From contig JAHEHL010000010.1 of the NCBI GenBank assembly GCA_024644595.1, positions 62,001-126,000 on the forward strand: a DNA stretch of 64,000 nucleotides. Direction: 5' to 3'. Of the stretch, positions 1 to 64,000 are shown in pieces. The DNA comes from Porticoccaceae bacterium. Lineage in GTDB: Bacteria > Pseudomonadota > Gammaproteobacteria > Pseudomonadales > Porticoccaceae. Position numbers and translations under genes: made by a program. The notes below the pieces were generated by a model. It made no database searches and was not told where the DNA came from. It was given only the letters and a program-made list of their open reading frames with translations. Numbering within the stretch: the first letter of the stretch is position 1; each line of letters starts with the position of its first letter.

Positions 1-3
1 AAC

Positions 4-978
4 ATGGTTGAGCAAAACTGGAGCCTGGTCGCTGATATTGGCGGCACGAATGCGCGCTTTGCTGCGCTGCGAGAGGGTCAACTCGAGGGTGAATTTGAGT
101 TTTATCACTCAGTGGAGGAGTATCCGGAGTTCAGTGATCTGGTGGTTAAGTTGAGAGATGAAATTGCTGCAGCGAGCGGTTTTGTCGGTGCGCCGAAGTC
201 TGTCTGTCTGGCCGTGGCCTGCCCAGCGGATGTTGAGCATATTTCATTTACCAATAGTCACTGGGAGTTTACCAAGGACCAGTTAAAGCATTGGTTTGAT
301 TGTGAGCAACTGGTAGTGATCAATGATTTTGAGGCGGTGGCTCACGGTATTACCGAACTTAAAGCGGACGATGTTATTCAGATTGGCGGCGATAAAGCCC
401 AGCTTCATAAACCAATTGGTATTCTGGGCGCTGGCACCGGTCTGGGGATGGCCGCGCTGATTTCCCATAGTGATGGCTACCATGTGCTTGACACTGAGGG
501 CGGCCATGCGGATTTTGCGCCGGTTGATCAGCGTCAGATGGATCTATTGAGCTGTCTGCGCCAGACCTACAAGCGTGTTTCACTGGAACGGGTATTGTCT
601 GGGAAAGGCATCGTTAATATTTATACGGCGATTTGTCAGATGGAAAAGGCACCGGTCAAATTCAATACACCGCCAGAGGTTGTTGCGGCCGCTATTGATG
701 GCAGTGATCCTGTTGCACTGGCTGCGCTAAATACTTTCTGCGAGTCGATGGGGGCTGCGGCGGGCAATCTGGCACTAACCCTGGGTGCCAGAGGCGGTAT
801 CTATATTGCTGGTGGTGTTGTGCCACGGTTTAGTGACTTTTTTGCCAGCAGTGGATTCCGCAACAAGTTTGAAGATAAAGGCCGCTTTGTCTCTTATCTT
901 CAGCCAATCCCAGTGTATTTGGTGATGCGCAATAATCTTGGTCTGCTCGGTGCGGCAAAAAAATTGCATCTTAAATAA
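4..978 (+). CDS. glk: Glucokinase
   Basis: N-term LVADIGGTNARFA phosphate-binding motif, LGAGTGLGMA, EGGHADFAP; upstream of eda/zwf/pgl. Confidence 0.95.
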   Translation: MVEQNWSLVADIGGTNARFAALREGQLEGEFEFYHSVEEYPEFSDLVVKLRDEIAAASGFVGAPKSVCLAVACPADVEHISFTNSHWEFTKDQLKHWFDCEQLVVINDFEAVAHGITELKADDVIQIGGDKAQLHKPIGILGAGTGLGMAALISHSDGYHVLDTEGGHADFAPVDQRQMDLLSCLRQTYKRVSLERVLSGKGIVNIYTAICQMEKAPVKFNTPPEVVAAAIDGSDPVALAALNTFCESMGAAAGNLALTLGARGGIYIAGGVVPRFSDFFASSGFRNKFEDKGRFVSYLQPIPVYLVMRNNLGLLGAAKKLHLK

Positions 979-1043
979 CCTCACAAATAACAGACCAGAA
1001 ATAACACAAAAGAATTTATACAATAGTATTCAAGGAGAAGTCA

Positions 1044-1661
1044 GTGCGAGATTTATTGGCCGGCGTTACGGTTGTTCCGGTAATTGTGATTGATCGAGTT
1101 GAGGATGCTGTACCCCTCGCCGAGGCACTCGTTGCCGGTGGGTTGAATGTGCTTGAAGTTACCTTGCGCACTGCAGCAGCTGAAGAGGGTATTCGTCAAA
1201 TTATTGCCCAGATTCCCGATGCGATTGTGGGTACCGGCACAGTCTGTACGCCCGAGCAGGTCAAGCTGTCAGAAGATCTCGGCTGTCAGTTTATGGTCTC
1301 TCCGGGCAGCACTGACAATCTTTTGGCCGCGGCACAGCAGTCATCTATTGAACTGTTGCCTGGTATCTCGTCGGCCAGCGATTTGATGCGTTGCATGGAA
1401 TACGGTCACCGAGACTTTAAATTTTTCCCCGCCGAGGCCTCTGGTGGCGCGGCGATGATCAAGGCGTTGGCCGGCCCATTTGGCGATGCACGTATCTGCC
1501 CCACTGGTGGAATCGGTTTGCACAACGTGATGGAATATCTGTCGCTGCCAAATGTACTATGTGTTGGCGGCTCCTGGATCTGTCCTGCGCAGATGGTTAA
1601 TGAGCAGCGCTGGGATGAGATTGAACAGTTGGCGCGTGAGGCCAGTGTGCTGGGTCAGTGA
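1044..1661 (+). CDS. eda: 2-dehydro-3-deoxyphosphogluconate (KDPG) aldolase
   Basis: 205 aa; VPVIVIDRVEDAVPLAEALVAGGLNVLEVTLRT, VGTGTV, FKFFPAE, CPTGGI motifs. Confidence 0.95.
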   Translation: MRDLLAGVTVVPVIVIDRVEDAVPLAEALVAGGLNVLEVTLRTAAAEEGIRQIIAQIPDAIVGTGTVCTPEQVKLSEDLGCQFMVSPGSTDNLLAAAQQSSIELLPGISSASDLMRCMEYGHRDFKFFPAEASGGAAMIKALAGPFGDARICPTGGIGLHNVMEYLSLPNVLCVGGSWICPAQMVNEQRWDEIEQLAREASVLGQ

Positions 1662-1726
1662 CTTGAAGTTGATATCTTTTGCGTGTTTGTTTAACGCATT
1701 CTATAAAATGCTAAACCCTGAGGTTT

Positions 1727-3187
<1,461 letters not shown>

Positions 3188-3230
3188 TCTGTCACACAGT
3201 GTAATAGCGACCCCTAAAAAGAGCACAGTT

Positions 3231-3920
3231 ATGTCGATGATTGAATTCGAAAACACCTCAGCGCTGGATGCAGCACTCACCGGTAAAGTCAGCGAGCTAT
3301 TGCGTAAAGCCATAGCCTGCAATGGCAGCGCCTCTCTGGTGGTATCTGGCGGACGCACACCGGTTGGTTTTTTCCACCTGCTGTCGCAGCAGGATCTCGA
3401 CTGGTCAAAAGTTACGGTTGCCCTGGCTGACGAGCGCTGGGTCGATGCCGATCACCCAGATAGCAATGAGAAATTGGTCCGCGAAAACCTGCTTATCAAC
3501 GAAGCCCATAAAGCTCAGTATCTGGCCTTAAAAAACGGCGCTGAAGATGCTGTCGATGGCGAAGCTGAATGTCAGCGTCAACTGGCTTCGATTGGCCGCT
3601 TTACTGTGGTGATTTTGGGTATGGGCGATGATGGCCACACGGCATCGCTGTTTCCGGAAAGCGCAGCACTGGCGAAAGGTTTGGATATGCATTCAGGGCG
3701 CGACTGCATTGCCGTGACACCTGTTCACGCACCACATCAGCGGATGAGTATGACCTTGCCACGGCTGCTCAACAGCGAGTCGCTATTTATTCATATAAGT
3801 GGTATCAGCAAGCAACAGGTATTGGCCAGAGCCAATGCTGGTGATGATGTTATGGCGTTGCCGATCCGCGCTGTGCTGCACCAGCAGAGCACGCCAGTGG
3901 CAATCTATTGGGCTCATTGA
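3231..3920 (+). CDS. pgl: 6-phosphogluconolactonase (DevB/SOL type)
   Basis: VVSGGRTPVGFFHLLS, LADERWV, LGMGDDGHTASLFP motifs; directly downstream of zwf. Confidence 0.95.
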   Translation: MSMIEFENTSALDAALTGKVSELLRKAIACNGSASLVVSGGRTPVGFFHLLSQQDLDWSKVTVALADERWVDADHPDSNEKLVRENLLINEAHKAQYLALKNGAEDAVDGEAECQRQLASIGRFTVVILGMGDDGHTASLFPESAALAKGLDMHSGRDCIAVTPVHAPHQRMSMTLPRLLNSESLFIHISGISKQQVLARANAGDDVMALPIRAVLHQQSTPVAIYWAH

Positions 3921-4038
3921 TCGCTCGGCTGCTAGGTTAATTCGCAAATCTATTGTCTATGCAGTGATTAAAGCAGGGTAAATAGCAGGCCTAAAAGGTG
4001 GCCATCCATGGCCTGGAAGAGACGGTTTTTCTCATTGG

Positions 4039-5484
4039 CTACTGGATAACGTCGCCAACTCGAACAATTTTTAATGTGTTTGTGCCGCCGTGCACATTGA
4101 CAAAATCCCCTTTGGTAATCAGTACCAAATCGCCGTCGCTGACGACCTCGTGTTCGCGCAAGGTTTCTACTGCGCGGTGATTGACCTGCGATGGATCAAG
4201 TTCCGATGCGTTGAAAGGTATCGGCACGACCCCTTTGTACAGGGCGGTGACTTCACAGGTGCCGGGTTTTTCGGCCATGGCGTAGATAGGCAGTGACGAG
4301 GTGATTCGCGACATAATCAGTGGTGCAAAACCGGTCGCGGTCATACAGATAACCGCTTTCACTCCGCGCAGATGGTTGGCCACATACATAGCGGCAAGTG
4401 CCAGCGACTCATCAATACTGGAAAAGGTTTCGTCGATGCGGTGCTTGGAGCGCTGCGCGAGGGGGTGGCGCTCGGCACCCTCAATAACGCGTGCCATCGC
4501 CTTTACCGTATCAACAGGGTATTTCCCCGCTGCGGTTTCTGCTGACAGCATCACGGCATCGGTGCCATCGAGAACTGCATTGGCGACATCGAAGACTTCT
4601 GCCCGAGTCGGGGTGGGTGCGGTAATCATCGATTCCATCATCTGGGTTGCGGTGATAACCACTTTATTGGCGGCATTGGCGGCATCGATCAGTTGTTTTT
4701 GTACTGCGACCAGGTTGGCATCGCCAATCTCTACGCCGAGATCGCCGCGGGCCACCATTACACCGTCGGCGCTGGCGATAATGCCGGGCAAAAATTGTTC
4801 TGTAATGGCTTCGGCGCGCTCAATTTTGGCAATAATACGGGCTTGGCTGCCGGCTTCGATCAGCAGGTTGCGGGTCTCTTCGATATCGTCTTTTGAGCGA
4901 ACAAAAGAGATGGCCAGATAATCGGTGTTGAGCGCTGCGGCGGTTTTTATGTCCGCACGATCTTTCTCTGTAAGGGCCGGTGCCGAGAGTCCACCGCCAA
5001 ATTTGTTCACGCCTTTCTTGCTTGACAGAACGCCACCCTGAACGACTCGACAGGTCACTGAGTGATCATCGCGCGATTCAACCTTAAAGGTCAGTCGTCC
5101 GTCGTCGAGCAGTAAAATATCATCGACGCCGATATCGGCAAGTAGGTCGCTGGCGATATAGACGCCGTTTTGATCACCCGAGTTGATGCCGATCTGGCTG
5201 TTGAGAATGAAACGGTCATTGTCAGCCAGATCAATTTTTATATCATCGATAAAGCTGCCGATACGAATTTTGGGTCCCTGCATATCGCAGAGAATGCCGA
5301 CTGGAGTTTTCAGCTCCTGTGCAATTTTGCGAATACTCTTCGCACGCAGACAGTGCTCATCAGCAGTGCCATGGGAGAAGTTGAGTCGGAATACATTGAC
5401 GCCGGCCAGGATCAGTTCGCGGATACAGCTCTCGTCACTGGAGGCGGGGCCTAGTGTGGCGAGAATCTTCGTTCTACGTGGCAT
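4039..5484 (-). CDS. pyk: Pyruvate kinase
   Basis: [43 protein letters not shown] motifs; start overlaps the gap stop by 11 nt. Confidence 0.97.
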
Positions 5485-6502
5485 CCTGATGCTCCGCTAC
5501 GCGGCATAACAGGGCGAGTGAGTTGTCGAGCATGCGGTTGGAGAACCCCCACTCATTGTCATACCAGGCCATTACTTTAACTAGGGATCCATTGACTCGT
5601 GTCTGTGTAGCATCGAAGTTACAGGAGGCGGGAATGTGATTAAAATCGATAGACACCAGCGGCTTGTCGTTGTAGCTGAGTACCTCTTTGAGTTTACCCT
5701 GTGAAGCTTCAAGCAGTAACGCATTGACCTCGTCCACGGAGGTTTCGCGGCCAGCATTAAAGGTCAGGTCAACCAGTGACACATTGATTGTTGGGACACG
5801 CACGGCCAATCCGTCGAGCTTTCCGGCTAGCTCTGGCAGAACCAGGCCAATTGCTGCCGCAGCACCCGTCTTGGTGGGGATCATTGACTGGGTTGCAGAT
5901 CGTGCACGGTAGACATCTGAGTGGCAAACATCGCTAAGTTGTTGATCGTTGGTATAGGCGTGAACTGTAGTCATATAGCCGCTGAGGATACCCAGGGACT
6001 CGTGCAGGGGCGCAACCATTGGCGCTAGGCAGTTGGTGGTGCAAGACGCATTTGAGATGATGGTCTGCGAGCCATCGAGAACATGGTCATTGACGCCGAA
6101 CACAACGGTGGCGTCAACGTCTGATCCGGGCGCTGAAATAAGCACCTTTTTGGCGCCGGCTTCGAGGTGCAGGGCAGCTTTCTCGCGACTGGTGAATACA
6201 CCTGTGCACTCACACACAAGATCCACGTCGAGCTCAGCCCAGGGCAGATCGGTCGGATCGCGTTCGCTCGACCAGTTGATTACATCACCGTTTATGACAA
6301 TTGCGCCATCGGTGACTTCAACATGTTGATTAAATCGACCGTGAACGGTATCAAACTGCAGTAAGTGGGCATTGATCTCAAGGCTGCCAAGATCATTGAT
6401 CGCAACGATTTGTATCTGCTTTTGGAGTTCGGGGCGCTCGTAGAGTGCGCGAACGATGTTACGGCCAATGCGGCCAAAACCATTAATAGCAATTCTATAC
6501 AT
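5474..6502 (-). CDS. gap: Type I glyceraldehyde-3-phosphate dehydrogenase
   Basis: [39 protein letters not shown] motifs. Confidence 0.97.
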
Positions 6503-6520
6503 AATCAGATTTCACTTAAA

Positions 6521-6535
6521 TGTAGTAAACTTACG
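6521..6535. promoter_or_regulatory. Candidate HexR operator in the gap/hexR divergent intergenic region
   Basis: TGTAGTAAACTTACG: near-palindromic, close to the HexR consensus as recalled (TGTARTWWWAYTACA); lies 19 bp upstream of the gap start. Confidence 0.5.
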
Positions 6536-6742
6536 TAAATTATAGTCTTATGGTTTCTCGCCGGCAATAAAAACTGGTTTTTATTAGGTATAGTAACGTT
6601 TTAATCCTGTTTTTAGCGTTGATATAGCAGGTTGATGAAATTTTCTTACCAGTCTAGTTGTTTCAGCGGACATTTGCCGAGAAAGCCCGTAAACTTTGTG
6701 ATGTTTTTGTGTAAAAAGACGAAAAATCAGAGAGATAGAGCT

Positions 6743-7600
6743 ATGAACGGACAAAATTTGATCAATGTCATTGCTGATCAGTTGCCGAATCTTAATAAGT
6801 CTGAGAGTAAGGTGGCCAAGGTGATTCTGGCTGACCCTGATGCGGCAACCCAATCCAGTATTGCCGCTCTGGCCAAGGCTGCCTCGGTGAGTGAGCCGAG
6901 CGTTAACCGATTCTGCAAGCGCTTTGATGCGGCTGGATTCCCCGACTTTAAACTGCGGCTGGCGAAAGCTCTGGTCAGCGGAGTGCGCTTCGTTAATCGC
7001 AATGTCGATCCGGATGATGATGTCAGTAGCTACACGCCAAAGATTTTCGATAGCACAATTAATAATCTGGCGATGGTGCGTGATTGCATCAGCCACAGCC
7101 TAGTCAATCAGGTGGTCGACAAGTTGATTCAGGCGCGACGGATTTATTTCTTTGGTGTCGGCGCATCCGGGTCAGTGGCACGAGATGCCGAGAACAAGTT
7201 TTTCCGCTTTAATCTGCCGGTCTCCTTCCATGACGATGTGTTGATGCAGAGAATGTTGGCTTCAACAGGCAGTACCGGTGACGTGTTCTTTTTTATCTCT
7301 CATACCGGGCGTACAAAAGAGGTGGTCGAAATTGCCGAGATCGCACGAGCCAACGGTTCAACGGTTATTGGGTTGACGGCACCAGACTCGCCGCTGGCCC
7401 GTGTCAGCAGCGTTACCTTGGATGTTGAGGTGCCGGAGAATACCGATGAATATATGCCCATGACCTCACGGATTGTGCACCTTGTGATATTGGATGTGCT
7501 CGCCACCGGGGTCACTCTACGCCGGGGGCCGGATTTTTTGCCGCATCTGGAAAAGATCAAAAATAGTCTGGTGCCGACACGATATCCACGCAAGGATTAA
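6743..7600 (+). CDS. hexR: RpiR-family (HTH + SIS domain) regulator, HexR-like
   Basis: HTH IAALAKAASVSEPSVNRFCKRFDAAGFPDFKLRLAKAL and SIS-domain FFGVGASGSVA; location in central carbon cluster; ATG at 6743 preferred over the upstream ORF-track start at 6632. Confidence 0.85.
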   Translation: MNGQNLINVIADQLPNLNKSESKVAKVILADPDAATQSSIAALAKAASVSEPSVNRFCKRFDAAGFPDFKLRLAKALVSGVRFVNRNVDPDDDVSSYTPKIFDSTINNLAMVRDCISHSLVNQVVDKLIQARRIYFFGVGASGSVARDAENKFFRFNLPVSFHDDVLMQRMLASTGSTGDVFFFISHTGRTKEVVEIAEIARANGSTVIGLTAPDSPLARVSSVTLDVEVPENTDEYMPMTSRIVHLVILDVLATGVTLRRGPDFLPHLEKIKNSLVPTRYPRKD

Positions 7601-7712
7601 CCGCTCTCGGGTTCCTCTGACAAGCTATTTTTAGTCTCTGCTTTTCAACTAGACTTGAGCCCCATGGCGGCTTTCTACTAGACTACTGTTTTAACTCAGA
7701 GATAGTCACCTG

Positions 7713-9650
7713 ATGTCAGAATTTCCAGCACACCCAGTTCCCCGCCAATGGTCAGACTCAGCCTGGATTGATCAGCCCGCCTATGAGGCAATGTATCAAC
7801 AGTCTATCGAAAACCCGGATCAGTTCTGGGCCGATCAGGCCGCCCAGTTCCTAAACTGGGAAAGCCCGTGGGAGACCGTGTGCCGGAGTGATATTAACCA
7901 GGGCCAGGCCGCGTGGTTTGAGGGTGGCAAGCTCAATGTTGCAGTCAACTGTATCGATCGGCATTTGCTTACTCGAGCTGATCAGAGCGCAATTATCTGG
8001 GAGGGGGACGATCCCTCCGACGATACCCGGATCAGCTACGCGAAGCTCCATGAGCAGGTGTCAAAACTGGGTAATGTGCTACGTGAGCGAGGAGTGAAGA
8101 AGGGCGATCGGGTGTGTATTTATATGCCGATGATTCCCGAGGCTGCCTATGCCATGCTAGCCTGCGCTCGGATTGGTGCCGTTCACTCGGTGGTGTTTGG
8201 TGGCTTTTCGCCCGATGCGCTTAAAGACCGTATTCTCGACTCTGACTGCCAGGTGGTGATTACCGCCGATGAGGGTGTGCGGTCAGGCAAGCCTATTCCG
8301 CTTAAAACCAATACCGATAAAGCCTTGGCCAACTGTCCAAATGTGCACACTTGCCTGATTGTGCGTCGCACCGGTGCGGACATTGAGCTGCACGACAATC
8401 GCGATGTTTGGTACCACGAGGCGATCGAGTCTGTCTCTGCCAAGTGTGTGGCGGAGGTAATGGACGCTGAAGATCCGCTATTTATCCTCTACACGTCCGG
8501 CTCGACTGGAAAACCCAAGGGTGTTGTTCACAGCACGGCCGGCTATCTGTTGATGGCGGCAATGACCCACAAATATACCTTTGACTATAAAGACGGTGAT
8601 GTTTTTTGGTGTACCGCTGATGTTGGCTGGGTAACCGGCCACAGTTACAGCGTTTATGGGCCACTCTGTAATGGCGGCATTACATTGATGTTTGAGGGAG
8701 TACCAACTTACCCGGATGCTTCGCGATTTTGGCAGGTCGTTGACAAACATCAAGTCAGTCAATTTTATACTGCGCCAACGGCTATTCGATCTTTGATGGC
8801 CGCCGGCGACAAATTTGTCACAGAGACGTCCAGGAGTTCGCTTAAGTTGCTGGGAACGGTTGGCGAGCCAATCAATCCTGAAGCCTGGGAATGGTATTAC
8901 CGGGTGGTGGGAGAATCGCGCTGCCCGATCGTCGACACCTGGTGGCAGACTGAAACCGGCGCCCATATGCTGACGCCACTGCCTGGTGCAACAGCGCTCA
9001 AGCCCGGCTCTGCCACTCGTCCATTCTTTGGCGTGCAGCCGGTTCTGCTTGATACAGATGGACAGGAGGTCGAAGGTGAAGGCGAGGGACTGTTGATGAT
9101 CAAGGCCTCGTGGCCGAGTCAGATACGATCGATCTATGGTGATCGGCAGCGCTTTGTTGATACCTACTTCGGAGCCTATCCGGGTTACTACTTTACCGGC
9201 GACGGCGCCCGCCGTGACGAAGACGGCTATTACTGGATCACCGGTCGCGTCGATGATGTATTGAATATCTCAGGTCATCGTATGGGCACAGCCGAGGTGG
9301 AGAGCGCGCTGGTGTTGCATGAGAAAATTGCTGAGGCCGCAGTGGTTGGCTGCCCCCACGATATCAAAGGGGAGGGTATTTACTGCTATGTCACACCAAT
9401 GAATGGAATTGAGCCGGACGAAGCTCTGCGTCTGGAATTGATTTCGCTTTGCGTCAAAGAGATTGGGCCGATTGCCAAGCCGGATATCATTCAGTGGGCA
9501 CCTGGTCTGCCAAAGACCCGTTCGGGGAAGATTATGCGTCGCATCCTACGCAAAATAGCTGCTAATGAGCTGGATAGTTTGGGAGATACCTCAACCCTTG
9601 CCGACCCGGCGGTGGTTGATGAGCTGATTAGCAACCGCGCCAATCAGTAA
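7713..9650 (+). CDS. acs: Acetyl-CoA synthetase (AMP-forming)
   Basis: 645 aa; [63 protein letters not shown] motifs. Confidence 0.97.
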
Positions 9651-9809
9651 CACAACAGTTGAACGTTTTCATGTGAACCCTGCAGGGCGTATGTGTATAG
9701 CGCATTGCCCAAAATTTTAGTGCAAGCTACGCGGCCCATGCCGGCCTTTATTCGTAAAAGGGTGTGTAAATAGACTACTATGGGCGCTTAAAAAAGGGCG
9801 GAGATCCTT

Positions 9810-10688
9810 ATGATGAAACTAGTCAACTTTTTCTTTAAAGCCTTTATATGTCTGCTGCTGGTCTATGGGATTTTGTTATTGTTGCCTGCTCACAATCAGG
9901 TCAAAGCGATTCCGTTCTATTCCAGCCACACCCAAGGTGTCAACAATATTGCCCACGGCACGGGTCGCGAGTTGCTGCCGGGTAATACTCTTGAGGGTGC
10001 ACTTAATGCGGTCGCCTATGGCGCCGATATTATTGAGCTGGACGTGCACCTAACTGCGGATGATGTTGTCGTGGTCAGACATGATGCGAGTATAGATGCG
10101 ACCACAAATGGCAGCGGTTTAATTGCTGAAATGACACTTGCAGAACTACAGACCTTTGATGCCGGCTATCATGAAACTGACTATCCGGATAAAGTGGCGG
10201 CAGCGGGGGTGCGTATTCCCACCCTTGAGTCACTCTTTGTCGCGCTGCCCAATCATCGGTATCTGATTGAATTAAAGCCGGATGATACTGAGACCGGTAT
10301 TGCCCTGTGTCGGTTGATTGATAAGCACAAGCTCAAGGATCAGGTTATCGTCGGATCTTTCTTTACATCGGTATTAGAACATTTTCGCGACGTATGTCCG
10401 CAGGTGCCGACATCGCTTGGTGAGAGTGAGGCACAAAAACTTTTTATTCTCAGCGGATTGGGGCTGGGGCATCTTTTTAAGCCGTCAGGTTACTCAGTTC
10501 AATTACCTTATGAATACAAAGGCATAAAGTTGGTTTCCAAGTCTCTCGTTAAGTCTGCACGACGGCTTAATTTACAGGTTGATGTTTGGACGGTAAATAA
10601 CCCTGACACAATGGCTGAATTGATCGATTTGGGAGTCAACGGAATTATCACTGACCGTCCGGATATTATTCAAGCATTTGATATGTAA
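9810..10688 (+). CDS. Glycerophosphodiester phosphodiesterase family protein, membrane-anchored
   Basis: N-term hydrophobic segment; HGTGRELLPGNTLEGALNAVAYGADIIELDVHLTADDVVVVRHD GDPD motif. Confidence 0.9.
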   Translation: MMKLVNFFFKAFICLLLVYGILLLLPAHNQVKAIPFYSSHTQGVNNIAHGTGRELLPGNTLEGALNAVAYGADIIELDVHLTADDVVVVRHDASIDATTNGSGLIAEMTLAELQTFDAGYHETDYPDKVAAAGVRIPTLESLFVALPNHRYLIELKPDDTETGIALCRLIDKHKLKDQVIVGSFFTSVLEHFRDVCPQVPTSLGESEAQKLFILSGLGLGHLFKPSGYSVQLPYEYKGIKLVSKSLVKSARRLNLQVDVWTVNNPDTMAELIDLGVNGIITDRPDIIQAFDM

Positions 10689-10740
10689 AGAAAATACATA
10701 TTGTTTGAAGTCATAAAAAGACTGGCAACATTAGTGTTAT

Positions 10741-11127
10741 TTGCCTAAAAATAATACATTAATGGATAGTGAAGCGCGTCATAATTACGGAATGAACGAA
10801 TACATGAGCAAAGAATTAGCACGATTAATGAGACAGGCTGGTGTGTCGCAAAGTGGACTTTCACGGGCGACTGGCGTGCCTCAACCGACCATTAATCGCA
10901 TTCTCAGTCAGACCACTCAAAATCCGCGGCGTGAGTCGATGGTGCGACTGGCTAATTATTTCGGCGTGCCGACCGAGACACTCTACGATAAACCTGAAAC
11001 CGGGAAAAAATCGCGCAAAAACAACGGGGCTATCGAGGACGTTTTTAATCGAATTCTGAGCCTTTCCAAGACCGAGCGTTCGACCCTGTTCACGCTGGTG
11101 GCCGATAAATTTAATGACGGTAAATAG
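10741..11127 (+). CDS. XRE-family HTH transcriptional regulator
   Basis: HTH: LARLMRQAGVSQSGLSRATGVPQPTINRILSQTTQNPRRESMVRLANYFGV; true start may be the ATG at 10762 or 10792. Confidence 0.75.
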   Translation: MPKNNTLMDSEARHNYGMNEYMSKELARLMRQAGVSQSGLSRATGVPQPTINRILSQTTQNPRRESMVRLANYFGVPTETLYDKPETGKKSRKNNGAIEDVFNRILSLSKTERSTLFTLVADKFNDGK

Positions 11128-11142
11128 TAGTTGTTTGGCTTC

Positions 11143-11325
11143 TTAACTGCGCGCGGACACAATTGACTCACTAACATTCTGCAGTAAATCCATTAATTTA
11201 AGTTGTTCGGCTTCACTGATCGAGGCCAGCTTCGCCTCAAATTCGACTAATCCCGCTTCAAAATGTATCTGCAAATCAGAGGCGTTTAATGTTGTTTTTT
11301 TTGCCTGTCCTTTAGTCATTTTCAA
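11143..11325 (-). CDS. Small hypothetical protein (60 aa)
   Basis: Intergenic ORF on the minus strand not overlapping neighbours, soluble coiled-coil-like composition; no family recognised. Confidence 0.4.
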   Translation of the reverse strand: MKMTKGQAKKTTLNASDLQIHFEAGLVEFEAKLASISEAEQLKLMDLLQNVSESIVSARS

Positions 11326-11389
11326 GCTCTAATGTGTTAACTGATATACATTCTCGTGTATTTACTCTATGGTTGATATAGCGCTAAAG

Positions 11390-11411
11390 AACTAATACTT
11401 TAGTATTAGTT
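11390..11411. repeat. Perfect 10-bp inverted repeat with 2-nt centre (operator candidate)
   Basis: AACTAATACT-TT-AGTATTAGTT upstream of the LysE-family gene. Confidence 0.6.
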
Positions 11412-11477
11412 GGCATAGGCCTGTTTTAAAGTTGCAAGGCTGTATAAAAAAATACAGGCTTTAATACAAGGATATTT

Positions 11478-12137
11478 ATGGCTACCGAATTCTGGATTTC
11501 ACTCACGTTGGTGTGTCTGCTTGGGGCAATGTCACCTGGTCCCAGTCTGGCCGTGATCGTGGGTGTTTCGATGGCCCAAGGTCGTCTCGGAGGCGTTTTG
11601 GCCGCTCTGGCGCATGGAATGGCGATCATGTTATTTGCCTTGGTTACGGTGCTCGGTCTGGTCGTGGTATTGCAGCGTTATGAAACTGCATTTCAAGTGC
11701 TCCAGCTTTTCGGTTGTCTGTATCTGGTATGGATGGCGATAAAGTTAATTTTCTTCGCCCCGGCCAAGAGCGACGACCTGGTCGTTGCGACCAGTAGATC
11801 TAAAATGGCCGCTGCTGGCGATGGATTTATAATCGCGCTGCTCAATCCTAAAATTATAATCTTCTTTACGGCACTTTTCAGTCAGCTGGTTTCGGTTGAA
11901 AGTCAGCTTTGGGAAAGGTGGCTTATGGCATTGGTTGCCGGAGCAGTAGATGCGGTTTGGTATATGTTAGTTGCAGTGATGATATCTCACTCAAAGGTGT
12001 TGCCTCGTGTTCAAAGCAGCGGCCGCTGGCTAAACAAGATATTTGGTCTATTTCTGCTGTTTATAATTGCCGGCTATATGGTCCAGATAACTGGTGGGCA
12101 CTTTTTGTCGGGTTTAGACTCAAGCTCTTTTGGTTAA
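11478..12137 (+). CDS. LysE/RhtB-family amino acid exporter
   Basis: GAMSPGPSLAVIVGVSMAQGRLGGVLAALAHG and multiple TM segments, 219 aa. Confidence 0.85.
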   Translation: MATEFWISLTLVCLLGAMSPGPSLAVIVGVSMAQGRLGGVLAALAHGMAIMLFALVTVLGLVVVLQRYETAFQVLQLFGCLYLVWMAIKLIFFAPAKSDDLVVATSRSKMAAAGDGFIIALLNPKIIIFFTALFSQLVSVESQLWERWLMALVAGAVDAVWYMLVAVMISHSKVLPRVQSSGRWLNKIFGLFLLFIIAGYMVQITGGHFLSGLDSSSFG

Positions 12138-12217
12138 CAGCTTAATCTCCGCACTAAAATCTCTATACTGAAACTCCATGTTGAAATCTCTGTTACCAGA
12201 TTGTAAAAGGTGTCTGT

Positions 12218-12889
12218 GTGAAAACGACCTACGAAAGTCTCTATGAATTGGCTGCAAAAAATCGCGGTGGTGTCGATCAGCTTGAGGCTATATTGCCGAA
12301 AGCAAAAAGTGCTCCCCAATTGGCAGCGCAATCAGATGATCGATATTTGTCTATGATCACTCGTTGTATCTTTCGCGCCGGTTTTGTATGGCGGGTTATT
12401 GACAATAAATGGCCGGGTTTTGAGGAGGCGTTTGCTCATTTTAATCCGCTGGCGATTGCCCATTTCAGTGATGAAAAGCTTGAAGAGCTGGCTCAGGATG
12501 CGCGTATCGTTCGTAACTTTACCAAGATTGTCTCGGTCAGACATAACGCAACTTTTGTGCTGGATAAGCAGCATAGTCATGGCAGTTTCGCTAAATTTAT
12601 CGCCGATTGGCCTGAAGATGATATTGTCGGTCTTTGGCTCGAGCTCAAAAAAAATGGCTCGCGACTGGGGGGCAATTCCGGGCCGATGATGTTGCGAAGT
12701 ATGGGCAAGGATACCTTTCTGTTGACCAAAGATGTCTGTGATGCGCTAATCAATCAGGCTTTAATGAAGAAGTTTAGTCCGACTTCACAGCGTGACATGC
12801 GCTTGGTAGAGAAGGTATTTGCAGATCTCCGTGAGCAATCCGGCCGCTCTCTGTGCGAGTTGAGCCGGATTCTCGCCTGTACTGTCTGA
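12218..12889 (+). CDS. DNA-3-methyladenine glycosylase I (Tag)-like protein
   Basis: SMITRCIFRAGFVWRVIDNKWPGFEEAFAHFNP, RNFTKIVSVRHNA; divergent Tag-like architecture. Confidence 0.7.
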   Translation: MKTTYESLYELAAKNRGGVDQLEAILPKAKSAPQLAAQSDDRYLSMITRCIFRAGFVWRVIDNKWPGFEEAFAHFNPLAIAHFSDEKLEELAQDARIVRNFTKIVSVRHNATFVLDKQHSHGSFAKFIADWPEDDIVGLWLELKKNGSRLGGNSGPMMLRSMGKDTFLLTKDVCDALINQALMKKFSPTSQRDMRLVEKVFADLREQSGRSLCELSRILACTV

Positions 12890-14665
12890 TCAATTTTTCT
12901 GACTGGCAATCCAGTCATTGATGCGCTGCTCCAGCACATCTAGGGGCAGGGCGCCGCGATTTAGCAGCTGGTCGTGAAACTCGCGAATATCAAAGTTTTC
13001 TCCCAGCTCTTCGCTTGCGTGGGCTCTCAGCTGCTTGAATTTCAGCTCACCTAATTTGTAGGCGAGCGCCTGTCCAGGCCAGGAGATATAACGATCAATT
13101 TCGACTTCTATATCGTGTAGTGACTTGGCGGTGTTGCCGGCAAAAAAGTCGATGGCTTTTTGCCGATCCCAGCCAAACATATGCATGCCTGTGTCTACTA
13201 CCAGTCTCACGGCGCGCCACATTTCATAGCTCAATTGACCAAACTTGTTGTAGGGGTCGGTGTAGAAGCCCATTTCTTCACCGAGGCTTTCAGCGTAGAG
13301 TCCCCAGCCTTCGATAAATCCGGTGTAACTGAGATTTTGCCTCAGTGGGTGGGTCTCGGGAAGTTCCTGGGCAATTGCTATCTGAAGGTGATGGCCGGGC
13401 ATCGCCTCGTGGAGTGTCAACGCTTCCATTTCCCATGTTGGCCTGGTGTCGAGGGCGTATGTGTTGGCATAAAAATATCCGGCTCGACCATTTTCAATCG
13501 AGCCACCCCAGTAATAGGCAGTGGTTTGAGATTTGGCTGCGTAATCGGGGATTGCAACGACACCATAGGGAAGACGCGGAAGGGTACCAAACAGTTTCGC
13601 CAGCTCGGGGTCGGCCCGTTTGGCGATGTCGCGATAGCCAGTAAGTAATGCTTCAGCGGACGTCATATAAAACTGTTTGTCGGTACGCAGAAATTGGGTA
13701 AATTCCTCAAAGCTACCGCTGAACCCAGACTTCGCTATCACTCGATCCATTTCACTGCGAATACGTTTAACTTCGCTGAGCCCGAGTTTGTGGATTGCCT
13801 CCGGGGTGAGGTCGGTGGTGGTGAAGTAACGCACTCGGTGCCGATACCAGTCTTCGCCATTGGGCATATCGGAGATTGCAATCGAGCTGTTTGCACCAGG
13901 AATATACTCCTCAAGCATAAAGTTGAGTAGCGCCTGGAAGGCGGGATAGACACGGTCGGCGATAATCTCGCGGGCGCGACGATTAATTTCACGCTGTTGT
14001 TCTTCGTCAATCGAGGCCGGATAGTTGTTGAAACTCGACAGCAGTGGCGATTGCTCCAGATCTTCAGGGATGGTGTTGCGAATCTGATCCGGGACGTCAC
14101 GCAGCGTGATCTTGGGCGGCGTGACACCGCGGGCCAAGCCCTCACGCAAAACCTGAATATTTTGTTCAATATAGCCAGCCGCGCGTTCAAGTCTGGCCAG
14201 CCTATCGCTAAAGTCCTTGAGGTTACGCTTTGGCATCATGGTCAACGTATCAGCAATATCCTGCTGGACACCGGCGCGTTGATGAATAAGGATAAATTCG
14301 CCCGGAAATTTACTGCCCGCTACCTGATCAGCAAGGCTTTTTTCGACCAGCAGCCAATCCAGCCGGCTGCCTTCATTTAATTTGTCAGTATTGATATTGC
14401 GCAGCTGAGCTAACAGCTGGCGGCGCTTTTCTTTATCTTTGGCGTTGGCTTCCAGCGTCACATCTGCCCAGCGGTCGTCCTGTCCTGGGTATCCGACATA
14501 GGTCGCGTAGGTTGGACTGGTGGTCATTTCGTAATCCCAGATTTCATCGAACAGGGCAAGCAGTCGCTGCTCTTCAGAAACTGGCAGGTTATCAGAACGA
14601 TGATGGTCGGCGTAAGCGGCTACCGACAGGGTTAGCAGAATGACGAGCTGGATAAGTTTGAGCAT
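12890..14665 (-). CDS. DUF885 family protein (putative secreted peptidase-like), copy B
   Basis: Signal peptide MLKLIQLVILLTLSVAAYA; EALTLHEAMPGHHLQIAIAQE motif; start at 14665 preferred over the track start at 14734. Confidence 0.85.
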   Translation of the reverse strand: MLKLIQLVILLTLSVAAYADHHRSDNLPVSEEQRLLALFDEIWDYEMTTSPTYATYVGYPGQDDRWADVTLEANAKDKEKRRQLLAQLRNINTDKLNEGSRLDWLLVEKSLADQVAGSKFPGEFILIHQRAGVQQDIADTLTMMPKRNLKDFSDRLARLERAAGYIEQNIQVLREGLARGVTPPKITLRDVPDQIRNTIPEDLEQSPLLSSFNNYPASIDEEQQREINRRAREIIADRVYPAFQALLNFMLEEYIPGANSSIAISDMPNGEDWYRHRVRYFTTTDLTPEAIHKLGLSEVKRIRSEMDRVIAKSGFSGSFEEFTQFLRTDKQFYMTSAEALLTGYRDIAKRADPELAKLFGTLPRLPYGVVAIPDYAAKSQTTAYYWGGSIENGRAGYFYANTYALDTRPTWEMEALTLHEAMPGHHLQIAIAQELPETHPLRQNLSYTGFIEGWGLYAESLGEEMGFYTDPYNKFGQLSYEMWRAVRLVVDTGMHMFGWDRQKAIDFFAGNTAKSLHDIEVEIDRYISWPGQALAYKLGELKFKQLRAHASEELGENFDIREFHDQLLNRGALPLDVLEQRINDWIASQKN

Positions 14666-14688
14666 CTTATTGTTCTCTTTTTCGGGTT

Positions 14689-16515
14689 CTATTGCTGGCT
14701 GGTTGCGTGACGATTCAAGGAGTCGGAGATCCATCCCATAACGTTATTTTCGAGTATCGACAGTGACACGGAGCCATCCTTAAGCACGACATCATGGAAT
14801 TGGCGAATATCGAACTGGTCACCGAGCTTTTCAGTGGCGACGGCACGCAGTTGCTGAATTTTTAACATACCAATTTTGTAGGCAGTGGCCTGTGAGGGTC
14901 TAACAATATAGCGCTCGATCTGACGAACATTGTAGCTTTCGGAGTGCGGCACATTGGCGGCCATGTAGTCCAGGGCCTGCTGGCGTGACCAGCGCTTGGC
15001 GTGGATGCCGGTGTCGACCACCAGTCGACAGGCGCGGTAGAGCTCGCCGGATAAGCGTCCGAAGTCAGAGTAGGGGTCGGCGTACATGCCGATTTCTTTG
15101 GGGACTGTCTCGGAGTAGAGTCCCCAGCCTTCACTGAATACGGTGTAGCCGCCAAACAGTCGGAACTTGGGCATATTGTCCAATTCCTGAGCGATGGAAA
15201 TCTGCATATGGTGGCCGGGAATACCCTCATGGTAGGCCAGAGCCTCCATCAGGTATTTCGGCATATCGCCCATGCGGTAGAGGTTGGCAAAATACGTGCC
15301 TGGCCGACTGCCATCTGGTGCGGGTCGCTGATAAAACGCCTGGCCGGCAGAGGCTTCACGAAATGGTTCGACCGCTTTAACTACCAGCTCAGCTTTTGGC
15401 TTGACGCTAAATAGCTCATCCAGTCGGCCTTTCATGGTATCGATTAAGGCGGTGGCCTGGTCGAGATAGGCCTGTTTGCCCTCCTCAGTGTCGGGGTAGT
15501 AAAACTGTGGATCATTGCGGGTAAAGTCGAAAAAGGCCTGCAGATCGCCTTCGAATCCAACTCTGCGCACAATGTCACGCATCTCATTCTGAATTCTTGC
15601 CACCTCATCGAGGCCGATGCGGTGAATCTCATCGGCGCTCATATCGGTTGTTGTGGTTCGCTGTAGTGCGAAGTTGTAAAACGCTTCGCCATCCGGAAAT
15701 TTCCACGCGCCGTCGCGATCGTCGGCGCTGGCCTGGAGCTGGCTCAGATAGTTGCGGAGTTTTTCGTAACCCGGGGCCAACTGGTTGAGCATTGCATCGC
15801 TGGCTTCGTCGAGTAACCGTTGATGTTGTTCTGTGGGCAGTTCCAGGGCGGCAATCTTGCGGCTGAAGTCAGTAAGAATTGTGCTCGCTGCACCGTTATC
15901 AAATGGGGCTCCAGTGAGAATATTGTCGATTGACGCAATCACCTTTGGAAAGACAAATTTAGGTGGAACAATACCCAGCTGCGCGCGAATTTCCAGTTGC
16001 TCAATCAGCTGGTCCAGCAGCGTCGAGGCGTTGCGAACACGGCCAATATAGGCCTCTGCCTCTGCTGTGTTGGCGATTAAATGCTGATTGATCAGAAATG
16101 ATGGGATCATGCTGTGCACGCCACGCATCTGGTTGACCGGATAATTGTGATAGCGCCATTTGTTGCCGGCAATGGCCTGCTCTGATTGCTCGATAAACAT
16201 CTGCACATTAAGCCGAGCGGTGGCGCTTAGTGAAGACGGGTCAATGCTTTTGATTTTGGCCAGATGACGTTTGGTCATTTCCAGACGCTGGTCTCTTGCA
16301 GCATCGGACAAATCATCCCACTCATCATACCGTTCACGCATGCCCAGGTAGGTCATATATTCCGGGCTAAGTTGCAATTCCTCCTCAAACAGTTCGTCAA
16401 GCAGGGCGACAACTTGCTTGTCACTGAGAGGTATCGGTGTCTCTTGTTGGCTGCAGCTGCCGAGTAACAGCAGCGCCATTAGGGTCGTGAAAAGAATTCT
16501 AAGTGAGCGGGCCAT
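14689..16515 (-). CDS. DUF885 family lipoprotein, copy A
   Basis: Lipoprotein signal LLLGSCSQQ; EALAYHEGIPGHHMQISIAQE motif; paralogous to the adjacent gene. Confidence 0.85.
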   Translation of the reverse strand: MARSLRILFTTLMALLLLGSCSQQETPIPLSDKQVVALLDELFEEELQLSPEYMTYLGMRERYDEWDDLSDAARDQRLEMTKRHLAKIKSIDPSSLSATARLNVQMFIEQSEQAIAGNKWRYHNYPVNQMRGVHSMIPSFLINQHLIANTAEAEAYIGRVRNASTLLDQLIEQLEIRAQLGIVPPKFVFPKVIASIDNILTGAPFDNGAASTILTDFSRKIAALELPTEQHQRLLDEASDAMLNQLAPGYEKLRNYLSQLQASADDRDGAWKFPDGEAFYNFALQRTTTTDMSADEIHRIGLDEVARIQNEMRDIVRRVGFEGDLQAFFDFTRNDPQFYYPDTEEGKQAYLDQATALIDTMKGRLDELFSVKPKAELVVKAVEPFREASAGQAFYQRPAPDGSRPGTYFANLYRMGDMPKYLMEALAYHEGIPGHHMQISIAQELDNMPKFRLFGGYTVFSEGWGLYSETVPKEIGMYADPYSDFGRLSGELYRACRLVVDTGIHAKRWSRQQALDYMAANVPHSESYNVRQIERYIVRPSQATAYKIGMLKIQQLRAVATEKLGDQFDIRQFHDVVLKDGSVSLSILENNVMGWISDSLNRHATSQQ

Positions 16516-16666
16516 GGGTAACCTTATTATTGTTTTTTGGGCTGTGGTTGTTCGACGTGTCAGCTGGCACTGTCCTCAATGCTAACACCTTTTGTCGAGC
16601 AATAAGGAAATCCTGCCAGGATTGATGTATCCTAAACAGGCGTTCCATGATGTACGGGTGGACGCG

Positions 16667-16748
16667 ATTCCTAAGGGGCGGCCCGGCTTTTTTTAGCGGC
16701 CTGAGAAGAACCCTTTGAACCTGATCCGGATTATGCCGGCGTAGGAAT
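16667..16748 (+). promoter_or_regulatory. TPP (THI-box) riboswitch
   Basis: P1 ATTCCTA(16667-16673)/TAGGAAT(16742-16748); conserved CTGAGA ... ACCCTTTGAACCTGATCCGGATTATGCCGGCGTAGGAAT core; upstream of thiamine-type genes. Confidence 0.95.
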
Positions 16749-16825
16749 AGGACCATTTCATTGTTACCTTTCTTCGTCTATTGCTTCCGGGTCTCCTTAA
16801 CTTTTAATCTGTTATTGAGGCTCTT

Positions 16826-18943
16826 ATGAACGGCTGTAAAAAACCTGCCCACTGTTGTTATTTTTCAACCCCCACTTTGTTATCAGCATTGCTGTTGTGG
16901 CCGGTGGCCGCTGTCAGCGCAACTGACCAGGTCGAGGGAATCGAAGAGATTATTGTCACCTCTGATTTTCGTGATTCTACATTGCTGAAAACCGCGGCAA
17001 GCGTCACGGTGTTTACTAATAATGCGATTGAACAGCGTCAGGCGCGGCATCTGGAACAGTTGCTCAATGTAGCCCCCAACGTTAATTTTTCCAGCGGTGC
17101 GTCGCGCGGGCGCTTTGTACAAATTCGAGGGATCGGTGAACGCAGTCAGTTTATCGAGCCATTAAACCCCTCGGTGGCCATTCTGGTCGATGGTATTGAT
17201 TTCACCGGTATCGGTGGTGCTGCGACAACTATGGATATTCAGCAGATTGAGATTGTGCGAGGTCCTCAAGGGACGCTCTACGGTGCCAATGCGCTGGCAG
17301 GATTGATTAATCTCAGATCCAATCAGCCCACTGAGCAGATGCAGGGGAATGTCTCGCTGAGCCTGGGTGACTATGGCACGGAGACGATCAGCGCTGCACT
17401 GGGCGGGCCGATTAACTATTCCCTCGGTTATCGTGTCGCGCTGCAACAGCATAAAAGCGACGGCTATATCAGCAATGATTTCCTCAAACGCGATGATACG
17501 GATAACATTGATGAGCTGAGTTTACGTGCGGTGTTTGATTGGCAGCTGCACGAAGAGCTGGATCTGACGCTGACACTGTTTCATGTCGATGCTGATAATG
17601 GCTACGATGCTTTTTCGCTGGATAACACTCGTCGGACGCTCTCAGATCAACCGGGACAGGATCGCCATAAGGCGAATGCTTTTGCTCTGGAAAGTCGCTG
17701 GAAGGGCGCGGCAAGCTTTGATCTGATCAGCTTGGTTAGCGCTGCCGACAATGATCTCGAGTATGGCTATGACGAAGACTGGGCCTATGCCGATATCTGC
17801 ACGGGCCAACCCTGTGAAGGTTGGGAATACAGTTCGGTGGACAATTATATTCGCCAGCGTCAAAACGTCAGTGCCGATATCAAAATGGTCTCAGTGCCTG
17901 AAGCGCGAATTTTCAATGCCAGCTCTGATTGGGTGTTGGGTATTTACTGGCGGGATCAGGATGAAGAGTTGCTGCGTCACTACACCTATGCCGCAGGTGA
18001 CTTTGCCAGCGACTTTACGACCACCAATAAAGCCCTTTATGGGCAGCTGGATACGCAGCTGTCTGAGTCGTTGACATTGATCAGCGGGTTGCGATTTGAA
18101 AACCGGCAGGCGACCTATAGCGATACTGAATTAGTGGCTCACAGTGTCGATGAAGACCTTTGGGGTGGACGCCTGGCCCTGCAGTATCAGATCTCCGATA
18201 CACGCATGGTCTATGGTCTGGTGTCTCGCGGCTATAAAGCTGGCGGCGTTAACAGTGACCCGTCGCTGTCAGCGCAGGATCGCGAATTTGATACCGAGCT
18301 GATGTGGAATATTGAGCTGGGTATTAAGGGCCGTTGGTTAAACGACAGACTTCAGACCCAGATCGCAGTGTTTTATCAAAAGCGCGATGATATTCAGATT
18401 AAACAGTCTTTGGTGCAGTCGCGAGAGGATAGCAATGCGGTTGATTTTACCGACTACTTTGGCAATGCTGCGCAGGGCCGAAACTATGGTCTGGAGCTGG
18501 AGTGGAACTGGTTTGCGAGTGACTCGCTGGCCTGGTTTGGCAGCCTCGGTTTACTCTCGGCCGACTATGATATTCCGCTTTCAGAGGACTTGAACAGACG
18601 CCAGCAGGCCCATGCACCGGATTATCAGTTTGCCCTTGGCGGCAGCTACCAAGTCAATCAGGCGCTCGATGTGACTATCGATATTGAAGGTAAAGACAGT
18701 TTTTATCTCTCCTCGAGTCACAGTGAAACGAGCAGGGCTTATGAACTGGTCAATGCCAGAATCAACTATGCGGTGGGCGGCTGGATGTTTTCAGCCTGGG
18801 GTCGCAATCTCAATGATCGAGAGGTGATTGTTCGTGGCTTCGGTGGCTTTGGCAATGACCCGCGCAAGTTCTATGAAACTGAGGCCTACTATCAGCTAGG
18901 CGCACCGCGAACGTTTGGTGTCAGCGGCCGCTATGAGTTTTAA
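16826..18943 (+). CDS. TonB-dependent receptor, probable thiamine/thiamine-phosphate uptake
   Basis: IEEIIVTS TonB box region, plug IVRGPQGTLYGANALAGLINL, C-term GRYEF; downstream of TPP riboswitch. Confidence 0.92.
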   Translation: MNGCKKPAHCCYFSTPTLLSALLLWPVAAVSATDQVEGIEEIIVTSDFRDSTLLKTAASVTVFTNNAIEQRQARHLEQLLNVAPNVNFSSGASRGRFVQIRGIGERSQFIEPLNPSVAILVDGIDFTGIGGAATTMDIQQIEIVRGPQGTLYGANALAGLINLRSNQPTEQMQGNVSLSLGDYGTETISAALGGPINYSLGYRVALQQHKSDGYISNDFLKRDDTDNIDELSLRAVFDWQLHEELDLTLTLFHVDADNGYDAFSLDNTRRTLSDQPGQDRHKANAFALESRWKGAASFDLISLVSAADNDLEYGYDEDWAYADICTGQPCEGWEYSSVDNYIRQRQNVSADIKMVSVPEARIFNASSDWVLGIYWRDQDEELLRHYTYAAGDFASDFTTTNKALYGQLDTQLSESLTLISGLRFENRQATYSDTELVAHSVDEDLWGGRLALQYQISDTRMVYGLVSRGYKAGGVNSDPSLSAQDREFDTELMWNIELGIKGRWLNDRLQTQIAVFYQKRDDIQIKQSLVQSREDSNAVDFTDYFGNAAQGRNYGLELEWNWFASDSLAWFGSLGLLSADYDIPLSEDLNRRQQAHAPDYQFALGGSYQVNQALDVTIDIEGKDSFYLSSSHSETSRAYELVNARINYAVGGWMFSAWGRNLNDREVIVRGFGGFGNDPRKFYETEAYYQLGAPRTFGVSGRYEF

Positions 18944-18976
18944 TTTAATGCATTAAACCCAGCAGGAGTTCACACC

Positions 18977-19225
18977 ATGCAGGTGACTATTGATATCAGT
19001 ATGTACCCTAATCGTGAGGATTTTATTCCTCCTATCAAGGGCTTTATCGAGAGAATAAATCAGTTTAGAGATCTGAAAATCACCACATTCCCCACAAGCA
19101 CAGTGGTGCAGGGAGAATATGAATACGCTATGCAGGCGGTTCAGAAAACCATCGCTGATTGTTACCAGGAATTTAATATGGCCATCTATGTGGCAAAAAT
19201 TATTCCTGGCTATGAGGCGTTGTAA
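18977..19225 (+). CDS. YkoF/MTH1187-like thiamine-binding small protein
   Basis: 82 aa, VTIDISMYPNREDFIPPIKGFIERINQF; located in riboswitch-controlled operon. Confidence 0.65.
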   Translation: MQVTIDISMYPNREDFIPPIKGFIERINQFRDLKITTFPTSTVVQGEYEYAMQAVQKTIADCYQEFNMAIYVAKIIPGYEAL

Positions 19226-19228
19226 ACA

Positions 19229-19855
19229 ATGCTTGATTGGTTTGCCTGGATCAGTCTCGAAACCTTGGCGGTGGTGTTGTCGGTTGCCTATCTGCTGTTG
19301 GCGATGAAAGAGCACAGTCTGTGTTGGTATTGTGCTTTTGTCAGCACTGCGATCTACGTCTGGATATTTGGTGACGTGAGTTTATATATGGAGTCGGCAT
19401 TGAATGTCTATTACATGACAATGGCAGTTTATGGCTGGTATCAATGGCAGCGCGGTGGCGATCAGCAAACGGGTTTGGGTATTTCATGTTGGAGCGTCAG
19501 GCAGCACCTGCTGGCCGCATTGTCGATTGCGCTCGCCACTGGGGTTTCGGGCTATCTGCTTGATCACAACAGCGATGCACAGTTGCCTTATCTGGACTCG
19601 TTCACGACCTGGGCATCTGTGCTGACGACCTATATGGTGGCACGCAAAGTTCTTGAAAACTGGCTTTATTGGATTGTCATTGACGGCGCCTCGATCTATC
19701 TCTACCTCGATCGTGAGCTCTATCAGACTGCAGGGCTCTTTGTTTTCTATATCGTGTTGGCAGTTGTCGGCTACCGACTCTGGGTGCAGCATTATCGTCA
19801 GCAGGAAGGGTTCATTGACGTGCTCAACCCCCATGCGATTAGTTCCTCATCGTGA
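19229..19855 (+). CDS. pnuT: PnuC-family transporter, probable thiamine transporter PnuT
   Basis: YYMTMAVYGWYQWQRG, TTYMVARKVLENWLYWIVIDGASIYLY (PnuC-family motifs); operon context. Confidence 0.85.
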   Translation: MLDWFAWISLETLAVVLSVAYLLLAMKEHSLCWYCAFVSTAIYVWIFGDVSLYMESALNVYYMTMAVYGWYQWQRGGDQQTGLGISCWSVRQHLLAALSIALATGVSGYLLDHNSDAQLPYLDSFTTWASVLTTYMVARKVLENWLYWIVIDGASIYLYLDRELYQTAGLFVFYIVLAVVGYRLWVQHYRQQEGFIDVLNPHAISSSS

Positions 19856-20643
19856 CAGAGCTTTTTGTCGCCGACAGTATTGATGCCAGGGTCAGGGATT
19901 GTCTTGAGCAGACTCTTGCCAGCTGGCGAGAGTGGCACACTGGTGCGGTGAAACTGTCTGCGCAGCCAACTGTACTGCGCGACCTGGGTGGCACCACAAA
20001 CTGTTCTTTTTTGATCACCAGTGGTGAGTTTCGGGCGGTACTAAGAGTCAATGCTGAGAACAGCGCCAGTCTCGGCATTGATCGTCAGCGCGAGCTGACT
20101 ATTCTGCAGTGCTTGCAGCCAACCGCTGCAGTGCCGCAGCTGTTTTATTCCACCGAGCGGGTCTTGGTCAGTGCTTTTGTTGAGGGCCATCCGCCCAGTA
20201 CGGACAGCCCTGCACAGGTTATGGCAGAGATAACTCATGTGTTGGCAAAGATTCAGCAGGTAAACGTCCCGCAGTTGGAGCGCCGCAACTATGTTGACTA
20301 CTGTCAGGCCTATCTTGACCAGTTGAACGATCAGCCTGTCGGCCGTGCGTTGCGCGACAGGCTTCTCGAGGCCGCCGCATGTATTGATAGCGCGTCCTGG
20401 TCAGCGGTGATCTGTCATCATGATTTGATTGCGGAAAATATTATTGTCACGGCTAATGGGCCAGTTATCCTTGACTGGGAATATGCAGCATTGGGGCATC
20501 CGGCGCTGGATTATATGCGTCTGCTGGGCGGGCAGATACCCGATGCAGCTTGCCTCGGAGTTGATCAAAAGATCACGGAAAAGCTGGCTATTTTACAACG
20601 TGGCATGGATGATCTGTGGTTGCTATTGCAGTGTCAAAGGTAA
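19852..20643 (+). CDS. Aminoglycoside/choline-kinase-like phosphotransferase, probable thiamine kinase
   Basis: VICHHDLIAENIIVTANGPVILDWEYAALGHPALDY kinase motif; 4-nt overlap with pnuT. Confidence 0.8.
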   Translation: MTELFVADSIDARVRDCLEQTLASWREWHTGAVKLSAQPTVLRDLGGTTNCSFLITSGEFRAVLRVNAENSASLGIDRQRELTILQCLQPTAAVPQLFYSTERVLVSAFVEGHPPSTDSPAQVMAEITHVLAKIQQVNVPQLERRNYVDYCQAYLDQLNDQPVGRALRDRLLEAAACIDSASWSAVICHHDLIAENIIVTANGPVILDWEYAALGHPALDYMRLLGGQIPDAACLGVDQKITEKLAILQRGMDDLWLLLQCQR

Positions 20644-20680
20644 GCATTAAACACAGTTATTGATCTAAGGGGAGTCAATT

Positions 20681-21046
20681 ATGAGCCAATCACGTAACCC
20701 ACTCACTGCAGAAGAGCAGTATGTGATTTTGCACAAGGGTACCGAGCCTCCCTTTACTGGCGAGTACACAGATACGAAAGAGGGTGGTCTGTATATTTGC
20801 AGGCAGTGTGATGCGCCGCTCTATCGTTCTGAGCACAAGTTTCCCTCACACTGTGGCTGGCCGAGTTTCGATGATGAGATTGCTGGTGCGGTGCGTCGTG
20901 AAGTGGACGCCGATGGTCGGCGCACGGAAATTCTCTGTGCCGCGTGCGATGGTCATCTCGGTCACGTGTTTGAAGGTGAAGGTTTTACCGCGAAAAATAT
21001 CCGTCACTGCGTCAATTCCATCTCAATGAAATTTATTGCCGAATAA
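20681..21046 (+). CDS. msrB: Peptide-methionine (R)-S-oxide reductase
   Basis: [57 protein letters not shown] motifs. Confidence 0.97.
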
Positions 21047-21192
21047 GCCATGGGTTGCTTCATACAATCTGGGTTCCTCGATTCTCCTGCTGACGACAAG
21101 TTAGCCCGGAATAGCTTTTACGGCTGATTTCCTGTAGGCTGCGCGCCTTTCAATCAGGCTGGTTTTTGAACCGCCTTCAATAAAGATATTCT

Positions 21193-22590
21193 ATGACGTC
21201 CTTTAAAGACCTCGGGCTCTCAGCCCCGATTCTCAAAGCTGTTGCTGCGAAAGGCTATGACACACCTTCACCCATTCAGGCCAAAGCCATTCCTGCGGTT
21301 CTCGATGGTCGTGATGTTATGGCTGCGGCCCAAACCGGCACCGGCAAAACTGCTGGCTTTACGCTGCCGATACTCGAACTCCTTGCACCTGGGCGTCGGG
21401 CTCAAGCCAATCAGGTGAGAACCTTGATTCTTACCCCAACCCGTGAGCTAGCTGCTCAGGTGGGGGAGAGCGTCGCGACTTACAGCAAGCACCTGTCTCT
21501 GACCTCTGCTGTGGTTTTTGGTGGTGTAAAAATCAATCCTCAGATGATCAAGCTGCGTCGCGGTGTCGATATCCTCGTTGCGACGCCCGGCCGTTTGATG
21601 GACCTCTACAGCCAAAACGCAGTGAAGTTCACCTATCTGGAGGTGCTGGTGCTCGATGAGGCCGACCGCATGCTGGATATGGGCTTTATTCATGATATTA
21701 AACGCATTATTAGTCTGCTGCCCAAGCGCCGTCAGAATTTGATGTTCTCTGCGACCTTCTCGGATGATATTCGCAAGTTGGCCAAAGGGCTGGTAAGCAA
21801 CCCGATTGAAATTTCTGTCACACCGCGCAACGCTGCTGCGACGACGGTTACGCAATCGGTTTACACGGTGGACAAAAAGCAGAAGGCCGCAGTGCTCACG
21901 CGCCTGATCCATGACGGTGGCTGGAGTCAGGCATTGGTTTTTACCAAAACCAAACATGGCGCCAACAAGTTAACCAAACAGCTCGAAGCTGAGGGCATCG
22001 TTGCCGCAGCGATTCATGGTAATAAAAGTCAGGGCGCACGGACTAAAGCATTGGCGGGATTCAAAGCGGGCGAAATACGTATTTTGGTGGCCACCGATAT
22101 TGCCGCACGTGGACTGGATATCGAACAACTACCACAGGTGGTTAACTTTGATCTGCCCAATGTCGCTGAGGACTATGTTCACCGCATTGGTCGAACTGGT
22201 CGCGCCGGTGCCACTGGTACCGCAATTTCTCTGGTGAGTGCCGATGAAGTGGATCTGCTTTCGGATATTGAACGATTGATCCAACAACTGTTACCGCGAG
22301 AAGTCATGGATGGTTTTGAACCGGTTCACGATGTGCCGGCAACGAACCTCGATCGGCCGGTTAAGTCACACAAGCCTCGCAAGCCTCTCAACAGTGAGAC
22401 CAATAGCCGAGGCAATAGCAAACCGGATCCGAAGAAAAAACGCACGAGCGGCTACTCCTACGGTCCCAAGCCAGGCGCTAAGCGCAGAGGCGGAGGCGGA
22501 GGCGGAAGCGCTCGCGGCAATAGCGAGTCGCGCGGCAATAGTGGCCCTCGCGGCAATAGCAGTTCCTCTCAGCGCAGTCAGCGTAGTTAG
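21193..22590 (+). CDS. rhlE: DEAD-box RNA helicase, RhlE-like
   Basis: [52 protein letters not shown] motifs; basic Gly/Arg/Ser/Asn tail. Confidence 0.93.
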
Positions 22591-22661
22591 AGTTTTACGT
22601 CACCATCGTGGCGCTGTAATGGCGCTGCAGTTTTATTTGTTACAAGAATTTGAGTATCTAC

Positions 22662-24227
22662 ATGTTTGAGCTTCGCGCCAGTCGAGTTATCTCCTATCGA
22701 AAAGATTTATTGTCCGGTCTCACCGTAGCCTTGGCGCTGGTGCCAGAGGCAGTGGCGTTTGCCTTCGTCGCCGGTGTGGAGCCTCTGGTGGGTCTCTATG
22801 CTGCCTTTATGGTGGGACTGATCACTGCCTGTATTGGCGGCCGCCCGGGGATGATATCCGGTGCCACCGGGGCACTGGCGGTAGTGATGGTGTCACTGGT
22901 CGCTGATCACGGTGTTGAATATCTTTTTGTCACTGTGGTGTTGATGGGTCTTTTGCAGATCCTTGCCGGCGTATTAAAACTCGGCAAGTTTATTCGTATG
23001 GTCCCGCATCCAGTGATGCTCGGTTTTGTTAACGGATTGGCGATCGTGATCTTTCTCGCGCAATTAAGTCAATTTGGTACGCCGGGAGAGCCTGGCTGGT
23101 TGGCAGGAACCAGTCTGCAAGGGTCGATTATTGATGTTGCCTGGATGACCGGTGAAACACTTTACACCCTGCTCGGTCTGGTATTACTCACCATGGGCAT
23201 CATTCACTTTCTGCCGCGCTTAACCAAAGCGCTGCCGTCGTCCCTGGTGGCGATTGTCAGTGTTACTTTGATTGTGATTCTGCTGGATGTGGATACCAAA
23301 GTGGTTGGTGATGTTGCGTCAATTGCTGGTGGCTTTCCTAGCTTCCATATTCCTTCTGTCCCGTTTAATTTCACAACGCTGACGATTATTTTCCCCTATG
23401 CAGTTATTTTGGCTGCGATCGGCTTGATTGAGTCGCTGCTGACACTGCGCTTGATCGATGAAATTACGGAAACCCGCGGACGCGGAAACCGTGAATGTAT
23501 TGGCCAGGGTGTCGCTAATACTGTCACCGGATTTTTCGGTGGTATGGGCGGTTGTGCAATGATTGGTCAGAGCATGATCAATGTTAACTCTGGTGGCCGT
23601 GGTCGTCTTTCGGGGATTACTGCGGCACTGAGTTTGTTGGTGTTTATTTTGGTCGGTTCGCCATTGATTGAGGAAATTCCACTGGCAGCACTTATCGGCG
23701 TGATGTTTATCGTTGTGATCGGCACCTTTGAATGGAGTAGTTTCCGCATTATTGGCAAGGTGCCGCGCAGTGATGCCTTGATTCTGGTACTGGTTTCCGC
23801 CGTCACGGTGGTAACAGATCTGGCCGTTGCGGTAGTGGTTGGTGTAATTGTCTCGGCACTGGTATTTGCCTGGGAGCATGCCAAGTATATTCGTATTGAA
23901 GCGCGTGAAGATCATAAGGGTTCGACTGTCTACGCGATCACTGGACCGCTGTTTTTTGGGTCGGTGACTTCATTCCTCGAGCGCTTTGATCCGCAGCAGG
24001 ATAACGATGACGTGGTTATCGATTTCGCGCGCTCGCGAGTTGCAGATCACTCTGGTCTGGAGGCGATCGATACACTTGCCGAACGCTACCTGAATGCGGG
24101 TAAAACCTTGCATCTTGTGCATCTCAGTGACGAATGCCGGAAGCTGCTGAAAAAAGCAGGCAATCTGGTTGAGGTCAATGTGATCGAAGATCCACGGTAC
24201 TTTGTTGCTGAAGACACCCTCGGCTAG
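22662..24227 (+). CDS. SulP-family anion transporter with STAS domain
   Basis: [40 protein letters not shown]-terminal STAS-like segment; ATG at 22662 preferred over the TTG at 22650. Confidence 0.93.
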
Positions 24228-24269
24228 CTCGAACTGGCCCTGATGTCTGACTGAAAAAGTGATGTCGCA

Positions 24270-24896
24270 CTACTGACTGGTGACCACCAGATAGCAGACC
24301 AGCTCCTGATCACCACAGTTTTCAATCGTGTGTGGCAGATCGGCACGATAATGCGCGGAATCACCCTGATCAAGTTCAGTGCAGTTTTCCCCTGAGGTAA
24401 CCTTTCCTCGGCCACTGGTGATGGTCAGCAGCTCTTTGGTTCCTTCATAGTGAGGTGCGCTTGCAAGACTTGCTCCCGGGGCGATGCGCAGCTCGTAAAA
24501 TTCAATATTCTTTTCCATATGCAGTGGCGAAAGTGTACGAATCTGACACTCTTTATCACGGCGGAAGAAATTGTTCTTATCCTTGCCGTGAACTATCTCG
24601 ATTGTCGATGACTGCCAGGCCTGGTCGACAAGCTCGCCGATACTCATGCCAAAGGCCTGAGCGATACGAAAAGTCACGGTTAGGGTAGGGTTGGCCTGAC
24701 CGCGTTCAATCTGACTTAACATAGAGCGGCTTACGCCAGAGGCGGCTGCTAGTTGGTCGAGGGTCAGCTTGTTTTTCTTGCGCAGTGCGGTGACGCGTGT
24801 GCAAAGCGCCTGACTGGAAGGGTCACTGTTCTGATGGCTCATGGTTTTACCTTTAGCCCTGCTATTGGTCATATTTTTTTCTGTCTCTGAAATCAA
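24270..24896 (-). CDS. XRE-family transcriptional regulator with C-terminal cupin domain
   Basis: TLDQLAAASGVSRSMLSQIERGQANPTLTVTFRIAQAF HTH; cupin-like C-term; divergent to tdh; start codon uncertain. Confidence 0.88.
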   Translation of the reverse strand: MISETEKNMTNSRAKGKTMSHQNSDPSSQALCTRVTALRKKNKLTLDQLAAASGVSRSMLSQIERGQANPTLTVTFRIAQAFGMSIGELVDQAWQSSTIEIVHGKDKNNFFRRDKECQIRTLSPLHMEKNIEFYELRIAPGASLASAPHYEGTKELLTITSGRGKVTSGENCTELDQGDSAHYRADLPHTIENCGDQELVCYLVVTSQ

Positions 24897-24929
24897 TGCT
24901 TAATATTTACTATACAGGATTTAAATCTT

Positions 24930-24978
24930 GCATATAGGAATTTATAGTCCTACGATAGAATTCCAGCATATGGGAATT
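24930..24978. promoter_or_regulatory. Repeated GCATATRGGAATT operator candidates in the tdh/regulator intergenic region
   Basis: GCATATAGGAATT at 24930-24942 and GCATATGGGAATT at 24966-24978; also AATTCC-N8-GGAATT at 24959-24978. Confidence 0.45.
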
Positions 24979-25026
24979 ATTTCTCATATACAAACAGAAA
25001 CAGAAACAGAAACAGGGTAATGGAAT

Positions 25027-26052
25027 ATGAAGGCATTGGTAAAAAGGGAGTCTGGCGTCGGTCTTTGGCTCGAGGATGTCGCGATACCAAAGATTGGTAT
25101 TAACGATGTGTTGATCAAGGTTAAGCGCACCGCGATCTGTGGCACCGATATGCATATCTATAACTGGGATAGCTGGGCGCAAAAGACTATTCCAGTGCCA
25201 ATGGTGGTGGGACATGAGTTTGTCGGCGAAATTGTCGAGGTCGGCTCTAACGTTAACGATTTCCGTCCTGGACAGATTGTTTCGGGTGAGGGTCATGTGG
25301 TCTGTGGTCGTTGTCGCAACTGCCTTGCCGGTCGCCGTCACCTCTGCGCGCACACTAGTGGTGTGGGTGTTGACCGCGCTGGTGCATTTGCTGAGTATGT
25401 GGCGCTGCCCATGTCTAATGTCTGGGAGCATCGGCCAGGTATCGACCTCGATGTGGCGGCGCTGTTTGACCCTTTGGGCAATGCTGTGCACACCGCGCTG
25501 CAATATGATCTGCTGGGCGAGGACGTGCTGATCACTGGTGCCGGCCCAATTGGTGTTATGGCAGCTGCAGTGTGTCGTCATGCTGGTGCGCGGCATGTGG
25601 TAATCACTGATATCAATCCCCAGCGTTTGGAAATGGCAGAGCGGCTTGGTGCTACCTGCACGGTGGATGTGCGCAGTGAAAATCTCGCCGATGTGCAGCG
25701 TAAACTAGGGCTCTCCGAGGGCTTTGATGTGGGACTGGAAATGTCCGGAAATTCGCAGGCTTTTCGAGACCTGTTAGCCAATATGTGTCACGGTGGCAAA
25801 GTGGCGATGCTGGGTATTCCGGCCGAGGAGATGGCTATTGATTGGAGTCTGGTCATTTTCAATATGCTGACGCTAAAGGGGATTTATGGTCGTGAAATGT
25901 ATGAAACCTGGTACAAAATGTCGGTAATGATTGACAGTGGTCTGGATATTTCGTCGGTTATTACTCATCGCTTGCACTACACCGATTTTCAGCAGGGATT
26001 TGATGCGATGAATGCCGGTGAGGCGAGTAAAGTCATTCTCAATTGGGATTAA
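25027..26052 (+). CDS. tdh: L-threonine 3-dehydrogenase
   Basis: [34 protein letters not shown], Zn-ADH motifs; kbl downstream. Confidence 0.97.
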
Positions 26053-26095
26053 CTGGACAGCCAGACAACCGAGCACAGATAGGAGAATAAGCAAC

Positions 26096-27286
26096 ATGTA
26101 CGGCAAATTTCAGGACTATGTCAGTGGTGAATTACAGCAGATAGAGGAGAGTGGTCTGACTAAGCGCGAGCGCGAGATTACCTCTCCCCAAGGTGCTCGT
26201 GTCGAGGTTGGCGATGGTGTCGAAGTGCTCAATCTTTGCGCCAACAATTATCTCGGTCTAGCCCAGCACCCGGAGGTGCAAGCGGCGGCAATGCGTGGGC
26301 TAGAGGAGTGGGGCTATGGTCTTGCCTCGGTGCGATTTATCTGTGGCACGCAGAGTATTCACAAGCAATTGGAGCACAAGCTGAGCCAGTTTTTGGGCTG
26401 TGAAGAGACGATTCTCTATCCCTCATGTTTTGACGCCAATGGCGGGTTGTTTGAAACCTTGCTTGGCGCTGAGGACGCGGTTATCTCGGATGAACTCAAC
26501 CATGCAAGTATTATCGACGGTATCAGGTTGTCAAAGGCCCGGCGCTATCGTTATCGCAATTGCGATATGGTCGATCTGGAAGCCCAACTTCAAGCCGCTG
26601 ACAATGCCGGCGCACGCTTTAAGTTGATTTCAACAGACGGTGTCTTCTCGATGGATGGCACCATTGCGCCACTCGATGAAATTTGTGATCTGGCCGATCG
26701 ATATCATGCACTGGTTCATTTTGATGACTGTCATGGAGCCGGCTTTCTTGGCGCCAGCGGTCGAGGAACTCATGAGTACCGCGGGTGTCTGGACCGAGTG
26801 GATATTATTACCGGTACTTTGGGCAAGGCTTTGGGTGGTGCCAGCGGTGGCTATACCAGTGCTCGCCGCGAGATAGTCGCACTGTTGCGTCAGCGTTCGC
26901 GACCCTATCTGTTTTCCAATACCGTGGCTCCAGCCGTCGTGGCTGGTGCAATTAAAGCGCTGGAGTTAGTGACTGAATCCAATCAGCTACACAAGCAGCT
27001 AATGGAGAATACGGTTTTCTTTCGCCAGGGATTGCAGCAGCTGGGCTTCAAATTATTGCCCGGTGAGCACCCTATTGTTCCGGTGATGCTCGATGATGCG
27101 ACTGTCGCGTCACTCTTCGCCGAGAAAATGTTGCAGCATGGGGTATATGTGGTGGCATTTTCGTACCCGGTAGTGGCGAGGGGTAAGGCGCGTATCCGCA
27201 CCCAAATGTCTGCCGCACACAGTCGTCATGATCTTGAAAAGGCCCTCGACGCGTTTGCCACAGTAAAGCGCGACATGGGTATCTAA
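26096..27286 (+). CDS. kbl: Glycine C-acetyltransferase (2-amino-3-ketobutyrate CoA ligase)
   Basis: [50 protein letters not shown] motifs; start ATG at 26096. Confidence 0.97.
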
Positions 27287-27305
27287 ACTGGGCGCAAAAG
27301 ACGAA

Positions 27306-27332
27306 AAATGGCGACCCGATGGGTCGCCATTT
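27306..27332. terminator. Bidirectional hairpin terminator between kbl and TonB receptor
   Basis: AAATGGCGACCC-GAT-GGGTCGCCATTT perfect 12-bp stem between convergent genes. Confidence 0.8.
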
Positions 27333-27358
27333 CTTTGTGCTCATTGATGGTGGGTAGA

Positions 27359-29890
27359 TTAAAAGTTTTTGCGCACTGTTAGACCAAAGGTTCGTGGCGC
27401 GTTGGGGTAACCGCTAAAACTGCCGGGAGAGGCGGTTGTCGGGAAAGCAGAAATTAAGGACTGATGGTCTGTTAGATTCCGGCCCCAGATCATTGCATCC
27501 CAGCCATGTTGTTCACTGCTTACGCCTACGCTGGCATTGACGTTATTAGATCCGCGGCTGGCGAGGCTGCGGGGAATCAGGTCGACTATTGCAATATCAT
27601 CATCATAGACATATTCAAGCCGGGCAAAACCGGCGAGCTGGTCGCTTACCGCAAATGAATAAACCGTGTTGGCATTGATGCTGACCCTGTGTATTCCCGC
27701 TGGTGTCAGGCTAGTAAGATCTACACTGCTTTCACCTTCAGGGCACTGATATTCGGGTCCGGCGAGGCCGGTAGTATCACAGGTGGCATGGCTAAAGGAG
27801 TCGTAGACCGGATCAATAAAAATACCTGACAGACCCAGTACCAGGTTCTCTGATAGCGCGACAATACTGTCAAACTCGACTCCTTCATGGGTTTGTTTGC
27901 CGGCATTGACCAAATCAAAACCGACACCAGAGAAAACGTTGGACTGAAAGCCGGCGATTGACTGATTGAAATAAGCGAGATTGAAATAGCCATTTTCGAA
28001 CTCGGTTTTGATGCCGATTTCATAGACCTCGGCTTCCTCTGGATCAGCTGCGCGCTGCCCGGGGATACGCCCATCGATGGTCATGTTGACCGATGCCGCC
28101 TTAAACCCCGTCGCGTGATTCACGTAGAGTTTAATAGTGTCTGAGAGGTCGTAGGCCAACCGCAAAGTGTGGGTTAGATCATCGGAATCAAAGCGCCCCG
28201 ACTCGCTGCCATTGGGATAATTGGGAAAGGCTTTGAAGAACTGGAGTCCGGAGAGCGCTCCAAGTCCGGCAGTATCCAGCGGCAAGCCGGCGAAGGCGTC
28301 GATAATCTGCACATTAGCGCTGACATCCTTGCTGTCATCGGTGTAGTCGAGACCCAGGGTCAGTGTCAGAGCATCGGTCAGTGGGTATTCGATCTGCCCG
28401 AAGAGCGAGTAAGTACGGCTGTCCATGGTAAAGTTTTCAGCGACATCACCGGTTCCCGGCACGAAGAAGATATCGCGGCAGGACACTGTATTGACGACAC
28501 AGACGCCAAATGCCGCACCGACATAGTTGAGCCCCGATCCACCCACTGGACCCAATGCCGATGCCACTGCGCTGGCACCAAAGGCCTCTGCGCCGGCAGC
28601 GGGAAAGCCGGCGGCCAGGTAGCCCTCGATAGCTTGTGCGGCTATGGCGGCGGAGAGCCCGGCAGTGACCAGAAAGTCGGCGTAGTCGTACATCTGAGTG
28701 CCGTAGGTGACATTGCGGAAGGTGGCTACATCTTCACGGGAATAGTAGCCGCCGACCATCCACTGAAACGGACCCTCCCCATTTGAGGTCAACCGCACTT
28801 CCTGGGTCAGGGTATCGAAATCGTAATCAGTGCGGTTCTCTTCGACCAGATCGGCAGCGGAGAAGTCGGCATCAAAGTTGGATCTCACTGACTGATCGCG
28901 TGCGGCAGTGATAGAGGTCAATGTGGCAAAGCTGAGGTCATAATCCAGTTCAACTGAAAGACCTTTGCCCTCAAGTTTATTGTTCGGGCTGAAATTCATA
29001 TACAGATCTCGCGCCCAGGGATCGATTGGCGTCTGCAGGCCACCTGCGAGAGCACTGGAGACTGCCGCGGCACTGCCATAGACCAGCGAGCTGGCGGCGC
29101 AGCACTCTTCATCCATGTCATTCCAGTCAGCAATAACCCGAATGCTGAGATCATCTGAGGGCTCAATTAACAGTTGTCCACGCACCGCCGAACGATTGCG
29201 GTTGTTGACATCGCTGTTATCAAACAGATTGTCGGCATAGCCATCACTACTGTTGCTGCTGGCTGACAGCCGGTAGGCGATAGTGTCAGTAACGGGGCCG
29301 GTGACAGTCCCTTTCACTATTTTCGAACCATAGTTGCCAGCCGTGACCTCTAGCATGCCGCCAGTTTCCTCTTCCGGCAGGAGGGTAGAAACGCTGATGA
29401 CTCCGGCGGAGGCATTTTTGCCGAACAGAGTTGACTGCGGGCCGCTGAGCACTTCTACCCGCTCAATGGTGGGCAAGTCGGCCAGCGCCGACGCCGATCG
29501 GGTGCGGGCAACGCCGTCGATATAAATGCCGACGGCGGGTTCAATGCCGGGATTGTTGGCGCCATTGCCAAAACCGCGAATGATAAAGTTAGTTTGAGCC
29601 GAGCTCTGCAGTTGACTGACGCGCAATGTGGGTACTGCGGTTTGCAGATCGATCAGGTCGACAATACTGGACTGTTGAATTTGTTCGGCACTGGTCACCG
29701 ACACGGAGACCGGAATATCCTGCAGGCTCTGTTCGCGTTTATTGGCGGTGACGATCACTTCTTCGATGGTTGCCGATGCCAGATTGGCTATCAGTAGCGC
29801 TGCGGTTGTCACCACTGCATGAAGCCGGCGTCGGGTGCTTGATTGATATGCTGTGCAGATAATTTTGGGTGTCTTTGTTTCAATATTCAT
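27359..29890 (-). CDS. TonB-dependent receptor
   Basis: EEVIVTANKREQSLQDIPVSVSV, VEVLSGPQSTLFGKNASAGVISV plug motif; C-term FGLTVRKNF. Confidence 0.93.
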   Translation of the reverse strand: MNIETKTPKIICTAYQSSTRRRLHAVVTTAALLIANLASATIEEVIVTANKREQSLQDIPVSVSVTSAEQIQQSSIVDLIDLQTAVPTLRVSQLQSSAQTNFIIRGFGNGANNPGIEPAVGIYIDGVARTRSASALADLPTIERVEVLSGPQSTLFGKNASAGVISVSTLLPEEETGGMLEVTAGNYGSKIVKGTVTGPVTDTIAYRLSASSNSSDGYADNLFDNSDVNNRNRSAVRGQLLIEPSDDLSIRVIADWNDMDEECCAASSLVYGSAAAVSSALAGGLQTPIDPWARDLYMNFSPNNKLEGKGLSVELDYDLSFATLTSITAARDQSVRSNFDADFSAADLVEENRTDYDFDTLTQEVRLTSNGEGPFQWMVGGYYSREDVATFRNVTYGTQMYDYADFLVTAGLSAAIAAQAIEGYLAAGFPAAGAEAFGASAVASALGPVGGSGLNYVGAAFGVCVVNTVSCRDIFFVPGTGDVAENFTMDSRTYSLFGQIEYPLTDALTLTLGLDYTDDSKDVSANVQIIDAFAGLPLDTAGLGALSGLQFFKAFPNYPNGSESGRFDSDDLTHTLRLAYDLSDTIKLYVNHATGFKAASVNMTIDGRIPGQRAADPEEAEVYEIGIKTEFENGYFNLAYFNQSIAGFQSNVFSGVGFDLVNAGKQTHEGVEFDSIVALSENLVLGLSGIFIDPVYDSFSHATCDTTGLAGPEYQCPEGESSVDLTSLTPAGIHRVSINANTVYSFAVSDQLAGFARLEYVYDDDIAIVDLIPRSLASRGSNNVNASVGVSSEQHGWDAMIWGRNLTDHQSLISAFPTTASPGSFSGYPNAPRTFGLTVRKNF

Positions 29891-30110
29891 GATTCTTCCC
29901 TGTCATTATTCATGTTGACTGTGATTTTCGATTTTCCACCTCATTGTCTGCCCCCCTCCAATTGGGCTCTGTTGGATTTCGTCTGCCTGTTGTTGGCTGG
30001 CAGGACCATTTTCTAATACCAAGTATTGGAAACTATCTACCAAACCACAAAGTTTATTTTTGATCTTGAAAAATACTTGGATTGCCCGGCAGACTGTGAC
30101 GGATAGACGA

Positions 30111-30134
30111 AAAAAAGGCCTGATAAATCAGGCC
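30111..30134 (-). terminator. Rho-independent terminator downstream of alkB
   Basis: GGCCTGA-TAAA-TCAGGCC stem, followed on the minus strand by a 7-nt T run. Confidence 0.75.
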
Positions 30135-30212
30135 GTTTGAGTTGAATGTTGAGGGTTCAGTGGGAAAGCCGAGCCAGGCTCGCCGTTATTGGCGACTTGC
30201 GGCCACTGTGGG

Positions 30213-31406
30213 TTACGACGTGGCGGGTTGTTCCTGAGCATGGCGCGCGTAAATTGCATCGCGTTTTTTCGGGCAGATATTAACCTTTGAAAGGTCTCCC
30301 TGAATATGGGGTAACTGGATCACGCGATGATCCATAACTCGGTACCAAAGCCAGGGGATATAGGCCAGCAGGTACATCCCATAGTAGCCGTTGGGGAGTT
30401 CTGGAATGTCCTTGAAGTTACGCAGGCTTTGATAGCGACGCATAGGGTTGGCGTGGTGATCTGAGTGGCGCTGCAGATGGAATAGGGCCAGGTTGCTCAT
30501 AATGTAGTTAGCATTCCAGGAGTGGTGGGGTTGGCAGCGTTCATAGCGGCCATTGGCTTGTTTTTGCCGCAGCAGCCCATAGTGTTCGATGTAATTGGCC
30601 GAGGTCAGTTGATACCAGGCCCAAAAATTGTGAATTGCCAAAAACGGCAACATTATCCAGCCAAACAGATAGATCAGGCTGCCCTGTAAGATGGCGCTGA
30701 GCAGGTAGGACTGCAAAATTTCATTTTTTGCTGACCAGGTGCTGAGGCCCTTTGTGTTGAGTCTGGATTTCTCCAGATTCCATCCGCGCACCATGGTCCC
30801 CGGAATTTCTCGCCAGATAAAAGCATAGATTGACTCACCCATTCGTGAACTGGCCGGGTCATCCGGCGTGGCAACCAAAACATGGTGGCCGCGATTGTGT
30901 TCAACACAGAAGTGGCCATAGGCGGGAACCGCCAGCGCCAGCTTGGCCATCAACTGCTCGATAGCAGTCTGTTTGTGGCCCAGTTCGTGAGCGGTGTTGA
31001 TCCCCAGGCCACTGTAGCCGCCGGCAACAATTGCCGTGACCACGACCGACCAGATGCTAAGGTCGTTGGTGCCAACCACGTAGGCCAGGGCAATTAGCAC
31101 GACAAAATGCATGGGCACTGTCATACAGGTGAGAATCCGGTAATAGGTATCCTGTTCCAATTGCGGCACCAGCTCTTCCGGCGGATTATTTTCATCGCTA
31201 CCAATTAACCAGTCGATAATCGGCAGGCACAGATAGTTGACGACTAATGGCAGCGCCAGGGTCCACTCAGCGCCGGTACGGTAATAGAAGAAAACCCCCA
31301 TCAATGGGAAGGCGGGCATCAGAAACGAGGTAATCCAGAGATAGCGCTTGTTATCAGAGTAGCTAATGGACCCGAGAGTTGGATGATCGAGCTGGTATGT
31401 TTTCAT
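30213..31406 (-). CDS. alkB: Alkane 1-monooxygenase (AlkB-type membrane diiron hydroxylase)
   Basis: His boxes NTAHELGHK, EHNRGHH, LQRHSDHHANP, plus NYIEHYGL signature; start at 31406 preferred. Confidence 0.95.
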   Translation of the reverse strand: MKTYQLDHPTLGSISYSDNKRYLWITSFLMPAFPLMGVFFYYRTGAEWTLALPLVVNYLCLPIIDWLIGSDENNPPEELVPQLEQDTYYRILTCMTVPMHFVVLIALAYVVGTNDLSIWSVVVTAIVAGGYSGLGINTAHELGHKQTAIEQLMAKLALAVPAYGHFCVEHNRGHHVLVATPDDPASSRMGESIYAFIWREIPGTMVRGWNLEKSRLNTKGLSTWSAKNEILQSYLLSAILQGSLIYLFGWIMLPFLAIHNFWAWYQLTSANYIEHYGLLRQKQANGRYERCQPHHSWNANYIMSNLALFHLQRHSDHHANPMRRYQSLRNFKDIPELPNGYYGMYLLAYIPWLWYRVMDHRVIQLPHIQGDLSKVNICPKKRDAIYARHAQEQPATS

Positions 31407-31620
31407 TATTTTTCTCAGCTTTATAGTTATTATTTTGCTAAATCCTACACGTCTGTTCAACAGAAAAGCAAATAGCCGATTTTGATGACTGTTTTGACGC
31501 ATAAGAGTGTCGCTGTATGGTATATCGAGACGATGAATTCGTTTTACTATGACAGCCGAAACAGAGCCCGATTGCGGCTATGCTCATAGGAATATATTAG
31601 TTAAGGGGTTTGAATCCAAA

Positions 31621-33021
31621 ATGGCGATTAGCACATTTGATTTATTTAGTGTCGGTATCGGGCCGTCAAGCTCGCACACAGTTGGACCGATGCGTGCCGC
31701 AGGACAATTCGTCAGCTCGCTTGCAGAGAGCGGTCGCCTGGCGGATGTGGCGAGAGTTCAGGCGGAAATGTTTGGTTCTCTGGGGGCAACGGGAAAGGGT
31801 CATGGCACCGGTAAAGCAGTGCTCTTGGGTCTTGAAGGGGAGCATCCGGAAACGGTTGATGTGCCAGCAATTGCCGATCGGGTCAAAGCGATTCGCGAAG
31901 GTGGAATAATTACACTGCTAGCCCAGCATCCCATCGCATTTAATGATGAAAGGGATATGATTCTGCACCGTAAAAAAGCATTGAAATTTCATCCTAACGG
32001 GATGCTGTTCAGTGCCTTTGACAGCCGTGGTGAAACAGTCAGTCAGAAGACCTATTACTCTGTGGGTGGCGGTTTTGTCGTCGATGAGAGCGCTGCCGAT
32101 CAGGGCTATCTGATTGAAGACAGCAGTGCGGTTGCCTATCCCTTCAAGTCTGGCGCCGAGCTGCTGAGTCTCTGCGAAGAGCATGATATGAGTATTTCGC
32201 AACTGATGATGGAAAACGAAAAAACCTGGCGCACAGAGCAGGAAGTGCGCGACGATCTGTTGCATCTGTGGTCGGTCATGCAATCCTGTGTGGCAAATGG
32301 GATCAGCAATAGCGGTATTCTGCCCGGTGGCTTACAGGTTCGCCGGCGGGCGGCAGAGCTCCACCAAAAGCTCCTCAGTCGCCCAGAGGCAGCTATGTCT
32401 GATCCGCTTTCAGTTTTAGACTGGGTGACACTCTACGCCCTTGCTGTTAACGAAGAAAATGCCGCGGGTGGTCGGGTTGTCACGGCACCAACCAATGGTG
32501 CGGCGGGGATTATCCCTGCTGTCTTACACTACTATATGCGCTTTGTTCCCACGGCCAATGCCGATGGTGTCGTGAGATTTTTACTCACCGCTGCAGCCAT
32601 CGGGATGCTGTATAAAATGAATGCCTCGATCAGTGGTGCGGAAGTCGGTTGTCAGGGCGAGGTCGGCTCGGCCTGCTCAATGGCTGCCGGTGCGCTGGCA
32701 GAGGTGATGGGCGGCACACCGGCTCAGGTGGAAAACGCTGCCGAGATTGGTATGGAACACAACCTTGGGCTGACCTGTGACCCTATAGGTGGGTTAGTGC
32801 AGGTGCCCTGCATCGAGCGCAATGCGATGGGTTCGGTCAAGGCTATTCATGCAGCGCGTATCGCCTTGCGCGGCGACGGTGCCCACTTTGTGTCTCTGGA
32901 TAAGGTAATTCAAACCATGCGCAAAACCGGTCAGGATATGCATGTGCGTTACAAGGAGACGTCGAGAGGGGGACTGGCGACCCACGTCCTTGAGGTGCCA
33001 GTCAATATTATTGAGTGCTAG
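31621..33021 (+). CDS. sdaA: L-serine ammonia-lyase (single-chain, Fe-S)
   Basis: [37 protein letters not shown]-type [45 protein letters not shown]; start at 31621. Confidence 0.96.
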
Positions 33022-33034
33022 ATGCTAATCGGCC

Positions 33035-34138
33035 TTAAAGAATCAAATCATATTGTTCTTTGAGGATCGTAATAATCTCCGCTTTGGGATCATCCGGCAG
33101 GGTAATTTTTTTACCGGTAATTTTTTCAGCAATACCTGTATAGGTATCCGAAACGGCCATCAAGACAGACTGTGGCAGCTCATTGTTACGGGCCAGTGCT
33201 GTGCGTTCAGGCATGCGGTTTTTGTTCAGCAGAATATCCGGATCAGGGAAGTGATTTAACAGCATCTGGCGGAAACCCTCCTTGGAGTTTTCGACAATCT
33301 TGCCGTCAGCATAACTGCTGGAATCCCAAATACGCGAGGAGTCAGGTGTGCCGACTTCATCCATATAGATCAGTTTTTCATTGCCCTGTTTGTCGGTGAC
33401 GTAACCAAACTCGAACTTGGTGTCGACAAAAATCTGTCCGATATCAGCAAGTGCGTCGCTAATTACATCAAAGCCTTCGCTGAGCAGTTTTTCATAGACA
33501 TTGATATCATCCAGGTTTCGGAATTCAAAGCTGGCGTAATTGTTCTCGATATCTGCTCGCGAGACATTGACGTCGTCCGCTTCAGGTACGCCGGGAATGC
33601 CTGTGAGAATGCCTTTAGTCGAGGGGGTGATCAGCAGTTCTGGCAGGCGCTGGTCTTTTTGCAGGCCGTCAGGCAGTTCGATGCCACAGAAATTGCGTTC
33701 GCCTTTTTCATAGGCACGCCACATAGAGCCGGTAATATATTGACGACAGATAGCTTCAATCATCACTGGTTTGGCCTTTTGCACAATCCACACCAATGGG
33801 TGGGGAATGTCGAGAATATGGCTGTCGGCCAGACCCTGTTCGCGAAATAACTTGAACCAGTGGTTGGAAATAGCATTGAGCGCCGCACCTTTACCCGGTA
33901 CGCCATTCATACCCTCTTCGCCATTCCAGATGCATTCAAAGGCCGAAATACGATCACTGATTACCATAATCGCCAAAGGTGCATCGGCGGCAACATCGTA
34001 GCCTTTCTCTTCGATCAAGCGGCGGCTGTCAGCTTCGGTCAGCCAGTAAACCGAACGCACCTTACCGCTGTGGACAGGCAAATCGGTGCGAATGGGAAGG
34101 TCATTGTTGGAGGCCAATACCTTTTTAGCAAGACTCAT
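33035..34138 (-). CDS. purC: Phosphoribosylaminoimidazole-succinocarboxamide synthase
   Basis: [48 protein letters not shown] motifs; 367-aa long form. Confidence 0.93.
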
Positions 34139-34200
34139 GTTTTTGTCCTGAAGTTGATTAAAAAATAGTGAATTTTGTTTGCCCTACCGAGCGTATTGAA

Positions 34201-34225
34201 TGCGGTGTAATCGAGTTACATCGCA
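34201..34225. repeat. 25-bp near-perfect palindrome (operator or hairpin candidate)
   Basis: TGCGGTGTAATCGAGTTACATCGCA: arms TGCG.TGTAA / TTACA.CGCA, 5-nt centre, one mismatched pair. Confidence 0.6.
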
Positions 34226-34352
34226 GAATTTTAGCAACTCCCTCTACGCTGAGCAAAGGAAACATTGCGGCCATTGATGCGATTTTGTAGGGTGGCTGTC
34301 TAATTCAAATCTAAACCAACTCTAAACCCATTCAAAACTCAGGTTGCACGTT

Positions 34353-35252
34353 ATGACTTCTATACTGATTACCGGTGGTACTGGATTTATTGGCCATCAT
34401 TTTTGTTGCGCCGCCGATCAACTTGGGATGCAGTTGACTGTTCTTACCCGCAATCCTGAAGCGGCGGCACTGCGTCTGCCGGCATCGGTTCGCAGAATAC
34501 AACGGCTCAGCGACCTAGAAGCAGGCTACGTCGCCGATATTGTTGTCAATCTGGCTGGAGAGCCGCTTGCCGATGGTCGTTGGACGCAGCGTCGCAAGCA
34601 GCGCTTCTATGACAGCAGAGTCAATCTAACTGACCGCCTCTATGAGTTCTTTGCCGGGCGAGAGCATCAACCCAAACTCGTGATTAGTGGTTCGGCGATT
34701 GGATTCTACGGGCCCGGCGATCAGCCGGTGGATGAAAACTCTGCGGGAGTGGATGGTTTTTCCCATCAACTGTGCAAAACCTGGGAGCAAAGTGCGCGGC
34801 GTTTTGAATCACTCGGCTGTCGTGTCTGTTATCTCAGGACCGGTATTGTACTGGGCGAGGAGGGCGCGCTGGCGAGGATGTTGCCGGCGTTCAAACTGGC
34901 TCTCGGTGGACCGATAGGCACTGGTGAGCAGGGTATGTCGTGGATCCATATTGACGATATGGTAGCGATTATTCTCTATTGTATAAACAACCCCGACGTT
35001 TCCGGGCCGATCAACGCCACGGCACCTAGCCCGGTATCCAATGCGTTGTTCAGCGCTGCATTGGGTCGCGTTTTAGGGCGACCAGCTCGGCTGCCAATGC
35101 CAGCGCTGATAGTCAAACTGCTGTTTGGCGAGATGGGTGAGGAACTGCTATTGCAGGGCCAAATGGTTTTGCCGAATAAATTACTGGCCGCCGGATTTGG
35201 TTTTATCTACGTCGACCTCGACAGGGCGCTGAAAAATATTCTCTCGCGATAA
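34353..35252 (+). CDS. TIGR01777-type NAD-dependent epimerase/dehydratase (YfcH-like)
   Basis: ILITGGTGFIGHHF, VVNLAGEPLADGRWTQRRKQRFYDSRVNLT, SGSAIGFYG, SWIHIDDMV. Confidence 0.9.
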   Translation: MTSILITGGTGFIGHHFCCAADQLGMQLTVLTRNPEAAALRLPASVRRIQRLSDLEAGYVADIVVNLAGEPLADGRWTQRRKQRFYDSRVNLTDRLYEFFAGREHQPKLVISGSAIGFYGPGDQPVDENSAGVDGFSHQLCKTWEQSARRFESLGCRVCYLRTGIVLGEEGALARMLPAFKLALGGPIGTGEQGMSWIHIDDMVAIILYCINNPDVSGPINATAPSPVSNALFSAALGRVLGRPARLPMPALIVKLLFGEMGEELLLQGQMVLPNKLLAAGFGFIYVDLDRALKNILSR

Positions 35253-35270
35253 GCTAACGACAAAGACTCT

Positions 35271-36857
35271 TTATGCCGGATAGCCGGTTATGGCCCTGAT
35301 TGCCTGATAGCTGGGCTTCAGACGTTTATACATCTGTAGATAGACCTGCCTGTAAAGCTGTTCGTAAACCCGATGATTGTCTGCAATCGGTTCAAAGCGA
35401 TCACCTGCATGGGTCATGTTAGCGGCTGCGCTGGCAAAGTCAGGGTAGACACCGCAACCCACCGCAGCGGCGATTGCCGCGCCCAGAGCCGATGTTTCGT
35501 AGGTGTGTGGGCGTTCCACCGGCATACCAAACACATCGGCAGTAATCTGCATAATCTGATCGCTCTGCGAACCGCCGCCTGAAACCAGCAGTCGGGTAAT
35601 TGGTTGTTTGCTGCGTTTTTCCATGCGTTCTTTGCCGGCGCGCAGGGCGTAGGTCAGGCCCTCAATAATGGCTCGGTAGAGGTGGGCGCGAGTATGTACA
35701 TCGCCAAAACCGATAATGGCGCCCTTGGCTTCGGGGCCTTCATTATCTGCGCCGGCACCCCAGTACGGCTGGAGTGTCAATCCCATAGAGCCGGCAGGAA
35801 CCTGTTGTAGCAAATTATCGAATAGTGACTCCGGGCTAACGCCTTGTTGCGTAGCTGCGCTCTGTTCAGGTTGTCCGAATTCCTGTTTAAACCAACTTAC
35901 CATCCAATAGCCTCTTGGCACCATCATCTCGACATTAAAGCTGCCGGGAGTGACGCCGGGATAAGCGGGATGAAAGGGAATCGCCTCGAGGTATTTCGCG
36001 CTGGAGATGTTGAATGTGGCCGTGGTGCCATAGCTCAGACTGCCGGTATTGCTATCGATACAGCCGCTGCCGAGTACCTCGCAGGCCTTGTCCGAACCGC
36101 AGGCGATCAGTGGCAATCCCACTGGTATACCCGTTTCGTCGGCAGCCTGTTGGCTGATGTGACCGAGTGTTTGGCCGGCAGCAACCAATTCTGGCAGCAT
36201 CTCGCGTTTGATTGCTGGCAGGGCGCGCCATTTCCAGTCATTGCTATCGGCCCACTGCAATTTTTCAAAATCAAACGGCAAAAATCCTACTTGGCTGGCA
36301 ACGGAATCTGTATAGCTGCCGGTGAGCTTATAATTGTGATAACCCGATAACAGCAGTAGTTTATCGACCTGCTGCCACAGTGCCGGCTGATTGGCCGCGA
36401 TCCAGTTAATTTCTGCCTGAGCGTGAAAGAAGTCCACAGCCTGTTTGGCGCCCACTGCGCGCATTAACAGTGACTCAACCGCGCCGAGCTCGGGCTTGGT
36501 ATCGACCTGGCGCTGATCCAGCCAGCTGATAGCCGGACGCAGCGGTATACCCTCAGCATCCATGGGTATCACCGTTGCACGTTGAGTGGTGAGCGATACA
36601 GCTTTGATTGCGTCTCGGGGAATATCAAGTTGCTGCCAGAGTTGTGCACAGGCCTGACACAGTGCTTGCCAAAAATAGTCAGCGTGCTGTTCGGCCCAGC
36701 CCGGCTGATCAGAAAAGTAAGGCTCAATCTCTATTTTAGTTTTCGCTATCAGCTGTCCGTTATGGTCAAAGACGATGGCACGGACGCTCTGGGTGCCGTT
36801 ATCGATAGCGAGAAAATAACCTGGGCTTTGCTGTGACTGGTTCATAGTGACCTGCAT
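35271..36857 (-). CDS. FGGY-family carbohydrate kinase
   Basis: FLAIDNGTQSVRAIVFD N-term; LVSGGGSQSDQIMQITADVFGMPVERP C-term FGGY signature. Confidence 0.92.
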   Translation of the reverse strand: MQVTMNQSQQSPGYFLAIDNGTQSVRAIVFDHNGQLIAKTKIEIEPYFSDQPGWAEQHADYFWQALCQACAQLWQQLDIPRDAIKAVSLTTQRATVIPMDAEGIPLRPAISWLDQRQVDTKPELGAVESLLMRAVGAKQAVDFFHAQAEINWIAANQPALWQQVDKLLLLSGYHNYKLTGSYTDSVASQVGFLPFDFEKLQWADSNDWKWRALPAIKREMLPELVAAGQTLGHISQQAADETGIPVGLPLIACGSDKACEVLGSGCIDSNTGSLSYGTTATFNISSAKYLEAIPFHPAYPGVTPGSFNVEMMVPRGYWMVSWFKQEFGQPEQSAATQQGVSPESLFDNLLQQVPAGSMGLTLQPYWGAGADNEGPEAKGAIIGFGDVHTRAHLYRAIIEGLTYALRAGKERMEKRSKQPITRLLVSGGGSQSDQIMQITADVFGMPVERPHTYETSALGAAIAAAVGCGVYPDFASAAANMTHAGDRFEPIADNHRVYEQLYRQVYLQMYKRLKPSYQAIRAITGYPA

Positions 36858-36863
36858 TTTTTA

Positions 36864-38495
36864 TTATCGTTTTTGTGGCTGTCTGCCAGGCAAGCTGTAA
36901 AAGCGCTGCCAGATATCCTGATAGCGACTGACTTCCTGTTGCCAGCGCGCGCTGTCCCAGCCCAGTTCTGAGTTACAAATAGGTTCAAGGGAGGTAAACA
37001 GTTCGCTGCCTCCGTCGCGCAGTAACATTCCCAGGCGAGTGCGGCGCAAGAGCAGGTCATCGAGATGAATCACCGCTTCATGACGCGCGGCCCAGCGGCA
37101 TTCGGCCAGACAAAACTCTGTGTTGGCGATGCGGAGATGCTCTTCTGGCGGTGTGGTTTCCAGAATCGCTTTAGCCTTTGAACCATAGCGTCCGAGCAGA
37201 CGTTGTCCCCAAGTTGGATTGTCGGGAACCAGTTGCTCGGCACTGATGTCGGCTGTGGTAAACACCGTTTCATCTGTAAACGGCTGTGGTTCTGGCAGAT
37301 GTTCGCGGGCGGCGCTCAGGGCATCCAGTGCGATAAGTCTGAACGTGGTCAGTTTGCCACCGCTGACTGTAATCAAACCGTTGTCAGACCAGACTGCATG
37401 ATCGCGGCGCTCCCGAGAAGGGTCTTTGGATTTTTCCGAGCCGATCACTGGCCGCACTCCGGCCCAGGTTGAAATAATATGGCTTCTATCGATTGGGGTG
37501 GCAGGAAACTGCACATTAAATGCACGCAACAGATAGTCGACTTCAGTGTCACTGATGCAGGCTTCAACATCCAGGTCATCGGCATGATCGAGATCTGTGG
37601 TGCCAATCACCGTGGCGCCTTCCCAGGGGTAGACATAGACTCCGCGCTTATCATCCGGGTGTAGAGAGGTCAGAACGTCGGTCAGCGGCAGCAGCTGATG
37701 GGGAATAATTAAATGGCTACCGCGCAGTGGTCGAATACGTTTTTCAGGATTGAGCTGGTTGCGCAGACGATCCGCCCAGGCACCGGTGGCATTGATAACC
37801 GCCGGTGCGTGGAGTTGCAGGGTGCGACGTTGCTGATTACTCTCGAGGTCGCAAACAACAATTCCCTGAACCTGGTTGTTATCGATTATGAGCTTGCCGG
37901 CTTTGGTGTAGTTGATCGCGGTGCCACCGGCCTCAATGCTTTCCTGTAACACACGCAGAACCAGTCGTGAATCATCGACCATGGCATCACTATAGGCTGC
38001 GGCGCCATTAAGATGTTGCTGCTGGAGGCCAGTAAATTTTTCCCCGAGGCGCCGATTACTGAAATAACGATGGTCGCGAATGCCAGCAATAAAATCGTAA
38101 ATTGTCAGGATAACCGCCATGGCCCAGCGGCCGGGGAATAGCCCTTTGCTGATGCTGAAATAAAAGCTGATGCGGTCGACCAATCCGGGTGCTTCTTTGA
38201 GCAAGCGTTCGCGTTCGCTAAGGCTCTCTCTGGTCAGTTTAAGGTCGCCTGCGGCAAGGTAACGCAGACCACCATGAATCATTTTTGATGAGCGACTCGA
38301 GGTGCCGGATGAGAAATCGGTCTGTTCGATTAGCAGCGCACGATAGCCTCGTCGCGCTGCTTCGCGCAAAATGCCAGCACCGGTGATGCCGCCACCAACA
38401 ATCACGATATCCCAGTGCAGCGATTCACCGCGGCTCATTTGCTCAAGCAGTTGCTCGCGTGAGGTGAATAATGCGTTGTGCATATTACTGCTCAT
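36864..38495 (-). CDS. FAD-dependent glycerol-3-phosphate dehydrogenase (GlpD-like)
   Basis: WDIVIVGGGITGAGILREAARRGYRALLIEQTDFSSGTSSRSSKMIHGGLRYL; 11-nt overlap with upstream gene. Confidence 0.93.
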   Translation of the reverse strand: MSSNMHNALFTSREQLLEQMSRGESLHWDIVIVGGGITGAGILREAARRGYRALLIEQTDFSSGTSSRSSKMIHGGLRYLAAGDLKLTRESLSERERLLKEAPGLVDRISFYFSISKGLFPGRWAMAVILTIYDFIAGIRDHRYFSNRRLGEKFTGLQQQHLNGAAAYSDAMVDDSRLVLRVLQESIEAGGTAINYTKAGKLIIDNNQVQGIVVCDLESNQQRRTLQLHAPAVINATGAWADRLRNQLNPEKRIRPLRGSHLIIPHQLLPLTDVLTSLHPDDKRGVYVYPWEGATVIGTTDLDHADDLDVEACISDTEVDYLLRAFNVQFPATPIDRSHIISTWAGVRPVIGSEKSKDPSRERRDHAVWSDNGLITVSGGKLTTFRLIALDALSAAREHLPEPQPFTDETVFTTADISAEQLVPDNPTWGQRLLGRYGSKAKAILETTPPEEHLRIANTEFCLAECRWAARHEAVIHLDDLLLRRTRLGMLLRDGGSELFTSLEPICNSELGWDSARWQQEVSRYQDIWQRFYSLPGRQPQKR

Positions 38496-40098
38496 CCGCG
38501 AGTAACTTACCCGGATTCATTTGTCCGTTGGGGTCAAATAGTTTGCACAGCGCAGCGATAGAGGCGAGTCCCAGCTCGCCTTTCTCTGCAACCAGATAAT
38601 CGCGATGGTCGAGTCCGACGCCATGCTGATGGCTGATAGTGCCACCACAGGCTACGGTTGCGTTGGCCCCAGCAGATTTAAGTTTTTGCCAGCGCTGCAT
38701 AGCCTGCTGGTAACTGTCGCCGAGGCGGAACAGGTACGTGGTATAGATGCTGGACCCCTGCCCATAGACATGACTGAGATGAGTGTAGGCATGTACCTGT
38801 TCACCCTCGTCTGCAAGCGCTGTACGAATTGCCGTTTCGATCGATTCAACGGCTGAGGACAGTCGCGACCAGTCAACAGCGGTCTCCATGGTATCGGCGG
38901 CATAGCCTGCTCGGCCCAATGGATCTCGCAGGTAGGGTGCACGAAAACGACCGTGTGCCCAGTTATCTCCAAGCCCCATCTGGTCGACAATGCCACCCAG
39001 TTTGGTGCAGTGCTCAAGCGCCATTTGCTGGGCGAAATCACAGTGGCGGACACTTCCCGTAACACCAAAAGTCATCATTACCTTGCCGGTGCCAATGCCT
39101 TTTTCAGCTAATGCTTCCTCCAGCGCAACCACGCCGCTGCTATCTTCACCGGCGCCCATGTAGAGTAAGCTGGTTGTTTCCAGAGGGTTGCTGAGGCGTA
39201 CCATCGACAGCGCGATACGCTGCTGGATCAAATCTCGGGCTGCCTGCAGACCCACTTCCCAGGAGGGAAAGAAAACCACCTGAAAGACCTCTTTTTCGGG
39301 CAGTGGTGAAATGCGCACCGTGACGTCGGTAATAATGCCCATACGGCCTTCAGAGCCGAGAATCATTTCACGAATATCCGGTCCTGCAGAGGAGGAGGGG
39401 ATGGTGGGAATCTCAAGTGTGCCGGCAAGGGTTTCAATTGATGCGCCGGCAAAGAGTTTTTCGATACGACCATAATGCAATGACTGCTGGCCACTGGAGC
39501 GGCTGGCAACCCAACCACCAATAGTTGAAAGCTCCCAGGACTGCGGGAAGTGTCCCAGTGTGTAACCATGTTTTTGTAGTTGGGCCTCCACGTCCGGGCC
39601 GCTGGTGCCGGCGCCAAAAGTAGCTAGCAGGCTCTGCTGGTCGATATCAATGAGTTTATTCATCGCGCCCATATCAATTGTCAACACGGGCCGTGCGCTG
39701 GCTTGAGGATTTATGTGGCCGACCACCGAAGTACCACCACCATAGGGGATCACGTCGATATCATTATCTTTGGCATAGCCGAGTAATTCGCGCACTTGCG
39801 CACTGGATTCGGGAACGGCCACGGCATCGGGGAAATGGCCAACATCGCCACTGTGCATGGCCAACCAGTCGGGCAGGCTCTGGCCGCGAGCGTGACGAAC
39901 CCTGATTTCCGGATCTGTGCTAATAAGCGCATGGGCCGGTGCCCTTGAAGTCGGCACGCAAGCGATCACCTCTGCTAGCGTGGCTTCCGGTAATGGTTTG
40001 CCAGAACCGACCAGAGCTTCCAGTAAACCTTTCAGGCCGCTGTTAAGTTCCATCAACAGCTCACTGTTTTCTTTTCCCCAGCCATTCCAAAGACGCAT
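38485..40098 (-). CDS. FAD-binding oxidoreductase of the alkylglycerone-phosphate synthase (AGPS)-like family
   Basis: HFPDAVAVPESSAQVRELL, VIPYGGGTSVVGHI, GYTLGHFPQSWELSTIGGWVASRSSGQQSLHYGRIE, SHQHGVGLDHRDYLVAEKGELG; start 40098 preferred over 40410. Confidence 0.85.
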   Translation of the reverse strand: MRLWNGWGKENSELLMELNSGLKGLLEALVGSGKPLPEATLAEVIACVPTSRAPAHALISTDPEIRVRHARGQSLPDWLAMHSGDVGHFPDAVAVPESSAQVRELLGYAKDNDIDVIPYGGGTSVVGHINPQASARPVLTIDMGAMNKLIDIDQQSLLATFGAGTSGPDVEAQLQKHGYTLGHFPQSWELSTIGGWVASRSSGQQSLHYGRIEKLFAGASIETLAGTLEIPTIPSSSAGPDIREMILGSEGRMGIITDVTVRISPLPEKEVFQVVFFPSWEVGLQAARDLIQQRIALSMVRLSNPLETTSLLYMGAGEDSSGVVALEEALAEKGIGTGKVMMTFGVTGSVRHCDFAQQMALEHCTKLGGIVDQMGLGDNWAHGRFRAPYLRDPLGRAGYAADTMETAVDWSRLSSAVESIETAIRTALADEGEQVHAYTHLSHVYGQGSSIYTTYLFRLGDSYQQAMQRWQKLKSAGANATVACGGTISHQHGVGLDHRDYLVAEKGELGLASIAALCKLFDPNGQMNPGKLLADEQ

Positions 40099-40273
40099 TG
40101 TAATTACCCTGTTATTGTTGATTTTTGTAGTTTGTTGTTGAGACTTGTCAATGACCGATATAATAAGCGAGATTGAAAATTGATCACTGTCAGCCAACGA
40201 CAGGCGCATCACTAATTCGGCCAGTGGTTGCGTATTTTGGTTGTGATAAAGGGGCCTTATCCCGGATAAAAAG

Positions 40274-41308
40274 ATGAATGAAATTCTCAGTAGTGGATTG
40301 GCTTCGGTGCCAGCGATAAAACAGTATTTAAGCGCTGCGGACGCCTGCGGGCTGGAGTGTCGACCATTTTTGAAGAAGGCTGGAATCGACCCAGAGATCG
40401 TCAATAACAATACGCATTATCTGCCCAATGCATCCATGGAGCGCTTGTTAAAGTTGTTGATACCCGCAAGCGGTGATCCCTGTTTTGGTCTGAACTCTGC
40501 GCGTTATGTGGAGCCCGCCTCTTACAGCGTGCTGGGTTACATCTCGATGAACTGTTCTACTCTGCGAGCGATTCAGGCGAAGATTCCTCTCTACGAAAAA
40601 ATCGTCGGTGATATGGGCGTTACCACGGTGGAAGTCGCCAATGGTTTTGCTCTGCAGCGTTGGCAGTGTGTGTTCAGTGATCCTGAAGTCAAACGCCACG
40701 AAGTGGAAAATGTGATTGGTTCATGGGTTTGTTATGCGCGTAATTTTTTAAATTTCTCTGGCTGGGAAAGCGTCTGGTTTGAGCACTCTGCCCCTGAGGA
40801 TCCGGCGCTTTTGGCCAACTACCAGGAGATTTTTGACTGTGAAGTGCTGTTTGATCAGTCTGTGAGCGGCATCCGTATGCAAGAGAGTTTGCTCGATGTG
40901 CCCTTACCTCAGGCTAATGAGCAGTTGCTAGAGATGTTATTGGCCCATGCCACCAAGCTGCTCGCCGAGCTCGACAAAGGGCAGCGCACGACGGATCAGG
41001 TCAAAAATATTCTTCGCTTGATGCTTAAACAGCAACCACCCTCCAGCGAGATGATTGCAGAAAAGCTCGGTATCAGCAGTCGCACTTTACAGCGCAAACT
41101 CAGTGAGGAGGGTACGCAATACAAAGATGTGCTCAATGAGTTGCGTTATGAATTGGCGATCTATTTTTTGAAAAATACCGAGCTGACGCTAGAAAATATT
41201 GCCTACGAACTAGGCTATGCCGAAGCTCGATCATTTTATCGCAGCTTTAAACAATGGACCGGTCACACTGCTGGTTATTATCGGTCCGAACTGCTTAATA
41301 ATCCCTAG
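40274..41308 (+). CDS. AraC-family transcriptional regulator
   Basis: C-terminal HTH AEKLGISSRTLQRKLSEEGTQYKDVLNELRYELAIYFLKNTELTLENIAYELGYAEARSFYRSFKQWTGHTAGYYR. Confidence 0.93.
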   Translation: MNEILSSGLASVPAIKQYLSAADACGLECRPFLKKAGIDPEIVNNNTHYLPNASMERLLKLLIPASGDPCFGLNSARYVEPASYSVLGYISMNCSTLRAIQAKIPLYEKIVGDMGVTTVEVANGFALQRWQCVFSDPEVKRHEVENVIGSWVCYARNFLNFSGWESVWFEHSAPEDPALLANYQEIFDCEVLFDQSVSGIRMQESLLDVPLPQANEQLLEMLLAHATKLLAELDKGQRTTDQVKNILRLMLKQQPPSSEMIAEKLGISSRTLQRKLSEEGTQYKDVLNELRYELAIYFLKNTELTLENIAYELGYAEARSFYRSFKQWTGHTAGYYRSELLNNP

Positions 41309-41311
41309 CCA

Positions 41312-42289
41312 TTATTTCTGCAACAAACCTCGATCCTCGGCCCACTGCCTAGAATAGTGCATTCCCTGTTCCAGGGAGACTTCCGGCTGCCAGCCGAGAA
41401 TGCGCTCGGCTTTGGCGATACTAAACCAGCTCGTGGTCGATAATTGCTCCACCGTTGCCGTCGACGCTTCGTTGATGCCACCGGTCAGATTGGCCATTTT
41501 GGTCGCTGCTGAAGCAGCGAATTTTGCCAGTCTGGTGGAGACTAGCATGGGCCCCTTTTTATTAAGCCAAGCATAGTGATAGGAAAAAAATTGTTTGGTC
41601 GTGATGTAACCCTGGCAGGAAAGGTTAAAGATTTCACCATTGGCTTCGGTACAGTCCACGGCGAGACGAATGCCGCGCACCAAGTCATCAATATAGATCG
41701 GGCGGAAAAATCCCTCGCCCTTTGATGGCAGCATAAACTGACCTTTATGAATCGCTTCCAGCGGCAGGATAACCCAGGGTCGGCTGCCAGGACCGTAAAC
41801 ATCTCCGGGGCGCACAATAACCACCTCAATGGATCCACGGGCATGGGCGGCCAACACAACATGTTCAGATGCCAGTTTGGTCAAAACATAGCTGCCGCCA
41901 TCGGCATGTACTGGCTGGTCTTCGGTCAATTCGCCAGTCGCGCTATTGCCATAGGCCACAATCGATGAAAGCTGCACAAAACGTTTGACCTGGTGGCGCT
42001 CAGCGGCGGCAATAAGATTAGCCGTCGCCTGCACATTGACACGCCACATATCGGTATCTGCCATTGCGTTAGAGACCAGCGCCGCGGTGTGGATAATCAC
42101 ATCACACTGCTCGAGAAGGTGGCTGATGGTCTCCGGTGCAGAAATATCCCCCTGGAAAATGTCTTTGCCATTGGCTTGCAGATCAATGCCGATTGCATCA
42201 ATTCCTCGCGCTTGGTAGTCGCGTAAAAGACTGTTGCCAATAAAGCCATTGGCGCCGGTGATCAATATTTTAGTTGTCGGTTGTTGCAT
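41312..42289 (-). CDS. NAD(P)-dependent epimerase/dehydratase (3-beta-HSD-like SDR)
   Basis: ILITGANGFIGNSLLRDY, SYVLTKLASEHV (YxxxK), VIVRPGDVYGPGSRPW. Confidence 0.9.
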   Translation of the reverse strand: MQQPTTKILITGANGFIGNSLLRDYQARGIDAIGIDLQANGKDIFQGDISAPETISHLLEQCDVIIHTAALVSNAMADTDMWRVNVQATANLIAAAERHQVKRFVQLSSIVAYGNSATGELTEDQPVHADGGSYVLTKLASEHVVLAAHARGSIEVVIVRPGDVYGPGSRPWVILPLEAIHKGQFMLPSKGEGFFRPIYIDDLVRGIRLAVDCTEANGEIFNLSCQGYITTKQFFSYHYAWLNKKGPMLVSTRLAKFAASAATKMANLTGGINEASTATVEQLSTTSWFSIAKAERILGWQPEVSLEQGMHYSRQWAEDRGLLQK

Positions 42290-42320
42290 AACGTCTCCGG
42301 ATTATTTTTTGCTGATACCC

Positions 42321-43118
42321 TTACTGCATATTGCTGCGGTAAAAACGCCCCGCAATTCGCGCCAGCGCCATTCGTGAGAACAGTCTGGTAATGGCGACGG
42401 TGATGCGATTAGCCCATCCTGTGACGATGGTAGCGCGGCCGCTAAGGCATGCATCAATTCCCTGCGCTGCAACCTCGGAGGCTGGCTGCAATAGTGAGCT
42501 GGGTACGACTAACTTGCCTCCCTGAGCTGGATTATCCATCATTTTTGTTGCCGTGTAGCCCGGGCATAGTGCGGTTACAGTAACCCCACAATCTAACGCT
42601 TTGAGCTCATTGTGCAGCGCTTGGGTGAATGACAGCACATAGGCCTTGGTCGCGGCGTAGACATTTTGATTAGGAATAGGGGTCCAGGCGGCGAGTGAGG
42701 CGATATTTAAAATATGCCCCCCGCCCTGATTTATCATCTGGTTGGCAAACAAATGGGTCAGCGAGGTCAGTGCCAATACATTGACGTGGATCATCTTCTC
42801 TTGAGCGACAAGATCCAGCTCCGTGAAAAAGCCGTTATGCAGCAGGCCTGCGTTATTGATCAGGAAGTCCACCTGCAGATCGCGCTCGCGGACATCTGTA
42901 AATAGCTGCTGGGCAGCTTGAGGCTCTGCGAGATCGCAAGTTATGACAGTGCATGAGATTGCGTTATTTTGCTGTTGTAAATCAGCGGCAATTTGCTCAA
43001 GCAGAGCCATACGTCTGGCCACCAGAATCAGGTTATAACCTTTTGCGGCAAGAATTTTGCAGCATTCGAGGCCAATACCATCGGAGGCTCCAGTTACCAG
43101 CGCGGTGTGATTTCTCAT
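42321..43118 (-). CDS. Short-chain dehydrogenase/reductase
   Basis: ALVTGASDGIGLECCKILAAKGYNLILVARR, LINNAG, YAATKAYVLSFTQAL. Confidence 0.93.
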   Translation of the reverse strand: MRNHTALVTGASDGIGLECCKILAAKGYNLILVARRMALLEQIAADLQQQNNAISCTVITCDLAEPQAAQQLFTDVRERDLQVDFLINNAGLLHNGFFTELDLVAQEKMIHVNVLALTSLTHLFANQMINQGGGHILNIASLAAWTPIPNQNVYAATKAYVLSFTQALHNELKALDCGVTVTALCPGYTATKMMDNPAQGGKLVVPSSLLQPASEVAAQGIDACLSGRATIVTGWANRITVAITRLFSRMALARIAGRFYRSNMQ

Positions 43119-43243
43119 AACAGCCTTCTATTAAAAAGTGATTAACTTGGAATGTTGTCAATCATAGCGACAGGAGTTGGCATGACACTGTCGTCAGCAG
43201 CCAGAGCAGTTGCAATTTCGGACAGGGTGATTTTGCCGCAGGC

Positions 43244-43275
43244 AAAAAAAAGGACGGGGATTACCCGTCCTTTTT
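43244..43275 (-). terminator. Rho-independent terminator downstream of TonB receptor
   Basis: AAAAAGGACGGG-GATTA-CCCGTCCTTTTT 12-bp stem with flanking A/T runs. Confidence 0.85.
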
Positions 43276-43304
43276 AGTCTTGCTTTTTTACTTAACGAAA
43301 AAGC

Positions 43305-45932
43305 TTAGAAGCTAAAGCTAATGCGTGCGCCCCAGGATTCGCCAGAGCTCATGTAACGCCAGTGAGAGCCGGATGCCAGTGGAACATCGGCTGCACCTTC
43401 AGCTGTCATTTCGTCAGTGATGTTGCGGCCATAGAGCATCAGATCCCAGTTTTCTCCGCGCAGACCGGTGCGGAAATTAACCTTCTCAAAGCCTTCCTGG
43501 TAATCAACTGGATCGAGATCGCCGGTCATATAGAAACCGTCAGTAAAGTTAACATCGACGCTGGTAAACCAGATCAGACCATTGGACAGTGGGCGAACAT
43601 AGTCGGCAAACATCGCTCCGGAGTATTTTGCGCCGATTTGGCCACCAGCCAGATCCTGGCTGATTCCTGTTGGTGCGCCGCCGTCAAACTGCTGAGTACA
43701 GCCGTCAAAGGAGATTTGCGGAGAGTTTGGAGTCAATGTCCCCAAGCCTATCAAGCCAGAGGCCTGTTCAGCTGTGCAGCCTGCACCAGGGAAAGAGCCA
43801 TATTCACCGTCGAGGTAGGCTACGTTAGCACCAAGAGTAAGGTTGTCGGTCGCCTGCCAGGTCATATCAACTTCGATACCATCAATATTTGACGATGCCG
43901 CGTTGGCAACCACAAAGCCCAAGCCAACAAATGTTGACACCTGCTGATCGACATATTCACTGTTAAAGATTGCCCAGTTCAGATTCATGGCGCCATCTAA
44001 CAATGTGTGCTTACCACCAATCTCAAGTGAGCTGGCCGTTTCATCTTCATAGGACCAACCCAGACCTGGCGCGGTACGATCCGGTACTGTTGTGACTGTA
44101 ACACCTGGTGCCACGGTTACATTGAGAAGCTCCGGTTTTTGGTCATCAACCGAGTTAAAGCCACCGCTTTTGAAGCCCTCTGAATAGCTAACATAAACCA
44201 TGCTGGTATCAGACAGTTTCCATTCCAGATTTGCCGCAGGCATCATCTGGTCAGTTGAGCGCTTATCTTCAAACTGGTGGTTATAGGTTCCGAAGAGTGC
44301 GCTCACCAAAGGCTCAAGGAGAGGTGCTTGGCTTGGCGTCGCCAGGCCGGTGAATCCTTCGGTATTCTTGGTGAAAGCCGTCGCTGTTTTGTCCTCTTCC
44401 GTATAACGGATACCGGCAGTCAGAGTTAGATTCTCCGTGATGTTATAAGATCCCTGGAAGAAAGCGGCCCAGGAGTCGGTATCCTGCTGCCAGTTTGAAA
44501 CACGTCCAACTGACAACCATAGGGTCTCACCTGGCACACCTGCTGCATAGCTGGTGGGAGTGCCCATCAGTGCATTAAGACCATTTATTTGAGCAACCTG
44601 TGTTGGATTAAATGCCAAAAATGTCGGTGAACCACCCAATATAGAGGCCAGAAATGATGGAACGCCAAGGGTTCCGTCAACCGCCACAACTCGGTCAATA
44701 ATTTGCGTTTGCTCTTCCCAGTAAACGCCGGTAATAAATGAAAAGTCACCGTCAGTGGAGGAGCTTAATCGGAATTCCTGGCTGGTTTGCTCGTAGTCTG
44801 AAATATCACTGCGACCAACAAAGTTAACGGGCAGGCCATCGGCATCGATACCGTCTTCATAGTCGTAGCCAACTCGACCGGTAACCGAGGTAAACGTGTA
44901 GCCGTTATCCAGTTCGACATCGATATTCAGAGAGGTGTCGGCGGTATTGGTGTGTGTGCCTTCAGGTTTTTCGCCGCCGCTCTCACAGAGAGCTGATGAG
45001 CGTCCCAGAGAGGCTTCCAGTGCACAGCCACCAAATGATTCGGCATCACGATAGGCATCATAGTTTCCGCTCGCCAGTGCTGAGGCAAATCCCTGAGCAT
45101 ACGGGCCATAGAACATGGCACCATACATAATTGCATCTGCCGCGCCAGTGTTGGCAACCGGTTGGAACTGGTTAATGACGATGGTTGAACCAGTGCGAGT
45201 CTGCTCGCTCTCGGCATGCTTAAGTTTAACCGCGACGTTATCTGTGGGTTCCCAAGATGCGCTCAGGCGCCACATGGTCTCGTCAGCGCTTGGCGAATCT
45301 TCATTGGCGAAGCTGTTGTACAGGTAACCATCGCTTTGACGGTCTTTAACGGCAAGGCGCAGCGCTAAGGTGTCGGTCACTGAGCCTGCAATGTGCCCTT
45401 GAATGATCTGACCACCATAGGACTCTTTGGAAACATCAAGCTTGCCGCCGAATTCATCACCGACATTGGCGGAGGCTGATGTGACATTGATTGCGCCGGC
45501 CAGCGTGTTCTTTCCGAACAGAATCCCCTGAGGACCACGCAGCACTTCAACCTGTGCCAGATCGAACATACCGGTTCGGAACTGACGACCCTTGGCCATG
45601 TGCACGCCGTCTACATAGAGGCCCACTGACTGTTCAAATGATTGCTGTGCGCCGGGACCTACACCACGCATATATACACCCGTGGCAACCGCATTTTCCG
45701 ATACGCTCAGGTTGGGTACATAGGCCGCTAGATCCTGGAAGCTGTGCATCGCAGTTTCCTCGATCTTTTCACCAGAGATAGCCGTCATCGATATAGGCAC
45801 ATCTTGCAGGCTTTCTGCGCGCTTCTGCGCGGTTACGATAACCTCTTCAAGCTGGGCAGCGTATGCTCCGCTGGAAATTGTAGCGATGGCTAACGCCAGG
45901 CCACTCAGTTTAAGAAATGAGCTTTTCTTCAT
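43305..45932 (-). CDS. TonB-dependent receptor
   Basis: LEEVIVTAQKRAESLQDVPISMTAI, VEVLRGPQGILFGKNTLAGAINV; C-term aromatic SFSF. Confidence 0.93.
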   Translation of the reverse strand: MKKSSFLKLSGLALAIATISSGAYAAQLEEVIVTAQKRAESLQDVPISMTAISGEKIEETAMHSFQDLAAYVPNLSVSENAVATGVYMRGVGPGAQQSFEQSVGLYVDGVHMAKGRQFRTGMFDLAQVEVLRGPQGILFGKNTLAGAINVTSASANVGDEFGGKLDVSKESYGGQIIQGHIAGSVTDTLALRLAVKDRQSDGYLYNSFANEDSPSADETMWRLSASWEPTDNVAVKLKHAESEQTRTGSTIVINQFQPVANTGAADAIMYGAMFYGPYAQGFASALASGNYDAYRDAESFGGCALEASLGRSSALCESGGEKPEGTHTNTADTSLNIDVELDNGYTFTSVTGRVGYDYEDGIDADGLPVNFVGRSDISDYEQTSQEFRLSSSTDGDFSFITGVYWEEQTQIIDRVVAVDGTLGVPSFLASILGGSPTFLAFNPTQVAQINGLNALMGTPTSYAAGVPGETLWLSVGRVSNWQQDTDSWAAFFQGSYNITENLTLTAGIRYTEEDKTATAFTKNTEGFTGLATPSQAPLLEPLVSALFGTYNHQFEDKRSTDQMMPAANLEWKLSDTSMVYVSYSEGFKSGGFNSVDDQKPELLNVTVAPGVTVTTVPDRTAPGLGWSYEDETASSLEIGGKHTLLDGAMNLNWAIFNSEYVDQQVSTFVGLGFVVANAASSNIDGIEVDMTWQATDNLTLGANVAYLDGEYGSFPGAGCTAEQASGLIGLGTLTPNSPQISFDGCTQQFDGGAPTGISQDLAGGQIGAKYSGAMFADYVRPLSNGLIWFTSVDVNFTDGFYMTGDLDPVDYQEGFEKVNFRTGLRGENWDLMLYGRNITDEMTAEGAADVPLASGSHWRYMSSGESWGARISFSF

Positions 45933-46424
45933 GGACTTCCCCTCGTTGGTATTGGAAACGGCAGTGTTGCCGCATTTTTAATTTTTCTAGTGTTCTATTC
46001 TTTAACCAAACGGACTTCACCTAGCACATCGGGACCTGACAATAGGGATGCTGAAATCAGTTGGCTTTATAGTGGAACAAGTTAATTGCAATATTGTTAT
46101 TACTGCCAGTTACTGTCTAACAGTTGAAAATCATCATATCGCAACCTCGTGCTTATGCACTGTCGAAAAGCGACAGGTATATGTCTTTTTCGGACACCAG
46201 CCGATGTAAAAGGGGATTGTTTAACGGAATTTGGTGTCTGTTCTCACAAACAGTTAAAAGGGGTCACAATTTGCTACAGAAGCTGCGCTGGCAGGGGGCT
46301 GGCCGATTGCCATTGATCTGAAACATTCCTCGAGTCTGGTTCACTTTCAAGCCAGTGCAGGGAGGGGCCATGGTCTATATTTACGGTTCAATACAAAGTA
46401 AAAATGGCTCTATAAGGATATATT

Positions 46425-47759
46425 TTGAAACTGGCAATCTTTGGAAGTGGTTATGTGGGTTTGGTTACTGGCGCCTGTTTTGCCAATGTTGGCAATCAGG
46501 TCGTCTGTGTTGACATCGATAGCGCAAAAATTGACGCACTCAATGCCGGACATATTTCGATATATGAGCCCGGCCTGGAAAATATCCTTAACAGTTGTTT
46601 GGCCGATGGCAGTATCCAGTTCACCATCGATGCGGCTATGGCAGTTCAGCAGGCGGATATGATTTTTATTGCGGTGGGTACTCCGGCCAATCAAGATGGT
46701 TCTGCTGATCTGCAGTATGTATTAAAAGTTGCTGAGACCATTGGCAGGCATCTGGACAGCTATAAGGTTGTAGTGAACAAATCGACTGTACCGGTAGGCA
46801 GTGCCGATCGCGTCAGGGAGCAGATTCAAGCGGCGCTCGACGTGCGGCAGTCCGATGCCCGGTTTGATGTCGCGTCAAATCCTGAATTTCTCAAAGAGGG
46901 CGCGGCGATTGCCGACTTTACCCGCCCCGACCGGATTATTGTCGGTACTGACAGCAGCTCTGTAGAAGCGATGATGCACGAGCTCTACGCACCCTATAAC
47001 CGGCAGCGCGACAAGCTGATTTTTATGGATGTGCGCTCTGCTGAGTTGACCAAATATGCGGCCAATTCGATGCTCGCAACCAAGATCAGTTTTATCAATG
47101 AGATCGCCAATATCGCAGAGCTCGTTGGCGCGGACATAGAGCAGGTGCGGATTGGCATGGGTTCTGACCCGAGAATTGGCTACAGTTTTATCTACCCTGG
47201 GTGTGGTTTTGGCGGTTCCTGTTTTCCCAAGGATCTTCGTGCTATGGAGGCAACCGCAGTCAGTGCTGGCTACCAGCCGCAATTGCTCAGTGCAGTGACG
47301 TCGGTCAACGACCAACAAAAGCACCGGCTATTCGATAAGCTTAACCATTATTTTGCTGGCAACTTACAGGGTAAGACTGTTGCGCTTTGGGGACTTGCCT
47401 TTAAACCTGGCACCGATGATATGCGCGAGGCGCCAAGTCGGTTGCTGATGGAGGCGCTCTGGCAACAGGGAGCAAAGGTGCGTGCTTATGATCCCCATGC
47501 GATGGATACCACTCAGGCTATCTATGGAGCCCGCGATGACTTGCTGCTCTGTGGTACCAAAGAGGCTGCACTGAATGGTGCAGATGTGTTGGTCATCTGT
47601 ACTGAGTGGAAGCCATTCTGGTCGCCCGACTTTGGTTATATCAAATCGGTTTTGGCGCATCCGGTGATCTTTGATGGGCGCAATCTCTACGATCCAAAAC
47701 GACTGCAAGAGCAGGGCCTGCAGTATTATGCGATCGGCCGTCAGAACGCTGTGATATAG
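46425..47759 (+). CDS. ugd: UDP-glucose 6-dehydrogenase
   Basis: [24 protein letters not shown] (TTG start), [35 protein letters not shown]-type [13 protein letters not shown]. Confidence 0.95.
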
Positions 47760-47778
47760 AGATTATTTGCAGCCCGGT

Positions 47779-49188
47779 TTAGCAGCGTCCATAGAGATCG
47801 TCAAAGCGCACAATATCGTCCTCTCCTAGATAAGCGCCGGATTGGATCTCAATTAGTTCGATAGCGATCTTGCCTGGATTTTCCAGCGAGTGAACCGCGC
47901 CAATTGGGATATAGATTGACTCATTTTCACAGACCAGGCGTTCGACATCATCAATAATGACCTTGGCCGTGCCGCTCACCACCACCCAGTGCTCGGCGCG
48001 ATGATGGTGCATTTGCACAGACAGTTTTGCTTTCGGCTTGATGGTAATGCGCTTGACCTGAAAGCGTGGACCCTTATCCATTGCGTCATACTTGCCCCAG
48101 GGGCGATAGACCTCACGGTGATGAATGGTTTCTGAGCGCTGTTGTTGTTTAAGCATGTCAACCAGCGTTTTAATTTTCTCGACTTCATTTCTGTGGGCCA
48201 CCAGAAGGGCATCTTTGGTGTCGACAATCACCAGATCATCGACGCCCAGTGTCGCCACCAGTTTATGCTCGGCATGAACATAATTATTGCAACTGTTGAG
48301 CGCGATGGTGTCGCCAATCAGGACATTGCCGTCATCATTCTTTGGGAGCAGGTCCAACAGCGAAGACCAGCTACCAAGATCACTCCAGCCTGGGTCCATT
48401 GCTATCACCATGGCCTGATTGGTTTTCTCCATCACTGCATAATCGATCGAGTCGGCGGGACAGGTGGCAAAATCGTCTGGGGTAGGACGGATAAAATCCA
48501 TATCGCAGGTATGGTTTTTCCATGCATTAAGACAGGATGTGTAGATCTCGTTATGCAGTGCCTTGAGTTCATTGAGAAACACCTGGGCGTGAAAAATAAA
48601 GATGCCGCTGTTCCATAAAAATTCGCCGCTAGCGATCAGCTTTTTCGCTGTTTCACTATCCGGTTTTTCAATAAACTGACTGATCGGCTGCGGCGTCTCG
48701 GCGCTTGGCTTGCGCACCGCCTTGATATAGCCAAAACCGGTTGCGGGATGACCGGGCAGGATGCCAAAGCTAATCAGTTTGTCCCCGGCTGCGGTATCAA
48801 GTGAGCAAGTGACTGCCTTGATAAAGTTTTCCGAACTGCTCATATAGTGATCTGCTGGCAGTATCAGCAGGGTTGCACCCGGGTCGATATCGAGTGCTCG
48901 TAGAGCTGCTAAACAGATTGCTGGCGCTGTGTTGCGCGGACAGGGTTCGAGGATAATACCGTTGTGCTGCCTATTTTGTTGGCGCAGCTGCTCCGCTGCG
49001 ATAAAGCGGTGATCCTCATGGCAGACAATAATGGGTGGCGCACAATCGAGGCCTTCAAGCCGATCAATGGTGGCCTGCAAAAGGGTCTGATCACCGATAA
49101 GCGGCAAAAATTGTTTTGGGTACAGTTGTCGAGAGAGAGGCCACAGACGAGTACCGGAGCCACCACAGAGAATAACGGGTTGCAGCAT
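47779..49188 (-). CDS. manC: Mannose-1-phosphate guanylyltransferase / mannose-6-phosphate isomerase
   Basis: PVILCGGSGTRLWPLSRQLYPKQFLPL; C-terminal cupin isomerase YRPWGKYDAMDKGPRFQVKRITIKPKAKLSVQMHHHRAEHWVVVSGTA. Confidence 0.95.
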   Translation of the reverse strand: MLQPVILCGGSGTRLWPLSRQLYPKQFLPLIGDQTLLQATIDRLEGLDCAPPIIVCHEDHRFIAAEQLRQQNRQHNGIILEPCPRNTAPAICLAALRALDIDPGATLLILPADHYMSSSENFIKAVTCSLDTAAGDKLISFGILPGHPATGFGYIKAVRKPSAETPQPISQFIEKPDSETAKKLIASGEFLWNSGIFIFHAQVFLNELKALHNEIYTSCLNAWKNHTCDMDFIRPTPDDFATCPADSIDYAVMEKTNQAMVIAMDPGWSDLGSWSSLLDLLPKNDDGNVLIGDTIALNSCNNYVHAEHKLVATLGVDDLVIVDTKDALLVAHRNEVEKIKTLVDMLKQQQRSETIHHREVYRPWGKYDAMDKGPRFQVKRITIKPKAKLSVQMHHHRAEHWVVVSGTAKVIIDDVERLVCENESIYIPIGAVHSLENPGKIAIELIEIQSGAYLGEDDIVRFDDLYGRC

Positions 49189-49425
49189 CAACAATCCTTT
49201 TACAGTAAAAACAGAATCCCTTCAGTCACGGGCTTATTTTGAGATAAGTTATTATCTGTTTAACTGTAGTCTGAATTGTCTTGAATTTCCTCGAAGCCAC
49301 CGCTATATTAGCCGCCCTCTCGGGACAGGGCTTGCCGGCACGTTTTTTTGGTTGCTGGCGCTGGTTAAAGCGGCGCAAGGGCGCAGGCCTTGAACGAGAA
49401 ATGTTTAGATTGATCAGCTTACAGT

Positions 49426-49502
49426 ACGACCGTAGCTCAGTTGGTTAGAGCACCACCTTGACATGGTGGGGGTCGGTGGTTCGAGTCCACTCGGTCGTAC
49501 CA
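49426..49502 (+). tRNA. tRNA-Val (anticodon GAC), CCA encoded
   Basis: ACGACCG TA GCTCAGTTGGTTAGAGC A CCACC TTGACAT GGTGG GGGTC GGTGG TTCGAGT CCACT CGGTCGT ACCA folds as a 77-nt cloverleaf. Confidence 0.97.
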
Positions 49503-49597
49503 ATTTCCTCTTATATTACAGTGCCTTAGTGCATCTTTTCTTGCACCCTCTCAAAGCCAGGCCAGGCTTTGAGCGCCAGAAGCTATTGAGAATTGCG

Positions 49598-50098
49598 CTA
49601 GTGTGCAACCTGCTCCGAGTGATTCTTTCTTAACCAGCGCATCTGTAAAGCAGTGGCCACTAAAAAGATCAGCAAAAATGCCTGGTGAAAACCCGCCAGC
49701 AACGGATCTTCAAAAGAATCAATAAATGGATCGCCCAGCGGCAGCCGCCGCAGGAAGTCGGTGATCGCTGGAATCATATGGAACAGGAGTGTGCTCGAGT
49801 AGCCCAGTGCCTGAAAGTAGATGGAAAAACGCCCAAACCACTTAAACTTTTCCATAACAATACCACCGCTAACCGCCACCAGCGTTAACACCGCCAGCCA
49901 GTGAGCAATGCCAAAGCCGCCCTGGTTGTATATTCCCAATGCTGACCCGGCCACGACAATAGTCATTAACACATAGAGTTTCCCTGACTTACTGGCGAGG
50001 GAAATCATCTTGTATTTAAACAATGAGTAAAACGCAGTGACCAATGCCACCATTCCAAGGATGGTGTGAAACCAGCCCAGTAATGTCATCTCGGGCAT
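49598..50098 (-). CDS. Hypothetical multi-pass membrane protein
   Basis: 166 aa with several hydrophobic segments; no recognised family motif. Confidence 0.65.
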   Translation of the reverse strand: MPEMTLLGWFHTILGMVALVTAFYSLFKYKMISLASKSGKLYVLMTIVVAGSALGIYNQGGFGIAHWLAVLTLVAVSGGIVMEKFKWFGRFSIYFQALGYSSTLLFHMIPAITDFLRRLPLGDPFIDSFEDPLLAGFHQAFLLIFLVATALQMRWLRKNHSEQVAH

Positions 50099-50128
50099 AT
50101 TTATTTCCTCTTATAAAATTGTGACAAA

Positions 50129-51265
50129 TTATTTATGCGGGTTAACCAGATACTTCTCACCGGTAGCCTGTTTTGCGTAGCCTCTAATAACCTCTGGCTG
50201 CAGCATTTCCGCAAACGAGATTTCCTGCGTGTAATGGCTAGCGAAGGTTGTATGAATCTCTGCGGCTACGCGCTGGCGCATTTGTCCGAATCGTTCCATG
50301 CCGATACGGCCAATCATTGGTGTCAGCAACCAACCGCCAAGACCCCATTGCATACCAAAGGAACGGTTTAAAATAGTTGGCGACATATCCAGCCCACCAT
50401 AGATATACACCTGCTTGTAGGTATCTGAACCATAGCGGCTGTATTCGGTGGCCGTCTTATTGGCAGCAATTTCCATGGCCGCCAGAATTTGACCGGGCAG
50501 TTTGCCGCCATTGCCACCACCTGTGGCATCAAAGCCAAGGGTACAGCCCGTGGCAACCAGCGCATCGACCAGATCGTTCATAAAGCTATCGGCACTGGTA
50601 TCACAGATATACTCTGCACCCAGCTTTTTAAGGGTTGCGACCTGCTCAGGTTTTCTAACTACATTGACCAGTGGTACTCCGTCATCCTGACAGATCTTCA
50701 CTAGCATCTGGCCAAGATTTGAAGCTGCGGCTGTGTTCAGAATGGCTGTGTGGTTTTCCATTCGCATGGTTTCGACAAAGGCGAGCGCAGTTAGCGGGTT
50801 TACAAAAGAAGACGCGGCCTCCATTGAGGTAGTGCCCTCATTCATTACCAGGCAGCTCTGGGCAGGCACACAGCGATACTGGCTGTACATGGCGCCACCC
50901 GCCACACCAACGGTTTTGCCGATCAAGTGCTTCGCATTGGCTCCGGCATCGATCACCACACCGCCACCTTCATTGCCTACCTGCATAGACTGATCCATTC
51001 TTGGTTTCATAGTGCCCATCAGCGCGGGATGAATTTTGATTGAGGTCACAGTCTCGTCGCCTTCGCCGACAACAGTCATGCTATCCAGATCGGCTGCAAA
51101 GCTAATCAGCAGGCCAAGGTCAGAGGGATTAATGGGAGAGGCTTCGATTTTTAGAAGCACATCATTGTCGCCTGGAACCGGCCGTTCTGCATTAAAAATG
51201 GATAGTTCTAATATGCCCTCGCTGGTGAGCGTCGAGCGTATTTCTTTTGAGCGGTTATCAGACAT
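50129..51265 (-). CDS. Zinc-type/quinone-oxidoreductase-like MDR dehydrogenase
   Basis: NDVLLKIEASPINPSDLGLL, GNEGGGVVIDAG, HTAILNTAAASNLGQMLVKICQDDGVPLVNVVRKPEQVATLKKLGAEYICDTS. Confidence 0.88.
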   Translation of the reverse strand: MSDNRSKEIRSTLTSEGILELSIFNAERPVPGDNDVLLKIEASPINPSDLGLLISFAADLDSMTVVGEGDETVTSIKIHPALMGTMKPRMDQSMQVGNEGGGVVIDAGANAKHLIGKTVGVAGGAMYSQYRCVPAQSCLVMNEGTTSMEAASSFVNPLTALAFVETMRMENHTAILNTAAASNLGQMLVKICQDDGVPLVNVVRKPEQVATLKKLGAEYICDTSADSFMNDLVDALVATGCTLGFDATGGGNGGKLPGQILAAMEIAANKTATEYSRYGSDTYKQVYIYGGLDMSPTILNRSFGMQWGLGGWLLTPMIGRIGMERFGQMRQRVAAEIHTTFASHYTQEISFAEMLQPEVIRGYAKQATGEKYLVNPHK

Positions 51266-51561
51266 TGCTTCTCTCCCCTTAGATGGTAGGTCCTGAAGTT
51301 GACCCTTAATTGATTTTCGGTATGGTATGGTTGGACATGTCGATTATACAAGTAGTTACTAAAATCATACTGATATAGAAGCGCAGGCAATGACCTAAAG
51401 AAAAGCTCGGTGGGCAATGCGTTAAGCCTGATCGGCTGCAAATGGAGCAGAGTTAATCACGACATGATGCAATCTATCTCCGAAGATAATTAGTTGAAAT
51501 AAGCAGAGCGAGAGAGCGCACAGCGAACGGACTGTGCGATTAAACAAAACACAGTCCATGC

Positions 51562-52797
51562 TTATTCATAGCGCAGGGCATCTATCGGGTCCAGATTTGC
51601 CGCCTTGGCGGCGGGTATAATTCCGAATAAAAGACCAATGCCCGCACTGAAGCCAAACGACAGTAAAATAGCCCATAGGGGGACGGCAGCAGGTGGCAAG
51701 TCAGTTGCAATACTGATCAATGAGCCCGCACCAAACCCCAGTAGAAGTCCGATAAGGCCGCCCAGTAAACAGAGGAATACGGCCTCAATTAAAAACTGTA
51801 GCAAGATATCAAAACGCGTCGCTCCCAAAGCCTTCTGAATGCCTATCTCGCGGGTGCGCTCGGTCACCGACACCAGCATGATATTCATAATGCCAATGCC
51901 GCCAACCAGAAGCGAAATGCCGACAATACCGCCCAGCACTACGGTGGTGCTACCAATGATTTGGTTAAAGGTATCGAGCATTTGATCCGCTGTAGCAATC
52001 TTAAAATCGTCGGCAGTATCTTTGCCGAGTTTGTGGTTGCGACGCAGCACGTTTTTAATATGTTGTTTGACCTGGCTTATAGTAGCCATATCGTCCACTT
52101 GCAGGCTAATAGATATATTTGGTTCCTCGGCGCCGCCGAGTAATGCGCGAGTGGTGCTGTAGGGCAGCAGAATAAAATCATCTTGATCAAAGCCAAAAAG
52201 TTTGCCGCGCTTCTCGGCGATACCTATTACCTTGAACCATTCGCCGGAGACGCTAAGGTGCTGCCCGATGGGATCGCCTTTAATATCCAGCTTATTGATA
52301 ATCGAGGGTCCCAGCACTGCTACCCGACGCCGGCTTTTGTCATCACTGAGGTTAAAAAAACGTCCGAAATCTGGGTAGACCGCATAGAGCTTTTGGTAGG
52401 TTGAAGCCGTGCCTATCACCATGGTGGCTGTGGACTGGCCACGGTAGGCAGCTACTGCGTTGGGGCCAAACACTCTGACGGTGGGTGTTACATTGCTGAT
52501 GCCTTTTACATGGTGTTTGATCTCGAGAAAATCTTCATAGTCAATTTTGGCTGTGACACCTTGCAAACGGGCCTTGCGCGGGGTGTAGGGTTCAATGTTG
52601 ATAACATTGGTGCCCATGCCATCGAACTGCTGAGAGATGCTGGCGCTAAATCCCTGCACCACAGAGACTACCGCAATTACCGAGGCAACACCGATAATAA
52701 TACCCAATGTGGTCAGGAAGCTGCGGAAGCCATGAGCGAAGATTGATTGCCCTGCGGAGCGAGTGCCCTCCATAATTTTAAAGCTTAGCTTAGCCAT
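51562..52797 (-). CDS. MacB-type ABC transporter permease
   Basis: FRSFLTTLGIIIGVASVIAVVSVVQG; IMNIMLVSVTERTREIGIQKALGATRFDIL FtsX domain. Confidence 0.93.
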   Translation of the reverse strand: MAKLSFKIMEGTRSAGQSIFAHGFRSFLTTLGIIIGVASVIAVVSVVQGFSASISQQFDGMGTNVINIEPYTPRKARLQGVTAKIDYEDFLEIKHHVKGISNVTPTVRVFGPNAVAAYRGQSTATMVIGTASTYQKLYAVYPDFGRFFNLSDDKSRRRVAVLGPSIINKLDIKGDPIGQHLSVSGEWFKVIGIAEKRGKLFGFDQDDFILLPYSTTRALLGGAEEPNISISLQVDDMATISQVKQHIKNVLRRNHKLGKDTADDFKIATADQMLDTFNQIIGSTTVVLGGIVGISLLVGGIGIMNIMLVSVTERTREIGIQKALGATRFDILLQFLIEAVFLCLLGGLIGLLLGFGAGSLISIATDLPPAAVPLWAILLSFGFSAGIGLLFGIIPAAKAANLDPIDALRYE

Positions 52798-53515
52798 GGG
52801 CGTTACTCCCGACAGCGGGGAGTGGGTTCATGGCATCGCCAATCAGGCGTCCATCTCTCAGGGTAATCACCCGGCGACAACGATCTGCAATCTCCTGCTC
52901 ATGGGTCACGATAATCAAGGTCTGACCATCCAGATGGAGTTGATCGAACAGTGCCATAATTTCGATAGTAGTGGCTGAATCGAGGTTACCTGTGGGCTCG
53001 TCAGCCAGCAGAATAGCTGGTTTGGTAACCAGTGCCCGCGCGATGGCAACCCGTTGGCGTTGACCGCCGGACAGCTGATTAGGAACATGGCTTATACGAT
53101 CCTGCAGTCCCACCATGGCCAGAGCGTCCTGAGCCTGCTTTTTGCGCTCGGCGAGTGGTGTGCCTCTGTAAATCAGTGGTTGCATAACATTTTGCAGTGC
53201 TGATGCGCGGGGTAGCAGGTTGAAGTTCTGAAAGATAAAGCCAATCTCACGATTGCGAATCTGGGCCAGCTTGTTCTCTTCCAGAGTGGCAATATTGGTG
53301 CCCTTGAGACGGTATTCACCGTCGCTGGGATAATCCAGGCAGCCCAATAGATTCATTAGAGTCGATTTGCCAGAGCCTGAGGAGCCGACTATCGCGATAT
53401 AGTCATTGAGATGAATATCCAAATCAATTTCATTTAGAGCATAAAAGCCTTCACTGCCCATCATGTAATGTTTAGCAATATTTCTCAGTTCAATAATGGT
53501 TTCCTGAGAGCTCAT
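52790..53515 (-). CDS. ABC transporter ATP-binding protein (MacB/LolD-type)
   Basis: IVGSSGSGKSTLMNLLGCLDYPS Walker A, LSGGQRQRVAIARAL signature, LLADEPTGNLDS Walker B. Confidence 0.96.
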   Translation of the reverse strand: MSSQETIIELRNIAKHYMMGSEGFYALNEIDLDIHLNDYIAIVGSSGSGKSTLMNLLGCLDYPSDGEYRLKGTNIATLEENKLAQIRNREIGFIFQNFNLLPRASALQNVMQPLIYRGTPLAERKKQAQDALAMVGLQDRISHVPNQLSGGQRQRVAIARALVTKPAILLADEPTGNLDSATTIEIMALFDQLHLDGQTLIIVTHEQEIADRCRRVITLRDGRLIGDAMNPLPAVGSNAHG

Positions 53516-54744
53516 TGTTGATCTTTCTCGATCTCTCTTACAGCCGAGCCATCTTTGATCTTGCTCAGCATCCGTGCTGGACCGGTAATCACCTGATCTC
53601 CAACCTCTACCCCGGAAATAATTTCCTGTAGCTGATCATTGGAAATGCCCAGCTCGACTTCACGCTTTACCGCCTGACCATTTCGCATAACAAAAACAAT
53701 ACTTTTGCTCTTGCTTTCGCTACCGCTGCTAATGGACAGAGAGTCACTGTTTTGTTCCGTATTCAGATTGGTTTCATCGCTGTTCTCATCCTCAAATACA
53801 ACGGCTTCTATGGGAACGGCCACTGTGTCGCCTTTCATATTGGTATAAATTTCTGCTCGGCAGCTCATACCCGGACGAATGGCGACATCCACACTTGCAT
53901 CGAGGAGTATTTTCACTGTGAAGCTCAAGCCCTGACGACGATCAGTGCGTTTGGCTGAGGTGGCAATGGTCTGTACTACACCGCTGAGGGCAGTATCCGG
54001 AAAGGCTACTGCATAGATATCCGCTCGTTGATTCAGTTCGATGTTGGCTATGTCTGCCTCATCGACTTCGACCTCGACAAGAATTGACGAAGGGTCTGCC
54101 ACAGTGATCAGATTGGAGCCGGCAATATTAGTCGTCCCGCTGATAGCAGTTTCCCCCACCTTGATATCTACAGATGTCGCAACGCCATTAATCGGTGATC
54201 GAAAAACCGTTTTATCGAGACGCTCCTGAGCTTTATCGAGAGTAGCTTGCGCCTGTCGCAGGGATTCTTCACGCGAGCGCAGATCAATCTTGGCCAGAGC
54301 ATACTGATTGTCGATTAGCTCAAAGGCATCATCACCAATCATTTTGCGTTCGTAGAGGTTGAGATTGCGTTGCCATTGCGAACTGATATTTTCCAGCTGC
54401 TTCTGCTGACGTTCGATAGCGATAGTTTGAATGCGGACATAGGCAGCCTGCTGTTCAACATCTGCAGTGAAGGTGCGTGGTTCAAGGCGCATTAAAATTT
54501 GCCCCTTCGTCACTGGGTCGCCCTCGTCAATGAGAACCTCGCTGACTTGACCAATAACCTCGGAGCGAAGCTGCACCTGTTGCTTATAAATCAGCGTTCC
54601 CGAGGCGAGAATGGAGCTCTTAATGTCCTGTATTTCGGCCTGCGTAACGTTGATCTGCAATGCCTCACTGGAGCCGATGCTCTTGAAATAGGCCAGCGCC
54701 ACCAGGGCGATGACCACGCCCAAAATAATGAGATTTTTCTTCAT
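53512..54744 (-). CDS. MacA/HlyD-type periplasmic adaptor subunit
   Basis: N-term TM; GQVSEVLIDEGDPVTKGQILMRLEPRTF lipoyl domain; 4-nt overlap with ATPase. Confidence 0.93.
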   Translation of the reverse strand: MKKNLIILGVVIALVALAYFKSIGSSEALQINVTQAEIQDIKSSILASGTLIYKQQVQLRSEVIGQVSEVLIDEGDPVTKGQILMRLEPRTFTADVEQQAAYVRIQTIAIERQQKQLENISSQWQRNLNLYERKMIGDDAFELIDNQYALAKIDLRSREESLRQAQATLDKAQERLDKTVFRSPINGVATSVDIKVGETAISGTTNIAGSNLITVADPSSILVEVEVDEADIANIELNQRADIYAVAFPDTALSGVVQTIATSAKRTDRRQGLSFTVKILLDASVDVAIRPGMSCRAEIYTNMKGDTVAVPIEAVVFEDENSDETNLNTEQNSDSLSISSGSESKSKSIVFVMRNGQAVKREVELGISNDQLQEIISGVEVGDQVITGPARMLSKIKDGSAVREIEKDQQ

Positions 54745-54761
54745 GTGTGTATGCTTTTTTT

Positions 54762-55475
54762 TCAGGAGCTGAACAGAATGGAAAGTGCCCAGGCGCCATA
54801 AATCAGAGCGAAGGGCGCAGTAGCAATCATGGCAGATTTTTTGATGTTATACCCCAGCCACGACTGCAGGCCCATAGCAATCAAGGCAATACTCCAAAAC
54901 ATCAGGATATCCAATCCAGTTAAAAATCCGAACCACGCACTGGAGGCATCAACACCGAAGATCAGGCTGTTGAGTGTAGTGACACCTATATCCTCGAGCG
55001 CAATCATACCAGTGGTCGAAAACATCAGCATAAGGATAGACAACAAGGCTGCCACTACATGGGGCATGCTGATCCACCAGCTAAAGCCAAACCAAGCTCC
55101 AAAGCCATAATTGTCACCAGCGTTGAGTTTGGTCACTATCATCAGATAAAGCGCCAGAATGGCGTTCATAACCACCAGACTAAGGCTGCCACCGATAGTC
55201 GTAGACCAGAGCAAGGGCGTCTTGGTGAAGTAGTCAGAAACCGCTTGCAGCTCCTCATCACTCATATCTTTGTTTAGTGCCATTTGGTCGACCATGGTTT
55301 CCTTTAGCCAAGCGAAGTCGACGTTGGCAAAATAGTAGAGAAACAAGCCGACCAGGCTGCCGGTGCAAAGGACAAATGGTACGAGCCACCAGCCTTTTTT
55401 ATCTTTTACCGTCTCCAGGGCAGTTACGGGAGAAATCAGCATATCAAGGCTGGCGTAAAGAGGATTGGTGGACAT
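54762..55475 (-). CDS. Yip1-like integral membrane protein
   Basis: 237 aa, multiple TM segments, MLISPVTALETVKDKKGWWLVP N-term typical of Yip1-domain proteins. Confidence 0.7.
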   Translation of the reverse strand: MSTNPLYASLDMLISPVTALETVKDKKGWWLVPFVLCTGSLVGLFLYYFANVDFAWLKETMVDQMALNKDMSDEELQAVSDYFTKTPLLWSTTIGGSLSLVVMNAILALYLMIVTKLNAGDNYGFGAWFGFSWWISMPHVVAALLSILMLMFSTTGMIALEDIGVTTLNSLIFGVDASSAWFGFLTGLDILMFWSIALIAMGLQSWLGYNIKKSAMIATAPFALIYGAWALSILFSS

Positions 55476-55548
55476 GGTAATGAATCCTTTATGGTTATTG
55501 GTGTAAATCTATCGCGCAATGAGTTGTTACTAAAGCTTAGGCAAACAC

Positions 55549-57156
55549 TTAATCTTTGGTTAACAGTGCTTTCATCAGTGATAAGGCCATTAACGCCATC
55601 ACAATTGAAAAAGGCAGGGCGCCGATAATCATCACCGAGCGCAGCGCATCCATTCCTCCAGCCGCCAACAGAACTCCGATAAGGCATGAAAATATAATGC
55701 CCCAGATGATCACATGTTTTGGGCTTTTGTGATTTTGATTGCCGCCAGAGGCGAGGGTGTTGATGATCAGAATTCCTGAGTCCGCTGAAGTGACTAAAAA
55801 AGTGAGCAGCAGAACAACAATTACCAGCGAAAGTGCGACTGCCAGTTTTGGAGAGAGGATCAGGTTAATTGTGGCAAACAGCTGGGCAGAGATATCTGCA
55901 TTGACAATCGCACCTTTGGCAATTCCGCTCAACTCCAGGTCAATGGCTGTGGCACCGATAAAGGTAAACCATACCAAGCAGATCAGTGATGGAATAATCA
56001 TCGCGCCGAGCACATACTCGCGAATGGTTCTGCCTTTGGATACTCGCGCTAAAAACAATCCGACAAATGGTGCGAAGGCGATCCACCATGCCCAGTAGAA
56101 AATCGACCATCCGCCTTGCCATTTTTGCAGTGCAGCCCCGGTCGAGGTTCCATCGTTTTGCCATACAGTAAATGACATCTCTGGCATCGCGATCAGATAG
56201 TCCCAAATAGCATAGAAAAAGGCTTTGAAGGCAAAAAAAGTAGCGCCAAACAAGATAAAGAAGGCAATCAAAAATACCGACAGCCCCATATTGATGTTTG
56301 ACAACCATTTGATCCCGCGCTGCAAACCTGACATGGCAGACAGACATGATGCTGTGACGATCACCATTAACCCCATTAACTGAGCCGTCAGAGTAGGCTT
56401 GCCGGCTTCATCAACCAACCAAGCAGCAGCGCTGATATTAAAGATTCCAGATGCCAGCTGAGATACGCCGTAGCCAATGGTCACACTGAGTCCGACAATG
56501 GTTGCGAGAATTGCAACAATATCCACCAAGTGTCCCAGCGGGCCCGACATGGCTCTGCCAAACAGGGGTTGCAGTGCACTGCGCATAGTCAACGGTAAAC
56601 CGCGGTTATAGGAGAGATAGCCAAGTGAGATGCCGACAACACCGTAGCAGGCCCAGGGAGTGAAGCCGTAGTGCAACATGGCCCACTTGTAGGCATTGCG
56701 CACATTGTCAGCATCCAAACCAGTCGACAGACCCTGGATCGTATCGGGATTGGAAGCGAAGTGAAAAATAGGTTCAGCAGTAGAATATGTCAACATGCCG
56801 ATACCGATACCTGCGCCAAACATCATCGACAACCAGGTGAAAAATGAAAACTCGGGACGGTCTTCGGGTTTGCCTAGTCGCACGCGGGCCGTGCGCGGCC
56901 AGAGACCCAACGTCAGACATACAATGGTGTAAAAAGCGGTGACCCAGATGTACCAGCCTCCAAAATTATTTGTCGACCAGTTCTGCGCGGCAAGAAGGAC
57001 TTTGCCCGCATTGGAGGGTGACGTTGCTACCCAGAGAATAAGAGCGCCAATAAACAGCTTGGGAAGTATTGCAATTGTGCGATTAAATCCACGGTAAAAT
57101 CCGGATTCTTGAGTGTTGATTCCTACATCTGATGTTGCCTGTTGTGAATCGTGCAA
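55549..57156 (-). CDS. BCCT-family betaine/carnitine/choline transporter
   Basis: FSFFTWLSMMFGAGIGIGMLTYSTAEPIFHFASNPDT; WTIFYWAWW-type GGWSIFYWAWWIAFAPFVGLFLARVSKGRTIREYV. Confidence 0.95.
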   Translation of the reverse strand: MHDSQQATSDVGINTQESGFYRGFNRTIAILPKLFIGALILWVATSPSNAGKVLLAAQNWSTNNFGGWYIWVTAFYTIVCLTLGLWPRTARVRLGKPEDRPEFSFFTWLSMMFGAGIGIGMLTYSTAEPIFHFASNPDTIQGLSTGLDADNVRNAYKWAMLHYGFTPWACYGVVGISLGYLSYNRGLPLTMRSALQPLFGRAMSGPLGHLVDIVAILATIVGLSVTIGYGVSQLASGIFNISAAAWLVDEAGKPTLTAQLMGLMVIVTASCLSAMSGLQRGIKWLSNINMGLSVFLIAFFILFGATFFAFKAFFYAIWDYLIAMPEMSFTVWQNDGTSTGAALQKWQGGWSIFYWAWWIAFAPFVGLFLARVSKGRTIREYVLGAMIIPSLICLVWFTFIGATAIDLELSGIAKGAIVNADISAQLFATINLILSPKLAVALSLVIVVLLLTFLVTSADSGILIINTLASGGNQNHKSPKHVIIWGIIFSCLIGVLLAAGGMDALRSVMIIGALPFSIVMALMALSLMKALLTKD

Positions 57157-57359
57157 AATGGCTCTCCCCTTAATATTGTGTAAATTCTCGGGCCTTTATC
57201 GACCTCTATTGCGTTGTCTTGTTTAGCTCTCTTGTTGGTTTGTATGTCGATTGCCTATGCCAATTGTTCAGGCTAATGGCTACGCGAGCCCTATGGTAGC
57301 ACTCATGGTAACACTAATTTCCCTGTCCCTCGCGTCTGGATCGGTCAGGTGCTCACCTG

Positions 57360-58817
57360 CTAGGGCTTGGTAACTCGCATGGCAATATTTTTGCTGCGCA
57401 CATAGCTGTAGAGCGCTTCCTGTCCCTTCTCGCGGCCAAATCCGGAAAGGCCTGTGCCACCAAACGGCGTTTCGATACCTCCGGCATACCATTCATTGAC
57501 AAATACTTGCCCCGCGATAAGAGCCTTTGAACCGCGCAGGCATCGACCGAGATCGCTACTGAAGATTCCTGCCACCAATCCATAATCGGTCGCATTGGCC
57601 AGATCCCAGGCTTGCTGTTCTGTGTCAAAGGGGGTAATCGCGATAACTGGACCAAATACTTCTTGTTGAAAAAGATTCATCGTTTCGCTGACATCACAGA
57701 ACACACTGGGCTGGAAGAAATAGCCGGGCAGTTCAGTCGGCACAGCGCCCCCAGTGACCAATGTGGCACCCTGCGCAATCGCTTGAGTGCAGTGATTCAA
57801 TACTTGCTGTTGTTGCGCCAGAGAGGCCAGCGGTGTGAGGTCGGCGTTATCGATTCCCGCGCCTATAGACAGCTCTTCTGCCAATATTTTCACGCGTTCG
57901 ATAACCTGCTCGTAGACAGATCTTTCAACCAACAATCGTGACATTGCCGAGCACACTTGGCCGGCATTAAAAAAGATTCCCCAGTAGACACTTTGAATCA
58001 ACTGGTTGAGATCAGCGTCGGCAAACACCACGGCGGCAGACTTGCCGCCAAGCTCCATAACCGAGGGTACAGCGCGTTCCGCCGCGGCGTGCAGAATTGA
58101 GCGGCCGGTTGGCACAGAGCCAGTAAAAACAATTTGATTGATATCTGGATGCGATACCAGCGCTCCGCCAATGGTCGGGCCATCGCCGCACAGAATGCTC
58201 AGCGCACCATTGGGCAGACCGGCTCGCTGGCAGGCCGTGGCCAGCCAGGTAATCGCCAGCGGGGTTAGCTCGGGCGACTTAACAATAACCGCATTACCGG
58301 CCGCCAGAGCCGGTGCCAGAGAGCGTGCGCAAATCGATACCGGGAAGTTCCACGGCACAATTTGTACCGATATTCCCTGCGGTTCATAGACCGTGTAGTC
58401 GACATAATTTGCTCCGAGGGGAATAGACGTTCCCTCGATTTTGTCGGCCATGCCGGCGTAATATTCAAAATAGCGCGCGGCTTCAGCCAGCTCGTCTTTT
58501 GCGTCTGTTAGACGTTTGCCATTTTCTAGTACCGCCAACTCCGCAGCCTGGTCAGAGATGGCGCGAATTTCATTAGCGATACGCAGCAGCAGGGCAGTTC
58601 GTTCGGCTGGCCGGCAGTCACTCAACAGACCCTTATTGACACATTCCCGAGCCGCCTGCACAGCCTTTTCGACATCCTCGAGTCCGGCGTTGGCGATGCT
58701 TGCAAACACCGCCCCGGTGGCTGGATTTTCAACCATCAGTATTTCACTGCTGTCGACCCATTGGCCGGCAATAAAATTTTTCCAGTGATTGCGTTGCGAG
58801 CTGCTGGTTTGGGTCAT
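57360..58817 (-). CDS. Aldehyde dehydrogenase (betaine-aldehyde-dehydrogenase-like)
   Basis: VMELGGKSAAVVFADADL, FFNAGQVCSAMSRLLV active-site Cys, FGGTGLSGFGREKG; ATGA overlap with the upstream Rieske stop. Confidence 0.93.
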   Translation of the reverse strand: MTQTSSSQRNHWKNFIAGQWVDSSEILMVENPATGAVFASIANAGLEDVEKAVQAARECVNKGLLSDCRPAERTALLLRIANEIRAISDQAAELAVLENGKRLTDAKDELAEAARYFEYYAGMADKIEGTSIPLGANYVDYTVYEPQGISVQIVPWNFPVSICARSLAPALAAGNAVIVKSPELTPLAITWLATACQRAGLPNGALSILCGDGPTIGGALVSHPDINQIVFTGSVPTGRSILHAAAERAVPSVMELGGKSAAVVFADADLNQLIQSVYWGIFFNAGQVCSAMSRLLVERSVYEQVIERVKILAEELSIGAGIDNADLTPLASLAQQQQVLNHCTQAIAQGATLVTGGAVPTELPGYFFQPSVFCDVSETMNLFQQEVFGPVIAITPFDTEQQAWDLANATDYGLVAGIFSSDLGRCLRGSKALIAGQVFVNEWYAGGIETPFGGTGLSGFGREKGQEALYSYVRSKNIAMRVTKP

Positions 58818-60001
58818 ACTGGTTGCTGTCCCTGTTTGTAGCGGTCGGCTACCCAACCGTGGAAGTGGTGGCTGGGGATATCCTGAACGGGTGAGAACAC
58901 ACCGCCATCAAAGCCCGGTGAGCGGCGTGCATTTTGCATACCCTCTACGGCAAAGATATCTTCCCCAAAAACTTGCTGCCAGCTGTCAACGACCGCGTCT
59001 CGGCTAACCTGGTAGTGGTTGCTTTCGGCACCATCGTCTAGATAGGAGATCTGTAGCTTTTCAATGGTTTTGTCAGCTGCCACAGGTTGCAGAATCATGG
59101 CAAAGGCGTGATCCACTTGCAGGCCGAGCAGAACATTGGGGTAGAGCGAAATATATTCGGCGTGACGCAATTGTTCTTGCGGCCAGTCCCCGAATTGCGG
59201 CAGTTCGGTGCCCGCAACCTCGCACAGAGTGTAGGCAAGACTGCCCTGACCGGACATATTATCTGCAGCAATGATATTGTAGTGTTTATCGAGTGGCGAG
59301 TAGCTGTTCAGCGCCGGATGAACCCAGGGCAGGTGATAGGCTTCGCAATAGTTTTCCACCGCGAGCTTCCAGTTTGCTGCTACCTCTATTTCAATTGCGC
59401 CCTGAGCTGAGGACGGAGTCAATTGAGAGACTCCGGCACTGCCCATAAAAGGTGTCCAGCGTTGCTCCAGTGGCCCGATAAAATCGGCGAAATCCTCGCC
59501 ATCAGCGGACAGATTAATAAAAATAACACCCATCCAGGTATGGCTGCGAACCGATTTTAAATTATTGTCGGCACAGGAAAAGCCATCTGCAGTATGAGTG
59601 CCATGGCCACCGATATGTGGGGTAGTTTTGAGATTACCGTTCAGGTCATAGAACCAAGAATGGTAGGGGCAGCGCACGCCGCGGGCATGATCTTGAGCTG
59701 CGGCGACCAATGTCATGCCGCGATGACGGCAAACATTGTGGAAGACATTGATTTCACCCTGCTGATCTCGAGTGACGAGTAGCGGTAGCCCCATAAAGTC
59801 TACCGGCAACAGGCTGCCATTTAAGGGCAGTTCTGAAGCAAAAGCCAATCCTGCCCAAGTTTTCCCCAGCACCTGATCGCGTTCAAATTCGAATAGCTGG
59901 GGATCGGTATAGGCACGCCCCGGCATACCCCGGGAGGAGGCAATGGGGTTGGTGACAGCATCTAAATCAATGGCTGGAATCTGTGTTGACAAGTCGTTCA
60001 T
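58814..60001 (-). CDS. Rieske-type ring-hydroxylating oxygenase alpha subunit (GbcA/CntA/Stc2-like)
   Basis: CRHRGMTLVAAAQDHARGVRCPYHSWFY Rieske cluster; ENYCEAYHLPWVHPAL mononuclear Fe motif. Confidence 0.93.
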   Translation of the reverse strand: MNDLSTQIPAIDLDAVTNPIASSRGMPGRAYTDPQLFEFERDQVLGKTWAGLAFASELPLNGSLLPVDFMGLPLLVTRDQQGEINVFHNVCRHRGMTLVAAAQDHARGVRCPYHSWFYDLNGNLKTTPHIGGHGTHTADGFSCADNNLKSVRSHTWMGVIFINLSADGEDFADFIGPLEQRWTPFMGSAGVSQLTPSSAQGAIEIEVAANWKLAVENYCEAYHLPWVHPALNSYSPLDKHYNIIAADNMSGQGSLAYTLCEVAGTELPQFGDWPQEQLRHAEYISLYPNVLLGLQVDHAFAMILQPVAADKTIEKLQISYLDDGAESNHYQVSRDAVVDSWQQVFGEDIFAVEGMQNARRSPGFDGGVFSPVQDIPSHHFHGWVADRYKQGQQPV

Positions 60002-60198
60002 GATTACCCCTCCTGTTGTCAGGACGTTTTTTTATCGTTTTGCGTCGGGCAGTTTAGAACATTAAGTTTACTGCGAGCTACTTATAAGCGACTTCCTGTT
60101 AATTTATTAGACTTACTAATGGGCGTTGACGGCTGTATTCGTCGCGCTCACTATTTACGGAGAAAATACCCTGTTTCATTGCGCCGAAAGGAATTGTT

Positions 60199-61548
60199 AT
60201 GTCCGTTGCACTCGCTAGTCAATCTGCCTATGTCATTGTTGGTGCCGGTATCCATGGTCTCAGCACAGCCTATCATCTCGCTCTGGAATTAAAGGCGCGG
60301 GGCAAGGGTGATGGTCGCGATATTACCGTGATCGACAAGACCGGTATCAGCGCCGGGGCCTCGGGAATCGCCTGTGGAGTGATTCGCAATAATTATTTTC
60401 AGCCAGCAATGCGAGAGCTTATGGCCCACAGCGTCAAGCTGTGGGAGACCGATCCCATTGCCTACAGCTACCATCCAGTGGGCTATATGCAGATCAGCTG
60501 TGAATCAATGCACGAAGATGTGGCGTCGATTTATCAGCAGCAACAAGCCATTGGTTATGAGTCGACTTTTATTGAAGGTGCGGCTGACTGCAGCAATTAT
60601 ATGCGTGGGATCTTTGACGACTGGCAGGCGCAGGGCATCACCTCGGTGCTGCATGAAAAATCAGGTGGTTATGCCAATAACAAAAAGGCCATGCTGGGCC
60701 TAGCTGCCAAGGCTGAAGCGGAAGGGGTGCGAATTGTCGGTGGCGTAACGGTGACAGGTTTTGTCCGCGACGCCTCAGGTGCAGTGACAGTTGTTCAAAC
60801 GGACCGCGGAGATATCGACTGTGACTATGTTGTTATCGCCCCCGGCCCCTGGGCCAAACAGTTTTGGGATATGTTGCATCTGCCCGCGGCTATCAGTATT
60901 AAAAACCCCGACACTGGCATTATTAGAGATGATATTCCGATGTGGATATACTGGTCTCTGCAAGAGGGTACGTTGGGCGTTGATCCCAATCTTCAGAAAA
61001 CCAACGATGGCAAAATGCCGCCAGTGATTCATGTGGATACCGATGCGCCGCTGTTTTCCGATGTTGATGGTTCGCTTGTCACCGATCAAATGTGGGGTAT
61101 CTACTACAAGCCCGATTTCCACTTTGGCGGCGTCCAGGGCGGCGCTGCCCCGTTTATTGTCGACAAGCCGGCTGATGCCGTGTCTGTTGATCCCTATGGG
61201 CCGGAATCTCCGGAGTTTATCGTCGGTGAGGACTTCGCCAATATGTGGGTGTCGGCTCTGGCGCATTGTCAGAAGCGTTTTTCCGGCACGATGCCACAGT
61301 ATAAAAAAGAACCATCGGGTGGTATTGGTGCCTTTACTCCGGACAGCTTTCCACTATTCGATGTTTTCCACGAAAACTGCTACATGATTGCCGATTCAAA
61401 CCATGGTTATAAGATGCTCGGGGTCGGCAAGTTGGTTGCCAGTGAGATCTGTGGCGATCATTCCAGCCTGCTGCAGCCGTTCCGCTTCTCGCGTTATATC
61501 GAGGGCAAACTGCACCCGGTTTCAAATAGTCCGTTCCCCTGGAGTTAA
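60199..61548 (+). CDS. FAD-dependent oxidoreductase of the DAO family (sarcosine/dimethylglycine oxidase-like)
   Basis: AYVIVGAGIHGLSTAYHLA, GISAGASGIACGVIRNNYF, C-term CYMIADSNHGYKMLGVGKLVASEI. Confidence 0.9.
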   Translation: MSVALASQSAYVIVGAGIHGLSTAYHLALELKARGKGDGRDITVIDKTGISAGASGIACGVIRNNYFQPAMRELMAHSVKLWETDPIAYSYHPVGYMQISCESMHEDVASIYQQQQAIGYESTFIEGAADCSNYMRGIFDDWQAQGITSVLHEKSGGYANNKKAMLGLAAKAEAEGVRIVGGVTVTGFVRDASGAVTVVQTDRGDIDCDYVVIAPGPWAKQFWDMLHLPAAISIKNPDTGIIRDDIPMWIYWSLQEGTLGVDPNLQKTNDGKMPPVIHVDTDAPLFSDVDGSLVTDQMWGIYYKPDFHFGGVQGGAAPFIVDKPADAVSVDPYGPESPEFIVGEDFANMWVSALAHCQKRFSGTMPQYKKEPSGGIGAFTPDSFPLFDVFHENCYMIADSNHGYKMLGVGKLVASEICGDHSSLLQPFRFSRYIEGKLHPVSNSPFPWS

Positions 61549-61729
61549 TCAATTAAAAGCCTTTGATTGATGCGCTTGCTCGGTGACTAATATCGACTCC
61601 ATCGCAGTTGCGTGATCGCGCGTTAGACGAAATCTGAATAGCTGCTATTCTTTAATGGCACGGATAGTTAGTGGTTAGTAATAGATAGCCAGAAAACTTA
61701 CATCACGATTTTGTCATCAGGAGTTCAGG

Positions 61730-62254
61730 ATGAACCGGGTTTATTATTCACGCGCTTTTACTCTTGTAGAGCTTATGGTCACCATTGCCATCGCCGCCAT
61801 TTTATTAGTTGTTGCAGTACCTTCCTTCACCAGTTTCTCGCAAAAACGTTCAGTCAGTCTTAAAACCGTGCAGATTCGCAATGCCCTCGAACTGGCGCGG
61901 GGTTTGGCGATCTCGCAAAAACAAACCTGGACAGTCTGCACAGTTGATGCCTCCAACAGCTGTGTCGCCAGCGATGGTCTGCGTCTGTTGGTTTTTCGCG
62001 ATGATAATGATGACAAGGACTTTAACTCCGGCGAACCGCTGCAGCAGGATATTGATATCAACCAAGTTGAGCTTAAATTGTCCGCCTCTTTCGGCAATGA
62101 TTACATCCGTTTTGCCCGCAATGGTGAGGCACTTGAATCAGGCAATATTGAAGTCTGTTCGGTAAATCAAACGGTTGATTACGGGCGTCAGGTCATTTTT
62201 CTTGTCAGTGCTGCCGAAGTAAGCGGGTGCCGACTCGAGATAGCCGAGCCATAA
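61730..62254 (+). CDS. GspH/FimT-type minor pseudopilin
   Basis: Prepilin peptidase/methylation motif RAFTLVELMVTIAIAAILLVVAVPSF; 174 aa. Confidence 0.92.
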   Translation: MNRVYYSRAFTLVELMVTIAIAAILLVVAVPSFTSFSQKRSVSLKTVQIRNALELARGLAISQKQTWTVCTVDASNSCVASDGLRLLVFRDDNDDKDFNSGEPLQQDIDINQVELKLSASFGNDYIRFARNGEALESGNIEVCSVNQTVDYGRQVIFLVSAAEVSGCRLEIAEP

Positions 62255-62348
62255 TATCAAGGCGCCGAGAAAGACTCGATAACCGCTGTAAAACTTGAGC
62301 AGTTTGGTCGATATGCTGTGGTCCTGGTGTGTTGCTTCCTGCATCCTT

Positions 62349-62374
62349 CAACGCTCCATCCATTGGCGTTTTTT
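62349..62374 (+). terminator. Candidate rho-independent terminator after pseudopilin gene
   Basis: AACGC-N11-GCGTT stem followed by a T run (GGCGTTTTTTT). Confidence 0.5.
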
Positions 62375-62426
62375 TGACGAAAGGTCTCAGGTTCGCCGAA
62401 TCACGGCGTGCCATCTTTCCAATTGG

Positions 62427-63266
62427 TCAATCGTAGATCGTCGCTATAGGTAAACGCTTGTGCTGGGTTTTGGTATAAATTGCAATCAAACGCTGCTCTA
62501 CTTCTGTGCTGACATCTCGTCCTTCAAGGAAGTCATCAATTTCGTCATAGCTTAAGCCGAGGACATGCTCATCTGCTTTTTGTGGCGTCAGACACTCCAG
62601 ATCCGCAGTCGGTATTTTGACGATCACTGATTCAGGTGCACCCATGGTTCGTGCCAGCAGTCGTACCTGACGCTTGCTGAGTCCAAATAGCGGAGCAAGG
62701 TCGCAAGCGCCATCACCAAATTTAGTATAGAAGCCCGTTATGTTCTCTGCTGAGTGATCTGTGCCCAAAACCAGGCCGCCAAGAATGCCGGCAATTTCAT
62801 ACTGTGAGGCCATTCGCGCACGCGCCTTCAGATTGCCTTTGGCAAAATCTGTGGTCGCATCGGACTCGGGATCCAGGCCATTTTCGGCCAGGGTGGCACA
62901 GACTGAGTTGTGGATACCGTCGGCGCCGGTTTTGATATTCACCGTGAGACTATGACTAGGTTTGATAAATTGCAGGGCAATCTGTGCATCGTCTTCGTCC
63001 ATTTGCACATCATAGGGCAGTCTAACTGCGACAAATTGATAGTCGCTGGAGCCGGTTTCGGCATTGAGTTGTTCCACGGCAAGCTGGGCCAGGCGACCAC
63101 AGGTCGATGAATCGACACCGCCGCTGATACCCAGAACCACGGTTTTGCAACCGGCACCAAGTAGCTGAGATTTAATAAAGTTGGTTCTGCGGTCAATCTC
63201 GATATAGGGGTCGATTTCGGGGAGAACCCGCATTTCTTTAATAATGTCTGCTTTGTTCATCGCCAT
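62427..63266 (-). CDS. nadE: Ammonia-dependent NAD+ synthetase
   Basis: [22 protein letters not shown] (SGGxDS), [26 protein letters not shown]. Confidence 0.96.
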
Positions 63267-63293
63267 AGATACCAGGTTGCGCAGGAGTTAAAG

Positions 63294-64000
63294 CTAGTCG
63301 ACAAGGCCGAAGGTTAACCAGCTCCATATCGAGCGGGGTTCCTCTCGCTTATCTGCATTGTCACCGATGAGAGCGGCATCGCGCACGGATCGGTTATAAG
63401 TCGCGCGTGAGTCGTAGGCTGGTGGTTCCAGACGGTCGATCAAGCCAAACGTGATCTTGCCCAGCAGGGAGTCACTCTTGTCGACCAGCCGTTTGTCAAA
63501 GTCAAAGGCACCGGACTTGTCCAGGGCGGGATATTCTGGGTAGTTGGCGGCCAACACTGCGAGAGCGTGATCGGACAGTTCTTGCATGCCCAACAACTTA
63601 TAACCCTGCGCCATCACGGCCAGGCCATCTGGCACTGCGGGCGTCTGCTGAAAGTTTTCCACAACATATCTGCCGCGGTTAGCGGCGGCGAGATAGGCGC
63701 CGCGCGAGAAATAATAGTTAGCTGCATGGATCTCAGCGCGCGCTAATTGATTGCGCAGATTGATTAGACGCTTGCGAGCGTCTGGCGTGTAGGGGCTTTC
63801 GGGGAAGCGGGTGAGCAGTTCAGAGAGCGTGCCAAAGGCATTGCGCGCTGTGCCAATATCACGCTTGGTGCTATCCGTAGGCATGAAACTGTCAAAAAAA
63901 CCGGATGATTGGGAAATCTCGGACAGCCCTTTTACATAGAAGGCGTAGTCCACATTGGGGTGCTGAGGGTGCAGGCGTATAAATCGATCTGCCGACGAGA
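63294..64000 (-). CDS. bamD: Outer membrane assembly lipoprotein BamD (5' end truncated by window edge)
   Basis: YAFYVKGLSEISQ, TPDARKRLINLRNQLARAEIHAANYYFSRGAYLAAANRG TPR-like; frame stays open to 64000 (...RFIRLHPQHPNV). Confidence 0.9.
   Translation of the reverse strand, partial: SSADRFIRLHPQHPNVDYAFYVKGLSEISQSSGFFDSFMPTDSTKRDIGTARNAFGTLSELLTRFPESPYTPDARKRLINLRNQLARAEIHAANYYFSRGAYLAAANRGRYVVENFQQTPAVPDGLAVMAQGYKLLGMQELSDHALAVLAANYPEYPALDKSGAFDFDKRLVDKSDSLLGKITFGLIDRLEPPAYDSRATYNRSVRDAALIGDNADKREEPRSIWSWLTFGLVD

Follow-up and report, generated by a model that had tools for sequence, protein, structure and literature searches.

A GliR-type operon of a Porticoccaceae bacterium as a candidate unit for the breakdown of glycerol ether lipids

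Does an operon that joins a flavoprotein resembling alkyl-DHAP synthase (AGPS) to a GlpD-like dehydrogenase and an FGGY kinase make ether lipids or take them apart? The question is raised by a 64,000-nucleotide stretch of a Porticoccaceae genome (the window), for which a first-pass annotation had proposed a pathway running in either direction.

Gene layout and conservation

All of the reading frames listed in that annotation were recovered in place. On the minus strand, the gene for the AGPS-like FAD flavoprotein (38485-40098; 537 aa; PF01565 and PF02913, FAD_binding_4 and FAD-oxidase_C; PA3026 orthologue) overlaps by 11 bp that of the GlpD-like FAD glycerol-3-phosphate dehydrogenase (36864-38495; 543 aa; PF01266 and PF16901, DAO and DAO_C; PA3025 orthologue), which in turn lies 6 bp upstream of the FGGY kinase gene (35271-36857; 528 aa; PF00370 and PF02782, FGGY_N/C; PA3024 orthologue). 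Although the called AGPS frame reaches as far as a TTG at 40410 (641 aa), the start at 40098 is supported by the common N-terminus of the orthologues, M(R)RWNGWG. A 175-bp divergent promoter region (40099-40273), read directly from the sequence, separates this gene from that of an AraC-family GliR-like regulator on the plus strand (40274-41308; Arabinose_bd and HTH_18; PA3027 orthologue). The coordinates thus confirm the overlapping or abutting genes and the divergent AraC gene described earlier. Beyond the regulator, the minus strand carries an extended-SDR/epimerase (41312-42289; OleD-, HpnA- and 3-beta-HSD-like; PF01370 and PF01073, Epimerase/3Beta_HSD), a classical, mycolate-reductase-like SDR (42321-43118; PF00106, adh_short) and a TonB-dependent receptor, a possible uptake component (43305-45932; 875 aa; PF00593 and PF07715), an adjoining member that the annotation had left out. 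Genes for secretion, proteases and chemotaxis make up the remaining neighbours; judged by eye, they resemble local synteny and not functional linkage.

A neighbourhood search, which the annotation had called for, found the AGPS/GlpD/FGGY set conserved: all three genes are kept in 100 of 118 related loci from many genera, the median gaps between them are -1 and -4 bp, and they stand together in 17 of 17 same-genus loci. Because the linkage recurs across genera, is this tight and holds in every same-genus locus, it is not due to chance, and together with the overlap and abutment of the genes it upholds the reading of the set as an operon. In 53 loci the divergent AraC gene occupies position -1. 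Among the related loci surveyed, neither an acyltransferase gene nor a fatty-acyl reductase gene was a constant neighbour. The units of SAR92/Porticoccaceae and SAR86 additionally carry the SDR, the epimerase and often the TonB receptor. The epimerase is present in all 17 same-genus loci, with the SDR paired to it in the same loci, and lies directly upstream of the AGPS gene in SAR86, L042 and L060; a TonB receptor homologue adjoins the SDR in L175, L177, L180, L188 and L189, and in L042 and L085 the SDR is preceded by ORFs that fall into a single homology cluster (c64). Searches of solved structures with the SDR and epimerase returned generic relatives only, and the SDR scored 187 bits against NF040690, below the cut-off of 380.

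The PA3027 (GliR)-PA3026-PA3025-PA3024 cluster of Pseudomonas aeruginosa has already been published, without an assigned function (PMC8151288). In the window, the AGPS-like, GlpD-like and FGGY genes are likewise consecutive, with a divergent AraC gene. By gene order and orthology the core is the orthologue of the GliR locus and hence not new; the gene identities and operon of the first-pass annotation stood, while this prior publication had been overlooked. The best NCBIfam match of the regulator is NF050186 GliR (361 bits, under the 570 cut-off), so that it shares position and family with GliR without belonging to the narrow Pseudomonas equivalog. An FGGY kinase and a YegS-type kinase occur together in some Pseudomonas loci, and the Pseudomonas loci lack the window-type SDR. 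Nine Pseudomonas-type loci have the gene of a PA3464-type phospholipase C (PLC) directly downstream of the trio, where genes for DUF1302/DUF1329 outer-membrane proteins also follow. The PLC-like protein had no PDB or Pfam match, and its identity rests on the published PA3464 qPCR primers, which align to the gene in the right order, one with 1 mismatch and the other with 2. In P. aeruginosa, PA3464 is activated by GliR, and a strain lacking the operon showed no phenotype either in Biolog plates or on glycerol; alkylglycerols were not among the tests described (PMC8151288).

The core enzymes and their relatives

The annotation had made its reading depend in part on the flavoprotein not grouping with D-lactate/glycolate oxidases, and the protein grouped with AGPS instead. 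Its best solved relatives are AGPS 2uuu (E 8e-66) and guinea-pig AGPS (E 7.6e-56), and its first 37 Foldseek matches are all AGPS. The AGPS-type residues T309, R419, R515, Y578, H615 and H617 are invariant in 113 of 113 sequences, although 109 of these have Gln in place of the middle His616 and all have Gln in place of Asp303; R419, R515, Y578 and H615 are all absent from GlcD-type sequences. A 100/100 branch split the two sets in a tree in which guinea-pig and Dictyostelium AGPS were represented by their matched stretches only, hence partial, and the guinea-pig branch was long. The GlcD/D-lactate reading was rejected on this branch, the different residues and the nearest fold. With solved relatives, residues, tree and Foldseek in agreement, the flavoprotein is, as judged from sequence and fold, of the AGPS type and not of the glycolate/D-lactate type.

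That the kinase was not obviously GlpK was borne out. It scored 192 bits against the GlpK cut-off of 590 (TIGR01311) and differs from GlpK at three of the five specificity positions Arg83, Glu84, Tyr135, Asp245 and Phe270 (PMC3245297); the GlpK reading was rejected on these two grounds. Among 100 kinase orthologues, Arg83 and Asp245 are kept, Glu84 is always replaced (G 62, A 30, Y 7, S 1), Tyr135 is mostly F (Y is kept in one), Phe270 is absent and Gln246 is K. The small residues at the Glu84 position could make room for an alkyl chain. The GlpD-like enzyme keeps Y55, R317, R332 and K354 of E. coli GlpD, which we take to be the conserved G3P-site residues of that structure. Its 291 bits fall below the GlpD equivalog cut-off of 360, a weak test, as a second GlpD of the genome is also under it (273 bits). 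This second GlpD adjoins a glycerophosphodiesterase-like gene, and the genome encodes a separate true GlpK (687 bits against 590); the operon is therefore not the sole glycerol route. PF07993 gave a single strong match in the genome, to the epimerase of the operon itself, and no clear PF07993 fatty-acyl reductase was found there. Nor was a PA3464-type PLC found elsewhere in the genome, in a search run without a positive control.

The first-pass annotation had mentioned GlpD beside an AGPS-like flavoprotein in mycobacteria, and this pairing was seen in actinobacteria related to them: loci of Tsukamurella and Streptomyces plasmids read GlpD-TetR-AGPS-like-YegS/Rv2252 lipid kinase, presumably the arrangement of M. 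tuberculosis Rv2249c-Rv2252 as well. Plasmid clusters of the PEG/dioxane type also contain AGPS-like paralogues, together with GST, GMC, ALDH and acyl-CoA ligase; these paralogues lack R515, which is replaced by Met. PEG-carboxylate dehydrogenase cleaves an ether (PMC7299911).

Proposed role of the operon

We propose, at about even confidence, that the operon serves glycerolipid catabolism as a GliR-type unit and takes apart 1-O-alkylglycerols, the remainder of ether lipids after loss of the head group and the acyl chain. From the observed gene content, conservation, and family and residue signatures we infer every catalytic step and its direction. The substrate would be supplied via the TonB receptor in the window, or via phospholipase C and the outer-membrane proteins in Pseudomonas. 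The FGGY enzyme, a putative alkylglycerol kinase, would phosphorylate the free terminal hydroxyl, and the GlpD-like flavoprotein would oxidise C2 of the alkyl-G3P to give alkyl-DHAP. The AGPS-like flavoenzyme, as the putative ether-cleaving enzyme, would then act on the alkylated C1 by covalent chemistry of the AGPS type; with water (or a carboxylate) taking the place of the alkoxide, the products would be a fatty alcohol and DHAP (or acyl-DHAP). Such a step would amount to AGPS working in reverse, without a need for O2. In the window lineage, the SDR and epimerase may process the released alcohol or aldehyde.

Breakdown is suggested by the conserved AGPS-type active site with AGPS as nearest fold, by a kinase that keeps Arg83/Asp245 but changes Glu84, Tyr135 and Phe270, and by the separate GlpK and second GlpD. 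It is also suggested by the unrelated YegS/Rv2252 lipid kinase that fills the kinase slot in actinobacteria, the PLC and DUF1302/DUF1329 genes downstream in Pseudomonas-type loci together with the activation of PA3464 by GliR, the paralogues in ether-degradation-type clusters and the adjoining TonB receptor. Against it, characterised AGPSs make ethers, that of M. xanthus being assigned to plasmalogen synthesis (PMC11868695), and the P. aeruginosa deletion lacked a phenotype under the conditions described (PMC8151288). The His616 and Asp303 replacements may count against it too; further points are the paralogue's cleavage of an ether on a carboxylate and not a phosphate, and the PLC/DUF1302/DUF1329 linkage, which is confined to a minority of loci, with no such PLC found in the window genome. 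No paper describing bacterial alkylglycerol catabolism by this route was found in the open-licence literature, which is weak evidence of absence.

Were the operon biosynthetic, kinase and GlpD would convert glycerol via G3P to DHAP, an acyltransferase encoded elsewhere would form acyl-DHAP, AGPS would swap acyl for alkyl, and the SDR would reduce alkyl-DHAP to alkyl-G3P. The full conservation of the six AGPS residues fits this scheme. DHRS7B, itself an SDR, also counts for it. This human enzyme is an alkyl-DHAP reductase (PMC13200781), the first part of the scheme has been sketched for PA3024-PA3026 (PMC8151288), and the AGPS of M. xanthus produces ether lipid (PMC11868695). However, cells can obtain DHAP without kinase plus GlpD and synthesis from DHAP requires neither, yet both are constant partners, whereas an acyltransferase or fatty-acyl reductase is not and the genome's PF07993 match is the epimerase; the changed kinase positions and the linkage to PLC and uptake proteins also speak against it. 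On this comparative evidence breakdown is probably to be favoured, and synthesis appears unlikely.

It is quite unlikely that the same kinase/dehydrogenase/AGPS-type cleavage logic serves some other glyceryl ether or conjugate (a surfactant-like ether, or a glycerol that bears a short alkyl, an aryl or a glycosyl group): the actinobacterial lipid kinase and the Pseudomonas PLC/DUF1302/DUF1329 genes point to a lipid, even if the chemistry requires just a 1-O-R-glycerol, FGGY kinases usually take polar substrates and paralogues occur in PEG/dioxane contexts. Ordinary glycerol or phospholipid-glycerol salvage, with kinase and GlpD feeding glycerol to DHAP and the flavoprotein oxidising a 2-hydroxy acid, would suit annotation at the family level and the regulation by GliR of a PLC that releases diacylglycerol (PMC8151288). 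It is nonetheless highly improbable, given the genome's separate GlpK and GlpD, the GlpK specificity residues altered in all 100 kinase orthologues, a flavoprotein with AGPS residues and without GlcD-type ones, and a P. aeruginosa deletion that grows on glycerol (PMC8151288).

Somewhat short of even confidence, breakdown of alkylglycerols by this operon may represent a widespread, O2-independent bacterial cleavage of glycerol ether lipids in which phosphorylation and oxidation at C2 are followed by reversed AGPS chemistry; marine SAR92 and SAR86 would have a version of it with SDR, epimerase and TonB receptor. If so, a function would be assigned to an unexplained P. aeruginosa regulon, and the consumption of ether lipids by abundant marine bacteria could be traced by a gene marker; AGPS homologues would not be simple markers of ether-lipid synthesis, contrary to their use in metagenomic surveys (PMC11868695).

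Comparison with known systems

Among the closest known systems, the P. aeruginosa GliR locus PA3027-PA3026-PA3025-PA3024(-PA3023) agrees with the window in its four genes, their order and the divergent regulator. The window, however, lacks the adjacent YegS kinase (PA3023), adds the SDR, epimerase and TonB receptor, and lacks the published GliR motif A in its promoter region (no match in 40099-40273 at up to 2 mismatches). Eukaryotic AGPS (2uuu, 4bby) shares the fold and T309, R419, R515, Y578, H615 and H617, but identity is about 25%, with D303 changed to Q and H616 mostly to Q. The actinobacterial cluster likewise combines GlpD, an AGPS-like flavoprotein (about 37% identity), a kinase and a regulator, but the kinase is of the YegS/Rv2252 lipid type, the regulator is TetR and GlpD is divergent. 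PEG-carboxylate dehydrogenase and the dioxane-plasmid FAD oxidoreductases belong to the AGPS-like family and lie in ether-degradation-type gene clusters; they are about 28-29% identical to the window flavoprotein, have Met for R515, and are partnered by GST, GMC, ALDH and ligase, whereas the partners in the window are a kinase and GlpD.

Operon structure and genomic context

ORF calls and domain and profile searches bore out the gene coordinates and family assignments of the first-pass annotation. The genes for the AGPS-like flavoprotein (38485-40098, minus strand) and the GlpD-like dehydrogenase (36864-38495, minus) overlap by 11 bp, the FGGY kinase gene (35271-36857, minus) lies 6 bp further on, and the AraC-type regulator gene (40274-41308, plus) is divergent across a 175 bp intergenic stretch. 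The earlier proposal of a single transcription unit stands, and we hold with very high confidence that the core is an operon of the GliR type. This four-gene core is already known, being the orthologue of Pseudomonas aeruginosa PA3027 (GliR)-PA3026-PA3025-PA3024, where GliR activates PA3026-PA3024 together with PA3464, which encodes a phospholipase C, and the adjoining YegS lipid kinase gene PA3023 (PMC8151288). No phenotype was found on deletion; the authors outlined how the cluster might take glycerol to alkylglycerone phosphate, and reported it from about a dozen genomes (PMC8151288). Our sequence search returned at least 584 related stretches; all three enzymes were present in 100 of the 118 loci fetched. 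The cluster occurs mainly within the order of the window: a phylum-wide sample of 399 genomes included 16 with a close copy. The genome holding the window (2.38 Mb, completeness 98.9%) has Porticoccaceae/SAR92 and SAR86 bacteria as its nearest named relatives among the matches listed. Four contigs titled as Actinomycetota, Desulfobacterales, Anaerolineaceae and Chloroflexi MAGs (L100, L158, L159, L162) encode flavoproteins 52-57% identical and are possibly mis-binned.

In 17 same-genus loci the gene order was SDR, epimerase, (GliR), AGPS, GlpD, FGGY. The epimerase (window 41312-42289, minus) was present in all 17 and the SDR (42321-43118, minus) in 16, the remaining contig stopping there. Extra ORFs were interposed in two loci, and GliR was absent from two, leaving the five genes contiguous. 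In SAR86, and likewise in loci L042 and L060, the five genes are co-stranded and most are separated by less than 60 bp. The TonB receptor gene at 43305-45932 (minus) has a homologue adjoining the SDR in several relatives. SAR86 (L087:3960-20074) carries, around the operon, a long single-strand run of GST, DsbA-like, DUF3604, SDR, epimerase, core, MerR, aldo/keto reductase, second SDR, carboxyltransferase and hydrolase genes. Elsewhere in the window, a PF00487 membrane protein of the fatty-acid desaturase/alkane-hydroxylase superfamily (30213-31502) lies beside a TonB-receptor-like gene (27359-29890).

In nine Pseudomonas-type loci one protein family directly follows the kinase, with DUF1302 and DUF1329 proteins next in most of them; in one locus (L143) the qPCR primers published for PA3464 find their sites within this copy, correctly ordered. 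By eye, the operon adjoins a type II secretion-like cluster in several Marinobacter (L104:3443-9884).

The flavoprotein and the kinase

A maximum likelihood tree separated the operon, actinobacterial and PEG/dioxane-plasmid proteins and eukaryotic AGPS, on a 100/100 branch, from GlcD of Escherichia coli and from a further FAD oxidase, the other one encoded in this genome. AGPS enzymes were the best relatives in a search of solved structures, and with the predicted structure (mean pLDDT 81) 37 AGPS chains ranked ahead of the first D-lactate dehydrogenase. AGPS residues T309, R419, R515, Y578, H615 and H617 are invariant in 113/113 operon proteins; R419 and Y578 are, by their titles, the positions mutated in the solved structures 4bc7 and 4bca. 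D303 is Gln in all 113 and H616 is Gln in 109. Tree split, retained residues and fold matches together uphold, with high confidence, the AGPS-type assignment over a GlcD/D-lactate type. The operon proteins retain Arg515, but those of the PEG/dioxane group have Met at this position. If, as we take it, Arg515 sits close to the phosphate of the substrate, the enzyme of the operon would act on a phosphorylated compound.

The kinase had been described as not obviously GlpK, and we are highly confident that it is not. It scored 192 bits with the GlpK profile (cut-off, 590), and the GlpK signature residues Arg83, Glu84, Tyr135, Asp245 and Phe270 (PMC3245297) are only partly conserved among 100 operon kinases: all retain Arg83 and Asp245, Glu84 is replaced by G, A, Y or S, Tyr135 remains in one and Phe270 is absent, while Gln246 is Lys throughout. 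The genome's own GlpK scored 687 bits and has all five. A second GlpD adjoins a glycerophosphodiesterase-like gene (read by eye). With GlpK and this second GlpD encoded separately, the operon therefore runs on dedicated paralogues.

Breakdown or synthesis

There is about an even chance that the operon is a catabolic alkylglycerol pathway, each step of which, direction included, we infer. The kinase and GlpD-like enzyme would convert alkylglycerol to alkyl-DHAP, a conversion that they fit exactly, and their constant presence would be superfluous for supplying DHAP to ether-lipid synthesis. That the kinase slot is taken by FGGY among Pseudomonadota and by a lipid kinase among Actinobacteria also favors breakdown, as do accessory genes suited to lipid attack or uptake (phospholipase C, DUF1302/1329, TonB receptor) rather than acyl-DHAP or fatty-alcohol synthesis. 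A genome search found no clear PF07993-type fatty-acyl reductase besides the operon's own epimerase. AGPS/ADPS forms a flavin N5 adduct (PMC7662398), which water could in principle resolve.

Comparison with related clusters

Catabolic clusters of the PEG/dioxane type contain AGPS-like paralogues adjacent to GST, with GMC oxidoreductase, acyl-CoA ligase and mostly also ALDH, on plasmids of Sphingopyxis macrogoltabida, Xanthobacter dioxanivorans and Aminobacter (L166:8962-10617, L167:8962-10629, L173:7962-9614); these are the proteins with Met for Arg515. The PEG-carboxylate dehydrogenase of S. macrogoltabida is ether-cleaving (PMC7299911), and from its position and GST partner the plasmid protein of this species is probably that enzyme. 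A Moraxella osloensis plasmid carries an AGPS-like gene (L171:6953-8665) with an acyl-CoA synthetase and an AraC regulator, flanked by Tn3 transposases, and an Acinetobacter plasmid gave a similar match.

The mycobacterial pairing of GlpD with an AGPS-like flavoprotein that the first-pass annotation mentioned is supported at the level of related actinobacteria: Tsukamurella and Streptomyces carry GlpD-TetR-AGPS-like-YegS/Rv2252 clusters (L169:4617-9255, L170:4726-9528). This is a parallel version of the window operon with a different kinase, a YegS/Rv2252 lipid kinase there whereas here it is FGGY.
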